Shown one piece after another: positions 1 through 64,000 of a stretch of DNA of 64,000 nt (within the stretch, counting starts at the first letter, position 1; every line of letters starts with the position of its first letter). The position numbers and the translations under genes were made by a program. The stretch is from Gammaproteobacteria bacterium (lineage in GTDB: Bacteria; Pseudomonadota; Gammaproteobacteria; HTCC5015): NCBI GenBank assembly GCA_026004975.1, contig BPKE01000001.1:437788-501787 (forward strand), read 5' to 3'. A model generated the notes under the pieces. It was not told the origin of the DNA, did not search any database, and saw only the letters and a list, made by a program, of their open reading frames with translations.

Positions 1-53
1 TGGTCGGGGCAATGGATCAGCAGGATGGCGGCGTTGCGTTCGCGTTGACTCAT
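1..53 (-). CDS. Partial N-terminus, ACT-domain protein, possibly formyltetrahydrofolate deformylase (PurU)
   Basis: Only the first 17 codons are inside the window. The ATG overlaps the rarA stop as ATGA, which suggests translational coupling in the same operon. The readable start (MSQRERNAAILLIHCPD) resembles the ACT-domain opening of PurU, which hydrolyses formyl-THF to formate and THF. So short a fragment could also be another ACT-domain protein. The rest lies beyond position 1. Confidence 0.4.
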   Translation of the reverse strand, partial: MSQRERNAAILLIHCPD

Positions 54-1357
54 CGTCGGCACAGTCTGCGCAGCTCGGCCAACCGCTCGGCGATGCGCGC
101 CTCCAGGCCGCGCGGCACCGGCCGGTAAAACCGTCGTTCCGCCACCCCCTCCGGCCAGTAGGTCTGGCCCGGGGAGATCCCCATAGGATGGTCGTGCGCG
201 TAGTGGTAACCGCGTCCGTGCCCCAGCGCCTCGAGCAAGGGCGCCGGCGCGTTGCGCAGATGCAAGGGCACCGGCGCCGCCGGGCTGGACCGCGCCGCCG
301 CCCGCGCCTCGTCGAAGGCGCGGTAGACGGCGTTGCTTTTCGGCGCGCAGGCAGCATACACCAGGGCCTGCGCGATCGCCAATTCGCCCTCCGGGCTGCC
401 GAGGCGGGTGTAAGTCTCCCAGGCGTCCAGCGCCAGGCGCAGGGCGCGCGGATCGGCGTTGCCGATGTCCTCGCTGGCGATGCGCACCAGCCGGCGGGCG
501 ACGTACAAGGGATCGCAACCGCCCTCGAGCATGCGCGCGAACCAGTACAGCGCCGCGTCCGGATCGGAACCGCGCACCGCCTTGTGCAAGGCGGAAATCT
601 GGTCGTAGAAGGCGTCGCCGCGCTTGTCGAAGGCCGCGGCGCCCGCCGCCGCCACCCGCCGCACCAGGGCGGGGTCGATCGTGGCGCCGTCCTCGATGAG
701 ATCGGCGGCCTGTTCGAGCAGGCCGAGCGCGACGCGCGCATCGCCCCCCGCCACCTGGGCCAGATGCGCCAGCGCTTCGTCCGACGCCTGGAGGCGCCGC
801 GCCCCCAGGCCGCGCTCGGTGTCGGCCAGCGCCCGCTCCAGCAATGCCGTCAAGGCCGCCGCGTCCAGCGGCTCGAGCGGATAGATGCGGCAACGCGAGC
901 GCAGCGCCGGGTTGAGTTCGAAGGCGGGGTTCTCGGTGGTGGCGCCGACCAGGATCAACGTGCCGTCCTCGAGCAGCGGCAGGAAAGCATCCTGCTGGGC
1001 CTTGTTGAAACGGTGGATCTCGTCGACGAACAGCAGGATGCGTCCGCCGGCGCGGCGCACGGCGCGTGCCCGCTCGACCGCTTCGCGGATCTCCTTGATG
1101 CCGGCGAACACCGCCGACAGGGCGATGAATTCGGCCCCGGCGTGGGCGGCGATCAGGCGCGCCAGCGTCGTCTTGCCCACCCCCGGCGGCCCCCAGAAGA
1201 CCAGGGAATGCACCCGCCCGGCCTCCAGCGCGCGGCGCAGCGGCCGGTCGGGCGCGAGCAGATGGCGCTGGCCGACGACCTCGTCCAGGCTGCGCGGTCG
1301 CAGGCGCTCGGCGAGCGGCGTGGTGGCCGCGAACAGACCCGCTTGCGTTTCGGTCAC
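50..1357 (-). CDS. rarA: Replication-associated recombination protein A (RarA/MgsA), AAA+ ATPase
   Basis: RarA is a clamp-loader-like AAA+ ATPase that acts at stalled replication forks. From the proposed GTG start the protein is 435 aa, close to the 447 aa of E. coli. Walker A GPPGVGKT lies at about residues 56-63, Walker B LLFVDEIH at about 108-115, followed by the HRFNKAQQDAFLP helix typical of the family, and the C-terminal tetramerisation region is intact. The ORF track joins it to lolA upstream in one 647-aa frame. I chose the GTG at 1357 because it overlaps the expected lolA stop as GTGA and because family homology begins just after it (LAERLRPRSLDEVVGQ). It is probably cotranscribed with ftsK and lolA. 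Confidence 0.9.
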   Translation of the reverse strand: MTETQAGLFAATTPLAERLRPRSLDEVVGQRHLLAPDRPLRRALEAGRVHSLVFWGPPGVGKTTLARLIAAHAGAEFIALSAVFAGIKEIREAVERARAVRRAGGRILLFVDEIHRFNKAQQDAFLPLLEDGTLILVGATTENPAFELNPALRSRCRIYPLEPLDAAALTALLERALADTERGLGARRLQASDEALAHLAQVAGGDARVALGLLEQAADLIEDGATIDPALVRRVAAAGAAAFDKRGDAFYDQISALHKAVRGSDPDAALYWFARMLEGGCDPLYVARRLVRIASEDIGNADPRALRLALDAWETYTRLGSPEGELAIAQALVYAACAPKSNAVYRAFDEARAAARSSPAAPVPLHLRNAPAPLLEALGHGRGYHYAHDHPMGISPGQTYWPEGVAERRFYRPVPRGLEARIAERLAELRRLCRR

Positions 1358-1993
1358 GGCCCGCCGTCGTCCTCGCGCAACACGTCCACGCCGGGCGGGC
1401 GGCGTGAAGCGGAAGCGCTCGGCCTCTACCGGGACGTTGAGCTTCACGGCGCGAAACTCGATGCGCGTCACCCGGCCCAAGCGGTCGCGCAGCTCCATGG
1501 TGTCCAGACCCTGCTCGCCCAGGGCGAGGAGCATGGCGCCGAAATCGGTGTCCTGCGCCCGCGGCTCCAACTGGACCAGCCAGCGGCCTTCGAGGCGGCC
1601 GAGCTCGACGACGCGGAAGGCGTCCTCGATCCGCCCGCGGCCGGTGAGCAGGGCGATCGGGGCGCTGCCCAGGGCCCGGTCCAGGGGCTTGACCACCACT
1701 TGCTCCAGCTCGGGGTCGTAGATCCACACCCGCTCGCCGTCGGCGACGATCTGCTGCCGGTAAGGCTCGAGATAGTCCCAGCAAAAGCGCCCGGGCTTGG
1801 CGAGCAGGGCGCGGCCGCGCGCCGTCTCGATGACCTTCATCTTGTCGTCGAACACGGTTTGCACGAACTCCGCCTCGAGACTGCGCAGGCTGTCCGTGAA
1901 GCGCGCCAGGCGCTCGGCGCCTTCGCCCGCGCCGGCCGGCGCGATCCAGCCGAACGCAATGAGGGCGGCACACACGATCGAACGCAGGCTCAT
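1354..1993 (-). pseudogene. lolA: Outer-membrane lipoprotein carrier protein LolA, apparent +1 frameshift near the 3' end
   Basis: LolA is the periplasmic chaperone that carries lipoproteins from LolCDE to LolB. It has a signal peptide (cut after about residue 22, APAGA) and the LolA core (FVQTVFD, GRFCWDYLEPYRQ, VWIYDPELEQV). In the deposited frame it runs into rarA after FRFTPP. Removing one C from the CCC run at forward 1393-1399 restores FTPPAGVDVLREDDGGP and a stop at 1354-1356. That matches the E. coli ending FTPPQGVTVDD and gives a normal 212-aa protein. The gene is therefore probably intact in the organism and carries a sequence error here. A true frameshift or a fusion with RarA is the alternative. 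Confidence 0.8.
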
Positions 1994-2016
1994 GTCGGTC
2001 TCCGTCGGAAAAGGGT

Positions 2017-4350
2017 TCAGGATTTGGGCGGCGGCGGCGCCAGGACTTCGCGCATGCCGTTGCTCTGCAGCGGGCTGACGATGCCCGCCGCCTCCATCGC
2101 CTCGAGCATGCGCGCGGCGCGGTTGTAGCCGATCTTCAGGCGGCGCTGGACGTAGGAAATCGACGCCTTGCGGCTCTCGGTGACGATGGCGACCGCCTGG
2201 TCGTAGAGTTCGTCCTGCTCGGCGTCGGCCGCCGCCGGCCCGTCCGCATCGCCCTCGGCGCCGTCGCCCGCCAGCACCTCGGGGAGGTAATCGGGTGCAC
2301 CGGTCTTCTTCAGGTGAGCGACGACGCGATGGACCTCGTGGTCGTCGACGAAGGCGCCGTGCACGCGCACCGGCACGCTGGTGCCCGGCGGCAGGAACAA
2401 CATGTCACCGTGGCCGAGCAACTGCTCGGCGCCCATCTGGTCGAGGATGGTGCGCGAATCGACCCGCGAGGACACCTGGAAGGCGATCCGGCAGGGAATG
2501 TTCGCCTTGATCAGGCCGGTGATCACGTCCACCGACGGGCGCTGGGTGGCGAGGATCAGGTGGATGCCGGCGGCGCGCGCCTTCTGCGCCAGGCGCGCGA
2601 TCAACTCCTCGACCTTCTTGCCCACCACCATCATCATGTCGGCGTACTCGTCGACGACGACGACGATGTACGGCAGGTGGACGAGCGGCGGCGGACCCGC
2701 ATCGGGATCCGCCGGATCGGCCTTGAACAGCGGATCGGGCAAGGTCTCGCCGCGGCGCTCGGCCTCGCGCAGCCGGCGGTTGTAACCGGCGATGTTGCGC
2801 ACGCCGAGGGCCGCCATCAATTTGTAGCGGCGCTCCATCTCGGCCACGCACCAGCGCAAGGCGTTGGCCGACTCCTTCATGTCGGTCACCACCGGCGCGA
2901 GCAGATGCGGGATGCCTTCGTAGACGTTCAGCTCCAGCATCTTGGGGTCGATCAGGATCAGGCGCACGTCGGCGGGCGTGGCCTTGTACAACAGGCTCAG
3001 CAGCATGGCGTTGATCGCCACCGACTTGCCCGAGCCGGTGGTGCCGGCGACGAGCAGATGCGGCATGCGCGCCAGGTCGGCGACCACCGGCCGGCCGCCG
3101 ATGTCCTTGCCCAGGGCGAGCACCAGCGGCGAGGCGGCCTTTTCGTAATCGTCGCAACGCAGCACCTCGCCCAGGCGCACCAGCTCGCGTTCCTCGTTGG
3201 GCACCTCGAGGCCGACCGTGGTCTTGCCCGGGATGACTTCGACCACCCGCACGCTGACCACCGACAGGGAGCGCGCCAGGTCCTTGGACAGGTTGCTGAT
3301 CTGACTGACCTTGACCCCCGGCGCGGGCTGCAGCTCGAAGCGGGTGATGACCGGTCCCGGGTGCACCTCGACCACCTGCACGCTCACGCCGAAATCGGCG
3401 AGCTTGTGCTCGACCAGGCGCGACATCGCCTCCAGCGCCTGCTTCGAATAGCCGCCCTTGCCCTTGGCGGGCGGGTCGAGCAGCGACAGCGGCGGACGCT
3501 GTTGCTGCGGCGGTGGCTCGAACATCGGGATCTGCCGCTCCTCGAATTCGCGGCTGGAGGCCAGCGGCGCCTGGAACACCGGCTCGATGCGCGGCGGCTC
3601 GCGCACCGGCGGCGGCTCGACGACTTCGCCGCGGCCGGCGTCGCGCCGCCGGCGCGCTGTGCGGGCCTCGCGCCAGGTCCGCCAGGCGCCGGCCAGGCGA
3701 CGGACGGCGCCCGCCGCCGCGGCGGCGCCCTCCAGCACCCACCGACCGAGCGCATCCATCACCGCCAGCCAGGACAAGCCCGTGAACAGGCTGACGCTGG
3801 CGAAGAACACCGTGAGCAACAGCAATTGGGCGCCCAGCTCTCCGAAGGCCGCCGCCATCACCCGCCGCCCGAACCACTCGCCGAGCAGACCGCCGGCGCC
3901 GAACTCGGCCAGCGGCAGGCTGCCCGGCCGTACCGCGACGAAGGCGCCCAGGCCGCAACCGCTGAACAACAGCGCCAGGAAGCCGACGGCGCGCAACCCC
4001 AGTTCGCGCAAATCGGCCGGCCCGGCCGCCGCATCGCGGCGGAACACCAGCCAGCCGGCGAAGGCGACCAGGACCGGGATCAGGAAAGCCAGGTGGCCGA
4101 ACAGATAGAGGCTCAGATCGGCGAACCAGGCGCCGAAGCGGCCGGCCGGGTTGCGCACCGCCGCGCCGGTGCCGGTCTGGGACCAGCCGGGATCGCCGGG
4201 GTGATAGGCGAACAAGGCCAACGCCAGATAGGCGGCCACCGCCCACCAGACCACCAGCAGGGCCTCGCGGCCCACCTGGCGGGCGCGGCCGACCCACGGC
4301 GCTGCGGTTTTGCGTTTGGCTTGAGCCACAACTTCAAAAAGTTTCTGCAA
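2017..4350 (-). CDS. ftsK: DNA translocase FtsK
   Basis: FtsK is a septal, membrane-anchored DNA pump that drives chromosome dimer resolution with XerCD at the division site. The 777 aa contain four N-terminal membrane segments (about 31-50, 80-103, 118-140, 171-195), a Pro/Arg-rich linker (about 220-300), the RecA-like motor with Walker A GTTGSGKS (436-443) and Walker [13 protein letters not shown], and a C-terminal winged-helix gamma domain ([17 protein letters not shown]) that reads KOPS sites. The linker is short, as in many non-enteric species. The start is uncertain: the track uses a TTG at 4350 with no clear ribosome site, and a GTG at 4329 is possible. It lies 10 nt after ald and 23 nt before lolA; xerD is at 36 kb in this window. 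Confidence 0.95.
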
Positions 4351-4360
4351 ACGATTGATT

Positions 4361-6513
<2,153 letters not shown>

Positions 6514-6535
6514 GCGGCCGCTTTCAAGTTCCCCC

Positions 6536-6574
6536 GCCCGCCGGCCGCTATCCCGCCCGTAGCGACCGGCGGGC
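6536..6574. terminator. Interrupted GC-rich hairpin between trxB and the binding-protein gene
   Basis: GCCCGCCGG pairs with CCGGCGGGC, and an inner CGCTA pairs with TAGCG, separated by one C/A mismatch, around a 9-nt loop. No T-run follows, so it may be a pause or RNA-stability hairpin rather than a true intrinsic terminator. It ends 25 nt before the next gene and just before its strong ribosome site. Confidence 0.45.
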
Positions 6575-6598
6575 CGCAGCCCGCGAGGAGGGGGTTTC

Positions 6599-7714
6599 AT
6601 GAATCTGCGTATCCGCGAAACGCTGGGCCGGCTGTGGGTCGGCCTGCTTTTGCTCGGCTCGGCCGCCGGAGCGGCGGCCGCCGAGGCGCCGATGCGCGTC
6701 GGCTTCCTGGCCGGCGGCGACCGGGTCAACAATTTCTGGGTGCGGATGGGCGAATTCGCCCAGGCCGTCGCCGACGACCTCGGCATCGAGCTCGAAATCG
6801 TCTATCCGCCGCCGGCCACCTACCCGATCAAGCGCGCCGGCGAACGCCTGGTCGAGCGCCTGGGCGACGGCGACTATTTCATCGCCGTGTACTTCGACGC
6901 CGTCACCCACGAGCTGATGGAGATCGCCGAGCGGCGCGGCGTCTACACCTTCCTGATCAACACCGACATCCTCGACAAGGACCGGCCGCTGACCGGCCGG
7001 CCGCGGCAGAAATACCTCCGCTGGCTGGGCCACATCCGTCCCGACGACATCCAGGCCGGCTTCCTGCTCGGCCGTAAGCTGATCGACGCGCTGGAAAAAC
7101 CGGAAACCGCGCGGATCATCGCGATCAACGGCAACACCACGGTGCAGGTCGCCCGCGACCGCGAGGCCGGCCTGCTCAAGGCCGTGGCCGACACGCCCGG
7201 CGCCAAGGTGGTCGCCGCCGGCATGGGCAACTGGGAATTCGATCCGGCCAAGGTGACCACCGCGCGCCTGCTCGAGGCACACCCGGAGGCGAACATCGTC
7301 TGGGCGGCCAGCGACCCGATGGCCCTGGGCGCCCTGGAGGCGGTGCGCAGCGCCGGCCGGCGGCCCGGGGGCGACGTTTTGCTCGGCGGCATCGACTGGA
7401 CCTACGAGGGGCTCGATGCGGTGCAACGGGGCGAGTTCGTCGCCGACGTGGGGGGCCACTTCATGGAGGCCGGCATCGCCCTGATCCTGCTGTACGATTA
7501 CCACCACGGGCACGACTTCGCCGAAGAACTCGGCACCAGCTTCCGCACGCCGATGTACGCCGTGGACGGCGCGTCGATCGCCGAGCACATGCGCAAGACC
7601 GGCAAGAAACCGGACTGGTCGAAGATCGATTTCAAGCGCTTCACCAAGACCCACAATCCGGACCTGGAACGCTACGATTTCTCCTGGCAGGCGGTCATCG
7701 ACGCCCTGCCCTGA
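6599..7714 (+). CDS. Orphan periplasmic sugar-binding-type protein (peripla_BP_4 / RbsB-LuxP-like)
   Basis: Periplasmic type I binding protein of 371 aa with a signal peptide (cut near residue 28, GAAAAEA). The two-lobed binding fold starts at MRVGFLAGGDRVNNFWVRMG and continues through INGNTTVQVARDREAGLLKAV and IVWAASDPMALGALEAV, as in ABC sugar-binding proteins and LuxP-type sensor proteins. The ribosome site GAGGAGGGGG is very strong. No ABC ATPase, permease, kinase or chemoreceptor gene is adjacent, so it may feed a remote transporter or act as a ligand sensor. The ligand cannot be assigned. Confidence 0.75.
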   Translation: MNLRIRETLGRLWVGLLLLGSAAGAAAAEAPMRVGFLAGGDRVNNFWVRMGEFAQAVADDLGIELEIVYPPPATYPIKRAGERLVERLGDGDYFIAVYFDAVTHELMEIAERRGVYTFLINTDILDKDRPLTGRPRQKYLRWLGHIRPDDIQAGFLLGRKLIDALEKPETARIIAINGNTTVQVARDREAGLLKAVADTPGAKVVAAGMGNWEFDPAKVTTARLLEAHPEANIVWAASDPMALGALEAVRSAGRRPGGDVLLGGIDWTYEGLDAVQRGEFVADVGGHFMEAGIALILLYDYHHGHDFAEELGTSFRTPMYAVDGASIAEHMRKTGKKPDWSKIDFKRFTKTHNPDLERYDFSWQAVIDALP

Positions 7715-7721
7715 GCGGCCG

Positions 7722-7730
7722 TGCTAAGCT
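7722..7730 (+). promoter_or_regulatory. Extended -10 candidate (TGCTAAGCT) upstream of aat
   Basis: TG-C-TAAGCT lies 43 nt before the aat ATG in the gap after the binding-protein gene. There is no recognisable -35. The same TAAGCT hexamer precedes the candidate small RNA at 31.4 kb. Support is by pattern only. Confidence 0.3.
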
Positions 7731-7773
7731 GGCGGGGCCGGCGCCCGGCCGGCGCCGCCCTTCGTCCCCACCG

Positions 7774-8463
7774 ATGATCCCCTGGCTCGACCCCGACGAC
7801 GACCAAGGCCCTTTCCCGCCGCCCGAGGCGGCGCTCGCCGAACCCGACGGCCTGCTCGCGGCCGGCGGCAGCCTGCGGCCGCTGCGCCTGCTGCGCGCCT
7901 ACCGCCAGGGCATCTTCCCCTGGTTCAACCCCGGCGAGCCGATCCTCTGGTGGCACCCGTCCCGGCGGGCGGTGATCTTTCCGGAGGACCTGCACCTGTC
8001 GCGCAGCACCCGCAAGGCGCTGCGCCGGCGGCCCTTCCAGATCACCTGGAACACCGCCTTCGGCGAGGTCATGCGGGCCTGCGCGGCACCGCGCCGAGGC
8101 CAGACGGGCACCTGGATCGGGCCGGACATGATCGAAGCCTACCAGCGCCTGCACCGGCTCGGTTACGCCCGCTCGGTGGAATGCTGGCGCGACGGCGAAC
8201 TCGTCGGCGGGATCTACGGCGTCCAACTCGGCCGCGTGTTCTTCGGCGAATCGATGTTCAGCCGCGTGGACAACGCCTCCAAGGCGGCGCTGGCCGCCGT
8301 GGCCGCCGCGCCGGACGTGGCGCTGATCGATTGCCAGTTGCCCAACCCCCACCTGGAACGCCTGGGCATGGTGCTGCTGCCGCGGGCCCGCTTCGTCGAG
8401 CTGCTCGACCGCTGGTGCGAACCCGCCCTCGGCTCCCCGCCCCGCGTCGGCCGCAGCGCCTAG
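7774..8463 (+). CDS. aat: Leucyl/phenylalanyl-tRNA--protein transferase
   Basis: Adds Leu or Phe to proteins with N-terminal Arg or Lys, marking them for ClpSAP degradation (N-degron pathway). The 229-aa protein carries the family blocks GLLAAGGSL, AYRQGIFPWF, ILWWHPSRRAV, GYARSVECWRDGELVGGIYGVQLGRVFFGESMFS and ALIDCQLPNPHLERLGM. Length is usual. No clpA, clpS or infA is in the window, though aat often sits near them. Confidence 0.95.
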   Translation: MIPWLDPDDDQGPFPPPEAALAEPDGLLAAGGSLRPLRLLRAYRQGIFPWFNPGEPILWWHPSRRAVIFPEDLHLSRSTRKALRRRPFQITWNTAFGEVMRACAAPRRGQTGTWIGPDMIEAYQRLHRLGYARSVECWRDGELVGGIYGVQLGRVFFGESMFSRVDNASKAALAAVAAAPDVALIDCQLPNPHLERLGMVLLPRARFVELLDRWCEPALGSPPRVGRSA

Positions 8464-8469
8464 CGGATC

Positions 8470-8652
8470 TCAGCCGAACAGCGCCTCGGGATCGAGGAAA
8501 GCGAGGAGCACGATGTAGGCCAGCAGCACGGCGAGGGCCAGCGCCAGCGCCACGAACAGGCGGGCGAGCAGCAGCGAACGCCCGGCGAACACCACCCGCC
8601 CGAGGTAGAGGCTGGCGGCGACCGCCGCCAACAGCAGCAGGATCAGGCGCAC
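8470..8652 (-). CDS. Small membrane protein, 60 aa, two transmembrane segments
   Basis: This ORF is too short for the track. It starts at a GTG that overlaps the last codons of thrC (8643-8652) in another frame, so it is probably translationally coupled. The product is almost entirely hydrophobic: residues about 2-18 and 30-54 look like membrane helices separated by a short RVVFAGR loop, and it ends with FLDPEALFG. It resembles small conserved membrane ORFs found after thrC in some gammaproteobacteria, but I do not recognise a named family. Confidence 0.55.
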
Positions 8653-9788
8653 GTCTCTTCCAGGCCGGCGCGCACGGCTTCGCGCACCGCCGCGAGTTCC
8701 GCCGGCACGCTCAGCAGGCGCCCTTCGGTCTGGCGCAAGGCGATGTCCGGATCCTTCAGACCGTGGCCGGTGAGCGTGCTGACCAGCAGGCTGCCCGCCG
8801 GAATGCGGCCGCGCTCGAGGTCGCGCATGGCGCCGGCCACCGCCGCCGCCGAGGCCGGTTCGCAGAACACGCCTTCGGTCTCGGCCAGCAGGCGCTGCGC
8901 GGCGAGGATCGCCTCGTCGTCGAGGGCGTCGAACCAGCCGCCGGACTCGTTCACCGCCGCCCAGGCCTGGTTCCAGGACTGCGGATCGCCGATGCGGATG
9001 GCGGTGGCCACCGTTTCCGGCTCGGCCACCGGGGCGCCCTGCAGGAAGGGCGCGGCGCCGCGCGCCTGGTAACCCACCATCACCGGCCGGCGGTCGGTCA
9101 GCGGCGCACCCTGGAGAAGGCAACGCCCCGCGCAGTGCGTGCAGGCGCCGGTCTCCCAGATGCCGGCGCTCTCGCTGTAACCGATCCAGTGCGCGCTGAT
9201 GTTGCCGGCGTTGCCCACCGGCAGGGTGTGGTAATCGGGCGCGCGGCCGAGCGCCTCGACGATCTCGAAGGCGATCGTCTTCTGGCCTTGCAACCGGTAG
9301 GGATTGATCGAATTGACGATCGCCAGCGGCAACTCCTCGGCGAGCGCCCGCACCAGGCGCAGGCCCTGGTCGAAATTGCCCTGGATCTGCAGCACGCGCG
9401 CGCCGTGCATCACCGCCTGGGCGAGCTTGCCCAGGGCGATGCGGCCCTCGGGAATGAGCACGAAGGCCGCCATGCCGGCGCGCGCCGCGTAGGCCGCGGC
9501 CGAGGCCGAGGTGTTGCCGGTGGAGGCGCACACCACCGCCCGACGGCCCTCGGCCAGGGCCTGGCTGACCGCCACCGTCATGCCGCGGTCCTTGAACGAC
9601 CCGGTCGGGTTCAGGCCCTCGAACTTGACGTACCACTCGACCTCCAGGCCCAGCCGCCGCGGCAGGTTTTCCAGCCGGATCAGCGGCGTGGCGCCCTCGC
9701 CCAGGCTGACGGCGCGCGCGCCCTCGGGCAGCGGCAGGCGGTCGCGGTAGCGGTCGATCAGTCCGGTGTAGCGGTTGGCGGCGGACAT
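8643..9788 (-). CDS. thrC: Threonine synthase
   Basis: PLP enzyme converting O-phospho-L-homoserine to threonine, the last step of the pathway. The PLP lysine sits in [13 protein letters not shown] (K66), followed by the SSGNTSAS-like loop ([14 protein letters not shown]). Residues near [13 protein letters not shown] form a small Cys-rich insert of the kind seen in some threonine synthases and possibly binding metal. At 381 aa it is the shorter class found in Pseudomonas-like and Gram-positive bacteria, unlike the E. coli ThrC of about 430 aa. It lies 13 nt downstream of hom. Confidence 0.93.
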
Positions 9789-9801
9789 CGGGCCTCCGGG
9801 T

Positions 9802-11115
9802 TCAGGCGAGGGTTTCGACGCGGATGCGCGTGGCCGGCCCGTGCACGCCGTCCAGCGCCTCGATGGCAGAGAGGGCCCGGCGCATGCGCGCCTCGCGCAC
9901 CCGGTGGGTGAGCAGGATCACCGACACGCGGGCGGCGCCGGCCGGCGGTTCCTTCTGGATCACCGCTTCGATGCTGATCTCCTCGGCGCCGAGGATCTGG
10001 GTGATGGCGGCCAACACCCCCGGCCGGTCCTCGGCCGACAGGCGCAGGTAGTAGGCGGTCTCGACCGCGTCGATGTCCAGCGCCGGGGCGTCGTCGATCG
10101 CCGACGGCTGGAAAGCCAGGTGCGGCACGCGGTTGGTCGGATCGGTGGTCAGCGAGCGTACCACGTCGATCAGGTCGGCGACCACCGCCGAGGCGGTCGG
10201 CAAGGCGCCGGCGCCCGGCCCGTAGTAGAGCGTGGTGCCGACGGCGTCGGCCTTGACCAGCACGGCGTTCATCACCCCGTCCACGTTCGCCAGCAGGCAA
10301 CGGTCCGGAATCAGCGCCGGATGCACGCGCATTTCGACGCCGTCCGGACCGCGCCGCGCGAAGCCGAGGTGCTTGATGCGGTAGCCCAGCGTCTCGGCGT
10401 AGCGCAGGTCGTCCTCGGTGATCTGCGCCACGCCCTCGGTGTAGACCCGGTCGAAGCGCAGCGGCACGCCGAAGGCGATCGAGGCGAGGATGGTGAGCTT
10501 GTGCGCCGCGTCCACGCCCTCGATGTCGAAAGTCGGATCGGCCTCGGCATAGCCCAGGGCCTGGGCCTCGGCCAGCGCCGCGGCGAAAGACTCGCCGCGC
10601 TCGCGCATGCGGCTGAGCACGAAGTTGGTGGTGCCGTTGATGATGCCGGCCAGCCACTCGATGTGGTTGGCGGCCAGGCCCTCGCGGATGGCCTTGATGA
10701 TGGGGATGCCGCCGCCGACGGCGGCCTCGAAGGCGACGGTGACGCCGCGCGCCTCGGCGGCGGCGAAAATCTCGTTGCCGTGCTGGGCGATCAGGGCCTT
10801 GTTGGCGGTGACCACGTGCTTGCCGTTGGCGATCGCCCGCAGCACCAGCTCACGGGCCGGCTCCAGGCCGCCGATCAATTCGACCACCACCGCCACCCGC
10901 GGGTCGTCGACCACGGCGAAGGGGTCGCCGTCGATGGTCAGCCCGGGGTACTCGGCGCGGCGCTTGGCCGGATCCCTCGCCGCCGCGCGCAGCAGGCGGA
11001 TCTCGCGGCCGGCGCGGCGGGCGATCTCGCGGGCGTTGCGGGCCAGCACGTGCACCACGCCGCCCCCCACCGTCCCCAGGCCGAGCAGGCCGATGTCGAC
11101 CGGTTCCAGGCTCAT
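9802..11115 (-). CDS. hom: Homoserine dehydrogenase
   Basis: NAD(P)H-dependent reduction of aspartate semialdehyde to homoserine. It has an N-terminal Rossmann motif ([12 protein letters not shown]), the catalytic core with [40 protein letters not shown], and a C-terminal ACT domain ([15 protein letters not shown]) for threonine feedback control. It is a monofunctional 437-aa enzyme with no aspartokinase domain. The ORF track starts 22 codons upstream; the ATG at 11115 ([12 protein letters not shown]) fits the family better. It forms an operon with thrC and possibly alaC. Confidence 0.95.
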
Positions 11116-11193
11116 GTCCTCAGGCTCGTCGGGCGTTGCGAAAACGGCCGGCAGTGTACTGGCGGCGGCGGCGGCGGGCAAACCCGGGCGGGA

Positions 11194-12411
11194 TCACGGC
11201 GCGGCCTGCACCGCCCCGCCGGCGCGATAGAAGCCGTCGCGACGGAACATCTCGCGGATGCCGCGCAAGGCCTGGCGCGTGCGATGCCGGTTTTCGATCA
11301 GGCTGAAGCGCACGTGGTCGTCGCCGTATTCGCCGAAGCCGATCCCCGGCGACACGGCCACCTTGGCGTCGCGCAGCAACTTCTTGGCGAACTCCAGCGA
11401 CCCCATCGAGCGGTAGAACTCGGGGATCGGCGCCCAGACGAACATCGTCGCCTTGGGCTTTTCCACCGTCCAGCCCAGCTCGCACAAGCCCTCGCACAAC
11501 ACGTCGCGCCGCTCCCGGTAGCGGCGGCGGATGTCCTCGACGCAGCTCTGGTCTCCTTCCAGGGCGAGGATGGCCGCGACCTGGATCGGGGTGAACATGC
11601 CGTAATCGAGGTAGCTCTTGATCTTCGCCAGGGCGGCGACCAGCTCGCGGTTGCCGCACATGAAGCCGACCCGCCAGCCGGGCATGTTGTAGGTCTTGGA
11701 CAAGGAATAGAATTCGACCGCGACCTCCTTGGCACCCGGCACCTGGAGGATCGACGGCGCGCGGTAGCCGTCGAAGACGATTTCGGCATAGGCCAGGTCG
11801 TGCACCACCCAGATCTCGTGTTCGCGCGCGACCGCCACGACCCGCTCGAAAAAGGACAGATCCACGCACTGGGCGGTCGGGTTGGCCGGGAAGTTCAGCA
11901 CCAGCATCTTCGGGGCCGGGTAGGAATTGCGGATCGCCTGCTCCAGCTCGGCGAAGAAATCCACGCCCGGCCGCAACGGCACGTGGCGCACGTCGGCGCC
12001 GGCGATGACCACGCTGTAGGGGTGGATCGGGTAGGCCGGGTTGGGCACCAGCACGACGTCGCCGGGCCCGAGGGTGGCCAGCGCCAGGTGGGCCAGCCCC
12101 TCCTTGGAGCCGATGGTGACGATCGCCTCGCTGTCCGGGTCGAGCTCGACGCCGAAACGTTCCCGGTACCAGTGCGCGATGGCCCGCCGCAGGCGCGGCA
12201 CGCCGCGCGACATCGAGTAACGATGGGTGTCGGGCCGGCGCGCCGCCTCGACCAGCTTCTCGACGATGTGCGGCGGCGTGGGCTGATCGGGATTGCCCAT
12301 GCCGAAATCGATGATGTCCTCGCCGGCGGCCCGGGCCTTGGCCTTGAGCTCGTTGACGATCGCGAACACGTAGGGCGGCAGGCGTTGGATGCGCGGGAAG
12401 TCGGTTTTCAC
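11194..12411 (-). CDS. alaC: Alanine-synthesising aminotransferase (AlaC type)
   Basis: Class I/II PLP aminotransferase making alanine from pyruvate and glutamate. Similarity to E. coli AlaC is strong throughout: [77 protein letters not shown], the PLP lysine in [15 protein letters not shown], and [17 protein letters not shown]. The GTG at 12411 gives 405 aa; the extra 32 codons in the track have no homology. It lies 78 nt upstream of hom on the same strand. This gene, ald and thrC/hom are all amino-acid enzymes within 8 kb. Confidence 0.92.
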
Positions 12412-12527
12412 GGGGCGGCGGAACGGTTCGGGAAATAAGAATAGTCTACCCGAATTCCATGCCGCCGCGCTGGTGGACGGGGCCGCGCTCTGCGAAAATG
12501 GACGCATTTCGAGTCGCAGTCCGCATC

Positions 12528-12902
12528 ATGCGCCTGGACCTGGACCACGCCGAAACACCCTTCACGGTCGACGCCTACGACGGCCCCCGCCTGCGCCTGG
12601 CCGGCCGCTGGTGCGAACCGCCCTTGCTGGTCTGCGGCGAACGCCTGTGGCCCGACTGGCGCCCGCGCGGCGCGACGCTCGACGTCGAGGATTTCGCGCC
12701 GCTGCTCGCCGAACCGCCGGCGGTGCTGGTGCTCGGCACCGGCCCGCGGCTCGTGCTGCCGCCGCGGGCGCTGTACGCGGCGCTGGCCGAGCACGGCATC
12801 GGCCTGGAAGCGATGGATCACGGCGCCGCCTGCCGCTGTTACAACGTGCTCGTCGCCGAACGGCGCCGCGCGGCCGCCGCCTGGCTGGCCTGGGCCGACT
12901 GA
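12528..12902 (+). CDS. Mth938-like domain-containing protein (DUF498)
   Basis: 124-aa cytoplasmic protein of the Mth938/DUF498 family, related to the human mitochondrial assembly factor NDUFAF3. The motifs ERLWPDWRP, PAVLVLGTG, LYAALAEHGIGLEAMDHGAACRCYNVLVAE cover the whole fold. The molecular function of the bacterial members is unknown. I chose the ATG at 12528, where homology starts; an ATG at 12498 is also in frame. It is divergent from alaC and convergent with rpoS, with only 7 nt between the stops. Confidence 0.8.
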   Translation: MRLDLDHAETPFTVDAYDGPRLRLAGRWCEPPLLVCGERLWPDWRPRGATLDVEDFAPLLAEPPAVLVLGTGPRLVLPPRALYAALAEHGIGLEAMDHGAACRCYNVLVAERRRAAAAWLAWAD

Positions 12903-12909
12903 GCGGCCC

Positions 12910-13938
12910 TCAGAGGACGTCGGCGGAAAAACCGCGGCTTTCGAGGATGCGGCGCAGGCGCTTGAGCGCCTCGAGCTGGATCTGCCGGGCGCGCTCGCGG
13001 GTGACACCGAGAGCCTGGCCGACTTCCTCCAGGGTGCAACGCTCGTGGCCGCACAGCCCGAAGCGGCGCACGACCACGGCGCGCTGCTTCTCGTCCAGCT
13101 CGTTGAGCCAGTCCCGCACGTGCGCCTGCAGGGCGTCGCTTTGCAAAAGCTCGGGCGGTTCGGGGTTGTTCTCGTCGGGGATGATGTCCAGCAGCGCGCC
13201 GTCGTTGTCCTTGCCGATCGGCACGTCCACCGAGGCGACCCGCTCGCTCAGGCCGAAGACCCGCACCACTTCGTCGATCGGCTTGTCGAGCAGGGCCGCA
13301 ACCTCCTCGGGCGTGGGCTCGCGCCCGAGATCCTGGCGCAGGCGGCGCGCGGCGCGCAGATAGACGTTCAGCTCCTTGATGACATGGATCGGCAGGCGAA
13401 TGGTGCGCGTCTGGTTCATCAGACCGCGCTCGATGGTCTGGCGGATCCACCAGGTGGCGTAGGTGGAAAAGCGGAAGCCCTTTTCCGGATCGAACTTTTC
13501 CACCGCCCGGATCAGGCCGAGGTTGCCCTCCTCGATCAGGTCGGCGAGCGCCAGGCCGCGGTTCATGTACCCGCGCGCGATCTTGACCACCAGGCGCAGG
13601 TTGGACTCGATCATCTTGGCGCGCGCCGCCTCGTCCCCCTGGCGCGCCAGGCGCCCGTAATGGACCTCTTCCTCGGCACTGAGCAGGGGGGAGAACTCGA
13701 TTTCCTTCAGGTACAGGCGGGTGGCGTCGAGTTCACCGTCGGTGAAGGCGCCCGGTTCGAACACGGTGTCCTCCGCCGCCTCTTCTTCGGCGCCCGGCGG
13801 CGCCCCGTCGAGCGGCACCGGATCCCCCGCCTCCTCGTCCACCCCCGCGGGCAGCCCGGCGGCGAGCGGGTCGAGCGCGTCGTCGTCCTCGTAGGGTTCT
13901 GCCGGCGGACGCGCGGGCCTGCGGTTTCTTTTTCTCAT
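12910..13938 (-). CDS. rpoS: RNA polymerase sigma factor RpoS (stationary phase)
   Basis: Group 2 sigma-70 factor of 342 aa (E. coli 330). The acidic N-terminal tail ([13 protein letters not shown]) leads into region 1.2 ([21 protein letters not shown]), region 2 ([33 protein letters not shown], then [24 protein letters not shown]), region 3, and region 4 with helix-turn-helix [20 protein letters not shown]. The regional spelling and the surE-pcm-yqaA-nlpD-rpoS order identify it as RpoS rather than RpoD or RpoH. The track shows it inside a 702-aa read-through frame; the ATG at 13938 is the natural start. In relatives its main promoter lies inside nlpD. Confidence 0.96.
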
Positions 13939-13994
13939 GCGCCTCGTTCGCCCTCTTCCGGGCGGTGACCCCTGCGGCCAAGCATGCCCAAGAT

Positions 13995-14741
13995 TCAGGG
14001 GGGCGGCAAGTGGCGCAGCGGATCGACCGGCTTGCCGTCGACGCGGATCTCGAAATGCAGGCGTGGGCGGCCGTCGCCCGGGTCGCCCACTTCCGCGATC
14101 ACTTCGCCGGCCGCGACCGTCTGCCCTTCCACCACGTGCAACGCGCGGTTGTAGGCGTAGGCGGACAGGAAGGTGTCGTCGTGGCGGATGATCACCAGCT
14201 TGCCGTAAGCGGGCAGACCGCTGCCGCTGTAGACCACGGTGCCCGCGGCGGCGGCGCGCACCGGATCGCCCGCCCGCGCGGCGATGTCGATGCCCAGGGC
14301 GCCGTCCTTGCGGCCGTCGAAGCGGCGCAGCAGCGCACCGCGCAGCGGCCATTGGAAACGCGGCGCGGCCGCCGCCGGGGGGGGCGAAGGCGCCGCGGGG
14401 GCCTGCCGGCGCTCGGCGGGCGCAGGCGGGCTTGCGGCCGGGGATGCGGACCGGGCGGGCGCCGCCTCGCGGCGCACGGGGGCGGCAGCGACCGGCGGCG
14501 TCGCGGCCGCTTCCTCGACCGGGCCGGCCACCAGGCGCAGGCGCTGGCCGGGGTAGATCAGATAGGGCGGCTCGATGCCGTTGATGCGCGCCAGCTCCCG
14601 GTAGTCCAGCTGATAGCGCCAGGCGATCGAATACAGCGTGTCGCCCGGCCGCACCCGGTAGCTGAGCGGATCCCAGTCGCGCAGCGGGCCGGCGCAGGCG
14701 GTGAGGACAAGGACGGCCAGCAGCGTCGGGCGGCGGGGCAT
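13995..14741 (-). CDS. nlpD: NlpD-type LysM/M23 lipoprotein, probable amidase activator
   Basis: Outer-membrane lipoprotein (lipobox LTAC near residue 15) that in enterics activates AmiC during cell separation. It has a LysM peptidoglycan-binding domain ([17 protein letters not shown] to PGQRLRL, about 28-70), an Ala/Pro linker and a C-terminal M23/LytM domain. The M23 metal ligands are incomplete: the usual His-rich start is replaced by [12 protein letters not shown], although HFEIR near the end keeps one His. This suggests a non-enzymatic activator, as in E. coli NlpD. It lies 56 nt before rpoS and 4 nt after yqaA. Confidence 0.92.
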
Positions 14742-14744
14742 CGT

Positions 14745-15320
14745 TCAGCGCAGCAGGAAGTAGGCGACCACGGCCGCCGCCAGCGTCGCCCAGCCGATCC
14801 GCTCGACGTGGCGTTCCACCCAGGGCAAACCGCGCGGGCCGAAAGCGCGCACCAGGGCGGCGGCGAGGTAGAACTGGCCGGCCCGACCGACCAGCGAGGC
14901 GAGCAGGAACGGCGCGAGCGCCATGTGCAGGCTGCCGGCGGCGATGGTGAAGATCTTGTACGGGATGGGGCTGAAGCCGGCGAGGAACAACACCCAGAAT
15001 CCCCAGCGCAGGAACCATTCACAGGCGGTGCGGTAGGTCTCGGCATGGCCCGCGGCCTCGATCCAGGGCAGCAGGGCGTCGATCAGCCAATGCCCGAGCA
15101 GATAACCGGCCAGGCCGCCGGCCACCGATCCCAGCGTCGTCAGGCCCGCCAGGCGCCACGCCGCATCGGGGCGGGCGGCGGCCACCGGCAACAACATCAA
15201 GACCACGGGCACGGGGAAGAACACCGCCTCGCAGGCGGCCACCAGAACCAGGAGCGGCACCGCGCGCGGGTGCCGGGCGGCGCGCATCGTCCAGTCGTAG
15301 AGCGGGCCGAACAACCGCAC
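14745..15320 (-). CDS. YqaA/DedA-family (VTT domain) inner-membrane protein
   Basis: 191-aa polytopic protein with the VTT/SNARE-associated fold. Family landmarks are the re-entrant segments E-A-V-F-F-P-V-P near residue 33 and F-x-P-I-P-Y-K near 117, followed by [25 protein letters not shown]. DedA relatives are linked to membrane homeostasis and lipid-carrier scrambling; the YqaA branch is uncharacterised. It sits tightly between pcm (3 nt) and nlpD (4 nt), a conserved position in many gammaproteobacteria. Confidence 0.88.
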
Positions 15321-15323
15321 CCG

Positions 15324-16010
15324 TCAGTCCCGCCCGGGCACGAAGGGCACGAAGACCACCGGTTCGTGCTCGGTGGCCTCGAGGGTGCCGTCCGGCCGCT
15401 TGCTGAGCACGGTCAAGCGCTGTCCGGCACCGGGCGCGCCCAAGGGCAGCACCATGCGACCGCCGGCGGCGAGCTGTTCGACCAGGGCGGGCGGCGGACG
15501 CTCGGTGGCGGCGGTGATCAGGATCGCATCGTAGGGAGCGTGCTCCGGCCAGCCTTCGGCGCCGTCGCCGTGGCGCAGGTACACGTTGCGCAAGCGCAGC
15601 GCGGCGAAGCGTTCCCGGGCCCGCTGGTAGAGGGCCTCGAGGCGCTCGACGGTGTAGACCGCCTCGACCAGCATGGCGAGCACCGCGGCCTGGTAACCGG
15701 AGCCGGTGCCGATTTCGAGCACTTTCTTCGGTTCCGGCTGCGCAGGGTCGCCGAGCACCAGTTCGGTCATGCGCGCGACGATGTAGGGCTGGGAGATGGT
15801 CTGGCCATAACCGATCGGCAGGGCGCAGTCCTCGTAGGCCCGGTCGGCCAGGGCCTCGTCGACGAACAGGTGGCGCGGCATCACCCGCATGACCTCGAGC
15901 ACGCGCGGATCGCGGATGCCGGCCGCCCGCAGGCGCTCGACCAGGCGGTCGCGCCGGCGCTGCGAAGTCATGCCGATGCCGAGCAGCGCGCGGCGGTCGA
16001 GGCGCTTCAT
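15324..16010 (-). CDS. pcm: Protein-L-isoaspartate O-methyltransferase
   Basis: SAM-dependent repair of isoaspartyl residues in aged proteins. The 228-aa protein shows [35 protein letters not shown] motif [17 protein letters not shown], and motif II ([34 protein letters not shown]). The ATG at 16010 overlaps the surE stop as ATGA. The 588-aa ORF in the track only adds antisense-like frame upstream. Confidence 0.95.
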
Positions 16011-16750
16011 GCCTGGAGCCACCGCGCCAGCGGCGCGATCTGGGCGTGGTGCGTCAGGTCGACCTTGAGGGGGGTGATCGACACGCAGCCCGTGTTCACC
16101 GCATGGAAATCCGTGCCCGGCCCGGCGTCGGCCTCGGCCCCGGCCGGCCCGATCCAGTAGATCGACTCGCCGCGCGGATCCTGGTCGCGCAGCACGCGCT
16201 CGGCCCGGTGCCGGGCGCCCAGGCGGGTGACCCGCCACTCGCCGAGCGCCTCGAGCGGACGGTCGGGCACGTTGACGTTGAGAATGGTCTCCGGCGGCAG
16301 CGGCCGGCGGCACAGCCGCTCGACCAGGTCCCGGGCGATGCGCGCGGCGCTCGCCCAGTGCCGCGGGTTGCGCCCGCACAACGACACGGCCACGGCGGGA
16401 TGGCCGAGGAAGCGCCCCTCGATGGCGGCGGCGACGGTGCCCGAATAGACCACGTCGTCGCCGAGGTTGGCGCCGTGGTTGATGCCCGAAACCACCATGT
16501 CGGGCACCGGGTCGAGCAGACCGGTCAGGGCCAGGTGCACGCAGTCCGAGGGGGTGCCGTTGACGAAATAGAAGCCGTTGTCGGCCCGGTAGACGCGCAA
16601 GGGATCGAGCACGGTCAGCGAGCTGCTCGCGGCGCTGCGGTTGCGCTCGGGGGCGACGACCACCACCTCGGCGAGTTCGGCGAGCGCGGCGGCCAGCGCG
16701 GCGATGCCGGGGGCCTGGTAGCCGTCGTCGTTGGTGACCAGTATGCGCAT
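16007..16750 (-). CDS. surE: 5'/3'-nucleotidase SurE
   Basis: Metal-dependent nucleoside monophosphate phosphatase involved in stationary-phase survival. The 247-aa protein begins with the metal-binding [16 protein letters not shown] (Asp8-Asp9), followed by [16 protein letters not shown], the [12 protein letters not shown] loop and the second metal site [26 protein letters not shown]. It heads the surE-pcm-yqaA-nlpD-rpoS operon and is divergent from smr across about 100 nt, which should hold both promoters. Confidence 0.96.
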
Positions 16751-16853
16751 CGGGTCGATCGCCCTGGAGGAACCCGGGCGGCGGCGTTATGCTCGAAAGA
16801 TCTCGGTGGGAAGGCGGCCATTGTACCGAAAAAGTCCCGCCGCGGAGCCGAAC

Positions 16854-17382
16854 ATGAGCGACGAGGAAGACGACGGCGAACTGTTCCGGCGCAGCGTCGG
16901 CCCGGTGCGGCCGCTGAGCGACGACCGGGTCGATGCGCGGCCGCCGCCCCCGCCGGCGGTGCCGCAGCGCCAGGCCGAGGACGACGCCGAGGTGATGGCG
17001 CTGCTGCGCCAGTGCGCCCCTGCACGTCCTCGACCGCGGCGCCGACACCCAGTTCCTCCGGCCGGGCCTGCAGTATGCGGTGCTGCGCAAGCTGCGCGGC
17101 GGCCGCTACCGGATCGGCGCCGAACTCGACCTGCACGGCCTGCGCGCCGGCGAGGCGCGCGCGGCGCTCGCCGAGTTCCTGCGCGAGGCGCGCGGCCGCG
17201 GCACCCGTTGCGTGCGCATCGTCCACGGCAAGGGCCGGGGCTCGGGTCGGCGCGGGCCGGTGCTCAAGCCGCTGGTCACCGACTACCTGGCGCGGCGCGA
17301 GGACGTGCTGGCGTTCTGCACCGCGCGGCCCAACGACGGCGGCAGCGGCGCCCTGTACGTGCTGCTGGCCGCCCCCGGCTGA
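16854..17382 (+). pseudogene. Smr-domain protein, split by an apparent +1 frameshift
   Basis: Two halves of one Smr-family protein lie in different frames. The first starts at ATG 16854 ([21 protein letters not shown]), a typical opening of small gammaproteobacterial Smr proteins. The second contains the complete Smr domain: ELDLHGLRAGEARAAL, CVRIVHGKGRGSGRRGPVLK and VLAFCTARPNDGGSGALYVLL. The frame changes by one extra base near the CCCC run at 17017-17020; skipping one base there reads on as [17 protein letters not shown]. The Smr domain acts as a nuclease in other proteins. An error in the sequence is the simplest explanation. Confidence 0.75.
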
Positions 17383-17386
17383 GCCC

Positions 17387-18172
17387 TCAGCGCCGCCGGC
17401 GGCGCGCCGCGGCCGGCCGCTCGGCCGCCGGCGGCGGCAAACCGACCTTGTCGTACAGCGCCGCGACCTGGGCGGCGTCGAGGCGTTGCCAGCGCCCGGC
17501 CGGCAGCCCCGGCGGCAGCGCGATCCCGGCATACGCGATGCGGATCAGGCGGCTGACGGTGAGCCCCTGGGACGCCCACAGGCGGCGCACTTCCCGGTTG
17601 CGTCCCTCGGCCAGGGTCACGTGGTACCAGTGATTGGCGCCGCTGCCGCCGGCGTCCTCCAGCGTGGTGAAGGCGGCCGGCCCGTCCTCCAGCTCGACGC
17701 CGGCGAGCAGGCGCGCCCGCACCGCCTCGTCCACTTCGCCGAACACGCGCACGGCGTAACGGCGCTCGATGCCGTAGCGCGGATGCATCAAGCGGTTGGC
17801 GAGGGCCCCGTCGGTGGTGAACAACAGCAAGCCGGCGGTGTTCACGTCCAGGCGACCGACCGCGATCCAACGGCCGCGCGGCGGCGGCGGCAGGCGGTCG
17901 AACACGGTCGGCCGGCCTTGCGGGTCGGCGCGGGTGGTGACCTCCCCCTCCGGCTTGTGGTAGGCGAGCACGGCGTGGGCGGCCGGCCGGCGCGCGGCGC
18001 CGCGGCGCAACGGCCGCCCGTCGACGACGATGCGGTCCTGCGGGCCGACCTTGCAACCGAGCTCGGCGACGCGGCCGTTGACGCGCACGCGGCCCTCGGC
18101 GATCAGGCGCTCGCAGGCGCGCCGCGAGCCCAGACCGACCTCGGCCAAGACTTTCTGAAGACGTTCGGACAT
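17387..18172 (-). CDS. rluB: 23S rRNA pseudouridine synthase (RluB/RsuA family)
   Basis: Isomerises a 23S rRNA uridine (2605 in E. coli). It has an N-terminal S4 RNA-binding domain (RLQKVLAEVGLGSRRACERLIAEGRVRVNG) and the catalytic motif GRLDVNTAGLLLFTTDG with the nucleophilic Asp. NREVRRLWASQGLTVSRLIRIAYAGI and an Arg-rich C-terminus complete it. The ATG at 18172 starts the S4 domain; the track adds 36 unsupported codons. In most relatives rluB directly follows scpB. Here two plus-strand genes (NlpC/P60 and moaB) lie between them. Confidence 0.88.
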   Translation of the reverse strand: MSERLQKVLAEVGLGSRRACERLIAEGRVRVNGRVAELGCKVGPQDRIVVDGRPLRRGAARRPAAHAVLAYHKPEGEVTTRADPQGRPTVFDRLPPPPRGRWIAVGRLDVNTAGLLLFTTDGALANRLMHPRYGIERRYAVRVFGEVDEAVRARLLAGVELEDGPAAFTTLEDAGGSGANHWYHVTLAEGRNREVRRLWASQGLTVSRLIRIAYAGIALPPGLPAGRWQRLDAAQVAALYDKVGLPPPAAERPAAARRRRR

Positions 18173-18248
18173 GCGCCCATCCGGGATGACAGGGGCGACG
18201 AAAAAGCCGAGAATCCGGCGCGAAGCCGCCGCCTGGAACGAGGTGTCG

Positions 18249-18710
18249 ATGCTCCCGACAGTATACCGCAGCGTGCTCACCGCCGGCGTGGTCGCGGCCG
18301 CCTCCTGCGCGGGCCCGCCCCCGGCCGACGCCGATCCGGCGCTGCGGCGGGCGCTGGTGGACTTGGCGTTGGCCCAGCGGGGCGCGCCCTACCGCTACGG
18401 CGGCCGCGATCCGCGCGGTTTCGACTGCAGCGGCCTGATCTGGTGGCTGCATCGCCAGCTCGACATCGAGGTGCCGCGCGACAGCCTCGCCCAGTACCGG
18501 GCGAGCCGCCCGGTGCCGCTGCGCGATCTGCGGCCGGGCGACCTGGTGTTCTTCCGCACCGACGGCGCCCGGGTCTCGCATGTCGGCCTCTACCTGGGCG
18601 ACGGCCGCTTCCTGCACGCCCCCGGCCGCGGGCGCACGGTGGGCATCGACCGGCTGGACGCCGACTACTGGCGGCGGCGCTTCGCCGGCGGCGGCCGCTT
18701 CCTGCCTTGA
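18249..18710 (+). CDS. NlpC/P60 family lipoprotein (putative peptidoglycan endopeptidase)
   Basis: 153-aa envelope protein with a short signal ending in a lipobox (AAASC). The catalytic triad is visible: Cys in RGFDCSGLIWW, His in VSHVGLYLG, and His in RFLHAPGRG. It would cleave D-Glu-DAP bonds in wall peptides. The ATG at 18249 is preferred because it gives a proper signal; the longer track start would bury it. It is followed 19 nt later by moaB and is divergent from rluB. Confidence 0.82.
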   Translation: MLPTVYRSVLTAGVVAAASCAGPPPADADPALRRALVDLALAQRGAPYRYGGRDPRGFDCSGLIWWLHRQLDIEVPRDSLAQYRASRPVPLRDLRPGDLVFFRTDGARVSHVGLYLGDGRFLHAPGRGRTVGIDRLDADYWRRRFAGGGRFLP

Positions 18711-18729
18711 GCGACGAGGACCGAGCGCG

Positions 18730-19245
18730 ATGAACCACGAGGACTTCCTGGCCCTCAACGTGGCCGTGCTGACGGTGTCCGACACCCGGAACGATCAGAC
18801 GGACTCGGCCGGCGCCTGGCTGATGCAGGCGATCGCCGAGGCCGGTCACCATCCGCTGATCAAGCGCATCGTCCGCGACGACCGCTACCAGATCCGCGCC
18901 GTGGTGTCCGCCTGGATCGCCGACCCGGCGATCCAGGTGATCCTGACCACCGGCGGCACCGGCCTGACCGGCCGTGACGGCACGCCCGAGGCCGTCGCCC
19001 CCCTGCTCGACAAGCGCATCGAGGGTTTCGGCGAGCTGTTCCGGATGATTTCTTTCGAGGAGATCGGCACCAGCAGCCTGCAATCGCGCTGCCTGGCCGG
19101 GGTCGCCAACGGCACTTACGTGTTCTGCCTGCCGGGCTCGCGCTCGGCCTGCCGGACCGCCTGGGAGAAACTGATCCGCGCGCAGCTCGACCGGCGCACG
19201 CGGCCGTGCAACCTGGCCATGCTGATCGCGCGGCTCACCGAGTGA
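18730..19245 (+). CDS. moaB: Molybdenum cofactor biosynthesis protein B (MoaB/Mog domain)
   Basis: 171 aa, E. coli MoaB length. It has the MoCF-binding fold [38 protein letters not shown] and [18 protein letters not shown]. Family members adenylylate or bind molybdopterin. It is separated from the other molybdenum cofactor genes here (mobB, moeA at 36.7-38.4 kb). Convergent with scpB. Confidence 0.92.
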
Positions 19246-19260
19246 GCGCCGCCGCGACGT

Positions 19261-19986
19261 TCAGTGCAGGCGCTGCGGATCCGCGCCGGCCGGCGTGTCC
19301 TGCGCCCCGTCCGTCTCGGCGCCGAGCGTCTCGGCCGTCTCGGCCGTCTCGCCGGGCTCCGCCCGGGACACGACGGCCCCGGCCACCGTGTGCCCGGCCT
19401 TCTGCTCGGCGGCCGCAGGGGCCTGCTCGGGCAGAGCCAGCTCCAGCTTGGCCTGGAGGCTGTCCAGGTCGCGCAGCTCGGCCAGGCTCGGCAGCTCCTC
19501 GAGGCTTTTCAGGTTGAAATGGTCGAGGAACGCCTTGGTCGTGCCGAACAGCGCCGGCTTGCCGGGCGCGTCGCGGTGGCCGACGATGCGCACCCAGCCG
19601 CGCTCGAGCAAGGTCTTGATGATGGGGGTGCTGACGGCCACGCCCCGGATCGCTTCGATTTCGCCGCGCGTGATCGGCTGGCGGTAGGCGATGATCGCCA
19701 GGGTCTCGAGCAGCGCCCGCGAATAGCGCGGCGGCTTCTCGGCCCACAACGGCGCCAGGGTCTGGGCGAACTCGGCGCGCACCTGGATGCGGTAGCCGCT
19801 GGCCACCTCCTGGAGCTCCAGGGCCCGCTCCGCCAGCGCCGCGCGCAAGGTGTCCAGGGCACGCAACACCGCCTCGCGCGACACCCCCTGCCCGTCGAAC
19901 AGCGCGAGCAGCTGTTCCAGCGGCAGCGGCCGCCCGGCGGCGAGCAGCGCCGCTTCGACGATGTGCACAATCCGGGTCTCGTCCAT
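19261..19986 (-). CDS. scpB: Segregation and condensation protein B
   Basis: Winged-helix partner of the SMC-ScpA condensin. The 241-aa protein starts with IVHIVEAALLAAGRPLPLEQLLALF. Typical blocks follow: GYRIQVRAEF, KPPRYSRALLETLAIIAYRQPITRGEIEAIRGV and LLERGWVRIVGHRDAPGKPALFGTT. The last 60 residues are a low-complexity Ala/Glu tail. The ATG is preceded by GAGGAG and overlaps the scpA stop as TGATG. Confidence 0.93.
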   Translation of the reverse strand: MDETRIVHIVEAALLAAGRPLPLEQLLALFDGQGVSREAVLRALDTLRAALAERALELQEVASGYRIQVRAEFAQTLAPLWAEKPPRYSRALLETLAIIAYRQPITRGEIEAIRGVAVSTPIIKTLLERGWVRIVGHRDAPGKPALFGTTKAFLDHFNLKSLEELPSLAELRDLDSLQAKLELALPEQAPAAAEQKAGHTVAGAVVSRAEPGETAETAETLGAETDGAQDTPAGADPQRLH

Positions 19987-20813
19987 CACGTCTCCTCGGC
20001 CGCGGCGGCCGCCTTGAGGTGAATGGGGGCGAAGGGTTCGGTCTGAACCACGTCGACCAGCCCTTCCTTGACCAACTCGAGCACCGCCAGGAAGGTCACC
20101 ACCACGCCCAGCCGCCCCTCGTCGGGCGCGAACAGGGCGGTGAAGGCCACGAAGGCCGCGCCGCGCACCCGGTCGAGGATGTCGCTCATGCGCTCGCGCA
20201 CCGACAGCGCTTCGCGCTGCACGTGGTGGTGGGCGAGCAACTCGGCGCGCAGCAACACTTCGCGAAAGGCCAGCAACAACTCCTTGAGCTTGACGTCGGG
20301 CAAGGGGCGCGTGCGCGCCGCCGGCGGCGGCTCGGCCGCGGCCGGGAAGACGTCGCGCTCCACCCGCGGCAAGGCGTCGAGCCGCTCGGCGGCGTCCTTG
20401 AAACGCTCGTATTCCTGCAGCCGGCGCACCAGCTCGGCGCGCGGATCGTCCTCCTCGCCGTCTTCGGCCACCGGGCGCGGCAACAGCATGCGCGACTTGA
20501 TCTCGGCGAGCATCGCGGCCATCACCAGGTACTCGGCGGCCAGTTCGAGCTTGAGGACTTTCATCATGGCGATGTAGTCCATGTACTGGCGGGTGATGTC
20601 GGCGATCGGGATGTCGAGGATGTCCAGGTTCTGCCGCTTGATCAGATACAACAACAGGTCCAGGGGCCCCTCGAAGGCTTCGAGGATGACCTCCAGCGCA
20701 TCGGGCGGGATGTACAGATCCGTCGGCAGGACGGTCAGCGGCTTGCCCTGGACGAGCGCAAACGGCATTTCCTGCTGCGCCGGCCGCGCCGGCCCCTCCG
20801 GGGTTTCGCTCAC
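19986..20813 (-). CDS. scpA: Segregation and condensation protein A
   Basis: Kleisin subunit bridging SMC heads. The core reads PPDALEVILEAFEGPLDLLL, KRQNLDILDIPIADITRQYMDYI, and LELAAEYLVMAAMLAEIKSRMLLP, with a C-terminal winged helix (VVTFLAVLELVKEGLVDVVQ). I start it at the GTG at 20813 (VSETPEGPARPAQQEMPF), matching the usual ScpA opening and giving 275 aa. In the deposited sequence this frame is continuous with trpS upstream (738-aa ORF). A single extra base at the trpS end would explain that, restoring a GTGA junction. Confidence 0.88.
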   Translation of the reverse strand: MSETPEGPARPAQQEMPFALVQGKPLTVLPTDLYIPPDALEVILEAFEGPLDLLLYLIKRQNLDILDIPIADITRQYMDYIAMMKVLKLELAAEYLVMAAMLAEIKSRMLLPRPVAEDGEEDDPRAELVRRLQEYERFKDAAERLDALPRVERDVFPAAAEPPPAARTRPLPDVKLKELLLAFREVLLRAELLAHHHVQREALSVRERMSDILDRVRGAAFVAFTALFAPDEGRLGVVVTFLAVLELVKEGLVDVVQTEPFAPIHLKAAAAAEET

Positions 20814-22028
20814 GGCCGCGGCGCCTCGCAGGCCCATCACCCGGCGCACCGTGTCCAGCGTGTCGGCGGCGATCTCGCGCGCCCGCTCGCAACCACGGTC
20901 GATGACCGCCTCGACCGCGGCCGGATCGGCGGCCAGCGCCTGCGCCCGCTCGCGGATCGGTTCGAGCTCGGCCTGCACCGCCTCGATCAAGGGCCGCTTG
21001 CAGTCCACGCAGCCGATGCCCGCCTGGGTGCATCCTTCCCACACCCAGGCGCGGCGCGCCTCGTCCGAGTACACCTGGTGCAGCGACCAGACGGGACAGT
21101 TCTCGGGGTTGCCCGGATCGCTGCGCCGCACGCGGGCCGGGTCGGTGGGCATGGTGCGCAGCTTTTTCTCGACCTGCTCGGGCCCCTCGCGCAGGCCGAT
21201 GGTGTTGCCGTAGGACTTGGACATCTTGCGCCCGTCCAGGCCGACCATCTTGGACTGCGGCGCCAGCAGGGGCGCCGGCTCCGGCAGGATGGCGCGGCTG
21301 TCGCCTTCCAGGTAGCCCAGCAGGCGCTCGCGGTCGGCCACCGACAGCGCCGTCTGCCCGGCCAGCAGCGCGCGCGCCACCTCCAGGGCCTCCGCGTCGC
21401 CCTGCTCGCGGTAGCGCCGCCGCAGCCGGCGGTACAGCTCGGCGTTCTTCGGCCCGAGGCGGTCGATCGCCTTCTCGGCGCGCGCGGCGAAGTCCGGCTC
21501 GGCGCCGTAGAGATGGTTGAAGCGGCGCGCCACCTCGCGCGTCAACTCCACGTGCGCCACCTGGTCCTCGCCGACCGGCACCCACGAGGCCCGGTAGATC
21601 AGGATGTCCGCCGCCTGCAGCAGGGGATAGCCGAGAAACCCGTAAGTCGCCAGGTCCTTCTCCTTGAGCTGGGCCTGCTGGTCCTTGTAGCTGGGCACCC
21701 GCTCGAGCCAGCCGAGCGGCGTGATCATCGACAACAACAGGTGCAACTCGGCGTGCTCGGGCACCCGCGACTGGACGAACAAGCAGGCCTGGCTGGGCGA
21801 AACGCCGACCGCCAGCCAGTCGACGACCATCTCGAAGGACCAGCGGGCGATCTCACCGGGCTGCTCGTACTCGGTGGTGAGGGCGTGCCAGTCGGCGACG
21901 AAGAAAAAGCATTCGTAACGGTGCTGCAGCGTGAGCCAGTTCTTCAGCACGCCGTGATAATGCCCCAGGTGCAGGGGGCCGGTGGGTCGCATGCCGGAGA
22001 GCACGCGCTGGGTGCGGCTGTCGTCCAC
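20810..22028 (-). CDS. trpS: Tryptophan--tRNA ligase, 3' end reads into scpA
   Basis: Class I aminoacyl-tRNA synthetase charging tRNA-Trp. HIGH-type motif HLGHYHG lies near the N-terminus (GMRPTGPLHLGH), KMSKS in VGLDGRKMSKSYGN, and EDQVAHVELTREVARRFN is characteristic. I start it at GTG 22028 (AGG ribosome site 8 nt upstream) and it runs about 400 aa, normal for this branch. No stop is met before ScpA begins. If one base is dropped near the end (VMGLRG), the gene stops at 20810-20812, overlapping the scpA GTG. The end coordinate given is that inferred stop. A real TrpS-ScpA fusion is less likely. Confidence 0.85.
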
Positions 22029-22101
22029 GGTCGAAACCTGTGTTGTCGGCGACGGGCGCCGGCGGCGCCGGGCGGCTATTGTAACAGCCCGCCGCGGCCC
22101 G

Positions 22102-22723
22102 TCAGTCCAGCCAGTCCACCGGGCCGGCGCCGCGGCGCAACACCTCCGGGACCGGGCCGGTGAGATCGAGCACCGTGGTCGGCTGCGGGCGGCAGGGTCC
22201 ACCGTCCAGGACGAGGTCGATGCGCCCGGCCATGGCCGCCGCCACCTCGTCGGGATCGGCCAAGGGCTGTTCCTGCCCCGGCGGGATCAGCGACACGCTC
22301 ATCAGCGGCTCGCCCAGCGCCTCGAGCAACGCCAGGGCGACGGGGTGATCGGGCACCCGGATGCCGATGGTGCGCCGGCGGGGGGTGCTGCAGGCGCCGC
22401 GGCACCTCGCGGGTGGCCGGCAGGATGAAGGTGTAGGGGCCGGGCGTGTGGGCGCGCAGCAGGCGGTAGGCCGCGTTGTCCACCTTGGCGTACTGGGCGA
22501 TTTCGCTCAGGTCGCGGCACACCACGGTGAAATGGTGCTTGGGGTCGAGCCGCCGCAAGGCACGGATGCGCTCGGCCGCAGCCTTGTCGCCGATGTGGCA
22601 ACCCAGGGCGTAACCGGAATCGGTCGGATAGGCGACCACCGCACCCTCGCCGAGCGCCGCGGCCGCCTGCTTGAGCAGGCGCGGCTGCGGGTGGGTCGGA
22701 TGGACGGACACACGTCGGGTCAT
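22102..22723 (-). pseudogene. yciO: Sua5/YciO/YrdC-family protein, split by an apparent +1 frameshift
   Basis: The first frame (from ATG 22723) carries [35 protein letters not shown] and GPYTFILPATREVPRRL. The second frame (ending at 22102) carries the continuation PDHPVALALLEALGEPLMSVSLIPPG to VLDLTGPVPEVLRRG. Together they make a normal YciO of about 206 aa, related to threonylcarbamoyl-AMP synthases but with uncertain function. The frame changes by one extra base at the G6 run near 22380-22386, where GIRVPDHP should read on. This is probably a sequencing artefact in an intact gene. It is the usual upstream neighbour of trpS. Confidence 0.8.
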
Positions 22724-22794
22724 GTTCGGCCTGTGGCGGCGATGGCCTCAAACGGCGTATCATAACGCCGAATCGCGCCACCGGCCCCGCAGGG

Positions 22795-23340
22795 ATGAAG
22801 CTTCTTTACGATTTTCTCCCCATTCTGCTGTTCTTTCTCGCCTACAAGGTCTGGGACTTGTACGCCGCCACCGCCGTGGCGATCGGCGTCGCCCTGGTGC
22901 AGAACCTGGTCTATTGGCTGCGCCACCGCCGCTTCGACAACATGCAGCTCGTCGCCCTGGTTCTGCTCGTCGTGCTCGGCGGCGCCACCCTGCTGCTGCG
23001 CGACAACACCTTCATCATGTGGAAGCCGACCGCGGTGAACCTGCTCTTCGCCGCGGTGTTCGCGGCCACCGGTCTGTTCGGCGACAAACCCCTGGTCCAA
23101 CGCCTGCTCGAAGGCCAGCTTCAGCTCGAGGCCGCCCTGTGGCGGCGCCTGAACTGGAGCTGGGTGGGCTTCTTCCTGTTCTGCGCCGCGGCCAACCTGT
23201 TCGTCGCCTACCGCTACTCGGAAGCCGTCTGGGTGAACTTCAAGCTGTTCGGCCTGCTGGGCCTGACGCTGTTGTTCCTGTTCGCCCAGGGCCTGTGGCT
23301 GGCGCGGCACCTGGACGACGGGCAACGGCGCAGCGACTGA
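22795..23340 (+). CDS. yciB: Septation/intracellular-septation family membrane protein YciB (IspZ)
   Basis: 181-aa inner-membrane protein with five hydrophobic segments. Landmarks are [47 protein letters not shown], and [21 protein letters not shown] with [16 protein letters not shown]. YciB is tied to envelope integrity and the division machinery. It is divergent from yciO and overlaps yciI by one base (TGATG). Confidence 0.93.
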
Positions 23341-23636
23341 TGTGGTACGCCATTCTCGCCCGGGACGCGCCCGACGCCCTGGACAAGCGCCGCGCCACCC
23401 GCGCCGCCCACCTGGCGCGCATCGAGGCGCTGCGGGCCGAGGGCCGCTTGCTCACCGCCGGGCCCTTCCCGGCGATCGACGCCCCCGACCCCGGGCCCGC
23501 GGGCTTCAGCGGCAGCCTGGTGATCGCCGAATTCCCCTCGCTCGAAGCCGCCCGGACCTGGGCGGAGGCCGACCCCTACCTGGCCGCCGGCGCCTGGTGC
23601 GCCGTCGAAGTCAAACCCTACAAGCGGGTATTCTGA
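23340..23636 (+). CDS. yciI: YciI family protein
   Basis: 98 aa, the same length as E. coli YciI. The ferredoxin-like YCII fold is seen in [42 protein letters not shown], and [20 protein letters not shown], with conserved His and Asp. The function is unknown. The ATG overlaps the yciB stop and its own stop overlaps the bolA-like ATG, so yciB-yciI-bolA-ppi form one operon. Confidence 0.9.
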
Positions 23637-23953
23637 TGAGCGACCGCATCCTGCGCATCCGCGAACGGCTGGACGCCGCCCTCGCCCCCGAACGCCTCGT
23701 CATCGAAGACCAAAGCGCCCTGCACGCCGGCCACGCCGGTGCCCGCTCGGGCAAGGGACACTACGCGGTCACCGTCGTCAGCGCCGCATTTGCGGGCAAA
23801 TCCTTGCTCGAGCGCCACCGGATGGTTTACGGTGCGCTCTCGGCGATGCTCGAGACGGACATCCATGCCCTGAGCATCCGCGCCCTGGCGCCCGACGAGG
23901 ACGACCTCTCCGGGCGCCCGGCGGATCCATCCTCCACCAGCACAAGGCCATGA
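23636..23953 (+). CDS. BolA family protein
   Basis: 105-aa protein with the BolA/KH-like fold: RIRERLDAALAPERLVIEDQSALHAGHAGARSG, followed by HYAVTVVSAAFAGKSLLERHRMVYGALSAML and DIHALSIRA. The conserved HAGHAG and RHR motifs suggest glutaredoxin/Fe-S or DNA-binding roles as in other BolA proteins. It has a short disordered tail and overlaps the next gene as ATGA. Confidence 0.9.
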   Translation: MSDRILRIRERLDAALAPERLVIEDQSALHAGHAGARSGKGHYAVTVVSAAFAGKSLLERHRMVYGALSAMLETDIHALSIRALAPDEDDLSGRPADPSSTSTRP

Positions 23954-24846
23954 TCATGAACACACACCGCATCCCCGGCGCCATCCTGTTGTCCGGCGCC
24001 CTGCTGCTCCTCGGCGCCTGCCAGTCCGGCGACGGCGCCGCCGCCGGCGAGCCCGGCCGGCCGATGCCCCTGCCGGGCGAGACCGTCGCCGTGGTCAACG
24101 GCGTGGAAATCAAGGACATCGAACTCGAGGCGCTGCGCGAGCTGCGGCGCCGTTCCAACCAGGCGCCGGACGACCAGAGCCTCATCGACGACCTGATCAG
24201 CATCGAGCTCCTGCGCCAACAGGCGGTCGCGGACGGCCTGCACAAGGATCCGCAGGTCGCCCTGCGCATCAACCAGCAGGCCACCGGCGTGCTCGTCTCG
24301 GCGCTGGTCGACCGCCTGGCCCAGAGCGAAACGGTCAGCGACGAAGACCTGCGCGCCGCCTACGAGAAGCAGTTCGGCCCGCCGAGCGAATACGAGTACC
24401 ACGCCCGCCACATCCTCTCCAAGACCGAAGAGGAAGCGCGCGCCAACATCGAGGCGCTCAAGAAAGGCGCGGACTTCGCCGAGCTCGCCAAGGCCAAGTC
24501 CACCGGCCCCTCCGGCCCGCAGGGCGGCGACCTGGGCTGGGCCGACCCGAAAAACTACGTGGCGCCCTTCGCCGAGGCCCTGATGAAACTCAAGCCCGGC
24601 GAATACACCCTGGAGCCCGTGAAAACCCAATTCGGCTGGCACGTGATCAAGCTGGAAGAAATGCGGCCGGCCGGCGGGCAGGACCTCTCGCGCTTCCGCC
24701 CGCAACTCGAACGCCAGATCATCGACGAGCGCATCAAGGCCCGTCTGGACGCGCTCAAGGCGGCGGCCAAGATCGAGATCCGCCTGCCCGGCGCGGCCGC
24801 GGCGCCGCAAGCCGAGGCACCGGCGGACGACGCCGCCGGCGAGTGA
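23950..24846 (+). CDS. Parvulin-type peptidyl-prolyl isomerase lipoprotein
   Basis: 298-aa lipoprotein (LLLLGACQS lipobox) with an N-terminal SurA/PrsA-like helical chaperone region (NGVEIKDIELEALRELRR to SALVDRLAQSE). A parvulin domain lies at about 150-250 (YHARHILSKTEEEARANIEALKKGADFAELAK, GGDLGWADP, TQFGWHVIKLEE), and the tail is Ala-rich. It probably assists outer-membrane or periplasmic folding. The ATG overlaps the bolA stop; an ATG at 23956 is an alternative. It ends the operon at a strong terminator. Confidence 0.88.
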   Translation: MIMNTHRIPGAILLSGALLLLGACQSGDGAAAGEPGRPMPLPGETVAVVNGVEIKDIELEALRELRRRSNQAPDDQSLIDDLISIELLRQQAVADGLHKDPQVALRINQQATGVLVSALVDRLAQSETVSDEDLRAAYEKQFGPPSEYEYHARHILSKTEEEARANIEALKKGADFAELAKAKSTGPSGPQGGDLGWADPKNYVAPFAEALMKLKPGEYTLEPVKTQFGWHVIKLEEMRPAGGQDLSRFRPQLERQIIDERIKARLDALKAAAKIEIRLPGAAAAPQAEAPADDAAGE

Positions 24847-24865
24847 GGCTTCCGCCGTCGTACCA

Positions 24866-24896
24866 AGGGCGCGGCCCGGCGGGCCGCGCCCTTTTT
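24866..24896 (+). terminator. Rho-independent terminator after the yciB operon
   Basis: GGGCGCGGCCC and GGGCCGCGCCC form an 11-bp perfect stem around a short loop, followed directly by TTTTT. It ends the yciB-yciI-bolA-ppi transcript 20 nt after the last stop. Confidence 0.92.
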
Positions 24897-24970
24897 CGTT
24901 CAGCGCCGCGTTGACCGGCGGCCGGCGGCACCGCCATAATCGCCGCAAGGTTCCTCCGGCCGCCGCCCCG

Positions 24971-25420
24971 ATGCGCCCTTCCCGCTTCGCCCTCCCGCTC
25001 CTGCTGGTGCTCGGCGCCTGCGCGAGCCTCCAAGTGCTCGAACGCGGCCTGCCGCAACTGGTCGGCCGCCACGTGGACGAGGCCGTCGAGGCCCTCGGCC
25101 TGCCCGACCGCAAGCTCACCGTGGGCGCTTACGAGATCTACGTGTGGGAAAGCCAATCGGACGGCACGGTGCCGGTCTACGGCACCCGCACCTCGACCAC
25201 CGTCGGCGTCGTCGGCGGTGAAGTGTTCCACGGCACCACCACCCACGGCACGGTCGATTTCGTGCCCGTCCGCCGCGGTTGCCGGATCAAGCTGCAGGTC
25301 GACGCGGAACAGATCGTGCAACGCGCCGAATTCGACGGCGACGCCGTCGGTTGCCGGCGCTACGCCGAACGCCTGGAGGCGTTCCTCGGCCGCGGTGCCG
25401 CGCGCCCGGCGTCCGACTGA
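24971..25420 (+). CDS. Hypothetical lipoprotein, 149 aa
   Basis: Signal peptide with lipobox LGAC near residue 17. The mature part contains LVGRHVDEAVEALGLPDRKL followed by YEIYVWESQSDGTVPVYGT. This resembles small outer-membrane lipoproteins in which a SmpA/DUF-like region anticipates an assembly role, but I do not recognise a family. Thr-rich strands and three Cys after the lipid Cys suggest an extracytoplasmic beta-rich fold. I use ATG 24971; the track start lies in front of the signal. It is convergent with the next gene across a large hairpin. Confidence 0.65.
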   Translation: MRPSRFALPLLLVLGACASLQVLERGLPQLVGRHVDEAVEALGLPDRKLTVGAYEIYVWESQSDGTVPVYGTRTSTTVGVVGGEVFHGTTTHGTVDFVPVRRGCRIKLQVDAEQIVQRAEFDGDAVGCRRYAERLEAFLGRGAARPASD

Positions 25421-25445
25421 GCACCCGGCTGCAAGCCGGATGCAA

Positions 25446-25481
25446 ATCGGGGCTGCGGCCCGTCGCGGCCGCAGCCCCGAT
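25446..25481. terminator. 15-bp perfect hairpin between convergent lipoprotein genes
   Basis: ATCGGGGCTGCGGCC pairs perfectly with GGCCGCAGCCCCGAT around a 6-nt loop. There is no T-run on either side, but the position between convergent genes favours a bidirectional transcription barrier. Confidence 0.6.
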
Positions 25482-25510
25482 GCCCATGCGCGGTGGGCAA
25501 ACGCGGCCGC

Positions 25511-25987
25511 TCAACCGCGGCCCGCGCCCGCGACGCCGGCGAAGCGCAGCAGGAAACGGCCGTTGGCCTGGACCTGGAACAGCTGGTCCACCAGCTCGCG
25601 GATTTTCTTCTCGGCGTTGATGAATTTCGCCGGGTTGGCGCCGCCGCGCGTCGAATCATACACGGCACGTCCCTGCACAAGCCCGTCGCGTTTCACGACG
25701 ATCTCCGCGTAAGCCATATATAACCGCAAATCCCAACGCCAATGCGCCGTATAGGCCAAAACCCACCGGCACTCCGAGGCGTCTTGCCCCGCCCCGATCA
25801 CGCGGAAGCGAACGCCCTTGTCGTTGAGGGCGGATTCCAGGACAGGCAGGAAGTTCTTCTTCACCTTCGGGTTTTCGATCACGCACAGATCATCGTCCGC
25901 CGACAAGGTGACAGGTCTAACCTCTTACGTGATCGCGCAAGCCGTGAGCCCCAACCCGACCAGCAAAACCGCAGCCAAACGATACAT
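25511..25987 (-). pseudogene. Sbal_3080-like lipoprotein gene with an in-frame stop after the lipobox
   Basis: ATG 25987 opens a signal peptide, MYRLAAVLLVGLGLTAC, preceded by GGGGGAG. Three codons after the lipid Cys the frame meets TAA (25925-25927) and then continues in the same frame as EVRPVTLSADDDLCVIENP. The body has the family features ECRWVLAYTAHWRWDLRLYMAYAEI, DSTRGG and KFINAEKKIRELVDQLF. The 131-aa track ORF from a TTG at 25906 would lack a signal peptide. The gene is therefore interrupted by nonsense, not by a frameshift. A sequence error or real inactivation are both possible. Confidence 0.7.
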
Positions 25988-26023
25988 CATCGTTCACTCC
26001 CCCTTTGTCGAACATCCATGAAA

Positions 26024-26039
26024 CGGTCCCGCGGGACCG
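26024..26039. repeat. 16-bp perfect palindrome CGGTCCCGCGGGACCG
   Basis: The palindrome lies 37 nt upstream of the start of the interrupted lipoprotein gene. It could be an operator or an mRNA leader hairpin. No second copy was noticed in the window, though a shorter GGACCGGTCC palindrome occurs at 38958. Confidence 0.5.
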
Positions 26040-26177
26040 CGTCGAAATATAACCGAAGGAAACAACCATGGTCCAGAATCGCCGGCGGACGACGGCGTGC
26101 CGCCCTTCCGGCGCGCGGATTTCCCCCGGCATGCGCCGCGCGCCCGGTGCCCGCCCGCGGCGGGTCGCCCGGACGGT

Positions 26178-27023
26178 TCAGTCCCCAACCGCCCACTGCA
26201 GGCGGTGGTGCGCGGCGATCTTGTCGAGGATCCGCTTGACGACGCCGTCGAGGCGCTTGCCCTCGCGGTAATCGGCGGGCAGCACGCAGTGCACGCGCCC
26301 CTCCTGCATCAGGCGCTCGGCCCGCTCGCGCGCGCCCTTCTTGCGCGGCTGGTAGACGGCGATCGAATGGCCGCCCATCTGCTTCACCAGCCTGAAGCAG
26401 GGGATGTCGGTGTCGCCGTCGCCGATGAAGATGATGTTCGTGAACGGCACGTCGCGCCGTTCGGGCGGCGTGTATTCGTTCACCTTGGCGTGTTCGTTGA
26501 TGTCCAACACGCCCTTGTTGATCCGGAACAGGAACTGGGTCTTGGTCGTGTAGTTGACGGCGACGGCCGGCCAGCAGGCGACGCCGTTTTCGTCGTACAC
26601 GAAGGCCGAGGCGAAGATCTGCGCGAAGCGGTTCGCGATCGGGGTGCCCTCGATCATCTCCCGCAGGCCGGAGGAAATGATGTAGTGGCGCACCGCGAGG
26701 CCCTGGCGGCGCCCGTAGGCGTCGATCCGGTCGAACCAGTCGCCGACGCCGGCGAACAAGGGGATCCGGCTGCCGTGGGCCTGGATGTCGGCGCGGCGGA
26801 CCGGGATTTCCTTGCGCCGGGCCTCGTCCAGCATGTGCTTCATGTACATCAGGATCAGGTCCGCGCGGTGGCGCCGGGCCGCCGCGTCGACGCGCTCCCA
26901 GAACGCCTTCTTGGAGACGTCCAGCCGCGGGATGAAGGAATGCTCCTGCATGTTCCCGGGGCACAGGGTGCCGTCGAAGTCGTAGGCGATGGCGACCTTG
27001 ATCGCGTGTTCCTTCTTGGCCAT
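26178..27023 (-). CDS. HAD-superfamily phosphatase
   Basis: 281-aa cytoplasmic hydrolase. Motif I is YDFDGTLCPGNMQEHSF, motif II YIISSGLREMIEG, a lysine lies in KTQFLFRINKG, and motif III is IIFIGDGDTDIPCFRLV with conserved Asp residues. A C-terminal extension binds KKGARERAERLMQEGRV. The layout resembles phosphoserine-phosphatase-like HADs with a helical cap, but the substrate cannot be read. ATG 27023 is preferred over 27041. It is 26 nt after the parC stop, same strand. Confidence 0.75.
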   Translation of the reverse strand: MAKKEHAIKVAIAYDFDGTLCPGNMQEHSFIPRLDVSKKAFWERVDAAARRHRADLILMYMKHMLDEARRKEIPVRRADIQAHGSRIPLFAGVGDWFDRIDAYGRRQGLAVRHYIISSGLREMIEGTPIANRFAQIFASAFVYDENGVACWPAVAVNYTTKTQFLFRINKGVLDINEHAKVNEYTPPERRDVPFTNIIFIGDGDTDIPCFRLVKQMGGHSIAVYQPRKKGARERAERLMQEGRVHCVLPADYREGKRLDGVVKRILDKIAAHHRLQWAVGD

Positions 27024-27049
27024 GTGCACCCCGGCCGGCATGCGCCCCG

Positions 27050-29308
27050 TCAGCCGGCCGCCAACACCTCGATGCGGTCGGGCGGCGTGAAGCCGCGCGG
27101 CAGTTTCTGGCCGCGGCGGCCGCGTTCCCCGGCGTAGGCGTCGACCTCGGCGGCGCGCAGCTTGCGCGTCTTGCCGCCGCGCTCGAGCAACAACCCCTCC
27201 CCGTCCTGCAAGAGGGCGAGGTGCAGGACGCCGTCGCGTCCGGCCTTGAGGTCGGCCGGCGCGATGTGGATGAATTTGCTGCCCTTGCCGCGGGCCATGC
27301 GCGGCAGTTCGGCGAGCGGCACGAGGAGCATGCGCCCCTGGCGGGTGACGGCGACGATCCAGTCGGCATCCGGCTCCCGCACCGGCACCGGCGGCAGGAC
27401 GCGCGCGCCCTCGGGCAACTTGAGCACGACCTTGCCGCTGCGGTTGCGGGTGACGAGATCGCCGAGGCGGGCGACGAAACCGTAACCGGCGTCGCTGGCG
27501 AGCAGGTAGAGGTCGTCGGCCTGGCCGAGCATCACGCCGACGAAGGTCGCGCCGGCCGGTGGGTTCAGGCGGCCGCTCAAGGGTTCGCCCAAACCCCGCG
27601 CCGAGGGCAGGGTGTGCGCCGGCAGGGTGTAGGCGCGGCCGGTGGAGTCGAGGAACACCGCGGACTGGTTGCTGCGCCCGCGCGCCCAGTGCTGCAGGCG
27701 GTCGCCGGACTTGAACGCCAGGTTGGACAGGTCGACCTCGTGCCCCTTGGCGGCCCGCACCCAGCCCTTTTCGGACAGGATGACGGTGATCGGCTCGATG
27801 GACACCAGCGCGGTTTCGTCCATGGCCTTGGCGGGCAGCTCGGCGCGCCGGATGCGGGAACGGCGCGCGTCGCCGAAGCGTTCGGCGTCGGCGCGCAGCT
27901 CGTCCTGGATGAGCCGTTTCAAGCGGGCCTTGGAACGCAAGGTCCGTTCGATGTCGGCCTTTTCCTTGCCCAAAGCGTCCTGCTCGGCACGCAGCTTCAT
28001 TTCCTCGAGCCGCGCCAGGTGGCGCAGGCGCAGGTTGAGGATTTCCTCGGCCTGCAGTTCACTCAGGCCGAAGCGCGCCATCAAGGCCGGCTTGGGCTGC
28101 TCTTCCTCGCGGATGATGCGGATCACCTCGTCGATGTCGAGGTAGGCGACGAGCAACCCTTCGAGAATGTGCAGGCGCCGGTCGACCTTGGCCAGGCGCC
28201 ACTCGAGGCGGCGGGTGACGGTGCGCACCCGGAACTTGAGCCATTCGAGCAACAGGCTGCGCAGGTCGTGGACCCGCGGGCGCCCGTCGAGGCCGACGAC
28301 GTTGAGGTTGACGCGGTGGGTCTTTTCGAGATCGGTGGTGGCGAACAGGTGCGCCATCAGCGCGTCGGCGTCCACCCGCCGCGAGCGCAGGCCGATGACC
28401 AGGCGCGTGGGGTTCTCGTGGTCGGACTCGTCGCGCAGGTCGTCGACCATCGGCAGCTTCTTGGCCTGCATCTGGGCGGCGATCTGTTCGAGCACCCGGG
28501 CGCCGGAAACCTGGTGCGGCAAGGCGGTGATCACGATGTCGTCGTCTTCGCGCCGCCAGACGGCGCGCTGGCGCACTTGCCCCTGGCCGGTCTCGTAGAC
28601 CTGGCGCAGCTCTTCGGGCGGGCTGACGATGTCGGCGCCGGTGGGATAGTCCGGCCCGCGGACGTGTTCCATCAACGCCGGCACGTCGAGCTTGGGATCG
28701 TCGAGCAAGGCGATGCAGGCGGCGACGACCTCGCGCAGGTTGTGCGGCGGAATGTCGGTGGCCATGCCGACGGCGATGCCGGTGGTGCCGTTGAGCAGCA
28801 CGTGCGGCACCCGCGCCGGCAACAAGGTGGGCTCCTCGAGGCTGCCGTCGAAGTTGGGCCGCCAGTCCACCGTGCCCTGTTCGAGCTCGGCGAGCAGCAG
28901 TTCGGCGAACGGCGCGAGGCGCGCTTCGGTGTAGCGCATCGCGGCGAACGACTTGGGATCGTCCTGCGAGCCGAAATTGCCCTGGCCGTCGATGAGCGGA
29001 TAACGGTAGCTGAACGGCTGGGCCATGAGCACCATGGCCTCGTAGCAGGCCAGGTCGCCGTGCGGGTGGTATTTGCCGAGCACGTCGCCGACCGTGCGCG
29101 CCGATTTCTTGTGCTTGGCGGCGGCGGTCAGGCCGAGCTCCGACATGGCATAGACGATGCGCCGCTGGACCGGCTTGAGCCCGTCGCCGATGTGCGGCAG
29201 GGCGCGGTCCAGGATGACGTACATCGAGTAATTCAAGTACGCGCGCTCGGTGTACTCGGCGACCGGCAGGCGTTCGACGTTGTCGGGTGTCTCACTCATG
29301 GCGGGCAT
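27050..29308 (-). CDS. parC: DNA topoisomerase IV subunit A
   Basis: Decatenates daughter chromosomes together with ParE. The 752-aa protein has the winged-helix/tower core ([34 protein letters not shown]), the active-site Tyr in [11 protein letters not shown], and [19 protein letters not shown]. The C-terminal beta-pinwheel starts around residue 490. The quinolone-determining region reads [15 protein letters not shown]: Leu replaces the Ser equivalent to E. coli Ser80 (codon CTG, forward 29051-29053), while the Glu84 equivalent is kept. A start at 29299 (MSETPD) is an alternative. It is 21 nt downstream of parE. Confidence 0.96.
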
Positions 29309-29329
29309 CTCGTGCGCGGCGCGCGCGGC

Positions 29330-31533
<2,204 letters not shown>

Positions 31534-31594
31534 TGCCGCGCGTGACGCCGGCGGGCAAAAGGCCGACAATGTCCCGCCCTTCGGTTTTGCGACG

Positions 31595-34500
31595 ATGACC
31601 CGTTCCGCCGCCCACCGCCCCGAAGACCCGGCGCTCAACGCCGTGGTGGACGCCTCGGCCGGCACCGGCAAGACCTATCTGCTGGTCTCCCGGATGATCC
31701 GCCTGCTGCTCGACGGCGCGCGCCCGGACGGGCTGCTGGCCCTGACGTTCACCCGCAAGGCCGCCGCCGAGATGCGCGAGCGGCTGCTGGCGCGCCTGCG
31801 CGAGCTGGCGCTGGCGGACGAGGCGGCGCTGGACGCGGCGCTCGAAGCGCTGGGCGTGCCGGCGGAGGCGTCCCGGCGGGCGCAGGCCCGGCGGCTCTAT
31901 GAAACGCTGCTGCACGCGCCGGTCGGGCCGCGCATCACCACCTTCCACGCCTTCTGCCAGGAGCTGCTGCAACGCTTCCCCCTGGAGGCCGGCGTGCCGC
32001 CCGGCTACACCCTGCTCGAGAACGCCGCCGAGTGGGCGGAGGCGGCCTGGGACGCACTGTGCCTGGAGGCCAGCCGCAAGCCCGACGGGACGGTCGCCGA
32101 GGCCCTGGCGACGTTGTTCGCGCGTTGCCGCACGGTCGAGCAGACCCGGCGCGTGTTGCTCGACGGCTTTCTCGGCCAGCGCAGCGACTGGTGGGCCTGG
32201 TGCGAGCAGGCGGGCGAGGATCCGGCGGCCTGGGCGGCGGCGCGGCTCGCCGAACGCCTCGAGATCCGCGACGAGACGCCGCCCGCGGAGGGCGCACTGC
32301 AGAACCTGCAGGCTGAGCTCGAGACGCTGCTCGCCGGCGTGGAGAAACTCGACGGCAAGAATGCCGCCGCCTGGGCGGCGGCGCTCTGGCGCGCGCTCGA
32401 TCCCCGCCTGCCGCCCGAGCAGCGGCTGGCGGCGGCCGAGTCGGTGTTCTGGACCCAGAAGCGCACGGAACGCCGGCCCCCGGCCGAGCGCACGCTGCGC
32501 AAGGCGCTCGGGGGCGGCGCCGAGGCGTTCCAGGCGGGCTGGGCACGGCTCGCGCAGGCGGTGGGCCGGGCGGCCGAGAGGCAGCGACGCTGGAACCTGT
32601 GGGCGCTCAACCGCGCCTGGTACCGCGCCGGCGCGGCGCTGCTCGAACACTTCCAGCGCATCAAGCGCCGCGAGCGGCTGCTGGATTTCGCCGACCTGGA
32701 GTGGCGCGCCTGCCGCCTGCTCGGCGACCCGGACCACGCGCTGTGGGTGCAATACAAGCTCGACCAACGCATCGACCACCTCCTGCTGGACGAATTCCAG
32801 GACACCAACCCGACCCAGTGGCGGCTGCTGCGGCCGCTGCTGGAGGAACTCGCCGCCGGCCAGCCCGAGCGCCCGCGCAGCGTGTTCCTGGTCGGCGATC
32901 CGAAACAGTCCATTTACGCCTTCAGGCGCGCCGACCCGCGGTTGCAGGCGCAGGCGGCGGCGTTCCTGGAAGAGCGGCTCGGCGCCCGCCGCTTCCCGCT
33001 GGAACGCTCGCGGCGCTGCGCGCCGGCCATCGTCGAGCTGGTCAACGCGGTCTTCGACGAAGGCGGGCCGGCGGCCGGCCGGCTGGCGGACTTCCAACGC
33101 CACGAAACCCTATGCGACGGGGCTTGGGGCCGCGTCGAACTCCTCCCCCTGGTCGAAGCGACGCCCACGGCGGTGCGCGAGACCTTGCGCGACCCCTTGC
33201 GCGAAGATCCGGACGCGGCCGAGGACGACGCCCACCGGCGCGCCGCTGCGGCCTTGGCGGCGCGCCTGCGCGCCCTGCTCGACGCGCCGCCGCCGATCGA
33301 CACGGCCGGCGGCCCGCGGCCGCTCGGCGCCGGCGACATATTGATTCTGCTGCGCCGCCGCACCCATGCCGCGGCCTACGAGCGTGCGCTCGCCGAGGCC
33401 GGCATCCCCTACCAGGGCCTGGCGCACAACCGCCTGCTCGACACCTTGGAGGGCCGCGACGTCTACGCCCTGCTGCGCCACCTGGCCACCCCGCTGGACA
33501 ACTTGGCCTTGGCCCAGGTGTTGCGCTCACCGCTGTTCGGCGCCGACGACGCCGCGCTGCTGGCCGTCGCCGCCGCCGGTGAGGGCCCGTGGAGCGCGCG
33601 GCTGGAACGGGCGGCGGCCCAGGACGCGGCGCCGCCGGCCTTGCGGCGCGCCCATGCGCTGCTGGCGCGCTGGCGCGGCTGGGTCGGGCGGTTGCCGGTG
33701 CACGATCTGCTCAACCGGATCTTTCTGGAGGGCGAGCTGCCCGAGCGCTACCGCGCCGCCGCCGAGCCGCGCTTCGCGCCGCGGGTGCTCGCCAACCTGC
33801 AGGCGATGCTCGAGATGGCGCTGCGCCTGGACAGCGGCCGCTATCCGAGCCTCATGCGTTTCCTGGAACGCCTCGAGCGCCTGCGCGAGCTCGACCGCGA
33901 CGCCCCCCAGGCGCCCGACGACCCGGCGCCGGTGCCGCGGGTGCGCCTGATGACGGTGCACGGCGCCAAGGGGCTGGAAGCACCGGTGGTGTGCCTGGCC
34001 GACGCCGCCGCGCGGGATCCCGAGCGCGAGGGACTGGAAGTGCTGGTGGACTGGCCGCCGGACCGGGACCGACCGGAGATCATGCTGTTGCTGGACCGCG
34101 GCGCCGCCCTGCCCGACGCGCTCGACACCCTGCGCGCCGCGCGCCGCGCCCGGGCGGCCCGGGAAGAAGCGAACCTGCTCTACGTCGCCCTCACCCGGGC
34201 GCGGCATGTGCTCATCGTCAGCGCCGCCGCGGGCCGCCGCGGTCTTCCCGAGGACGGCTGGTACCGCGATCTCGGCCGGGCGCTCGAGCGCCTCGGCGCC
34301 GCACAGACGGCGGATGGCGGCCGGGTGTACGGCGATCCGCTGCCGGCCGCCGCGGCCGCCGCCCCGGCGGCGGCGCCGCGGACCACACCGCCGCCGGCGC
34401 GCCCGGAACCCTTGCCGGTGACGCCGCCCGGCGACGATCTCGCCCGCCGCCGGGGCCGCTATCTGCACCGGCTGCTGGAAGACCCGCAGGCGGACCCGGC

Positions 34501-34873
34501 GATCTTCGCCCTGCCCGAAGCGGTGGCCGCCGCCTGCCGGAGCGAGGCCGCGGCGCTGCGCGCCGATCGGGAGCTGGCCTGGCTGTTCGCCCCCGCCCCG
34601 GGCCGGCGCATCTGGCGCGAGCAGCCGCTCGTCGCCGGCCGGCCGCCGCGGCTCGGGGTGGTCGATTGCCTGGTGGAGACCGACCAGGCGCTGTGGGTGA
34701 TCGACTACAAGAGCGAAACGCCCGCCGACTTCGAGGACGCGGCGGCGCGCCACCGCCCGCAGCTGCAGGCCTACGCCGAGGCGGTGCGCGCGCTGTGGCC
34801 GGGCAAAACGGTGCGGGCGGCGGTGTTGTTCACCGCCGCCCGCCGCCTGGTGGAACTGGCGCTCGACCGCTGA
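31595..34873 (+). CDS. AddA-like UvrD-family helicase with C-terminal RecB-type nuclease
   Basis: 1092-aa DNA double-strand-break processing enzyme (COG1074 class). Helicase motifs appear in order: Walker A DASAGTGKTYLL (20-27), LALTFTRKAAAEM, II LLLDEFQDTNPTQW, III VFLVGDPKQSIYAFRRADP, V RLMTVHGAKGLEAPVV, VI LLYVALTRARHVLI. The C-terminus has a PD-(D/E)XK nuclease signature (LGVVDCLVE, VIDYKSE, QLQAYAEAV). Such proteins normally work with an AddB-like partner. None is adjacent: the neighbours are parE (divergent) and dsbC (convergent). Possible names are addA or recB-like; I leave the symbol empty. Confidence 0.85.
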   Translation: MTRSAAHRPEDPALNAVVDASAGTGKTYLLVSRMIRLLLDGARPDGLLALTFTRKAAAEMRERLLARLRELALADEAALDAALEALGVPAEASRRAQARRLYETLLHAPVGPRITTFHAFCQELLQRFPLEAGVPPGYTLLENAAEWAEAAWDALCLEASRKPDGTVAEALATLFARCRTVEQTRRVLLDGFLGQRSDWWAWCEQAGEDPAAWAAARLAERLEIRDETPPAEGALQNLQAELETLLAGVEKLDGKNAAAWAAALWRALDPRLPPEQRLAAAESVFWTQKRTERRPPAERTLRKALGGGAEAFQAGWARLAQAVGRAAERQRRWNLWALNRAWYRAGAALLEHFQRIKRRERLLDFADLEWRACRLLGDPDHALWVQYKLDQRIDHLLLDEFQDTNPTQWRLLRPLLEELAAGQPERPRSVFLVGDPKQSIYAFRRADPRLQAQAAAFLEERLGARRFPLERSRRCAPAIVELVNAVFDEGGPAAGRLADFQRHETLCDGAWGRVELLPLVEATPTAVRETLRDPLREDPDAAEDDAHRRAAAALAARLRALLDAPPPIDTAGGPRPLGAGDILILLRRRTHAAAYERALAEAGIPYQGLAHNRLLDTLEGRDVYALLRHLATPLDNLALAQVLRSPLFGADDAALLAVAAAGEGPWSARLERAAAQDAAPPALRRAHALLARWRGWVGRLPVHDLLNRIFLEGELPERYRAAAEPRFAPRVLANLQAMLEMALRLDSGRYPSLMRFLERLERLRELDRDAPQAPDDPAPVPRVRLMTVHGAKGLEAPVVCLADAAARDPEREGLEVLVDWPPDRDRPEIMLLLDRGAALPDALDTLRAARRARAAREEANLLYVALTRARHVLIVSAAAGRRGLPEDGWYRDLGRALERLGAAQTADGGRVYGDPLPAAAAAAPAAAPRTTPPPARPEPLPVTPPGDDLARRRGRYLHRLLEDPQADPAIFALPEAVAAACRSEAAALRADRELAWLFAPAPGRRIWREQPLVAGRPPRLGVVDCLVETDQALWVIDYKSETPADFEDAAARHRPQLQAYAEAVRALWPGKTVRAAVLFTAARRLVELALDR

Positions 34874-34882
34874 GACGCGCCC

Positions 34883-35569
34883 TCACTGCGCCTCGAGCAT
34901 CCGGATCAGATCGTCGGCCGGCCGGTAACCGTTGATGACCAGCCCGCCGTCGGTGAGGATCAGCGGCGTGCCGCGCAGGCCGATCTGGTGGGCCAGCTCG
35001 ATGTGCTGCGCGATCGGGTTCGGGCAGGACTTTTCGGGAATCTGCTTGCCCGCCTTGGCGTCGGTCAACGCCTGCTGCCGATCGTCGGCGCACCAGACGC
35101 TTTCGAGCACCTTCGCCGGCGGCGAACCGAGGCCGGCGCGCGGGTAGAGCAGGTAGCGCACCTTGATGCCCGCGCCGGTCAGCTTGTCGATTTCCTGGTG
35201 CAGTTTCCGGCAGTAGCCGCAACTGGTGTCGGTGAACACGGTGAGGGTATGGCGGGTCTCGCCCTTGGCGGGGAAGACCACCGTGTCCTCGTCACGGATG
35301 CGCTCGAGCACCTCGAGCTTGGTCACGTTGCGCAGGCTGCCCAGTTCGATGATGTCGCCCTGGATGAAATAACGCCCGTCGGTGTAGACCAGGTTGCCGT
35401 CCACGCTCGCCGCCCACAACCCGGTGATCGGGCTGGGCCGCACGTCGCTCACCGTGCGTCCCGGAAAACTGTCTTTCAGCGCCTTGGCGATCCGCTGTGC
35501 GTCGCCGCCGGCGGCGGCCGCCGCCGCGGCGGCCAGGGCCAGGATCAAGGCCGTCCCCATGCGTTTCAT
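34883..35569 (-). CDS. dsbC: Thiol:disulfide interchange protein DsbC
   Basis: Periplasmic disulfide isomerase, 228 aa with an Ala-rich signal peptide (to about residue 20). The N-terminal dimerisation domain spans about 25-90 (DSFPGRTVSDVRPSPITGLW, DGRYFIQGDIIEL). The thioredoxin-fold catalytic site CGYC lies at 117-120 (FTDTSCGYCRKLH), with a cis-Pro loop in GLRGTPLILTDGG. ATG 35569 has AAGGTG at good spacing; a GTG at 35575 is less likely. It follows xerD, as in E. coli and Pseudomonas. dsbB is at 42.2 kb. Confidence 0.94.
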   Translation of the reverse strand: MKRMGTALILALAAAAAAAAGGDAQRIAKALKDSFPGRTVSDVRPSPITGLWAASVDGNLVYTDGRYFIQGDIIELGSLRNVTKLEVLERIRDEDTVVFPAKGETRHTLTVFTDTSCGYCRKLHQEIDKLTGAGIKVRYLLYPRAGLGSPPAKVLESVWCADDRQQALTDAKAGKQIPEKSCPNPIAQHIELAHQIGLRGTPLILTDGGLVINGYRPADDLIRMLEAQ

Positions 35570-35676
35570 CGTCACTCACCTTCGCTCGGATGGTTCGGGT
35601 TCCGGCGCCGGGCGCCGGCTCGGGCCCGCAGTTATACCGCAAGGCCCGGTTTGTGACCACCGCGGTCCCGATCCGT

Positions 35677-36585
35677 TCACGCCCGCGGGTGGTGGCGGGC
35701 GTGGAAGGCGGCGAGGCGGGCGCGGGCGACGTGGGTGTAGATCTGGGTGGTGGACAGGTCGCTGTGGCCGAGCAGCAACTGCACGGCGCGCAGATCGGCG
35801 CCGTGGTCGAGCAGGTGGGTGGCGAAGGCGTGGCGCAGGCTGTGCGGCGACAGCGGGCCGCGCAAACCGGCGCGGCGCGCGTAGAGCTTGATGCGGTTCC
35901 AGACCTGCTGGCGGGTCAGGCCGCGGCCGCGCCGGCTGACGAACAGCGCCGGCGGCGGCCGGCCGTGGCCGGCGAGCAGCGCCGGCCGGGCCGTTTCGAG
36001 ATAGCGGCGCAGCCAGTGTTCGGCTTCTTCGCCCAGGGGCAGCAGCCGCGTCTTGCCCCCCTTTCCGGTGACCCGCAGCAGGCCGCGGCTGGGATCGAGC
36101 TGGTCGAGGCGCAGGCCGACCAGCTCGCCGACGCGCAAACCGCAGGCGTAGGCCAGCTCGAGCATCGCCCGGTCCCGCAAACCCAGGGGATGGCTCGTGT
36201 CCGGGGCGGCGAGCAAGCGCTCCACGTCGATCTCGGAGGGGCTGTGCGGCAAGGGCCGCCCCAGGCGCGGGCCGCGCAGCCCCTCGGTGGGCACGTCGCG
36301 GCGTCGGCCGCTGCGTTCGAGCCAGGCATAGAACGCGCGCAGACTGGACAGCAGGCGGGCCACGCTGCGCCGGGAGGCGCCGGCCGCCAGGCGCGCGGCG
36401 AGCAGCGCCTCGAGGTCGGCCCGGGCCGCGCCGGCCAGGGCGAGGCCGCGCGCGGCCAGCGCCGCGGCGCAGGCGCGCAGGTCGCTGCGGTAGGCCTGCA
36501 GGGTGTTGCGCGCCAGACCGCGCTCGGCCCACGCCGCATCGAGAAACGCGTCGATCAAGGTCTCGTCCGCCGCCGCGTCCGCCAC
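35677..36585 (-). CDS. xerD: Site-specific tyrosine recombinase XerD
   Basis: Resolves chromosome dimers at dif with XerC, activated by FtsK. The 302-aa protein has an N-terminal SAM-like domain. The catalytic set is Arg in [12 protein letters not shown], Lys in [27 protein letters not shown] (His-Arg), and [14 protein letters not shown] (His and Tyr nucleophile). Assignment as XerD rather than XerC rests on the dsbC neighbour. Divergent from mobB. Confidence 0.93.
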
Positions 36586-36635
36586 CGCCGTTCCTCCCGT
36601 CCCGGCCGCCGGGCGCGCCGGGGCCGAATACGACG

Positions 36636-36641
36636 TAGAAT
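36636..36641 (+). promoter_or_regulatory. Candidate -10 (TAGAAT) for mobB-moeA
   Basis: TAGAAT lies 30 nt before the mobB ATG in the 86-nt divergent gap with xerD. No clear -35 at 17 nt. Confidence 0.3.
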
Positions 36642-36671
36642 AGCGCCCGACCCCGACCCGACGGAACCGCC

Positions 36672-37208
36672 ATGACCTGGCCCGTGCCCGTGATCGGTTT
36701 CGCCGCCTACAGCGGCACCGGCAAGACCACCCTGCTCAAGGCCGTGCTGCCGCGGCTGCGCGCCCGCGGCCTGCGCATCGGCATGATCAAGCACGCCCAT
36801 CACCAGTTCGACATCGACAAGCCGGGCAAGGACAGCTACGAGCTGCGCCGCGCCGGCGCCCAGCACATGCTGGTCGCCTCCAGCCGCCGCTGGGCGCTGA
36901 TGGTCGAGCGCGAGGTGGAACAGCCGCCGCGCCTGGAGGACCACCTGGCGACGCTGATCGACAGCGGCCCGATCGACCTCGTCCTGGTCGAGGGTTTCAA
37001 GCAGGCGCCGATCCCGAAAATCGAGCTGCACCGCAGCGCCCTGGGCCACCCCCTGCTGTTCCCGGGCGATCCCCTGGTGATCGCCGTGGCCAGCGACACC
37101 CCCCTGATCCTGCCCGATCACGTCCGCGCCCTGGACATCGACGATCCGGACGGGGTGGCCGCCTTCCTGCTCGAGCGCCTGGAAGAACACGGGCGGGCGC
37201 GCGCATGA
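36672..37208 (+). CDS. mobB: Molybdopterin-guanine dinucleotide biosynthesis adaptor MobB
   Basis: GTP-binding protein that assists MobA in making the bis-MGD form of molybdenum cofactor. It has the P-loop [17 protein letters not shown] at about 10-26, family motif [28 protein letters not shown], and [19 protein letters not shown], 178 aa. It overlaps moeA by ATGA. No mobA is nearby. Confidence 0.93.
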
Positions 37209-38434
37209 GCGGCGCGACGAGGCCCCTGCCGGTCGAGACCGCCCGCCGCCGCCTGCTGGAGGCGGTCACGCCGGTCGCCGACGTCGAGACCGTGCCGCTC
37301 GCCCAGGCCTGCGGCCGGGTGCTGGCCGAACCCCTGCACGCCCCTTGCGATCTGCCGCATTGGGACAATTCGGCGATGGACGGTTATGCGCTGGCGGCCG
37401 ACGGCGCCGGGGCGGCCGGCGAAATCCGCCTGCCGGTGATCGGCCGGGCCCTGGCCGGGCACCCCTATCGCGGCGCGGTGCCCGCCGGCGCCTGCGTGCG
37501 CATCACCACCGGGGCGGCCCTGCCGGAGGGCACCGACACGGTGATCATCCAGGAGAAGGTCCGCCGCGAAGGCGACACGATCGTCTTCGAAGGCCCCCTG
37601 CGCCGCGGCGAGAACGTGCGCCGCGCCGGCGAGGATCTGCGGGCGGGGGAAGTCGCGGTCGCCCGCGGCCGCTGGCTGACCCCCCTGGACATCGCCCTGC
37701 TCGCCGCCCTCGGGCTGGCGGCGGTGCCGGTGCGGCGCCGACCGCGCATCGCCGTGCTCAGCAGCGGCGACGAACTCGTCCCGGCCGGCACCCCCTTGCC
37801 CCCCGGCGGCCTGTACGACAGCAACGGCCCCATGCTCGCCGCCCTGCTCGCCCGCCTGCCGGTCGAGGTCGAGCCGCAACCGCCGCTGGGCGACGACCCG
37901 GCCGCGATCGAAACCCGGCTGCGGGCGCTGGCGGGCTGCTGCGACGCACTGCTCAGCACCGGCGGCGTGTCGGTCGGCGACGCCGACCACATCGCCGACG
38001 TGCTGGCGCGCATCGGCCGGATCGAGTGGCACAAGGTCGCGATCAAGCCGGGCAAGCCGCTGCTGTTCGGCCGCATCGACGGCACGCCGTTTTTCGGCCT
38101 GCCCGGCAACCCGGTGTCGGCCGCCGTCACCTTCCTCGTGCTGCTGCGCCCGGCGCTGCTGCGCCTGGCCGGCGTCGAACCGCCGCCCGAACCCTTGCGC
38201 CTGACACTGCCCCTGGCGCGCGCGGTGCAGAAGCGCCCCGGCCGCAGCGAGTATCTGCGCGGGCGGCTGATCGAGGCCGACGGCGGCCTGCAGTTCGAAC
38301 CGTTCGCCGCCCAGGGCTCGCACCGGCTGGCACCGCTGTCGCAGGCCGAGGCGCTGGCCGAACTCGCCGCCGACCGCGGGGACACGCCGGCCGGCACCCC
38401 GGTGCCGGTGTGGCCCCTGCAGGGTCTGTTGTGA
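37205..38434 (+). CDS. moeA: Molybdopterin molybdenumtransferase MoeA
   Basis: Inserts molybdate into adenylated molybdopterin. The 409-aa protein follows the MoeA order: LPHWDNSAMDGYAL, GACVRITTGAALPEGTDTVIIQE, GENVRRAGEDLRAGE, the MoCF fold IAVLSSGDELVPAGTPLP, LSTGGVSVGDADH, FGLPGNPVSAAVTF, and C-terminal domain IV (KRPGRSEYLRGRL). Starts in the mobB stop and overlaps the RDD gene by GTGA, so mobB-moeA-RDD is one translation-coupled unit. Confidence 0.95.
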   Translation: MSGATRPLPVETARRRLLEAVTPVADVETVPLAQACGRVLAEPLHAPCDLPHWDNSAMDGYALAADGAGAAGEIRLPVIGRALAGHPYRGAVPAGACVRITTGAALPEGTDTVIIQEKVRREGDTIVFEGPLRRGENVRRAGEDLRAGEVAVARGRWLTPLDIALLAALGLAAVPVRRRPRIAVLSSGDELVPAGTPLPPGGLYDSNGPMLAALLARLPVEVEPQPPLGDDPAAIETRLRALAGCCDALLSTGGVSVGDADHIADVLARIGRIEWHKVAIKPGKPLLFGRIDGTPFFGLPGNPVSAAVTFLVLLRPALLRLAGVEPPPEPLRLTLPLARAVQKRPGRSEYLRGRLIEADGGLQFEPFAAQGSHRLAPLSQAEALAELAADRGDTPAGTPVPVWPLQGLL

Positions 38435-38877
38435 ACGCCGCCCGCCCCGCCGGCCTGCTGCGCCGCCTGGGCGCGTTGTTCTACGACGCCCTGCTGCTGG
38501 GCGCCTTGTGGCTGGTCGCCGCGGTTCCGGCGGTGCTGCTCCATGGCGGCGCGATCCGCCGCGGCGACGGCGCGGCCTACTGGCTGTTCGAGCTCTACCT
38601 GGCCGGGGTCGCCCTGGCCTTCTTCACCTTCTGCTGGAGCCGCGGCGGGCAGACCCTCGGCATGGCCGCCTGGGGCCTGCGTGTCGAAGACGCCGCCGGC
38701 CGGCCGCCGGCCTGGCCGCGGGCCCTGCTGCGCGCCGCGCTGGCCCTCGGCGGGCTGGCCAACCTGTGCCTGCTGGTGGGCCTGCGCCCCTGGCACGAAC
38801 GCCTCTCCGGCACCTATACCGTCCACCGCCCGGCCGCGCGCCGGCGGCCGGAAAGTGCGGCCCGTCACAGTCCGTAA
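38431..38877 (+). CDS. RDD family membrane protein
   Basis: 148 aa with GTG start overlapping the moeA stop. The RDD signature is seen as RRLGALFYDALLLGALWLVAAV, with three hydrophobic segments and the SRGGQTLGMAAWGLRV loop. RDD proteins are small membrane proteins implicated in ion or compatible-solute transport or membrane protein maintenance, with no specific role here. Linked to moeA only by coupling. Confidence 0.82.
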   Translation: MNAARPAGLLRRLGALFYDALLLGALWLVAAVPAVLLHGGAIRRGDGAAYWLFELYLAGVALAFFTFCWSRGGQTLGMAAWGLRVEDAAGRPPAWPRALLRAALALGGLANLCLLVGLRPWHERLSGTYTVHRPAARRRPESAARHSP

Positions 38878-38943
38878 CGCCCATATCGGCTAGAGTCCGG
38901 CCATTTCGACCGGCGCGCGGCCGCGCCGGCGGGCCGCCGCGCG

Positions 38944-38972
38944 TTGCAAGCGCCCCCGGACCGGTCCATTAT
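38944..38972 (+). promoter_or_regulatory. Candidate promoter with palindrome, upstream of the membrane/VWA/HD cassette
   Basis: TTGCAA and CATTAT are separated by 17 nt and sit 36 nt before the cassette's first ATG. The spacer contains the palindrome GGACCGGTCC (38958-38967), where a regulator could bind. Match to consensus is 4/6 in each hexamer. Confidence 0.35.
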
Positions 38973-39007
38973 CAGCCCGAGACACAATAAAACCTGGAGT
39001 GGCGGCC

Positions 39008-40423
39008 ATGGACACCCTGACCTTCATCCCCGGTATGCCGATGCTGTCGCTGGTGCTTGCCGTGCTCGGCTCGATGGTGTTCCTCTACCTGGCGCGCCAG
39101 CCGATCCACGCCGCCTTCGGCCACCTGATCGAGGGCACGGCCGGCGGCCTGCGCCGGCTGGCCGACTGGGCCCGCCAGAGCGCCGAATCCCTGCGCGAGC
39201 GCGACCGCAAGGTGCTCCTCGAGTCGGGCATCGCCGAGGCCGAGCAGAAGCTCTACGAGGAGCTGGCCCGCGTCGAAGGGCACTACGGCAAGTACCTGGC
39301 CGACTTCCCCGCCGTGCAGCGCAAGCTCGACGACCTCATCGCCCGCCTCGAGGCCGACTACCGCGAATGCGGCCAGACCACGCCCGAGGCGCCCGGCTGG
39401 AACGACGTCGTCGCCTCCATCGCCAAAGTCAAGGGCAGCTCCGGCGACCGCGTGATCGAAAAAATGCTCGCCGAGATCCACAAATCGGCCGTGGAGGCCG
39501 AAAAGCGGGCCCTGGCCGAACTGCGCGCCACCACCGCCAAGCGCCACAAGATCCTCTCCTCGATGGCGCCGCTGTTGAAACGCATCCACCACCTGCTCAA
39601 GGACATCGGCGAAAAGGTCAACCTCGTCCTGGACACCACCAAGCGCATCGACCGGCACATGAACCAGTTCGAGAAACTGCGCAAGGGCGACCAGGACGCG
39701 GTGGACCTGCTCAACTTCCGCACCACCCTGCTGTTTTTCTTCTCGCTGGTGATCATCGCCATCGCCGCCCTCGGCGCCTTCGTCAACTTCCAGCTCATCG
39801 CCTACCCGATGAGCCAGTTGATTCCCACCGGCACGCGCGTGCTCGGGCTGCTGGTCTCGGACGTCTCGGCGCTGGTTCTGATCTGCCTGGAGATCATGTG
39901 CGGCATCTTCCTGCTCGAAGCGCTCGGCGTCACCCACGTCATTCCGCAGGTGGCGCTGATGGAACGCGGCAAACGTCGGCTGATCCTGTGGGCGGCGCTG
40001 GTCTTCCTGTTCCTGTTCGCGCTGGCCGAGGCCTCCCTGGGCGTGCTGCGCGAGGTGCTGGCCGAAAAAGAAGCGGCCACCACCGCGGCGCTGGCCGGCG
40101 AGGCGGCGGTGATCGCCGGCATCGACCAGACCGGCAGCCGCCTGACCGTCATCGGCCAGGCCATCCTCGGCTTCCTGCTGCCCTGGGTGTTGGCCATGGT
40201 CGCCATGCCGCTGGAAGTGCTGTTCACCACCGGCATGCACATGCTGCGCAAGGCCTCGATCGGCCTGATCGCCCTGTTCGGCCTCGTCTGCCGCATGCTC
40301 GCCTACCTGCTGGAACACGCGCTGCGCATCGTCGAGCACCTCTACGACGCCTACGTGATCCTGCCCATGCAACTGGCGCGGCTGCTGCAGGCGCGCGGCG
40401 GCAAGATGGAGGCCAAGGGATGA
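39008..40423 (+). CDS. Uncharacterised inner-membrane protein, coiled-coil plus six TM segments
   Basis: 471 aa from the ATG that has GGAGTGG 8 nt upstream (track start is 9 nt earlier). Residues about 10-30 form a first membrane helix. Residues 55-230 are highly charged and helical, probably coiled coil (AEAEQKLYEELARVEGHY, EKMLAEIHKSAVEAEKRALAEL). Five more membrane helices lie at about 240-262, 280-304, 326-348, 382-403 and 416-436. I do not recognise a family. It overlaps the VWA lipoprotein by ATGA, so the products are probably made together and could form one envelope complex. Confidence 0.8.
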   Translation: MDTLTFIPGMPMLSLVLAVLGSMVFLYLARQPIHAAFGHLIEGTAGGLRRLADWARQSAESLRERDRKVLLESGIAEAEQKLYEELARVEGHYGKYLADFPAVQRKLDDLIARLEADYRECGQTTPEAPGWNDVVASIAKVKGSSGDRVIEKMLAEIHKSAVEAEKRALAELRATTAKRHKILSSMAPLLKRIHHLLKDIGEKVNLVLDTTKRIDRHMNQFEKLRKGDQDAVDLLNFRTTLLFFFSLVIIAIAALGAFVNFQLIAYPMSQLIPTGTRVLGLLVSDVSALVLICLEIMCGIFLLEALGVTHVIPQVALMERGKRRLILWAALVFLFLFALAEASLGVLREVLAEKEAATTAALAGEAAVIAGIDQTGSRLTVIGQAILGFLLPWVLAMVAMPLEVLFTTGMHMLRKASIGLIALFGLVCRMLAYLLEHALRIVEHLYDAYVILPMQLARLLQARGGKMEAKG

Positions 40424-41085
40424 GGCGGCTCATCGCCCTGGCGCTGGTCGCGGCGCTGGCCGGCGCCGGCTGCAGCGACAACCGCCGCTACGAAACCGCC
40501 GTCTGCGCCCTGGTGGACGTCTCGGGCACCTACGCCGACCAGGTCGGTGAAGTCCTGCGCATCGTCAAGGCCGGCATCGTGCCCCAGCTGCGCCCGGGCG
40601 ACAGCCTGTTCGTCATCACCGTCGATTCCAACAGCTACAACGAGGACGACCTGGTCGCCGCCCTGCGCCTGGACTACGTGCCGTCCAAGGCCAACGACCA
40701 GAAACTGGCTTTCGCCCAGCGGCTCGACGCTTTCGCCGCCGCCGTGCGCCGCGCCCGCTACACCGACCTGACCGGCGCCATGCTGCTGTGCCGCGATCAC
40801 CTCGAAGACAGCGGCGCGGGCCGCCGGGTGATGCTGGTGTTCAGCGACATGAAGGAAGAAATCCAGCCCGGCCTCAAGCGCGAACTGCCGCCGGGCAGCC
40901 TGGCGGGGGTACACGTCGCTGCCCTCAACGTCATCAAGCTGGACGCCGACAGCGCCGATCCCGCCCGTTACCGCGCCCGGCTCGATCGCTGGGCCGAGCG
41001 CCTCGCCGCGGCCGGCGCCGCGTCCTGGACCGTGTTGCTCGACGCGGTGAAAATCCCGGAGTACCTGCGTGGTCTGGAACACTGA
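40420..41085 (+). CDS. Lipoprotein with a von Willebrand factor A-like domain
   Basis: 221 aa with lipobox LAGAGC (Cys18). A probable VWA/MIDAS site is complete: DVSGT (33-37), a Thr in RYTDLTGAMLL (about 115-118), and Asp in VMLVFSDMKEE (143). A Rossmann-like alternation of strands (VCALVDVSGT, SLFVITVDS, RVMLVFSDM, VHVAALNVI) supports the fold. Such domains bind metal and mediate protein-protein contacts. It follows the six-TM protein and precedes the HD gene by 23 nt. Function unknown. Confidence 0.78.
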   Translation: MRRLIALALVAALAGAGCSDNRRYETAVCALVDVSGTYADQVGEVLRIVKAGIVPQLRPGDSLFVITVDSNSYNEDDLVAALRLDYVPSKANDQKLAFAQRLDAFAAAVRRARYTDLTGAMLLCRDHLEDSGAGRRVMLVFSDMKEEIQPGLKRELPPGSLAGVHVAALNVIKLDADSADPARYRARLDRWAERLAAAGAASWTVLLDAVKIPEYLRGLEH

Positions 41086-41094
41086 CCGCCCGTC

Positions 41095-41104
41095 AAGGAG
41101 GTGA
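41095..41104 (+). promoter_or_regulatory. Consensus Shine-Dalgarno AAGGAGGTGA before the HD gene
   Basis: A full anti-16S complement sits 4 nt before the ATG at 41109. This is the strongest ribosome site noticed in the window and fixes the start. It suggests high translation of the third cassette gene relative to the coupled first two. Confidence 0.85.
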
Positions 41105-41108
41105 CCGA

Positions 41109-42158
41109 ATGGACGGCACCCGCGACACCCCCACCACCCCGCTGGACGAGGAGCCCGCGCTCAACGACCTGGACGTCACCCAGGCGGTGCGGGTCAGCGA
41201 CCCGCAGGCCGTCAAGGTCGAGGTGCTGTCCATCCACGAGCAATGCTTCCCGGGCCACCCCGCCGACGACCTGGCGCGCGCCTTCGAGCTGTTCACGCGC
41301 GCCTACCGGGGCCAACTGCCCGGCTATCACGCCTGCGACACCTTCTATCACGACGTCCAGCACTGCCTGGACATCACCCTGGCCGCCGCCCGCCTGTTGC
41401 GCGGCTACCAGAAGGCGCACGGGGATCTCGAGCGCGAGCGCTTCGTGCTCGGCGTCGTCACCGCCTTGTTCCACGACGTCGGCTACCTGCGCCGGCGCGA
41501 CGAACCGGTGCGCAACGGTGCCGAGTACACCGCCGTCCACGTCACGCGCGGGGCCGAATTCATGCGCCGCGAACTGCCGGCCCTCGGTCTGGGGGCGCTC
41601 GCCGAACGCGCGGCCCGGATCGTCCATTACACCGGCTACGAGCTGCCGCTCACCCGCATCGAGCCGCTCGAACCCGGCGACCGCCTGATCGGCGAACTGG
41701 TGGCCAGCGCCGACCTGATGGCCCAGATGGCGGACCGCTGCTACCTCGAGAAATGCCGCGACCGCCTGTTTCCGGAACTCGTGCTCGCCGGCCACCATGC
41801 CTGGCCGATGGGCGCGCCGCTGCCCAGCTTCACCAGCCCGCGCGACCTCTTGCTCAACACCCCGCAGTTCTACCACCGGCACGTGCGGCGGCGGCTGGAG
41901 CGGGAACTGGGCGGGGCCTTCCGTTACGCCGAAAGCTACTTCAACGGCCGCAACCCCTACCTGGACGGCATGCGGGACAACATCCGCTATCTCGAACACT
42001 TGATCCGCAGCGGCGACCTCAACCCGCTGCGCCGCCGCCTTCCGCCGCTCGGCAGCGCCGCGGCGCGGGCCCTGCAGGCCCAGCTCGAGGCCCGCGCCGA
42101 GCGGCGCGAGCAAGCCGAACCCTCCGGCCGCCGCCGGCGCCGCCGGCGCGCCGGCTGA
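41109..42158 (+). CDS. HD-domain phosphohydrolase with class I phosphodiesterase-like signature
   Basis: 349-aa cytoplasmic protein. The metal-binding core reads TFYHDVQHCLDIT (80-90), fitting YHxxxHxxD(V/I) of class I cyclic-nucleotide phosphodiesterases. The HD pair follows in VTALFHDVGYL (122-123), then a His in YTAVHVTRGAEFM and Asp in ELVASADLMAQMAD. It is thus a metal-dependent phosphohydrolase, plausibly acting on a cyclic nucleotide, but substrate is not established. The C-terminus is a low-complexity Arg-rich tail. It is the third gene of the membrane/VWA/HD cassette and converges on dsbB. Confidence 0.8.
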   Translation: MDGTRDTPTTPLDEEPALNDLDVTQAVRVSDPQAVKVEVLSIHEQCFPGHPADDLARAFELFTRAYRGQLPGYHACDTFYHDVQHCLDITLAAARLLRGYQKAHGDLERERFVLGVVTALFHDVGYLRRRDEPVRNGAEYTAVHVTRGAEFMRRELPALGLGALAERAARIVHYTGYELPLTRIEPLEPGDRLIGELVASADLMAQMADRCYLEKCRDRLFPELVLAGHHAWPMGAPLPSFTSPRDLLLNTPQFYHRHVRRRLERELGGAFRYAESYFNGRNPYLDGMRDNIRYLEHLIRSGDLNPLRRRLPPLGSAAARALQAQLEARAERREQAEPSGRRRRRRRAG

Positions 42159-42161
42159 TGT

Positions 42162-42686
42162 TCAGGCGCGCCGCGCCGGCGGGCGGACCAGGAACGCCAG
42201 CAAGGCCAGGCTCAGCACCAGGAACGCCACCAGCGTCCAGGCCGCGAGCGACAGGCCGAGGAACGACCAGGCCACCTCGCCGCACTCCCCCGAGCCGCTG
42301 AGCACGGCGCGCAAGCCGCCGAGCAGGCCGAACATCTCCATGAGGACGTCCAGGCCCGGGCCACAGGCCGGCAACTGCTCCGGCGGCAGGCTCTGCAGCC
42401 AGACGTGACGGGCGGCGGTCGCCACCCCGGCCAGCGCCGGCAGCAACGCCGCCACCGCCCAGGCCCGCTGCCCCGCCGGGCCCGGATCGTGCCAGGCGGC
42501 GAGCAAGGCCAACGGGATCAACACCAGCACGTAGACGCGCTGCAGAACGCACAGGGGGCAGGGCTCGAGCCCCAGGAACCCCTGGAAGAACAGCACCGCG
42601 GCGAGCATCATCAGCACACCGTAGCCCGCCACCCCCAGCCAGAACACCCGCGGCGTCAGCCGCCGGCAGAACGCTTCGAACACCAT
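42162..42686 (-). CDS. dsbB: Disulfide bond formation protein DsbB
   Basis: Inner-membrane quinone reductase that reoxidises DsbA. The 174-aa protein has four membrane helices and both Cys pairs: CPLC in the first periplasmic loop (LGLEPCPLCVLQRVYV), and the second pair in SLPPEQLPACGP and SGSGECGEVAW. The spelling is typical of Pseudomonas-type DsbB/DsbH. Only 6 nt from lptG, so possibly in the same transcript. Confidence 0.92.
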   Translation of the reverse strand: MVFEAFCRRLTPRVFWLGVAGYGVLMMLAAVLFFQGFLGLEPCPLCVLQRVYVLVLIPLALLAAWHDPGPAGQRAWAVAALLPALAGVATAARHVWLQSLPPEQLPACGPGLDVLMEMFGLLGGLRAVLSGSGECGEVAWSFLGLSLAAWTLVAFLVLSLALLAFLVRPPARRA

Positions 42687-42692
42687 CGTTTG

Positions 42693-43757
42693 CTACCTCA
42701 CTCGGCGCAGGCCGGCGACCCCGAGCGCCGCAAAGATCGCCAGCGGCAACGCGCTGGTCAAGGCCGGCGGCCAGTCGAACACCACGGTCAGGCGCAAGGC
42801 CAACTGCAGCAACAGATAAAACCCGAGCCCCCATAATATCCCCGCCAGCAACAACTGTCCCGCGCCCAACGCGCGCGGCGGGGCGAACACCCGCGGCAGC
42901 GCCAGCAGCAACAACACCAGGCAGGCGGCCGGCGCCACCGCCTTGGACCACAAGGCCAGCCGGTAAGGACCGGCGTCCAGACCGTTGCGTTCCAGATGCG
43001 CGGTCTGTCGGCGCAGCTCCAGGAACGGCAGATGCTCGGCGGCCACGCTCAAGGCCGCCACCGTCGCCGGCGGCAACTGCAGCGCCAGCGGCCGCTGCGC
43101 ACCCTGCGCCGCCCGGGTCTGCTCTTCCGTGAACACCGTTTCGCGCCAGCCCCGGGCGCGCCAGCCCCCGCCGGCCGGCAGCAGCGCCTCGGCGGCCGCC
43201 GCGGCGTTCAGCACGCCGTCCTCCGTCACGGTGAACCACTCCACGTCCACCAGCCGCGGGCCCGGCAGCACCCGGCCCACGTGCAACACCCGGGCCCCGT
43301 CGCGCAACCAGAGATCGGCCGCGCCGGGTTGCGCCGCCACGCCCAGGGTCTTGGCCTCGACCCGCCGCGCCGCCGTCTCCGCCGGCAGCACCACGGCCTC
43401 GCCCAGCCAGACGGCGAACAGCGCCCACAACACGCCGGCCTGCAGGGCCGCCCGGGCGATGCGCGCCGGCGATGCGCCGGCGGCGCGCCAGGCGACCAGC
43501 TCCCCTTGCGCCGCCATGCGCCCCAAGCCCAACAGCGCGCCGACCAGCACCGCAGCCGGCAGCAACTCGCGCGCCCGCGCCGGCAAGTGGAGCAGGACAA
43601 CCAACACCGCGTCGGTGGCGGTGAATGCCCCGCGGCCGACGTCCTCCAGTGCGTCGACCAGGGCGAACACCGCATCCAAGGCGAGCAGGACCGCCAGCGC
43701 GCCGGCGACCCCGGCGAGCACCGCCCGGCCGACCTGGCGGTCGAGCAGGCGGATCAC
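42693..43757 (-). CDS. lptG: LPS export permease LptG
   Basis: One of the two transmembrane subunits of the LptB2FG transporter that extracts LPS from the inner membrane. 354 aa: LLDRQVGRAVLAGVAGALAVLLALD first helices, GALLGLGRMAAQGELVAWRAAGASPARI, a periplasmic beta-jellyroll (about 130-260), then C-terminal helices (PLAIFAALGVAGLRRVR). The GTG at 43757 overlaps the lptF stop (GTGA). The 606-aa track ORF starts in a shadow frame. Confidence 0.92.
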   Translation of the reverse strand: MIRLLDRQVGRAVLAGVAGALAVLLALDAVFALVDALEDVGRGAFTATDAVLVVLLHLPARARELLPAAVLVGALLGLGRMAAQGELVAWRAAGASPARIARAALQAGVLWALFAVWLGEAVVLPAETAARRVEAKTLGVAAQPGAADLWLRDGARVLHVGRVLPGPRLVDVEWFTVTEDGVLNAAAAAEALLPAGGGWRARGWRETVFTEEQTRAAQGAQRPLALQLPPATVAALSVAAEHLPFLELRRQTAHLERNGLDAGPYRLALWSKAVAPAACLVLLLLALPRVFAPPRALGAGQLLLAGILWGLGFYLLLQLALRLTVVFDWPPALTSALPLAIFAALGVAGLRRVR

Positions 43758-44842
43758 GAGGCGGTCCGCGGCGCCGGCCAGCGCCGCCCCTGCCAGAGCG
43801 CGAAACCGATCCCGGCGAGCATCAGGGCGTGGACCCACCACAGTCCCCAGCGCGGGTCGAGCTGGCCGCGTTCGAGCAGATTGCGCCCGAGGGCCAACAG
43901 GTTGAAGTACAGCAGGTACACCAACAAGGCGGCGCCGAGGCGGCCGTAACGACCCTGGCGGGGCGCACTGCGTGACAAGGGCACCGCCGCCGCGGCCAGC
44001 ACCAGGCAGGCCAGCGGCACGGCCAGGCGCCAATGCCATTCGGCCCAGGCGGCCGCCGAGCCCAGCGCGCGCAACGCCGCGCCGGACAGGGCGCGCAGGC
44101 GGGGCGGCGGGGGCGCGCCCGCCGGCACCGGCAGATTGACGCCGTACCGCGCGAACGCGAACGACTCGGCCTCGGCCGAGCCGAACCGACCGCTGTCGCG
44201 CCGCCCGTCTTCGAACACCAGCGACAAGCGGTCGCCGACGCGCTCGGCCCGCGCGTGGCGCGCCGTCTGCACCGTGAAACCGCCGTCCTCGCGCCGTTCG
44301 TACAGGAACACCCCGGTCATGCGCCGGCCGCCGTCGGGCGCGGTCTCCCAGCGCTGGAAATACAATACCCCGTCCTGCAGGCGGTTGAAGCGTCCCGGCG
44401 CGAGACCCGCCAGCGGCCCGCGCTCGCCGGCGCGGGCCTGCCACTCGGCCTGGCGCGCCGCCCCGCGCGGCGCGCAGTCCAGCGCCAACCAAGCGGCGAA
44501 TACGGCCGCGCACACCGCGAGCACGCCCACCGCGCGATAGCAGCGCGCCGGCCCGACGCCCGAGGCCTGCAGCGCGATCATTTCCGAATCACGCGCCAGG
44601 CGCCCGAGGCCGAGCAGGATGCCGAGAAAGACGGCGATCGGCACGACCGCCAGCAACTGGCGCACGCCCTGTACGAGGAGCAAGGGCCACAACGCCTCCG
44701 GCGGATACTCGCCCTTGGCGATTTCGCCGAGCACGCGCACCAGCGCGTTGCCGAACAGAATCAGCAACAGCACCGCGCTCACCGCCGCCGCCGCGGCGGC
44801 GCATTCGCGCAACAGGTAACGGTCGACGCGCTGGAACAACAT
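43754..44842 (-). CDS. lptF: LPS export permease LptF
   Basis: Partner of LptG. 362 aa starting MLFQRVDRYLLRECAA. Family blocks include VLLLILFGNALVRVLGEIAKGEYP, LGILLGLGRLARDSEMIALQASGVGP, a periplasmic domain with FNRLQDGVLYFQRW, and C-terminal helices ALLVYLLYFNLLALGRN. ATG 44842 matches the family; the track adds 23 codons. Divergent from pepA. Confidence 0.93.
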   Translation of the reverse strand: MLFQRVDRYLLRECAAAAAAVSAVLLLILFGNALVRVLGEIAKGEYPPEALWPLLLVQGVRQLLAVVPIAVFLGILLGLGRLARDSEMIALQASGVGPARCYRAVGVLAVCAAVFAAWLALDCAPRGAARQAEWQARAGERGPLAGLAPGRFNRLQDGVLYFQRWETAPDGGRRMTGVFLYERREDGGFTVQTARHARAERVGDRLSLVFEDGRRDSGRFGSAEAESFAFARYGVNLPVPAGAPPPPRLRALSGAALRALGSAAAWAEWHWRLAVPLACLVLAAAAVPLSRSAPRQGRYGRLGAALLVYLLYFNLLALGRNLLERGQLDPRWGLWWVHALMLAGIGFALWQGRRWPAPRTAS

Positions 44843-44874
44843 GGGCTTCGTCTTGCCGGCCGGCTGCGGCGCCG

Positions 44875-44883
44875 TGATATAGT
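44875..44883 (+). promoter_or_regulatory. Extended -10 promoter candidate (TGATATAGT) for pepA
   Basis: TG-A-TATAGT lies in the lptF-pepA divergent gap, 75 nt before the pepA ATG. No good -35 is seen, consistent with an extended -10 promoter. Confidence 0.45.
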
Positions 44884-44957
44884 GCAAGGGCGGCGTGGCC
44901 CGCGAGTACAACAGGTTTGACTTGCCCGCGCAAGCCTCACTTCAGGACGGCCCCGAC

Positions 44958-46429
<1,472 letters not shown>

Positions 46430-46433
<4 letters not shown>

Positions 46434-46855
46434 CGCGGGTGGATTTCTACATCCTCCAGGGCGAAGCCAACCGCGATCTGATGGCCTGCCGCCTGTGCGA
46501 AAAGGCCTGGCAACGGCGCCTGGGCGTGGTGCTGGCGGCCGCCGACGCCGCCCACGCCCAGCGCCTGGACGAGCTGCTGTGGACCTTCCGCGACCGCGCC
46601 TTCGTCCCGCACCGCCTGATCGACGGCCCGCCGCCCGAAGCGCCCGTGCCCGACATCGCGATCACCTGGCCCGGCGCGGGCCGGCAGCCGGCAGAGCTTT
46701 TCATCAATCTCGACGACGCCGTGCCCGAGGACTGGACCGCGTGGCCGCGGATCGCCGAGATCGTCAACGAAACTCCGGCGGTCCGCGAGGCCGGCCGGCG
46801 GCGCTTCGCCGCCTACCGCGCCCAGGGTGCCGACCTGCATCACCACAAGCTCTGA
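46430..46855 (+). CDS. holC: DNA polymerase III subunit chi
   Basis: Clamp-loader accessory subunit that binds single-strand binding protein. 141 aa: TRVDFYILQGEANRDLMACRLCEKAW, ADAAHAQRLDELLWTFRDRAFVPHRLI, and FINLDDAVPEDWTAWPRIAEIVN. GTG start overlapping the pepA stop. Position between pepA and valS is standard. Confidence 0.92.
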
Positions 46856-46867
46856 CCCGGCCGCGCC

Positions 46868-47116
46868 ATGCCCCGCCGCGAACGTGAAGAAGGAATCCCG
46901 ACCCTGACGGAGGTCGATGCCGAGCCGCCCGCCGCATCGCCCGCCGGGGACACCCGGGCGGCGGCCGGCGACCCACCGATCAGCGCCGACCAGCGCCGGG
47001 CCCTGGAAAAAATGATCTACACCGCCCTGCACCGGCGCCTGCTGACCTTGAGCCGCGAGCTGGCCGAAGCGATCCTCGAACAACTGGAAAAAAAGCCCAA
47101 GAACCCGGGCGACTGA
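46868..47116 (+). CDS. Small conserved hypothetical protein, 82 aa
   Basis: Charged N-terminal half (Pro/Ala-rich, likely disordered) and helical C-terminal half (RRALEKMIYTALHRRLLTLSRELAEAILEQLEKK). Small proteins of this type sit between holC and valS in other gammaproteobacteria, but no function is known to me. 12 nt after holC; in the operon. Confidence 0.65.
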   Translation: MPRREREEGIPTLTEVDAEPPAASPAGDTRAAAGDPPISADQRRALEKMIYTALHRRLLTLSRELAEAILEQLEKKPKNPGD

Positions 47117-47127
47117 ACACCATCGGC

Positions 47128-47133
47128 TATAAT
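47128..47133 (+). promoter_or_regulatory. Perfect TATAAT -10 upstream of valS
   Basis: TATAAT in CGGCTATAATTCCGGCC, 34 nt before the valS ATG. The -35 region is weak. It could give valS a promoter of its own inside the pepA operon. Confidence 0.4.
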
Positions 47134-47167
47134 TCCGGCCCTTTCACACCCACCACCGCGCCGCGGC

Positions 47168-49969
47168 ATGGACAAAACCTACGACCCGCAAGCCATCGAA
47201 ACGCGCTGGTACGCCTTCTGGGAATCGCGCGGGCTGTTCGCGCCGCGCGGCGGTCCCGAGGCGCGGCCCTACTGCATCATGATCCCGCCGCCGAACGTCA
47301 CCGGCACCCTGCACATGGGCCACGCCTTCCAGCACACGCTGATGGACGCCCTGATCCGCTATCACCGCATGCTCGGCGACCGCACCCTCTGGCAGCCGGG
47401 CACCGACCACGCCGGCATCGCCACCCAGATGGTCGTCGAGCGGCAACTGGAGGCCGAAGGGATCCGCCGCCAGGATCTGGGTCGGGAAGCCTTCCTGGCC
47501 CGGGTCTGGGAATGGAAGGAACGCTCCGGCGGCACCATCGCGCGGCAGATGCGCCGCCTGGGCGACTCGCCCGACTGGTCGCGCGAGCGCTTCACGATGG
47601 ACGAGGGGCTGTCGCGCGCGGTGATCGAGGTCTTCGTCCGCTTGTACGAAGAGGGCCTGATCTACCGCGGCCAGCGCCTGGTGAACTGGGATCCGGTGCT
47701 TCGCACCGCGATCTCCGACCTCGAGGTGGTGCCCAGCGAAGAAGACGGGCGGCTCTGGCACATCCGCTATCCGCTGGTCGACCGCCGGGCGGGAGATCCG
47801 CAATACCTGGTGGTCGCCACCACGCGGCCGGAGACCCTGCTCGGCGACACCGCCGTGGCCGTGCACCCGGACGATCCTCGCTACGCCGCGCTCGTCGGCC
47901 GCGAGGTCGAACTGCCGCTCACCGGCCGGCGCATTCCCGTCATCGCCGATGCCTACGTGGACCCGGAATTCGGTTCGGGCTGCGTGAAGATCACCCCGGC
48001 GCACGACTTCAACGACTACGAAGTGGGCCGCCGCCACGGCCTGCCGCTGATCAACGTTCTGACCGCCGACGCCAAGATCAACGACAACGCCCCGCCGGCC
48101 TACCGCGGCCTGGACCGCTACGAGGCGCGCAGCCGCGTCGTCGCCGACCTGGAGGCCAAGGGGCTGGTCGAACGCGTCGAGTCCCACCGCATGACCGTAC
48201 CGCGCGGCGACCGCAGCGGCGCGGTCATCGAACCGTTCCTCACCGACCAGTGGTTCGTGCGCACCGCCCCGCTCGCCGAACCGGCCATCCGTGCGGTCGA
48301 GCAAGGGCGGATCCGCTTCGTCCCCGAAAACTGGGCGAAGACCTACTTCAACTGGATGCACAACATCCAGGACTGGTGCATCAGCCGCCAGTTGTGGTGG
48401 GGGCACCGCATCCCGGCCTGGTATGACCCCGAGGGCCGCGTCTTCGTGGCGCGCAGCGAGGCCGAGGCGCGCGCCAAATACGAGCTGCCCGCCGATCTGC
48501 CGCTCAGCCAGGACGAAGACGTGCTCGACACCTGGTTTTCCTCGGCCCTCTGGCCGTTCTCGACCCTCGGCTGGCCCGAGCGGACCGAGGAACTCGCGGT
48601 GTTCTATCCCACCTCGGTGCTGGTCACCGGCTTCGACATCATCTTCTTCTGGGTGGCCCGCATGATCATGATGGGCCTCAAGTTCATGGGCGACGTGCCT
48701 TTCCGGGAGGTCTACATCACCGGGCTGATCCGCGACGAGCACGGCCAGAAAATGTCCAAGTCCAAGGGCAACATCCTCGACCCCCTGGACCTGATGGACG
48801 GCATCGACCTCGAGGCGCTGGTGGCCAAGCGCACCACCGGCCTGATGCAGCCCGAACTCGCCCCTAAGATCGAGGCCGCCACGCGCAAGCGGTTCCCGCA
48901 AGGCATCCCCGGCTACGGCGCCGACGCCTTGCGCTTCACCCTGGCGTCGCTGGCCTCGACCGGGCGGGACATCCGCTTCGACATCAAGCGCATGGAGGGC
49001 TATCGCAACTTCTGCAACAAGCTGTGGAACGCGGCGCGCTACGTGCTGCTCAGCAGCGAAGGCAAGGACACCGGCCTGGACCCGGAAGCGCCGGTGGCCC
49101 TGTCCGTCGCCGACCGCTGGATCGTCTCGCGCCTGCAGCGCCTCGAGGCGGCGCTGCATCAGCACTTCGCGGAATACCGGTTCGACCTCGCCGCACAGGC
49201 GCTGCACAGCTTCGTCTGGGACGAGTACTGCGACTGGTACCTGGAGCTGTCCAAAACCGTGCTCCAGGACGCGCGGGCCGACGATGCCGCCCTGCGCGGC
49301 ACCCGCCGCACCCTGGTGCGCGTTCTCGAGGCCGTGCTGCGCGCCGCGCACCCCATCATCCCCTTCATCACCGAGGAACTCTGGCAACACGTGGCACCGC
49401 TCGCCGGCCGGCGGGGCGAGACCATCATGCTGCAACCCTATCCCCGCCCCGAGCCCGACAAGATCGACGAGGCGGCCGAGGCCGAGATCGACTGGCTCAA
49501 GCGGCTGGTCGTCGAGGCCCGGCGGCTGCGGGCCGAGCTGGGGCTTCCGCCGGGCCGGCCCTTGCCGCTGTACCTGCACGGCGGCGACGAAACCGATCGG
49601 CGGCGCAGCGCGGCCCACGCCGAGGCCATCCGGCGCCTCGCCCGGCTCGAACGGCTCGAGTGGCTCGAGGGGGACATCCCGGCGCAAAGCGCCACCGCAC
49701 CGCTGGGCGAACTGACGATCGTCGTGCCGCTCGCGGGTCTGATCGATCTGGACGCCGAGCGCGAACGCTTGCACAAGGCGCTGTCCGAACACCGCGCGGC
49801 GCTGGCGCGCATCGAGCGCAAGCTCGCCGACCCGAAGTTCCTCGAACGGGCACCGGGCCACGTGGTGGAACAACAGCGCGCACGGCGCGAAGAACATCAG
49901 GCGGCGCTCGCCACCTTGCAGCGGCAGGCGCAGCGGCTGGGGCTGGCGCTGGACACGGGCGGCGCATAA
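47168..49969 (+). CDS. valS: Valine--tRNA ligase
   Basis: Class I synthetase charging tRNA-Val. 933 aa with HIGH motif [12 protein letters not shown], editing domain ([36 protein letters not shown]), KMSKS motif [29 protein letters not shown], and C-terminal anticodon-binding and coiled-coil arm ([23 protein letters not shown]). Last gene of pepA-holC-orf-valS. Confidence 0.97.
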
Positions 49970-50055
49970 AGCCATAACGAAAACTTCGTTCGATCGCCCC
50001 CGGCGAGCCGCCATAATCCGGGCCGGAACATCGGCCCTGCCGGAGCGCTGCCAAG

Positions 50056-50853
50056 GTGTACGACACACTGCTCTATGCCCTCGCCGGCGGCGCCGTCGGT
50101 TTCGTGGTGGGCATGACCGGCGTGGGCGGCGGCTCGTTCATGACGCCGATCCTGCTCGCTTTCGGTTTCCCGCCGCCGGTCGCCGTCGGCACCGACCTGC
50201 TCTACGCCGCGATCACCAAGTCCGGCGGCGTGGTCAGCCACGCCCTGCGGCGCACGGTCGAGTGGCCGGTGGTGCTGTATCTCTCGGCCGGCAGCCTCCC
50301 CGCGGCCCTGGCCACCACGCTCCTGCTGCACCAATTCAAGCAACGCGGCGTCCACTACGACGGGCTGATCACCACCTGCCTGGGTGTCATGCTGGTCGCC
50401 ACGGCCGCGGTGCTCGTGTTCCGCTCTTTCCTCATGCATGCCCGCGAGGAGATCGCCGACGAACGGTCGCCGCTGGGTGCTTTCGAACGGCGCCACGCAC
50501 GCCTGCTGACCTGGCTGCTCGGCCTGTTGCTGGGCGTCGCCGTCACCCTGACCTCGGTGGGCGCGGGGGCCGTGGCGGCGGCCGTGCTGGCCCTGCTCTA
50601 CCCGAGGATGAGCATGCTGCGGGTCATCGGCACCGACCTGGCGCACGCCGTCCCGCTGACCCTGATCGGCGGGATCGCCCACTGGACGCTGGGCCACGTG
50701 GACTTCGCCTTGCTCGGCGGCCTGCTGATCGGCTCGCTGCCCGGGATCTGGCTCGGCACCCGGGTCGCCAGCGCGATCCCCGAGCGCTTCATGCAGCGCG
50801 GCATGGCCACCTTGTTGTTCCTGCTCGGCTTGCGCTACACGCTGATGGCGTGA
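50056..50853 (+). CDS. TauE/SafE (TSUP) family anion exporter
   Basis: 265-aa inner-membrane protein with about seven or eight helices. Paired TSUP motifs appear as GGAVGFVVGMTGVGGGSFMTPILLAFG and VAVTLTSVGAGAVAAAVLALLYP. Family members export sulfite, sulfoacetate or related organosulfur anions. The substrate cannot be told. GTG start at 50056. It overlaps nfi by GTGA. Confidence 0.85.
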   Translation: MYDTLLYALAGGAVGFVVGMTGVGGGSFMTPILLAFGFPPPVAVGTDLLYAAITKSGGVVSHALRRTVEWPVVLYLSAGSLPAALATTLLLHQFKQRGVHYDGLITTCLGVMLVATAAVLVFRSFLMHAREEIADERSPLGAFERRHARLLTWLLGLLLGVAVTLTSVGAGAVAAAVLALLYPRMSMLRVIGTDLAHAVPLTLIGGIAHWTLGHVDFALLGGLLIGSLPGIWLGTRVASAIPERFMQRGMATLLFLLGLRYTLMA

Positions 50854-51548
50854 AGCCGTCCCTGGCGACACCCCCGTCGAGCCCGGCCGCGGCGCGCGAA
50901 CTGCAGACGCGGCTCGCGATGCGGGTGCGGCTCGAGAACACCTTGCCCGCCGACGTGCGCACCGTGGCCGGCCTGGACGCGGGCATCGACCGCCGGCACC
51001 GGCGCGTCCGGGGCGCGGCGGTGTTGTGTGACGCCCGCTCCCTCGAACCGCTGGCCGTGGCCGTCGCCGAGCGGCCGATCGAATTCCCCTACGTGCCCGG
51101 CCTGCTGTCCTTCCGCGAACTGCCGGCCTTGCTCGAAGCGCTGGACGCCCTGCCGCAGCGCCCGGACCTGCTGCTTTGCGACGGCCAGGGGGTGGCCCAT
51201 CCGCGGCGCTTCGGGCTCGCCGCCCATCTCGGAGTGGTCGCCGAGCTGCCCAGCATCGGCGTCGCCAAATCGCGCCTGTGCGGAAGCCATGCGGCGCTGG
51301 GGCCCGGGGCGGGCGACTGCGTGCCGCTCTACGACGGCGAGGAGTGCATCGGCCACGTGCTGCGCAGCCGCGCCGGTTGCCGCCCCCTGTACGTCTCCGC
51401 GGGCCATCGCCTCGACCAGATCACGGCACTGGACTGGGTCCGGCGTTGCCTGAAGGGTCGGCGCTTGCCCGAGCCGATCCGCCTCGCCGATCGCCTCGCA
51501 TCGCGGCGGCGAGGGGCTTCCCCAGCGGCGCCGGCGCGACGCCGGTGA
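50850..51548 (+). CDS. nfi: Deoxyribonuclease V (endonuclease V)
   Basis: Repairs deaminated bases (deoxyinosine) by cutting one bond 3' of the lesion. 232 aa with the catalytic set: Asp in VAGLDAGID, Glu in FPYVPGLLSFRELPAL, Asp in LLCDGQGVAHPRRFGLAAHLG, and Lys in SIGVAKSRLCG. GTG start overlaps the exporter stop. Converges on the next gene with only 1 nt between stops. Confidence 0.93.
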   Translation: MKPSLATPPSSPAAARELQTRLAMRVRLENTLPADVRTVAGLDAGIDRRHRRVRGAAVLCDARSLEPLAVAVAERPIEFPYVPGLLSFRELPALLEALDALPQRPDLLLCDGQGVAHPRRFGLAAHLGVVAELPSIGVAKSRLCGSHAALGPGAGDCVPLYDGEECIGHVLRSRAGCRPLYVSAGHRLDQITALDWVRRCLKGRRLPEPIRLADRLASRRRGASPAAPARRR

Positions 51549-51549
51549 C

Positions 51550-52203
51550 TCACCCGCCGCCCGGCTCCGTGTCTTTCCAGGCGGCCAGCTCGCGCTCGCG
51601 GAAGCGCGCCAGGAAGGGCGCGGCGTCGCCCAAGCGCCTGAACGCCGCGTAGCCGCGCTCGAGGAAATCCTGCAGATAGCCCAAGCCCATCCGTCGCGCG
51701 GGAGCCGCGCAAGCCCGCAGCGCCACGCCGATGAGCGGCTTGTGCACCAACCGGTCGATTTCCCGGCCGACGGCGACGGCCGCCTCCGTGTGGGCGCGCC
51801 AGCTTTCCGCGTCGTACACCGCGCGGCGCAGGGCGTCCCAATCGGGTCGCTCCCCACCGAATCGGGCCGCGCGCTCCACGATCTTTGCGTCTCGTTCCAG
51901 CTTGGCGGCCAGGAACGCCAGCGCGGCGCCGACGGTGTGCCGAACCTTCGCCGGCAGCAGCGTCTCCATCGGCCCGCGTGCCCGCTCGAGCTGCTCGGCC
52001 AGGCGCAACGGCGCGGGATTGCCGTAAAGCTCGTCGATCAGGAACTCGACCGCGGGACGACACAGCGGGTCGCGCGCCAGGTCGGCGTAGCGCGCGCGCA
52101 TTTGCTCGACCTCGAACCGCCGCCAGCCCGCGTGGAGTTCGGCCGACGCCGCCAACCGGCCCGCGGCGGCGCGCAGGCGCGCGAGCTCGCCCTGCAGCGA
52201 CAT
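51550..52203 (-). CDS. FFLEELY-motif-like protein
   Basis: 217-aa helical cytoplasmic protein. The segment EFLIDELYGNPAPLRLAEQLERA resembles the signature of the FFLEELY-motif protein family, whose function is unknown. No membrane segments. Tandem with the zinc-ribbon gene (10 nt). Confidence 0.55.
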   Translation of the reverse strand: MSLQGELARLRAAAGRLAASAELHAGWRRFEVEQMRARYADLARDPLCRPAVEFLIDELYGNPAPLRLAEQLERARGPMETLLPAKVRHTVGAALAFLAAKLERDAKIVERAARFGGERPDWDALRRAVYDAESWRAHTEAAVAVGREIDRLVHKPLIGVALRACAAPARRMGLGYLQDFLERGYAAFRRLGDAAPFLARFRERELAAWKDTEPGGG

Positions 52204-52213
52204 GGTGGCGCGG

Positions 52214-52606
52214 TCAGCGCGTCAGTTTGCGCGCGGCGACCGCGAAGAAACTCTTGAAGAAGTCCGACAAGGTTTCCTCGACGTAATCCCGATACTCGCC
52301 GGCGTCGAAGAACGCGCCGTGCCCGTCCACGTCGATTTCGTACTGGATGTGGGGCTGTTTCTGGTCGTAGACGACCTGCATCGGCTTGCCGGTGACCGGG
52401 CTCAGGATGTCGGTCTTCTGGTTGTACTGCTTGCCGATGCGCGGGTCACCAATGTCCATGAAATGCCCCATCCACTCCTCGCGCAGCTTCTTGTAGGAGT
52501 CGGCCGGGAACCACAGGCCGTAGCAGTTGTTGCAACGGTAGACCGTGTACTCCCGTCCGTAGTTGACCTTGTCCATCGGCTCGGTGTGGCACTTCGGACA
52601 CTTCAT
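52214..52606 (-). CDS. Zinc-ribbon (zf-TFIIB-like) protein
   Basis: 130 aa. The N-terminus has CPKC-x17-CNNC (MKCPKCHTEPM, YTVYRCNNCYGLWFP), a zinc ribbon like TFIIB-type factors. The rest carries QYEIDVDGHGAFFDAGEY. Function unknown. I use the ATG at 52606; the 228-aa track ORF joins it to a shadow frame. Downstream of the TonB operon on the same strand. Confidence 0.7.
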   Translation of the reverse strand: MKCPKCHTEPMDKVNYGREYTVYRCNNCYGLWFPADSYKKLREEWMGHFMDIGDPRIGKQYNQKTDILSPVTGKPMQVVYDQKQPHIQYEIDVDGHGAFFDAGEYRDYVEETLSDFFKSFFAVAARKLTR

Positions 52607-52668
52607 CTGTTGGCCTGCTCTCTGATCGATGGGGAGGATCGTATTTGGTGAAGCCGACCGCGCGGGCT

Positions 52669-53976
52669 TCAGCCCAGCGACTCGGCGATCTGCGCTTGCC
52701 GCGCCTTCTCGTTGCGCAGGTACTCGAGCCAGCGGTCGGCGAAATCCTTGGTGTCCTTGTGTTTTTGCGCCAGCTTGAAGGCCGCGATCGAACCGTCCAG
52801 GTCGTCCTTGTTGAAGCGGCAGATGCCGAGCGTCACCAGGGCGGAACCTTCCCGCTTGATGCCGCCCTTTTTCAGCCCCTCCTGGATCGCGTCGGCGCAA
52901 TCGTCCCAGCGGTCCATGCTCATGTAGGCCTGGCCGAGCCGGACGTACAGCTCGCCGTCGTCCGACTTCTTGGCCGCCTCGGCCAGGACCCGCGCCGAGG
53001 CTTCGGGTTCCTGGGCGAACAGGTAAGCCTGCGCCAGCAAACGCAGGTGACTCACGCTGCGCTCGACGATTTTGTTTTTCATTCCTTCCTCGAGCACCTT
53101 GGCCGCCTTGTAGGGCACGCCGTTGTTGAGCAACAGCGAGGCGAGTGTCACGTACTCGGACGAGCGGCTGAAATAACCGCCGTCGTAGGCGGCCTCGAGC
53201 ACGGCGAGCTGGCGCTTCTCGTCGTCCTGCTCACCGTACATGGCCGAAAGCTGGTAGAAATAATCGCCCTTGGGATAGAGCTTGACGAGCTGCTCCAGGA
53301 CCTCGATCACTTTCGGGATATTGCCGAGCTCGTAGTAGGCGGCGCGCAGCATCAGCAGCCAGGACTCCTGCGGCAGGCTGCCCTGCTTGCGGGCCAAGGC
53401 GATCGCGTTTTCCGCCTGCCTCGCGGTGCAGCGATAGTCTTCGGCGAGGTAGCAGGCCTGCGCCCACACCACATAAGCCTGGGTGGTCGGCTCGGGCGCG
53501 ACCTTGAACCAACGCTCGATGGCCTTGATCGCCTCCCTGGGCTGGTCCAGCGCCAGGTGCATCTGGGCGATGGAGAACAGGCTCTGCTGCTCCATGGCCT
53601 CCGGCAGGTTGGGTTGCTTGAGGACCTCGTTGAAGGCCCGCAGCGCGTCCGCATAGCGCTCCTGGCTGGCGTAGATGTAGGCGAGAAAACTCCAGGTGAG
53701 GGCGCGCTCGTATTCGTTGAGGCTCTGGTCCTGGCGCAGGGCTTCCAGGACCTTCAACGCCTTGGCCGTGTCGCCGGCCTCCGCCGCTTCCTGGGCCTCC
53801 GTGAGTTTCTTGAAGACCTGCTCGCGCGCGGCCGGGGTTTTGCGGGTTTTCTTCTCGCCTTGCTGCGCCCAGGCCGGCTGGTAGGCGGCCTGCAGCACGA
53901 GCCCGCTGCACGCCGCCAGTGCCAGCATCAGCGCCGCGAGCGTGCGGCGCGAGGAACGACAGTTCAATGCCTTCAT
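52669..53976 (-). CDS. TPR-repeat periplasmic protein of the TonB2-type operon
   Basis: 435 aa with a signal peptide (to about residue 38, AWAQ). About ten tetratricopeptide-like helical pairs follow (for example YERALTWSFLAYIYASQERYADALRAFNEVL, and SDDGELYVRLGQAYMSMDRWDDCADAIQEGL). TPR proteins in this position accompany TtpC-TonB2 systems of Vibrio and Shewanella, where they may organise the complex. 46 nt after the third TonB gene. Confidence 0.8.
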   Translation of the reverse strand: MKALNCRSSRRTLAALMLALAACSGLVLQAAYQPAWAQQGEKKTRKTPAAREQVFKKLTEAQEAAEAGDTAKALKVLEALRQDQSLNEYERALTWSFLAYIYASQERYADALRAFNEVLKQPNLPEAMEQQSLFSIAQMHLALDQPREAIKAIERWFKVAPEPTTQAYVVWAQACYLAEDYRCTARQAENAIALARKQGSLPQESWLLMLRAAYYELGNIPKVIEVLEQLVKLYPKGDYFYQLSAMYGEQDDEKRQLAVLEAAYDGGYFSRSSEYVTLASLLLNNGVPYKAAKVLEEGMKNKIVERSVSHLRLLAQAYLFAQEPEASARVLAEAAKKSDDGELYVRLGQAYMSMDRWDDCADAIQEGLKKGGIKREGSALVTLGICRFNKDDLDGSIAAFKLAQKHKDTKDFADRWLEYLRNEKARQAQIAESLG

Positions 53977-54022
53977 CGCTAAACTCCAGGGTTATGCCGA
54001 CCCCACCCGGCAGGCGGGGCGT

Positions 54023-55222
54023 TCATTTGAGCCGGAACACGATCCGCCGCTTGACGTCCTTGGTCTCCACCGGCTCGCCGTTGCGCAAGCGCGGCTGGAA
54101 CTTGTACTGGCTGACCGCCTCGATCACCGCATCCTCGAAGTAGCCCGGGGGCTCGGCCTCGAGGATCTTGATGTCCGTGACGTCGCCTTCCTTCGTCACC
54201 GTGAAGCTGACCAGCACGTGGCCTTCGATGCCGCGGCGCAAGGCCCGCCGGGGGTATTCTGCCGGCGCGCCGACGATCTGGCGCAGTTCGCGGTCCTCCC
54301 CCTTGCGCGCCTGGGCGGCCGCGGCCGGCTGCTGCGCCCGCGAGGCCAGCGCCGCCTTGACCCGGGTGAGCCCCGCGGCGACGTTGTTGCGGCACTCCCT
54401 CAGCCCGGCGAGCAGGGCTTCCATGCGGTTTTGACTCTGCTCCGGGAGTTTGTGGCCGGCGGCGAGCAGCTGGTCACGCTTGGCGAGCGCCGCCTTGCTC
54501 GACTTGTCCGCCTCGGCGAGCAGACCCTCGATCTGCTTGACCGCCTGCGGGCTGTAGTTGTCCACGTCGTTGACCAGGTTCTGCGCGCCCTGGCACTGGC
54601 GTTCGGCCTGCGCCAGGCCGGCGAGCACCTCGCGGAAGAGGTTTTCCTGCTCGCGCGCCGCCTCCTGCAGTTGCCGCTGGTACTCCTCGCGCGCCTTGGC
54701 GATGTCCTCGCCGAGACGGTCGCAGAGGCGCACTTCATAGGAATTTTCGTGCACTTCGAGTACGCTCTCGCTGATCGCCAGCGCGCCCTCTTTTTGCTCG
54801 AGGTAGCGCCGGTATTTCTCTTCGGCCTCGTCGAAGGCCGCATTGGCGATCATCACCCGGGCCTCGGCGCACTCGCGCAAGCCCTTCTCGAACAGCGGCA
54901 AGGCGACCGCGCGGTCCAGGTCCCGCTTGACCGCGTCGCAGAAGGTCAGCACCCGGTCGATCTCGGGGGTCGGCGCGTCGAGCAGGTCGGGCCTGAGCTC
55001 CAAGGCCTGCTGCAGGAGCGCCTGGTAGTTCTTGAAGTGTTCGCGCGCCGTGTCCAGGTCCGAGCGGCGCAAGGTCTTGGCGGCGCGGCATTCGCGGGAC
55101 GCCTCGCGCACCAGGCTTTCGATGCGCTCGTCCACGTCACCGGCGGCCCGCGCCGCCTGGGCGAGGCCGAGCACGGCGAGAAAAACCCCCAGGGCCGCTC
55201 TCGATGTCATGCCCGCACCCAT
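54023..55222 (-). CDS. Secreted helical protein with C-terminal TonB domain
   Basis: 399 aa (start at 55210 also possible). A signal peptide (MTSRAALGVFLAVLGLAQAARA) is followed by about 270 residues of charged helix, probably coiled coil with repeated Cys (ECRAAKTL, LTFCDAVKRD, ECAEARV, RLCDRLGED). A TonB C-terminal domain closes it (about 310-399: YPRRALRRGIEGHVLVSFTVTKEGDV to YKFQPRLRNGEPV). No N-terminal transmembrane anchor typical of TonB remains after cleavage. It could be a soluble periplasmic adaptor between TonB partners. Confidence 0.75.
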   Translation of the reverse strand: MGAGMTSRAALGVFLAVLGLAQAARAAGDVDERIESLVREASRECRAAKTLRRSDLDTAREHFKNYQALLQQALELRPDLLDAPTPEIDRVLTFCDAVKRDLDRAVALPLFEKGLRECAEARVMIANAAFDEAEEKYRRYLEQKEGALAISESVLEVHENSYEVRLCDRLGEDIAKAREEYQRQLQEAAREQENLFREVLAGLAQAERQCQGAQNLVNDVDNYSPQAVKQIEGLLAEADKSSKAALAKRDQLLAAGHKLPEQSQNRMEALLAGLRECRNNVAAGLTRVKAALASRAQQPAAAAQARKGEDRELRQIVGAPAEYPRRALRRGIEGHVLVSFTVTKEGDVTDIKILEAEPPGYFEDAVIEAVSQYKFQPRLRNGEPVETKDVKRRIVFRLK

Positions 55223-55238
55223 CGCCCCGCGCCCGAAT

Positions 55239-55832
55239 TCACTTCTCGAGCTCGAAGCGGAACACGTGGCGCAGGCCGCTGACCGCCACCGGCACGCCGT
55301 TCACGACGCGCGGCTTGTAGCGGAAGCGCTCCAGGGCTGCGATCGAGGCCCGCTCGAACTGGCCGCGAGGGCTGGACTCGACGACCCGGATGTCGCTCAC
55401 GGTCCCCGCGGCGGTGACCGTGTACTCCAGCACCACGTAACCGGTGATGCCCTTGCGCAGGGCCTCGCGCGGATAGACGGGCTGCACCTTGATCAGCGGC
55501 AGCAAGCCGCCTTCCACGGGGCCCGGGCCGCGCGTATCGACCGGGGGCGGCCGCCAATCGATGCCCCCGACGCCGCCGGTCACCCGCTGCTCGACGGGCC
55601 GCAAACGGGGCGGGGCGGGCGGCGGTTCCGCCTTTGGCGGGCGGACGCGCGGCCGTTCCCGGACGACTTCGGGCGGTTCGGGCTTGCGCCGCACGATGTC
55701 GACGATCCGGGTGGTCACCGCCTCGCTGACCGGCGCCACCGGCTGGCGCACCAGCGCCGCCATCGCCGCCCACAGCGCGCAGGTCACCAGAAACGCCGCC
55801 AGCGAAGCGGGGATGAATCGCTTGAACGTCAT
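55239..55832 (-). CDS. Energy transducer TonB (second copy)
   Basis: 197 aa. N-terminal membrane anchor (FIPASLAAFLVTCALWAAMAAL), Pro/Arg-rich linker (KPEPPEVVRERPRVRPPK), and a C-terminal TonB domain (KVQPVYPREALRKGITGYVVLEYTVTAAGTV, RFRYKPRVVNGVPVAV). Carries proton-motive energy to outer-membrane receptors. It is 48 nt downstream of the first TonB gene. Confidence 0.88.
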   Translation of the reverse strand: MTFKRFIPASLAAFLVTCALWAAMAALVRQPVAPVSEAVTTRIVDIVRRKPEPPEVVRERPRVRPPKAEPPPAPPRLRPVEQRVTGGVGGIDWRPPPVDTRGPGPVEGGLLPLIKVQPVYPREALRKGITGYVVLEYTVTAAGTVSDIRVVESSPRGQFERASIAALERFRYKPRVVNGVPVAVSGLRHVFRFELEK

Positions 55833-55880
55833 GGCCCGTCCCTCCGTGCCACCTGGAAAAGAACCCGCCCGACGACCGCC

Positions 55881-56486
55881 TCAACCTTCCTTGGCCAGGT
55901 TGAAGCGGATGATGTTCCGCACGCCGGCCACGGGCACCGGCTTGCCGTTGATCACCCGCGGCTTGTAACGGAACTTCTCGGCCGCCTTGATCGCCGCGCG
56001 CTCGAAGTAGCCCGGCGGCTGCGCCTCGATCACGCGGATGTCGCGCACGGTGCCGGCCTCGGTGACGGTGAATTCCAGCACCACGTACCCCTCGATGCCC
56101 CGGGACAGGGCGCGGCGCGGGTATTCCGGCTGGACCTTGACGATCGGCAGGTAGTCCCCTTCACCGGCCTCCAAGCCGAACTTGTCGAGCGACACTTGCG
56201 GGTTGAGGTTGTAACCCGTGTCGATCTTGGCGTCGACCTTGAGGGGATCGAGCTGCGGGCGCGGCTGCACGGGCGGCGGGGCCTGCGGCTTTTCGGGTTT
56301 TTCCGGCTTGCGGTCCTTGCGCTGGACCGTCTCTTCTTGCTTGACGCGCACGAAATCCACGATCCGCCCGACCGTGTCCTCGGTGAGCGGGTTCTCTCCG
56401 GTGGCGATCAGCACGGACATCATGTAGAACAACGCCGCCGTGATGATCACAGCGCCGATGCCGACATTGATGAGACGCAGCAACAT
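55881..56486 (-). CDS. Energy transducer TonB (first copy, TonB2-like)
   Basis: 201 aa. Anchor NVGIGAVIITAALFYMMSVLIA, then Lys/Pro linker (RKDRKPEKPEKPQAPPP), then TonB domain (VKVQPEYPRRALSRGIEGYVVLEFTVTEAGTV, KFRYKPRVINGKPVPV). The short linker and position after ExbD match TonB2 of Vibrio TtpC systems. 3 nt after exbD. Confidence 0.9.
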   Translation of the reverse strand: MLLRLINVGIGAVIITAALFYMMSVLIATGENPLTEDTVGRIVDFVRVKQEETVQRKDRKPEKPEKPQAPPPVQPRPQLDPLKVDAKIDTGYNLNPQVSLDKFGLEAGEGDYLPIVKVQPEYPRRALSRGIEGYVVLEFTVTEAGTVRDIRVIEAQPPGYFERAAIKAAEKFRYKPRVINGKPVPVAGVRNIIRFNLAKEG

Positions 56487-56489
56487 GGT

Positions 56490-56897
56490 TCAGTCCTCCT
56501 CCTCGGCCGCCACCGCCACTTCTTGAACGCCGGCGTCGCGGACCGCCTCGACGACCGCCATCACCGTCTCGGCGTTGGATTCCCGGTCCGCCTGGATCAC
56601 GACCGCGCCCTTGGGGTTTTCCGCGTAGAGCTGCTCGACGATCGGTTTGAGCGACGCGCGGTCCACCTGGCGGCGATCGATCCAGATCTGGTTGTCACGG
56701 CTGATGGCGATCAAAAGGCTGGTGCGCTCCTTTTTGACCGCGGTCTGGGCTTCGGGTTTCTGGACCTCGATGCCCGCTTCTTTGATGAAGGAGGAGGTGA
56801 CGATGAAGAAGATCAACATGATGAACACGACGTCCAGCATGGGCGTCATGTTGATGGTCGCCTCTTCCTCCTGCATGACGGTTGGTGTCTTTCGCAT
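56490..56897 (-). CDS. Biopolymer transport protein ExbD/TolR family
   Basis: 135 aa. Single membrane helix with the proton-binding Asp in INMTPMLDVVFIMLIFFIVTSS and a periplasmic domain. Partners ExbB in the proton channel. Operon position DUF3450-TtpC-ExbB-ExbD-TonB. Confidence 0.92.
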   Translation of the reverse strand: MRKTPTVMQEEEATINMTPMLDVVFIMLIFFIVTSSFIKEAGIEVQKPEAQTAVKKERTSLLIAISRDNQIWIDRRQVDRASLKPIVEQLYAENPKGAVVIQADRESNAETVMAVVEAVRDAGVQEVAVAAEEED

Positions 56898-56915
56898 ATC
56901 CGCTTGTCCGCCCGC

Positions 56916-57443
56916 TCAGTGGTCGGTGGTCAGGTGGTCTTCGAGCAGCTCCTGTTCGGCGGCCGCCCGCCGCGACAGGTAGGTGTCGCCGATGATGCCC
57001 GAGAGGGCGGCGACCATCCCGGCCATGGTCGGGATGGTCGCCTTGGACACGCCGGAGGCCATGGAGCGCACGTTGCCGCTGCCGGTCAGAGCCATGACGT
57101 CGAACACCTCGATCATGCCGGTGACCGTGCCGAGCAGGCCGAGCAGCGGGCAGACCGCCACGCAGGTCTTGATCAGCGGCATGGTGGCGTTCATCCGCGT
57201 CACCACCTGGGAGATCATCGCCCGGCGGATCTGCCGGGCGTTCCAGGAGCTGCGCTCGGGCCGCGCCTCCCAGGCGTTGAGCACGTAGGCCACCTGGTGC
57301 TTGTGCTCGGTCCTGAAGTACCAGAGCCGCTCCAGGATCAGCGCCCACATGAAGAACGTCAGGCCCGCGATGAACAGCAGCACCTGCCCCCCCATTTCGA
57401 GGAAGCCGCGGAGCTGATCCCAGAGCTGGAACAGGCTGTACAT
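56916..57443 (-). CDS. MotA/TolQ/ExbB proton channel protein (ExbB2-like)
   Basis: 175 aa with three membrane helices. Motifs AGLTFFMWALILERLWYF and CPLLGLLGTVTGMIEVFDVMALTGSG, with GMVAALSGIIGDTYLSRRA. Forms the pore of the TonB energiser. 10 nt downstream of the TtpC-like gene. Confidence 0.92.
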   Translation of the reverse strand: MYSLFQLWDQLRGFLEMGGQVLLFIAGLTFFMWALILERLWYFRTEHKHQVAYVLNAWEARPERSSWNARQIRRAMISQVVTRMNATMPLIKTCVAVCPLLGLLGTVTGMIEVFDVMALTGSGNVRSMASGVSKATIPTMAGMVAALSGIIGDTYLSRRAAAEQELLEDHLTTDH

Positions 57444-57453
57444 GGCCGGCCCC

Positions 57454-58812
57454 TTACTTGGCGCGACGCTCGTTGTGGGCCGCCACGATCCCCGCGCTCT
57501 GCTCTTCGAGCACGTGGATGAGGTTGCGGCTGCGGGTGTTGACGATGCTGTGCAGCAGGGTCATCGGGATCGCCACCCACAGGCCCAGCATGGTGGTGAC
57601 CAGCGCCTGGGAGATGCCGCCGGCCATCAGCTTCGGATCGCCGGCGCCGAACAGGGTGATCGCCTGGAAGGTGTTGATCATCCCGGTGACGGTGCCGAGC
57701 AGGCCGAGCAGCGGCGCGACCACGGCGATGATCTTCAGGAAACCGACGCCTTTGACGATCTGCGGCGTTTCCTTGAGGATCGCCTCGCTGAGCTTGAGCT
57801 CGAGCGTCTCGGTGTCCACCGACTTGTTCTGCTGGTAGACCTTGAGGATGCGCCCGAGCGGGTTGTCGTCTGCCGGATTCGGGTCGGCGATCTGTCGCTC
57901 GACGCGGGCGGCGATACCGCGCAGGGCCAGCCAGCGGACGATCGCCAGGATCAGGCCGATGATGCCGAAGGCGATGATGATGTAACCGATCACGCCGCCC
58001 TGCTGGATGCGCTCCATGGCGTCGGGCGCCTGCACCAGGGCCGCCAGGATCTGGCCGCGCGAGGGGTCGATCGCGAAGGGCACGTAGCCGGACTGCGCCG
58101 CTTCCAGGTCGACCGCCGTGGCGGTGTAACGGCCGGCCGGCTGGCGCGGCAGCTCCACCAGGCTGTCGGTCTCGGGGTTGTACTTGAGGTACTTGCCTTC
58201 GGAGACCAGATTGAAGGCGCCGACACGCACCACCGGCCGGTTGCGCGCTTCGCCGTCCGGCGAGCTGACCCGCGCCTCGAACCGCGCGACCTCGGCGGAG
58301 GCCGCCATCTCACGGGTCATCTCGTAGACCACCCGCTGGATCTCCTCGATGGAGGCGAGCTCGGTGGCGGTCCCCATCTTCTTGGCGAGCGCTTCGAGGA
58401 ATTCGCCGCGGTTCGGATACTGGGCGCTGATGTTGGAGGTCTCGAAGCGGCCGCGCAGGTCACCGGAGACCTGTTGCAGCACACCGAACAGCTCGCGCAG
58501 GGCGCCGAGACGCTCATTGAGCTGCTGGGTGAGCTGAGCCAGCTCCTGTTCCTGACGGTTGAAGGTGTCCTCGAGCTGCACGGCGCGACGCTCTTCGGCG
58601 TTGCGCTCGGCGATCGCCTGGTTCAGCAGCGCCTGCTGGCGGTTCTTTTCGCGCAGGAATTCCTGTTCGCGCTTCTTGTATTCGGCGGTTTCGAGGATCT
58701 GGACGCGCTGGATCTGCTTGAGCAGCTCGTCCAGGGTTTTGGGCTGGGCGGCGGCGACGGCCGAACCCAGGCCCGCCGCGACGGCGAAGACAGTGAGGAT
58801 GACGCGCTTCAT
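57454..58812 (-). CDS. TtpC-like MotA/TolQ/ExbB protein with periplasmic coiled-coil extension
   Basis: 452 aa from ATG 58812, which overlaps the DUF3450 stop as ATGA. Signal sequence, long coiled-coil extension (about 25-150, NAEERRAVQLEDTFNRQEQELAQL), then an ExbB core: VIGYIIIAFGIIGLILAIVRWLALRG, APLLGLLGTVTGMINTFQAITLFGAGDP, LVTTMLGLWVAIPMTLLHSIV. Vibrio TtpC has this architecture and is required for TonB2 function. The periplasmic coiled coil may reach towards DUF3450 and TPR proteins. Confidence 0.88.
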   Translation of the reverse strand: MKRVILTVFAVAAGLGSAVAAAQPKTLDELLKQIQRVQILETAEYKKREQEFLREKNRQQALLNQAIAERNAEERRAVQLEDTFNRQEQELAQLTQQLNERLGALRELFGVLQQVSGDLRGRFETSNISAQYPNRGEFLEALAKKMGTATELASIEEIQRVVYEMTREMAASAEVARFEARVSSPDGEARNRPVVRVGAFNLVSEGKYLKYNPETDSLVELPRQPAGRYTATAVDLEAAQSGYVPFAIDPSRGQILAALVQAPDAMERIQQGGVIGYIIIAFGIIGLILAIVRWLALRGIAARVERQIADPNPADDNPLGRILKVYQQNKSVDTETLELKLSEAILKETPQIVKGVGFLKIIAVVAPLLGLLGTVTGMINTFQAITLFGAGDPKLMAGGISQALVTTMLGLWVAIPMTLLHSIVNTRSRNLIHVLEEQSAGIVAAHNERRAK

Positions 58813-59609
58813 TGGGCCGACTCCGGAGCGGGAACGGGCAGGATGACCAGATCGGGGGCGGTCTGCTTCTGGGCGATCTTGATGCCTTTGGCGATGTTCG
58901 AGCGCACGCGACCGCTGGTCACCGGCTCCCACTGGCCCGCCTCGCGGTTCCAGTAGCCGGCGTACTTGCCGTCCGGGGTCTGGTAGACCATCGCGACGCG
59001 GCCGACACGCAGCACCTGGACTTCGCGTTCGGCGCCATCGATGTCGAGGTTCTGGGTGTAGACCTCGATGGTGTCACCGAAATCCAGCTCCGCCTCGTAA
59101 GCGCGCAGCACCTGGCGGAATTTTTCCGCCACCGACACGTCCGAATCGTCCATCAGGTCTTCGAGGAAAGCGATGCGGCGCTGGCGCTCTTCGAGCTGGA
59201 AGGGCATGTCGAGCGCGATGAACTGCTTGAGCCCCTCGATCATGTTGAGCATCTGCGGCACGATCTGCCGCTGCATGACCTGGACCTGCTCCATGGTGTT
59301 GCGGATGCGCTCCATCTCGGCGCGCTGGTTGACGATCTGCTTGCTCATCTGCTTGTTGTAGATGCGCAGGCCCTCGGTTTCCTTGAGCACGGCCTTGTAC
59401 TGGTTGTACAAGTCGCGCCGCTCGTCGCTGAGCTTGTCGATCCGCTCCTGGGATTCGGCCGCCAGGCGGAGCTTCTTCTGTTCCGCGGCGATGATGTCTT
59501 TGAGCTCCGCGGCCGCGCCGGCACCGGTGGCCAGCACGAGCGCGAGCAGCGAACCCGTCAACGCTCGGCGGCGCCGCGACGCCCCCGAACCGCTGCTTTG
59601 GAATCTCAT
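58809..59609 (-). CDS. DUF3450 periplasmic protein of the TonB2-type operon
   Basis: 266 aa from ATG 59609. Signal peptide (ALTGSLLALVLATGAGAAAE) then a coiled coil (ESQERIDKLSDERRDLYNQYKAVLKETEGLRIYNKQ) and conserved DUF3450 blocks (MLNMIEGLKQFIALDMPFQLEERQRRIAFLEDLMDDSDVSVAEKFR, YQTPDGKYAGYWN). Always found before the TtpC-type gene. First gene of the operon. Confidence 0.9.
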   Translation of the reverse strand: MRFQSSGSGASRRRRALTGSLLALVLATGAGAAAELKDIIAAEQKKLRLAAESQERIDKLSDERRDLYNQYKAVLKETEGLRIYNKQMSKQIVNQRAEMERIRNTMEQVQVMQRQIVPQMLNMIEGLKQFIALDMPFQLEERQRRIAFLEDLMDDSDVSVAEKFRQVLRAYEAELDFGDTIEVYTQNLDIDGAEREVQVLRVGRVAMVYQTPDGKYAGYWNREAGQWEPVTSGRVRSNIAKGIKIAQKQTAPDLVILPVPAPESAQ

Positions 59610-59710
59610 CTCTTTCGATCTCCCGGTTGCATCAAAACGCTGAGTGTGGCGACGTTGTCGCACCCGGCCCGCCGGGCCCGACAGCGCGTGGCTTCCGCGA
59701 ACGTCGCCGA

Positions 59711-59719
59711 ATCATAACA
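59711..59719 (-). promoter_or_regulatory. Extended -10 promoter (TGTTATGAT) for the TonB operon
   Basis: On the minus strand TG-T-TATGAT lies about 100 nt before the DUF3450 ATG, in an AT-richer stretch of the 333-nt gap. No clear -35 at 17 nt, as expected of an extended -10. No Fur-like box was identified nearby. Confidence 0.5.
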
Positions 59720-59809
59720 CAACCTTTTCGACGCGCTCCACATAAGATACGTCGGCCCAAGACGAAAAGAAATCCCCGCCGACTCAAAGACTTACTTGAA
59801 GATGCGGGC

Positions 59810-59840
59810 AAAAAAAAACCCGCCGCGTGAAACGGCGGGT
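59810..59840 (-). terminator. Rho-independent terminator after the TonB-dependent receptor gene
   Basis: On the minus strand ACCCGCCG and CGGCGGGT pair around a 7-nt loop, followed by a run of nine T. It ends the fecI-fecR-receptor transcript about 100 nt after the receptor stop, separating it from the TonB operon. Confidence 0.93.
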
Positions 59841-59942
59841 GACCCCCCTTGCGATTGTCCGGCCGGGCCGCCGGCGGCGATCCCGGCTCAACCGCGCATA
59901 CCCATAAGACGAACGAGCGGCCGATTTTGGGAATGGAACGTC

Positions 59943-62366
59943 TCACCAGTGGTAGGTCCAGGTGCTGCCGAGCAGCCGCGGCGGTTCCAGGCGCGCCGCC
60001 GGCGACGGCCCCAGGCCCGGGGCGCGATCGAAGTAAACGGCCGCATCGAGGGCGTTGCGCGCCCACACCGCCAGGCTCCAACGGGCGTCGTGCGGCCGGT
60101 AGTCGAGCCACAGGTCGAAGCGGCGCTGCTCGGGCCAGGCGGTGCCGCCCGCACCGTCTTCGGCCGCGCCGATGCGGCTGGCGTCCACGCGCATGCCCCA
60201 GGCCCCATCCGGGCCGTCCGCGAACAGGTAGCGCAGCGACAAGGCCAGGGCGGCGCGCGGTGCATAAGGCAGCCGCGGGCCGCCGTCGGCGACCGCGTCT
60301 TGCAGCGCGGCGCTGAGCGCGACACCCAGGGCCGGCAGCGGCCGCGCCTGGATCTCCAGCTCGACGCCCGTCACCCGAGCCGCCTCCAACACCACCGGAC
60401 GGTTCAGCCCCCAGCGATCCCAAGGCACGCTGCGCAGATCGTCATAGCGGTCGCGGTAGGCACCCACATTGATCTTGATCCGGCGGGCGAACAGGGCCGC
60501 CTGGAGACCGGCCTCGGTCGACGTGCGGCGTTCGTCGGGCAGGATGCGGCCGGCCAACGCCGCACGAGCCGGGGTGCCGGGATACACCGGCGGGCGGCGG
60601 CTTTCGCCGACGGCCAGGTAACCCGCCCAGTCCTCGCCGGGGCGCCATGTCAGCGACAGCCGGGCGGCGTCGCTGCGGTCCCGACGGCTGTCGCCGAAGG
60701 TGAACGCGGATTCTTGCAACAGCGGGTGGCCGGCCGAGGCCGCCGAGCCCGCCGCGTCCACGGCCCAGTGCTGCGCGATCACCCCGAGCCCGGCACCGAA
60801 CGTCGCCTCCAGGCGCGCGCCCAGTCGGCGAGCGACATGCCCCCAGAGCCAGCCCTGTTCGCGTCGCAGATGCTGATGCCAACGCGTCTCGCCCAGATCG
60901 AAGCCGGCCAGCCCCAGGGCTTTGTCCACACGCCCCTCGTCACGCGCCAGGCGCAAACCGACTTGCCACCACCAGGCCGCTCCCCGCCCCGGCGCCGCCC
61001 AGGCCTGCCAGTCGAACAAGGCGCCATCGCTTTGCTCTGCATGGGTCTTGACCGCGAGCGCCACGGCACTCTGGTCCAGGTCGTAACGGCCTTGCAACCG
61101 ATGGCCGCGGACGGCGAAGGTGAGGCGCTGCCCCTGCTCCGGGCCGTCGCGACGCAGGGTGAATCGCCAGCCGTGCTGGTCGAGACGTTCGGGACCGGCA
61201 CCGTCGACGCGCGCCGTGCGCTCGGGCGTCGACGGCGGCTCGAGCGCTTGGCCTTCGGCGTAACGAAAACCCGCGCCGGGCCGGATGCTGTAAAGCACCG
61301 CCGTCTGGCGGGCGCGTTCGGCGTCGGCGGCGAACTGCCACGCCCACTCGCCCAGGACCCCGTCCAGCGTCAGGCGCGCGGCCCGACCGTCGGCGGCGTC
61401 GTCCGCCACCGCACCGGCGACGAGGTTGTCGCTGAACGCCCCGTGCGCGAAGCGCGCGACGGCGAACCGCCCGGCGATGCGCTCACCCAGCGCCCCCTCG
61501 ACGCTCACCACCGTATCGACCACACCCCGCCCGCCGACCGCCCACAGCGCACTGCCGGCGGGCGTGCGCGCCGCCGGGCGGGTGGCATAGAGCAAGACGC
61601 CTCCCGCGGCCAGCGGGCCGTAGCGCAGCGCCTGGTCGTCACGCAGCACGTCGACCCGGTCGAGCTCGTACAAGGCCGTGTTGGCCGGACCGCCGCGCAC
61701 CAGGGGCACGCCGTCCAGATAGACGCCGAGCGCGGGTTCGAGCCCCAGGTCGTCGCCGCCGCGCACCACGCCGCGCAGGCCGATGGCGGTGCGGCCGCGC
61801 TCCCCGGCCAGCACGGTCAAGCCCGGCACGAAGGGCACCAGGTCCTCGGTCCGGCGCACGCCGCGCGCTTCCAGCTCCTCGCCGTCGAAGGCGCTGCGGC
61901 TCAGGCTCAGGGCGCGCTCGGGCCGGTAGGGCCCGCTCGAGGTGACCAGGATCTGCTCTATCGGCAAACCCTCGTCGCGCCGCCGCCGCGCCGCCCAGCG
62001 GCGGCGGTCCGCCGCCGGCTTGACCGTCACGGTCTGCGGATCCAGAAAGTCGAACACCAGGCCCGTGTTGGCCAGCAGTCGTGCCAGCGCCTCGCGCGGC
62101 GTGTAGCGGCCGCGCAGCGGCCCGGCGATCAAGCCGTCGGTCACCGCCCCCGGCACCAGCACTTGCACCCGGCTCTGATAGGAAAAGTCCAACAACGCGC
62201 CGGCCAGCGGCTGGCGGGGAATGTCGAAAAAGAGGGTCGGCGCCGGATCCGCGACCGCGACCCCGGCGGCGAACGAAACGATCAGAACGACGAATCGATA
62301 CAGGAACAGCGTCAGGCACCCGTAGACACGGCGCCGGGCCCGCTCGGCGCCCGCGGACGCGATCAA
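59943..62366 (-). CDS. TonB-dependent receptor with STN signalling domain (FecA/FpvA type)
   Basis: Outer-membrane gated channel of 807 aa from a TTG that overlaps the fecR stop (TTGA); there is no ATG or GTG at this position. Signal segment (LYRFVVLIVSFAAGVAVA), STN domain (FFDIPRQPLAGALLDFSYQS to LARLLANTGLVFDF) that talks to FecR, TonB box region (PIEQILVTSS), plug (GERGRTAIGLRGVVRGGD, LGVYLDGVPLVRGG, YELDRVDVLRD) and a beta-barrel ending in a terminal aromatic strand (LLGSTWTYHW). Substrate unknown; no siderophore genes adjoin. The 1128-aa track ORF adds a shadow of fecR. Confidence 0.88.
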   Translation of the reverse strand: MIASAGAERARRRVYGCLTLFLYRFVVLIVSFAAGVAVADPAPTLFFDIPRQPLAGALLDFSYQSRVQVLVPGAVTDGLIAGPLRGRYTPREALARLLANTGLVFDFLDPQTVTVKPAADRRRWAARRRRDEGLPIEQILVTSSGPYRPERALSLSRSAFDGEELEARGVRRTEDLVPFVPGLTVLAGERGRTAIGLRGVVRGGDDLGLEPALGVYLDGVPLVRGGPANTALYELDRVDVLRDDQALRYGPLAAGGVLLYATRPAARTPAGSALWAVGGRGVVDTVVSVEGALGERIAGRFAVARFAHGAFSDNLVAGAVADDAADGRAARLTLDGVLGEWAWQFAADAERARQTAVLYSIRPGAGFRYAEGQALEPPSTPERTARVDGAGPERLDQHGWRFTLRRDGPEQGQRLTFAVRGHRLQGRYDLDQSAVALAVKTHAEQSDGALFDWQAWAAPGRGAAWWWQVGLRLARDEGRVDKALGLAGFDLGETRWHQHLRREQGWLWGHVARRLGARLEATFGAGLGVIAQHWAVDAAGSAASAGHPLLQESAFTFGDSRRDRSDAARLSLTWRPGEDWAGYLAVGESRRPPVYPGTPARAALAGRILPDERRTSTEAGLQAALFARRIKINVGAYRDRYDDLRSVPWDRWGLNRPVVLEAARVTGVELEIQARPLPALGVALSAALQDAVADGGPRLPYAPRAALALSLRYLFADGPDGAWGMRVDASRIGAAEDGAGGTAWPEQRRFDLWLDYRPHDARWSLAVWARNALDAAVYFDRAPGLGPSPAARLEPPRLLGSTWTYHW

Positions 62367-63391
62367 CCGCGCCGGAACAGCAGGATCTGGTCCGCGGCCT
62401 CGACCACCCGCACGGGGTAGATGCGCTCCAGGCCGTTCAGCCAGGCATCGAGTCGATCGGCGTACACCGTGCCGGTGAAGCGCAGGCCGCGCAAGGACTC
62501 GTCGGCCAGGGCCACCGGCTTGCTGCTGTAACGGGCGACGTCCTCGAGCACGGCGGCGAGCGGTTCTTCGACGTAGGCGAGGCGCCCGGCGCGCCAGGCC
62601 AAGGCGGCCGCCGGATCGGGCACGGTGCGCGCCTGCCACAGCGTCCCGCCGTCGAAGGCGAGCGCCTGGCCCGAAGCGAGGCGCGCCCGACGCGCCGAGG
62701 CGTCTTGTTCCACGGCGACGACACCCTCGACCACGGTCACGGTCACCTCGTTGCGGCGGCGGCGGATGTTGAAAGCGGTGCCGAGCGCCTGGACACGGCC
62801 GACGCCCAGGTCGACGAGGAAAGGACGCGCCGGATCGTGCGCCACTCGGAAGTAGCCCTCGCCGGTCAGGAGGCGCAGTCGGCGCCGGTGCGCATCGAAA
62901 TGCCATTCCAGACGGCTGCGCGGACCGAGTTCCACCGTCGAACCGTCCGGCAACGCCACGCGCCGCTGCTCGGCCACCGCCGTCTGGTACACCGCCGGCG
63001 GCTCCGGCGCCGCGGCCCGCCACAGCCCCCAGCCGCCCAGGGCCGCGATGAGCACGGCGGCGGCCGCCGCCCAGCGGCGCCGGCGGGGCGCAGGCGGCGC
63101 GGCCTTGGCGCCCGGCAGCGGCAGGGGCTCGCGGCCGTCGTAGCGGTCGGCGGCCAATTCCTCGGGGCTGGGCCAGGGCAACCGTTCGCCGGGCAGCGCG
63201 TCCAGCGCCGCCCACAAGGCGCTCACCCGCCGGTAGGCCTGGCGGTGGCGCGGATCGGAGCGGCACCAGCGCTGGAAGACGTCCACCGCCTCGGGCCGGG
63301 CGCCGCGCTCGCGCAACCACAAATGCCAACGCGCCGCCTGTTCGAGGATCAGCCGGTCTTCATTGACGGTGCCGGAGCCGCGCTTGTTCAC
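62363..63391 (-). CDS. FecR-family anti-sigma/sigma-regulator protein
   Basis: 342 aa. DUF4880 N-terminal cytoplasmic region (EQAARWHLWLRERGA, RHRQAYRRVSALW), one membrane helix (AAAAAVLIAALGGWGLWRA), then the periplasmic FecR domain (VALPDGSTVELGPRSRLEW, YFRVAHDPARPFLVD, ALGTAFNI) and a C-terminal STN-like part (EPLAAVLEDVARYSSKPVALAD). Conveys the receptor signal to FecI. Overlaps fecI by ATGA. Confidence 0.92.
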   Translation of the reverse strand: MNKRGSGTVNEDRLILEQAARWHLWLRERGARPEAVDVFQRWCRSDPRHRQAYRRVSALWAALDALPGERLPWPSPEELAADRYDGREPLPLPGAKAAPPAPRRRRWAAAAAVLIAALGGWGLWRAAAPEPPAVYQTAVAEQRRVALPDGSTVELGPRSRLEWHFDAHRRRLRLLTGEGYFRVAHDPARPFLVDLGVGRVQALGTAFNIRRRRNEVTVTVVEGVVAVEQDASARRARLASGQALAFDGGTLWQARTVPDPAAALAWRAGRLAYVEEPLAAVLEDVARYSSKPVALADESLRGLRFTGTVYADRLDAWLNGLERIYPVRVVEAADQILLFRRG

Positions 63392-63939
63392 GATTCGGCC
63401 GTTTGCTCGAGCCGCGCCCGACAGTAGACCAGGGCGCGCAGGACGTACTTGCGGACCATGCTTTCGCTCACCGCCAGGCGGCGGGCGATCTCGGGATAAT
63501 CACGCTCCTCGAATTTGTAATAGAGGAAGGCGCTGCGGCACTTGGGCGGCAATTCGGCGATCACCGCCAACAGGCGTTCGACGGTGAGCACGCATTCGGC
63601 CAGTTCCTCGGGCCCGCCGTCGTCCGCCGGCAAGTCGTTGGCGTCGAAATCCGCCTCGATTTCGTCGTCGCCGCGCAGGCGGCGCCGGCGCAAGGCGTCG
63701 ATGGCGAGGTTGCGGGCGGCGCGGTAGATGAAGGCCTTGGGGTTGCGGATGCGCTCCGGCGCCGGCTCGCCCAACAAACGTTCGTAGACCTGCTGGGCCA
63801 CGTCCTCGGCTTCGTCTTCGCTGCCGAGGCGCTGGCTCAGGTACTGGCGCAGGGCGCGGTGCTCACGCCGATAGAAATCGAGGATCAGACGCCGGGCGCT
63901 CGTCTCATCGGAAGGGGCCAGGCCCCGCTTTGCCGTCAT
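63388..63939 (-). CDS. ECF-family RNA polymerase sigma factor (FecI type)
   Basis: 183 aa from ATG 63939 with GAGGACGG upstream. Region 2 (YRREHRALRQYLSQRLGSEDEAEDVAQQVYERLL) and region 4 (AELPPKCRSAFLYYKFEERDYPEIARRLAVSESMVRKYVLRALVYCR). First gene of fecI-fecR-receptor. It should direct transcription of the receptor. The upstream promoter, possibly Fur-controlled, lies mostly beyond the window. Confidence 0.92.
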   Translation of the reverse strand: MTAKRGLAPSDETSARRLILDFYRREHRALRQYLSQRLGSEDEAEDVAQQVYERLLGEPAPERIRNPKAFIYRAARNLAIDALRRRRLRGDDEIEADFDANDLPADDGGPEELAECVLTVERLLAVIAELPPKCRSAFLYYKFEERDYPEIARRLAVSESMVRKYVLRALVYCRARLEQTAES

Positions 63940-64000
63940 CGCGACCGTCCTCTGTTGCGGCCTGGCAGCCATTCTCCACGCCCTTCCCGGCCCTGGCAAG

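Follow-up and report, generated by a model that had tools for sequence, protein, structure and literature searches.

The window analyzed here, a 64,000-nucleotide stretch of a gammaproteobacterial contig, carries a compact minus-strand operon encoding TtpB, TtpC, ExbB, ExbD, two TonB proteins (TonB-a and TonB-b), a soluble TonB-domain protein, TtpD and a Zn-ribbon protein (Table 1). The open reading frame of the soluble protein has exactly the strand and coordinates given in the first-pass annotation; it lies between tonB and ttpD, with gaps of 16 and 46 bases to its neighbors. TtpB, TtpC, ExbB, ExbD, TonB and TtpD follow one another in the order of a Ttp (TonB2-type) operon, and the original placement of the gene in a TtpC operon is borne out by the gene set, by an ortholog in a second genus and by 34 comparison operons, both described below. 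Neither a Fur-box search allowing up to 3 mismatches nor a sigma-70 promoter scan returned a candidate. A small Zn-ribbon protein also follows TtpD in the other genus that has the soluble protein (L040 4716-5492).

Table 1. Features of the Ttp operon, the soluble TonB-domain protein and the upstream receptor region, in window coordinates.
Feature	Position	Strand	Basis or remark
Soluble TonB-domain protein	54023..55222	-	399 aa; alternative start at residue 5
Sec signal peptide	55145..55222	-	Predicted cut after residue 26 (ARA|AGD); hydropathy, -3/-1 rule, ortholog AHA|AET
Helical rod, three tandem three-helix bundles	54332..55141	-	AlphaFold models, Cys conservation, repeat test
Disordered linker, rod to TonB_C	54263..54331	-	pLDDT <50 at mature residues 271-295
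TonB C-terminal domain (PF03544)	54029..54262	-	Profile, sequence and fold matches
TtpB-type protein (DUF3450)	58809..59609	-	PF11932, E 3.2e-87
TtpC-type protein (DUF3450-like N-terminus + MotA/ExbB domain)	57454..58812	-	Profile search
ExbB	56916..57443	-	PF01618, E 5.4e-22
ExbD	56490..56897	-	PF02472, E 8.9e-32
TonB-a, anchored, IVDFVR motif	55881..56486	-	Profile search, N-terminal hydropathy
TonB-b, anchored, Pro-rich spacer	55239..55832	-	Profile search, N-terminal hydropathy
TtpD-type TPR protein with signal peptide	52669..53976	-	Profile search, operon comparison
Zn-ribbon protein	52214..52606	-	PF13453
Terminator-like hairpin between receptor gene and Ttp operon	59818..59840	-	Strong
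STN-type TonB-dependent receptor, upstream of Ttp operon	59943..62420	-	Profile search; start approximate
FecR-like frame, ahead of receptor	62363..63391		Sequence reading only
Sigma-like frame, ahead of receptor	63388..63999		Sequence reading only

The C-terminus of the soluble protein belongs to the TonB family, as first described: residues 321-398 match TonB_C (PF03544) with E 3e-20 and 72.9 bits against a curated cut-off of 24.6, TIGR01352 and the sequences of solved TonB C-terminal domains (CTDs) match as well, and Foldseek aligns the model with the CTDs 1u07, 2gsk (BtuB:TonB) and 6i97 (FoxA:TonB) at E about 1e-4, the receptor-bound 2grx also being among the fold matches. The protein thus shares the C-terminal domain and fold of the TonB energy transducer; it differs in having no inner-membrane helix, no Pro-rich spacer and no motor-binding motif, and in the place of an extended spacer it has a folded, Cys-containing helical rod. 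Where an energy transducer keeps an uncleaved N-terminal helix on ExbB/ExbD, both orthologs instead have a short predicted h-region and an AxA site. In the window protein 16 uncharged residues end at ARA|AGD, compared with 23 and 26 uncharged N-terminal residues in the operon's anchored TonB pair, and the ortholog has its own signal with the site AHA|AET; the earlier reading of a cleavable signal agrees with the Sec-type sites predicted by hydropathy and the -3/-1 rule. Outside this signal, hydropathy reaches transmembrane level nowhere along the protein, and inspection of the N-termini found neither an SHLS-type motif, as described for the TonB membrane helix (PMC12204202), nor an IVDFVR- or DFVR-like motif. 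Sequence, ortholog and the 34 comparison operons all support the predicted soluble, periplasmic location without a TonB-type anchor.

Signal and TonB domain are separated by some 270 helical residues that include six Cys (45, 95, 118, 167, 210 and 277), in keeping with the initial description of a helical region with several Cys; the term coiled coil is imprecise, since in the models this region forms a succession of three-helix bundles and not a plain coiled coil. AlphaFold was run on the mature form of the window protein and on its rod alone, with no real alignment depth for the rod, and gave pLDDT values of 82.6 and 87.7, respectively, with helices at mature residues 2-25, 30-50, 60-100, 104-124, 144-192, 199-228 and 235-271. 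We read this pattern in the models as three bundles of three helices each, joined where the third helix of a bundle would continue into the following bundle as its first; the overall shape of the rod is uncertain, since pTM is just 0.53-0.63. The Cys occupy equivalent positions in the first and third helices of each bundle (pairs 45/95, 118/167 and 210/277), which suggests that each modeled bundle probably carries one disulfide; simple height estimates from the model place paired Cys 7-13 Å apart along the bundle axis, a spacing compatible with disulfides or with none. Duplication is suggested as the origin of the bundles by internal repeats, of which R1 and R2 are alike in the window protein (z 5.5) and not in the ortholog, the profile comparison being weak. 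The rod has no Pfam match and no PDB match by Foldseek at E <= 0.001. Nearest in kind are spectrin repeats and the N-terminal bundles of the S-layer protein SbsC, likewise strings of such bundles, at a Foldseek TMq of about 0.3; unlike a member of the spectrin-like family, however, the rod matches them significantly in neither sequence nor structure (all E > 0.1).

A full-length ortholog (48% identity, E 1e-106) is encoded in G001, a genome of the sister genus in the same family (G001:C3:212849-214063). It shares the invariant stretch VHENSYEVRLCDRLG with the window protein and retains a signal and all six Cys of the mature region, so the soluble TonB is a real, conserved gene. The gene order common to the two genomes runs from the valS side through Zn-ribbon, TtpD and soluble TonB to TonB. 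No match to the rod was found in two further genomes of the family, G002 and the just 73% complete G003, and G002 has an ordinary Ttp operon in which TonB is directly followed by TtpD. In protein and profile searches of 369 genomes of the class and 399 of the phylum, rod matches were confined to the genome of the window, G000, and to G001; searches of genome contigs and viral contigs with exact degenerate patterns, which distant relatives could escape, found none.

The comparison set comprises 34 further Ttp operons from the class, all with a tonB gene. Every one of them encodes a single anchored TonB, which TtpD directly follows in 27. The first-pass annotation had proposed looking for the same architecture in other TtpC operons; a soluble TonB occurs in none of the 34, and the Ttp system thus normally works without one. 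Given this absence and the confinement of the rod to G000 and G001, the architecture looks, from its distribution, like a lineage-specific addition. The nearest known relatives are the Vibrio TonB2/TonB3 (Ttp) systems: TtpB-TtpC-ExbB2-ExbD2-TonB2-TtpD is the same gene set in the same order, but the window has two anchored TonBs, and a soluble TonB between TonB and TtpD, for which the six-gene Vibrio operon has no counterpart (PMC6957404). A tandem anchored pair like that of the window occurs in none of the 34 comparison operons. In the Ttp operons L200-L205 no TtpD-like gene is recognized after TonB; large ORFs lie nearby instead, some encoding about 400-480 aa and others 1000-1300 aa.

Detachment of a TonB domain from the inner membrane is not in itself new. 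Of 93 distinct TonB_C frames of the class read by hand, a sample biased to strong matches, about 88 were classifiable, and eight (about 9%) have no inner-membrane helix, which weakens the novelty implied at first: the two orthologs, one protein with a signal and TPR-like region (L031), one with a signal and TonB_C only (L012) and four lipoprotein-like proteins (L025, L032, L108 and L118). The last six are likewise exported without an inner-membrane anchor, but they lie outside Ttp operons and resemble the soluble TonB in nothing beyond TonB_C. MxcH-type receptors (NF038079) also carry an N-terminal TonB_C detached from the inner membrane, there fused to the receptor and here borne by a separate rod protein, which NF038079 matches only across its TonB_C-like part. 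Free TonB ends are thus uncommon and already known; of the rod architecture within a Ttp operon, no description was found in the literature. Elsewhere, a 121-aa protein (L159 6159-6524) consists of a signal peptide and a TonB C-terminal domain alone, the next gene encoding a protein of 1000 aa, and G001 has two paralogous exported proteins with TPR-like and TonB_C regions (L160 6013-6762 and L161 11546-12205), both at the end of a contig, perhaps where the assembly broke at a repeat.

The genome of G001, rated 100% complete in 20 contigs, has neither TtpB nor TtpC. Its ExbD genes are linked to msbA, to a classic tonB and to tol, with a distant tandem pair at C1:4133-5090, and on C3 (L040 5543-8761) TonB, soluble TonB and TtpD are kept together without TtpB/TtpC, the anchored TonB of this cassette having no DFVR-like motif. 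The cassette is apparently a motor-less Ttp remnant, and because it was kept after loss of TtpB/TtpC, the soluble TonB is not strictly dependent on the Ttp motor. Its persistence beside TonB and TtpD in this genome favors a role tied to TtpD or to receptors rather than an obligatory connection with TtpC/ExbB/ExbD, and would argue against energy relay as an obligatory function.

The structural account, comprising an export signal, a three-bundle rod, a flexible linker, a true TonB CTD, membership in the operon and orthology in a second genus, can be held with high confidence. Taken as a whole, the best explanation is that the soluble protein, exported to the periplasm by Sec, is an accessory of the Ttp system and docks receptors as an adaptor, a proposal to which we give about an even chance. 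By analogy with TonB, the CTD would bind receptor TonB boxes through strand addition, while a partner in the periplasm would hold the disulfide-pinned rod; the most likely candidate is TtpD next door, to which gene adjacency in two genera points, or a partner of TtpD. The TtpD/TonB assembly would in this way tether or recruit receptors; the soluble protein alone can draw no energy from ExbB/ExbD, and any force has to be supplied by anchored TonBs acting on the same assembly. This mechanism with TtpD is plausible, at somewhat short of even probability. In Vibrio vulnificus, both TtpB2 and TtpD2 are essential (PMC6957404). A natural soluble TonB beside TtpD, kept with it after motor loss, would give a handle on TtpD action and would be evidence that TonB heads can function at a distance from the inner membrane. 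A bolder form, in which the detached head on its rod joins TtpD in a periplasmic device that works independently of the motor, holds or relays TonB-dependent receptors and has outlived the Ttp motor in one lineage, is speculative and rather unlikely.

At the edge of the TonB box, residues 160-161 (QP in E. coli TonB) are PA in both orthologs; none of the other surveyed TonBs has Ala at 161, although 160 varies widely. Receptor binding could thus be altered, and the soluble pair moreover forms a long-branched clade (support 0.988) apart from the anchored TonBs; both observations could be taken to mean that the TonB fold is re-used for a non-receptor partner (TonB dimerization, TtpD or the cell wall) with no receptor contact at all, which we judge unlikely given that YP and the remainder of the domain are well conserved, with 51% identity to TonB-a across the TonB domain. 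The tree does not support a simple, recent duplication of TonB-a as the source of the soluble pair: TonB-a groups with TonB-b as its sister, and the soluble proteins branch off on their own, with weak deep support. An intact but unanchored CTD might also act as a competitor or brake, filling TonB boxes without pulling; uptake would then be damped, or the plug released once a cycle is complete. Isolated TonB fragments (33-239 and 103-239) do bind receptors in vitro (review PMC11658791), and the gene persists in a relative that lacks the Ttp motor; yet a conserved 270-residue rod with six Cys is superfluous for mere competition and co-location with TtpD suggests an assembly, so that competition, one of the two roles (bridge or competitor) offered by the first-pass annotation, seems an unlikely function. 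A TonB anchored by an uncleaved N-terminus, with the rod as its folded spacer, is very improbable: a maximum 19-residue hydropathy of 1.68 is not negligible, but the uncharged segment is short beside those of the anchored TonBs, the AxA site is rightly placed in both orthologs and the SHLS-type and IVDFVR motifs are missing.

The anchored TonBs of Ttp operons (window 55239-56486, L041-L043 and L173-L206) mostly have no mid-membrane His of the kind seen in the classic TonBs of the class (e.g., L035, VFALHIGSLL). A His is present in 47 of 80 surveyed hydrophobic segments, mostly from non-Ttp TonBs, and coupling in Ttp systems may differ from that of classic TonB.
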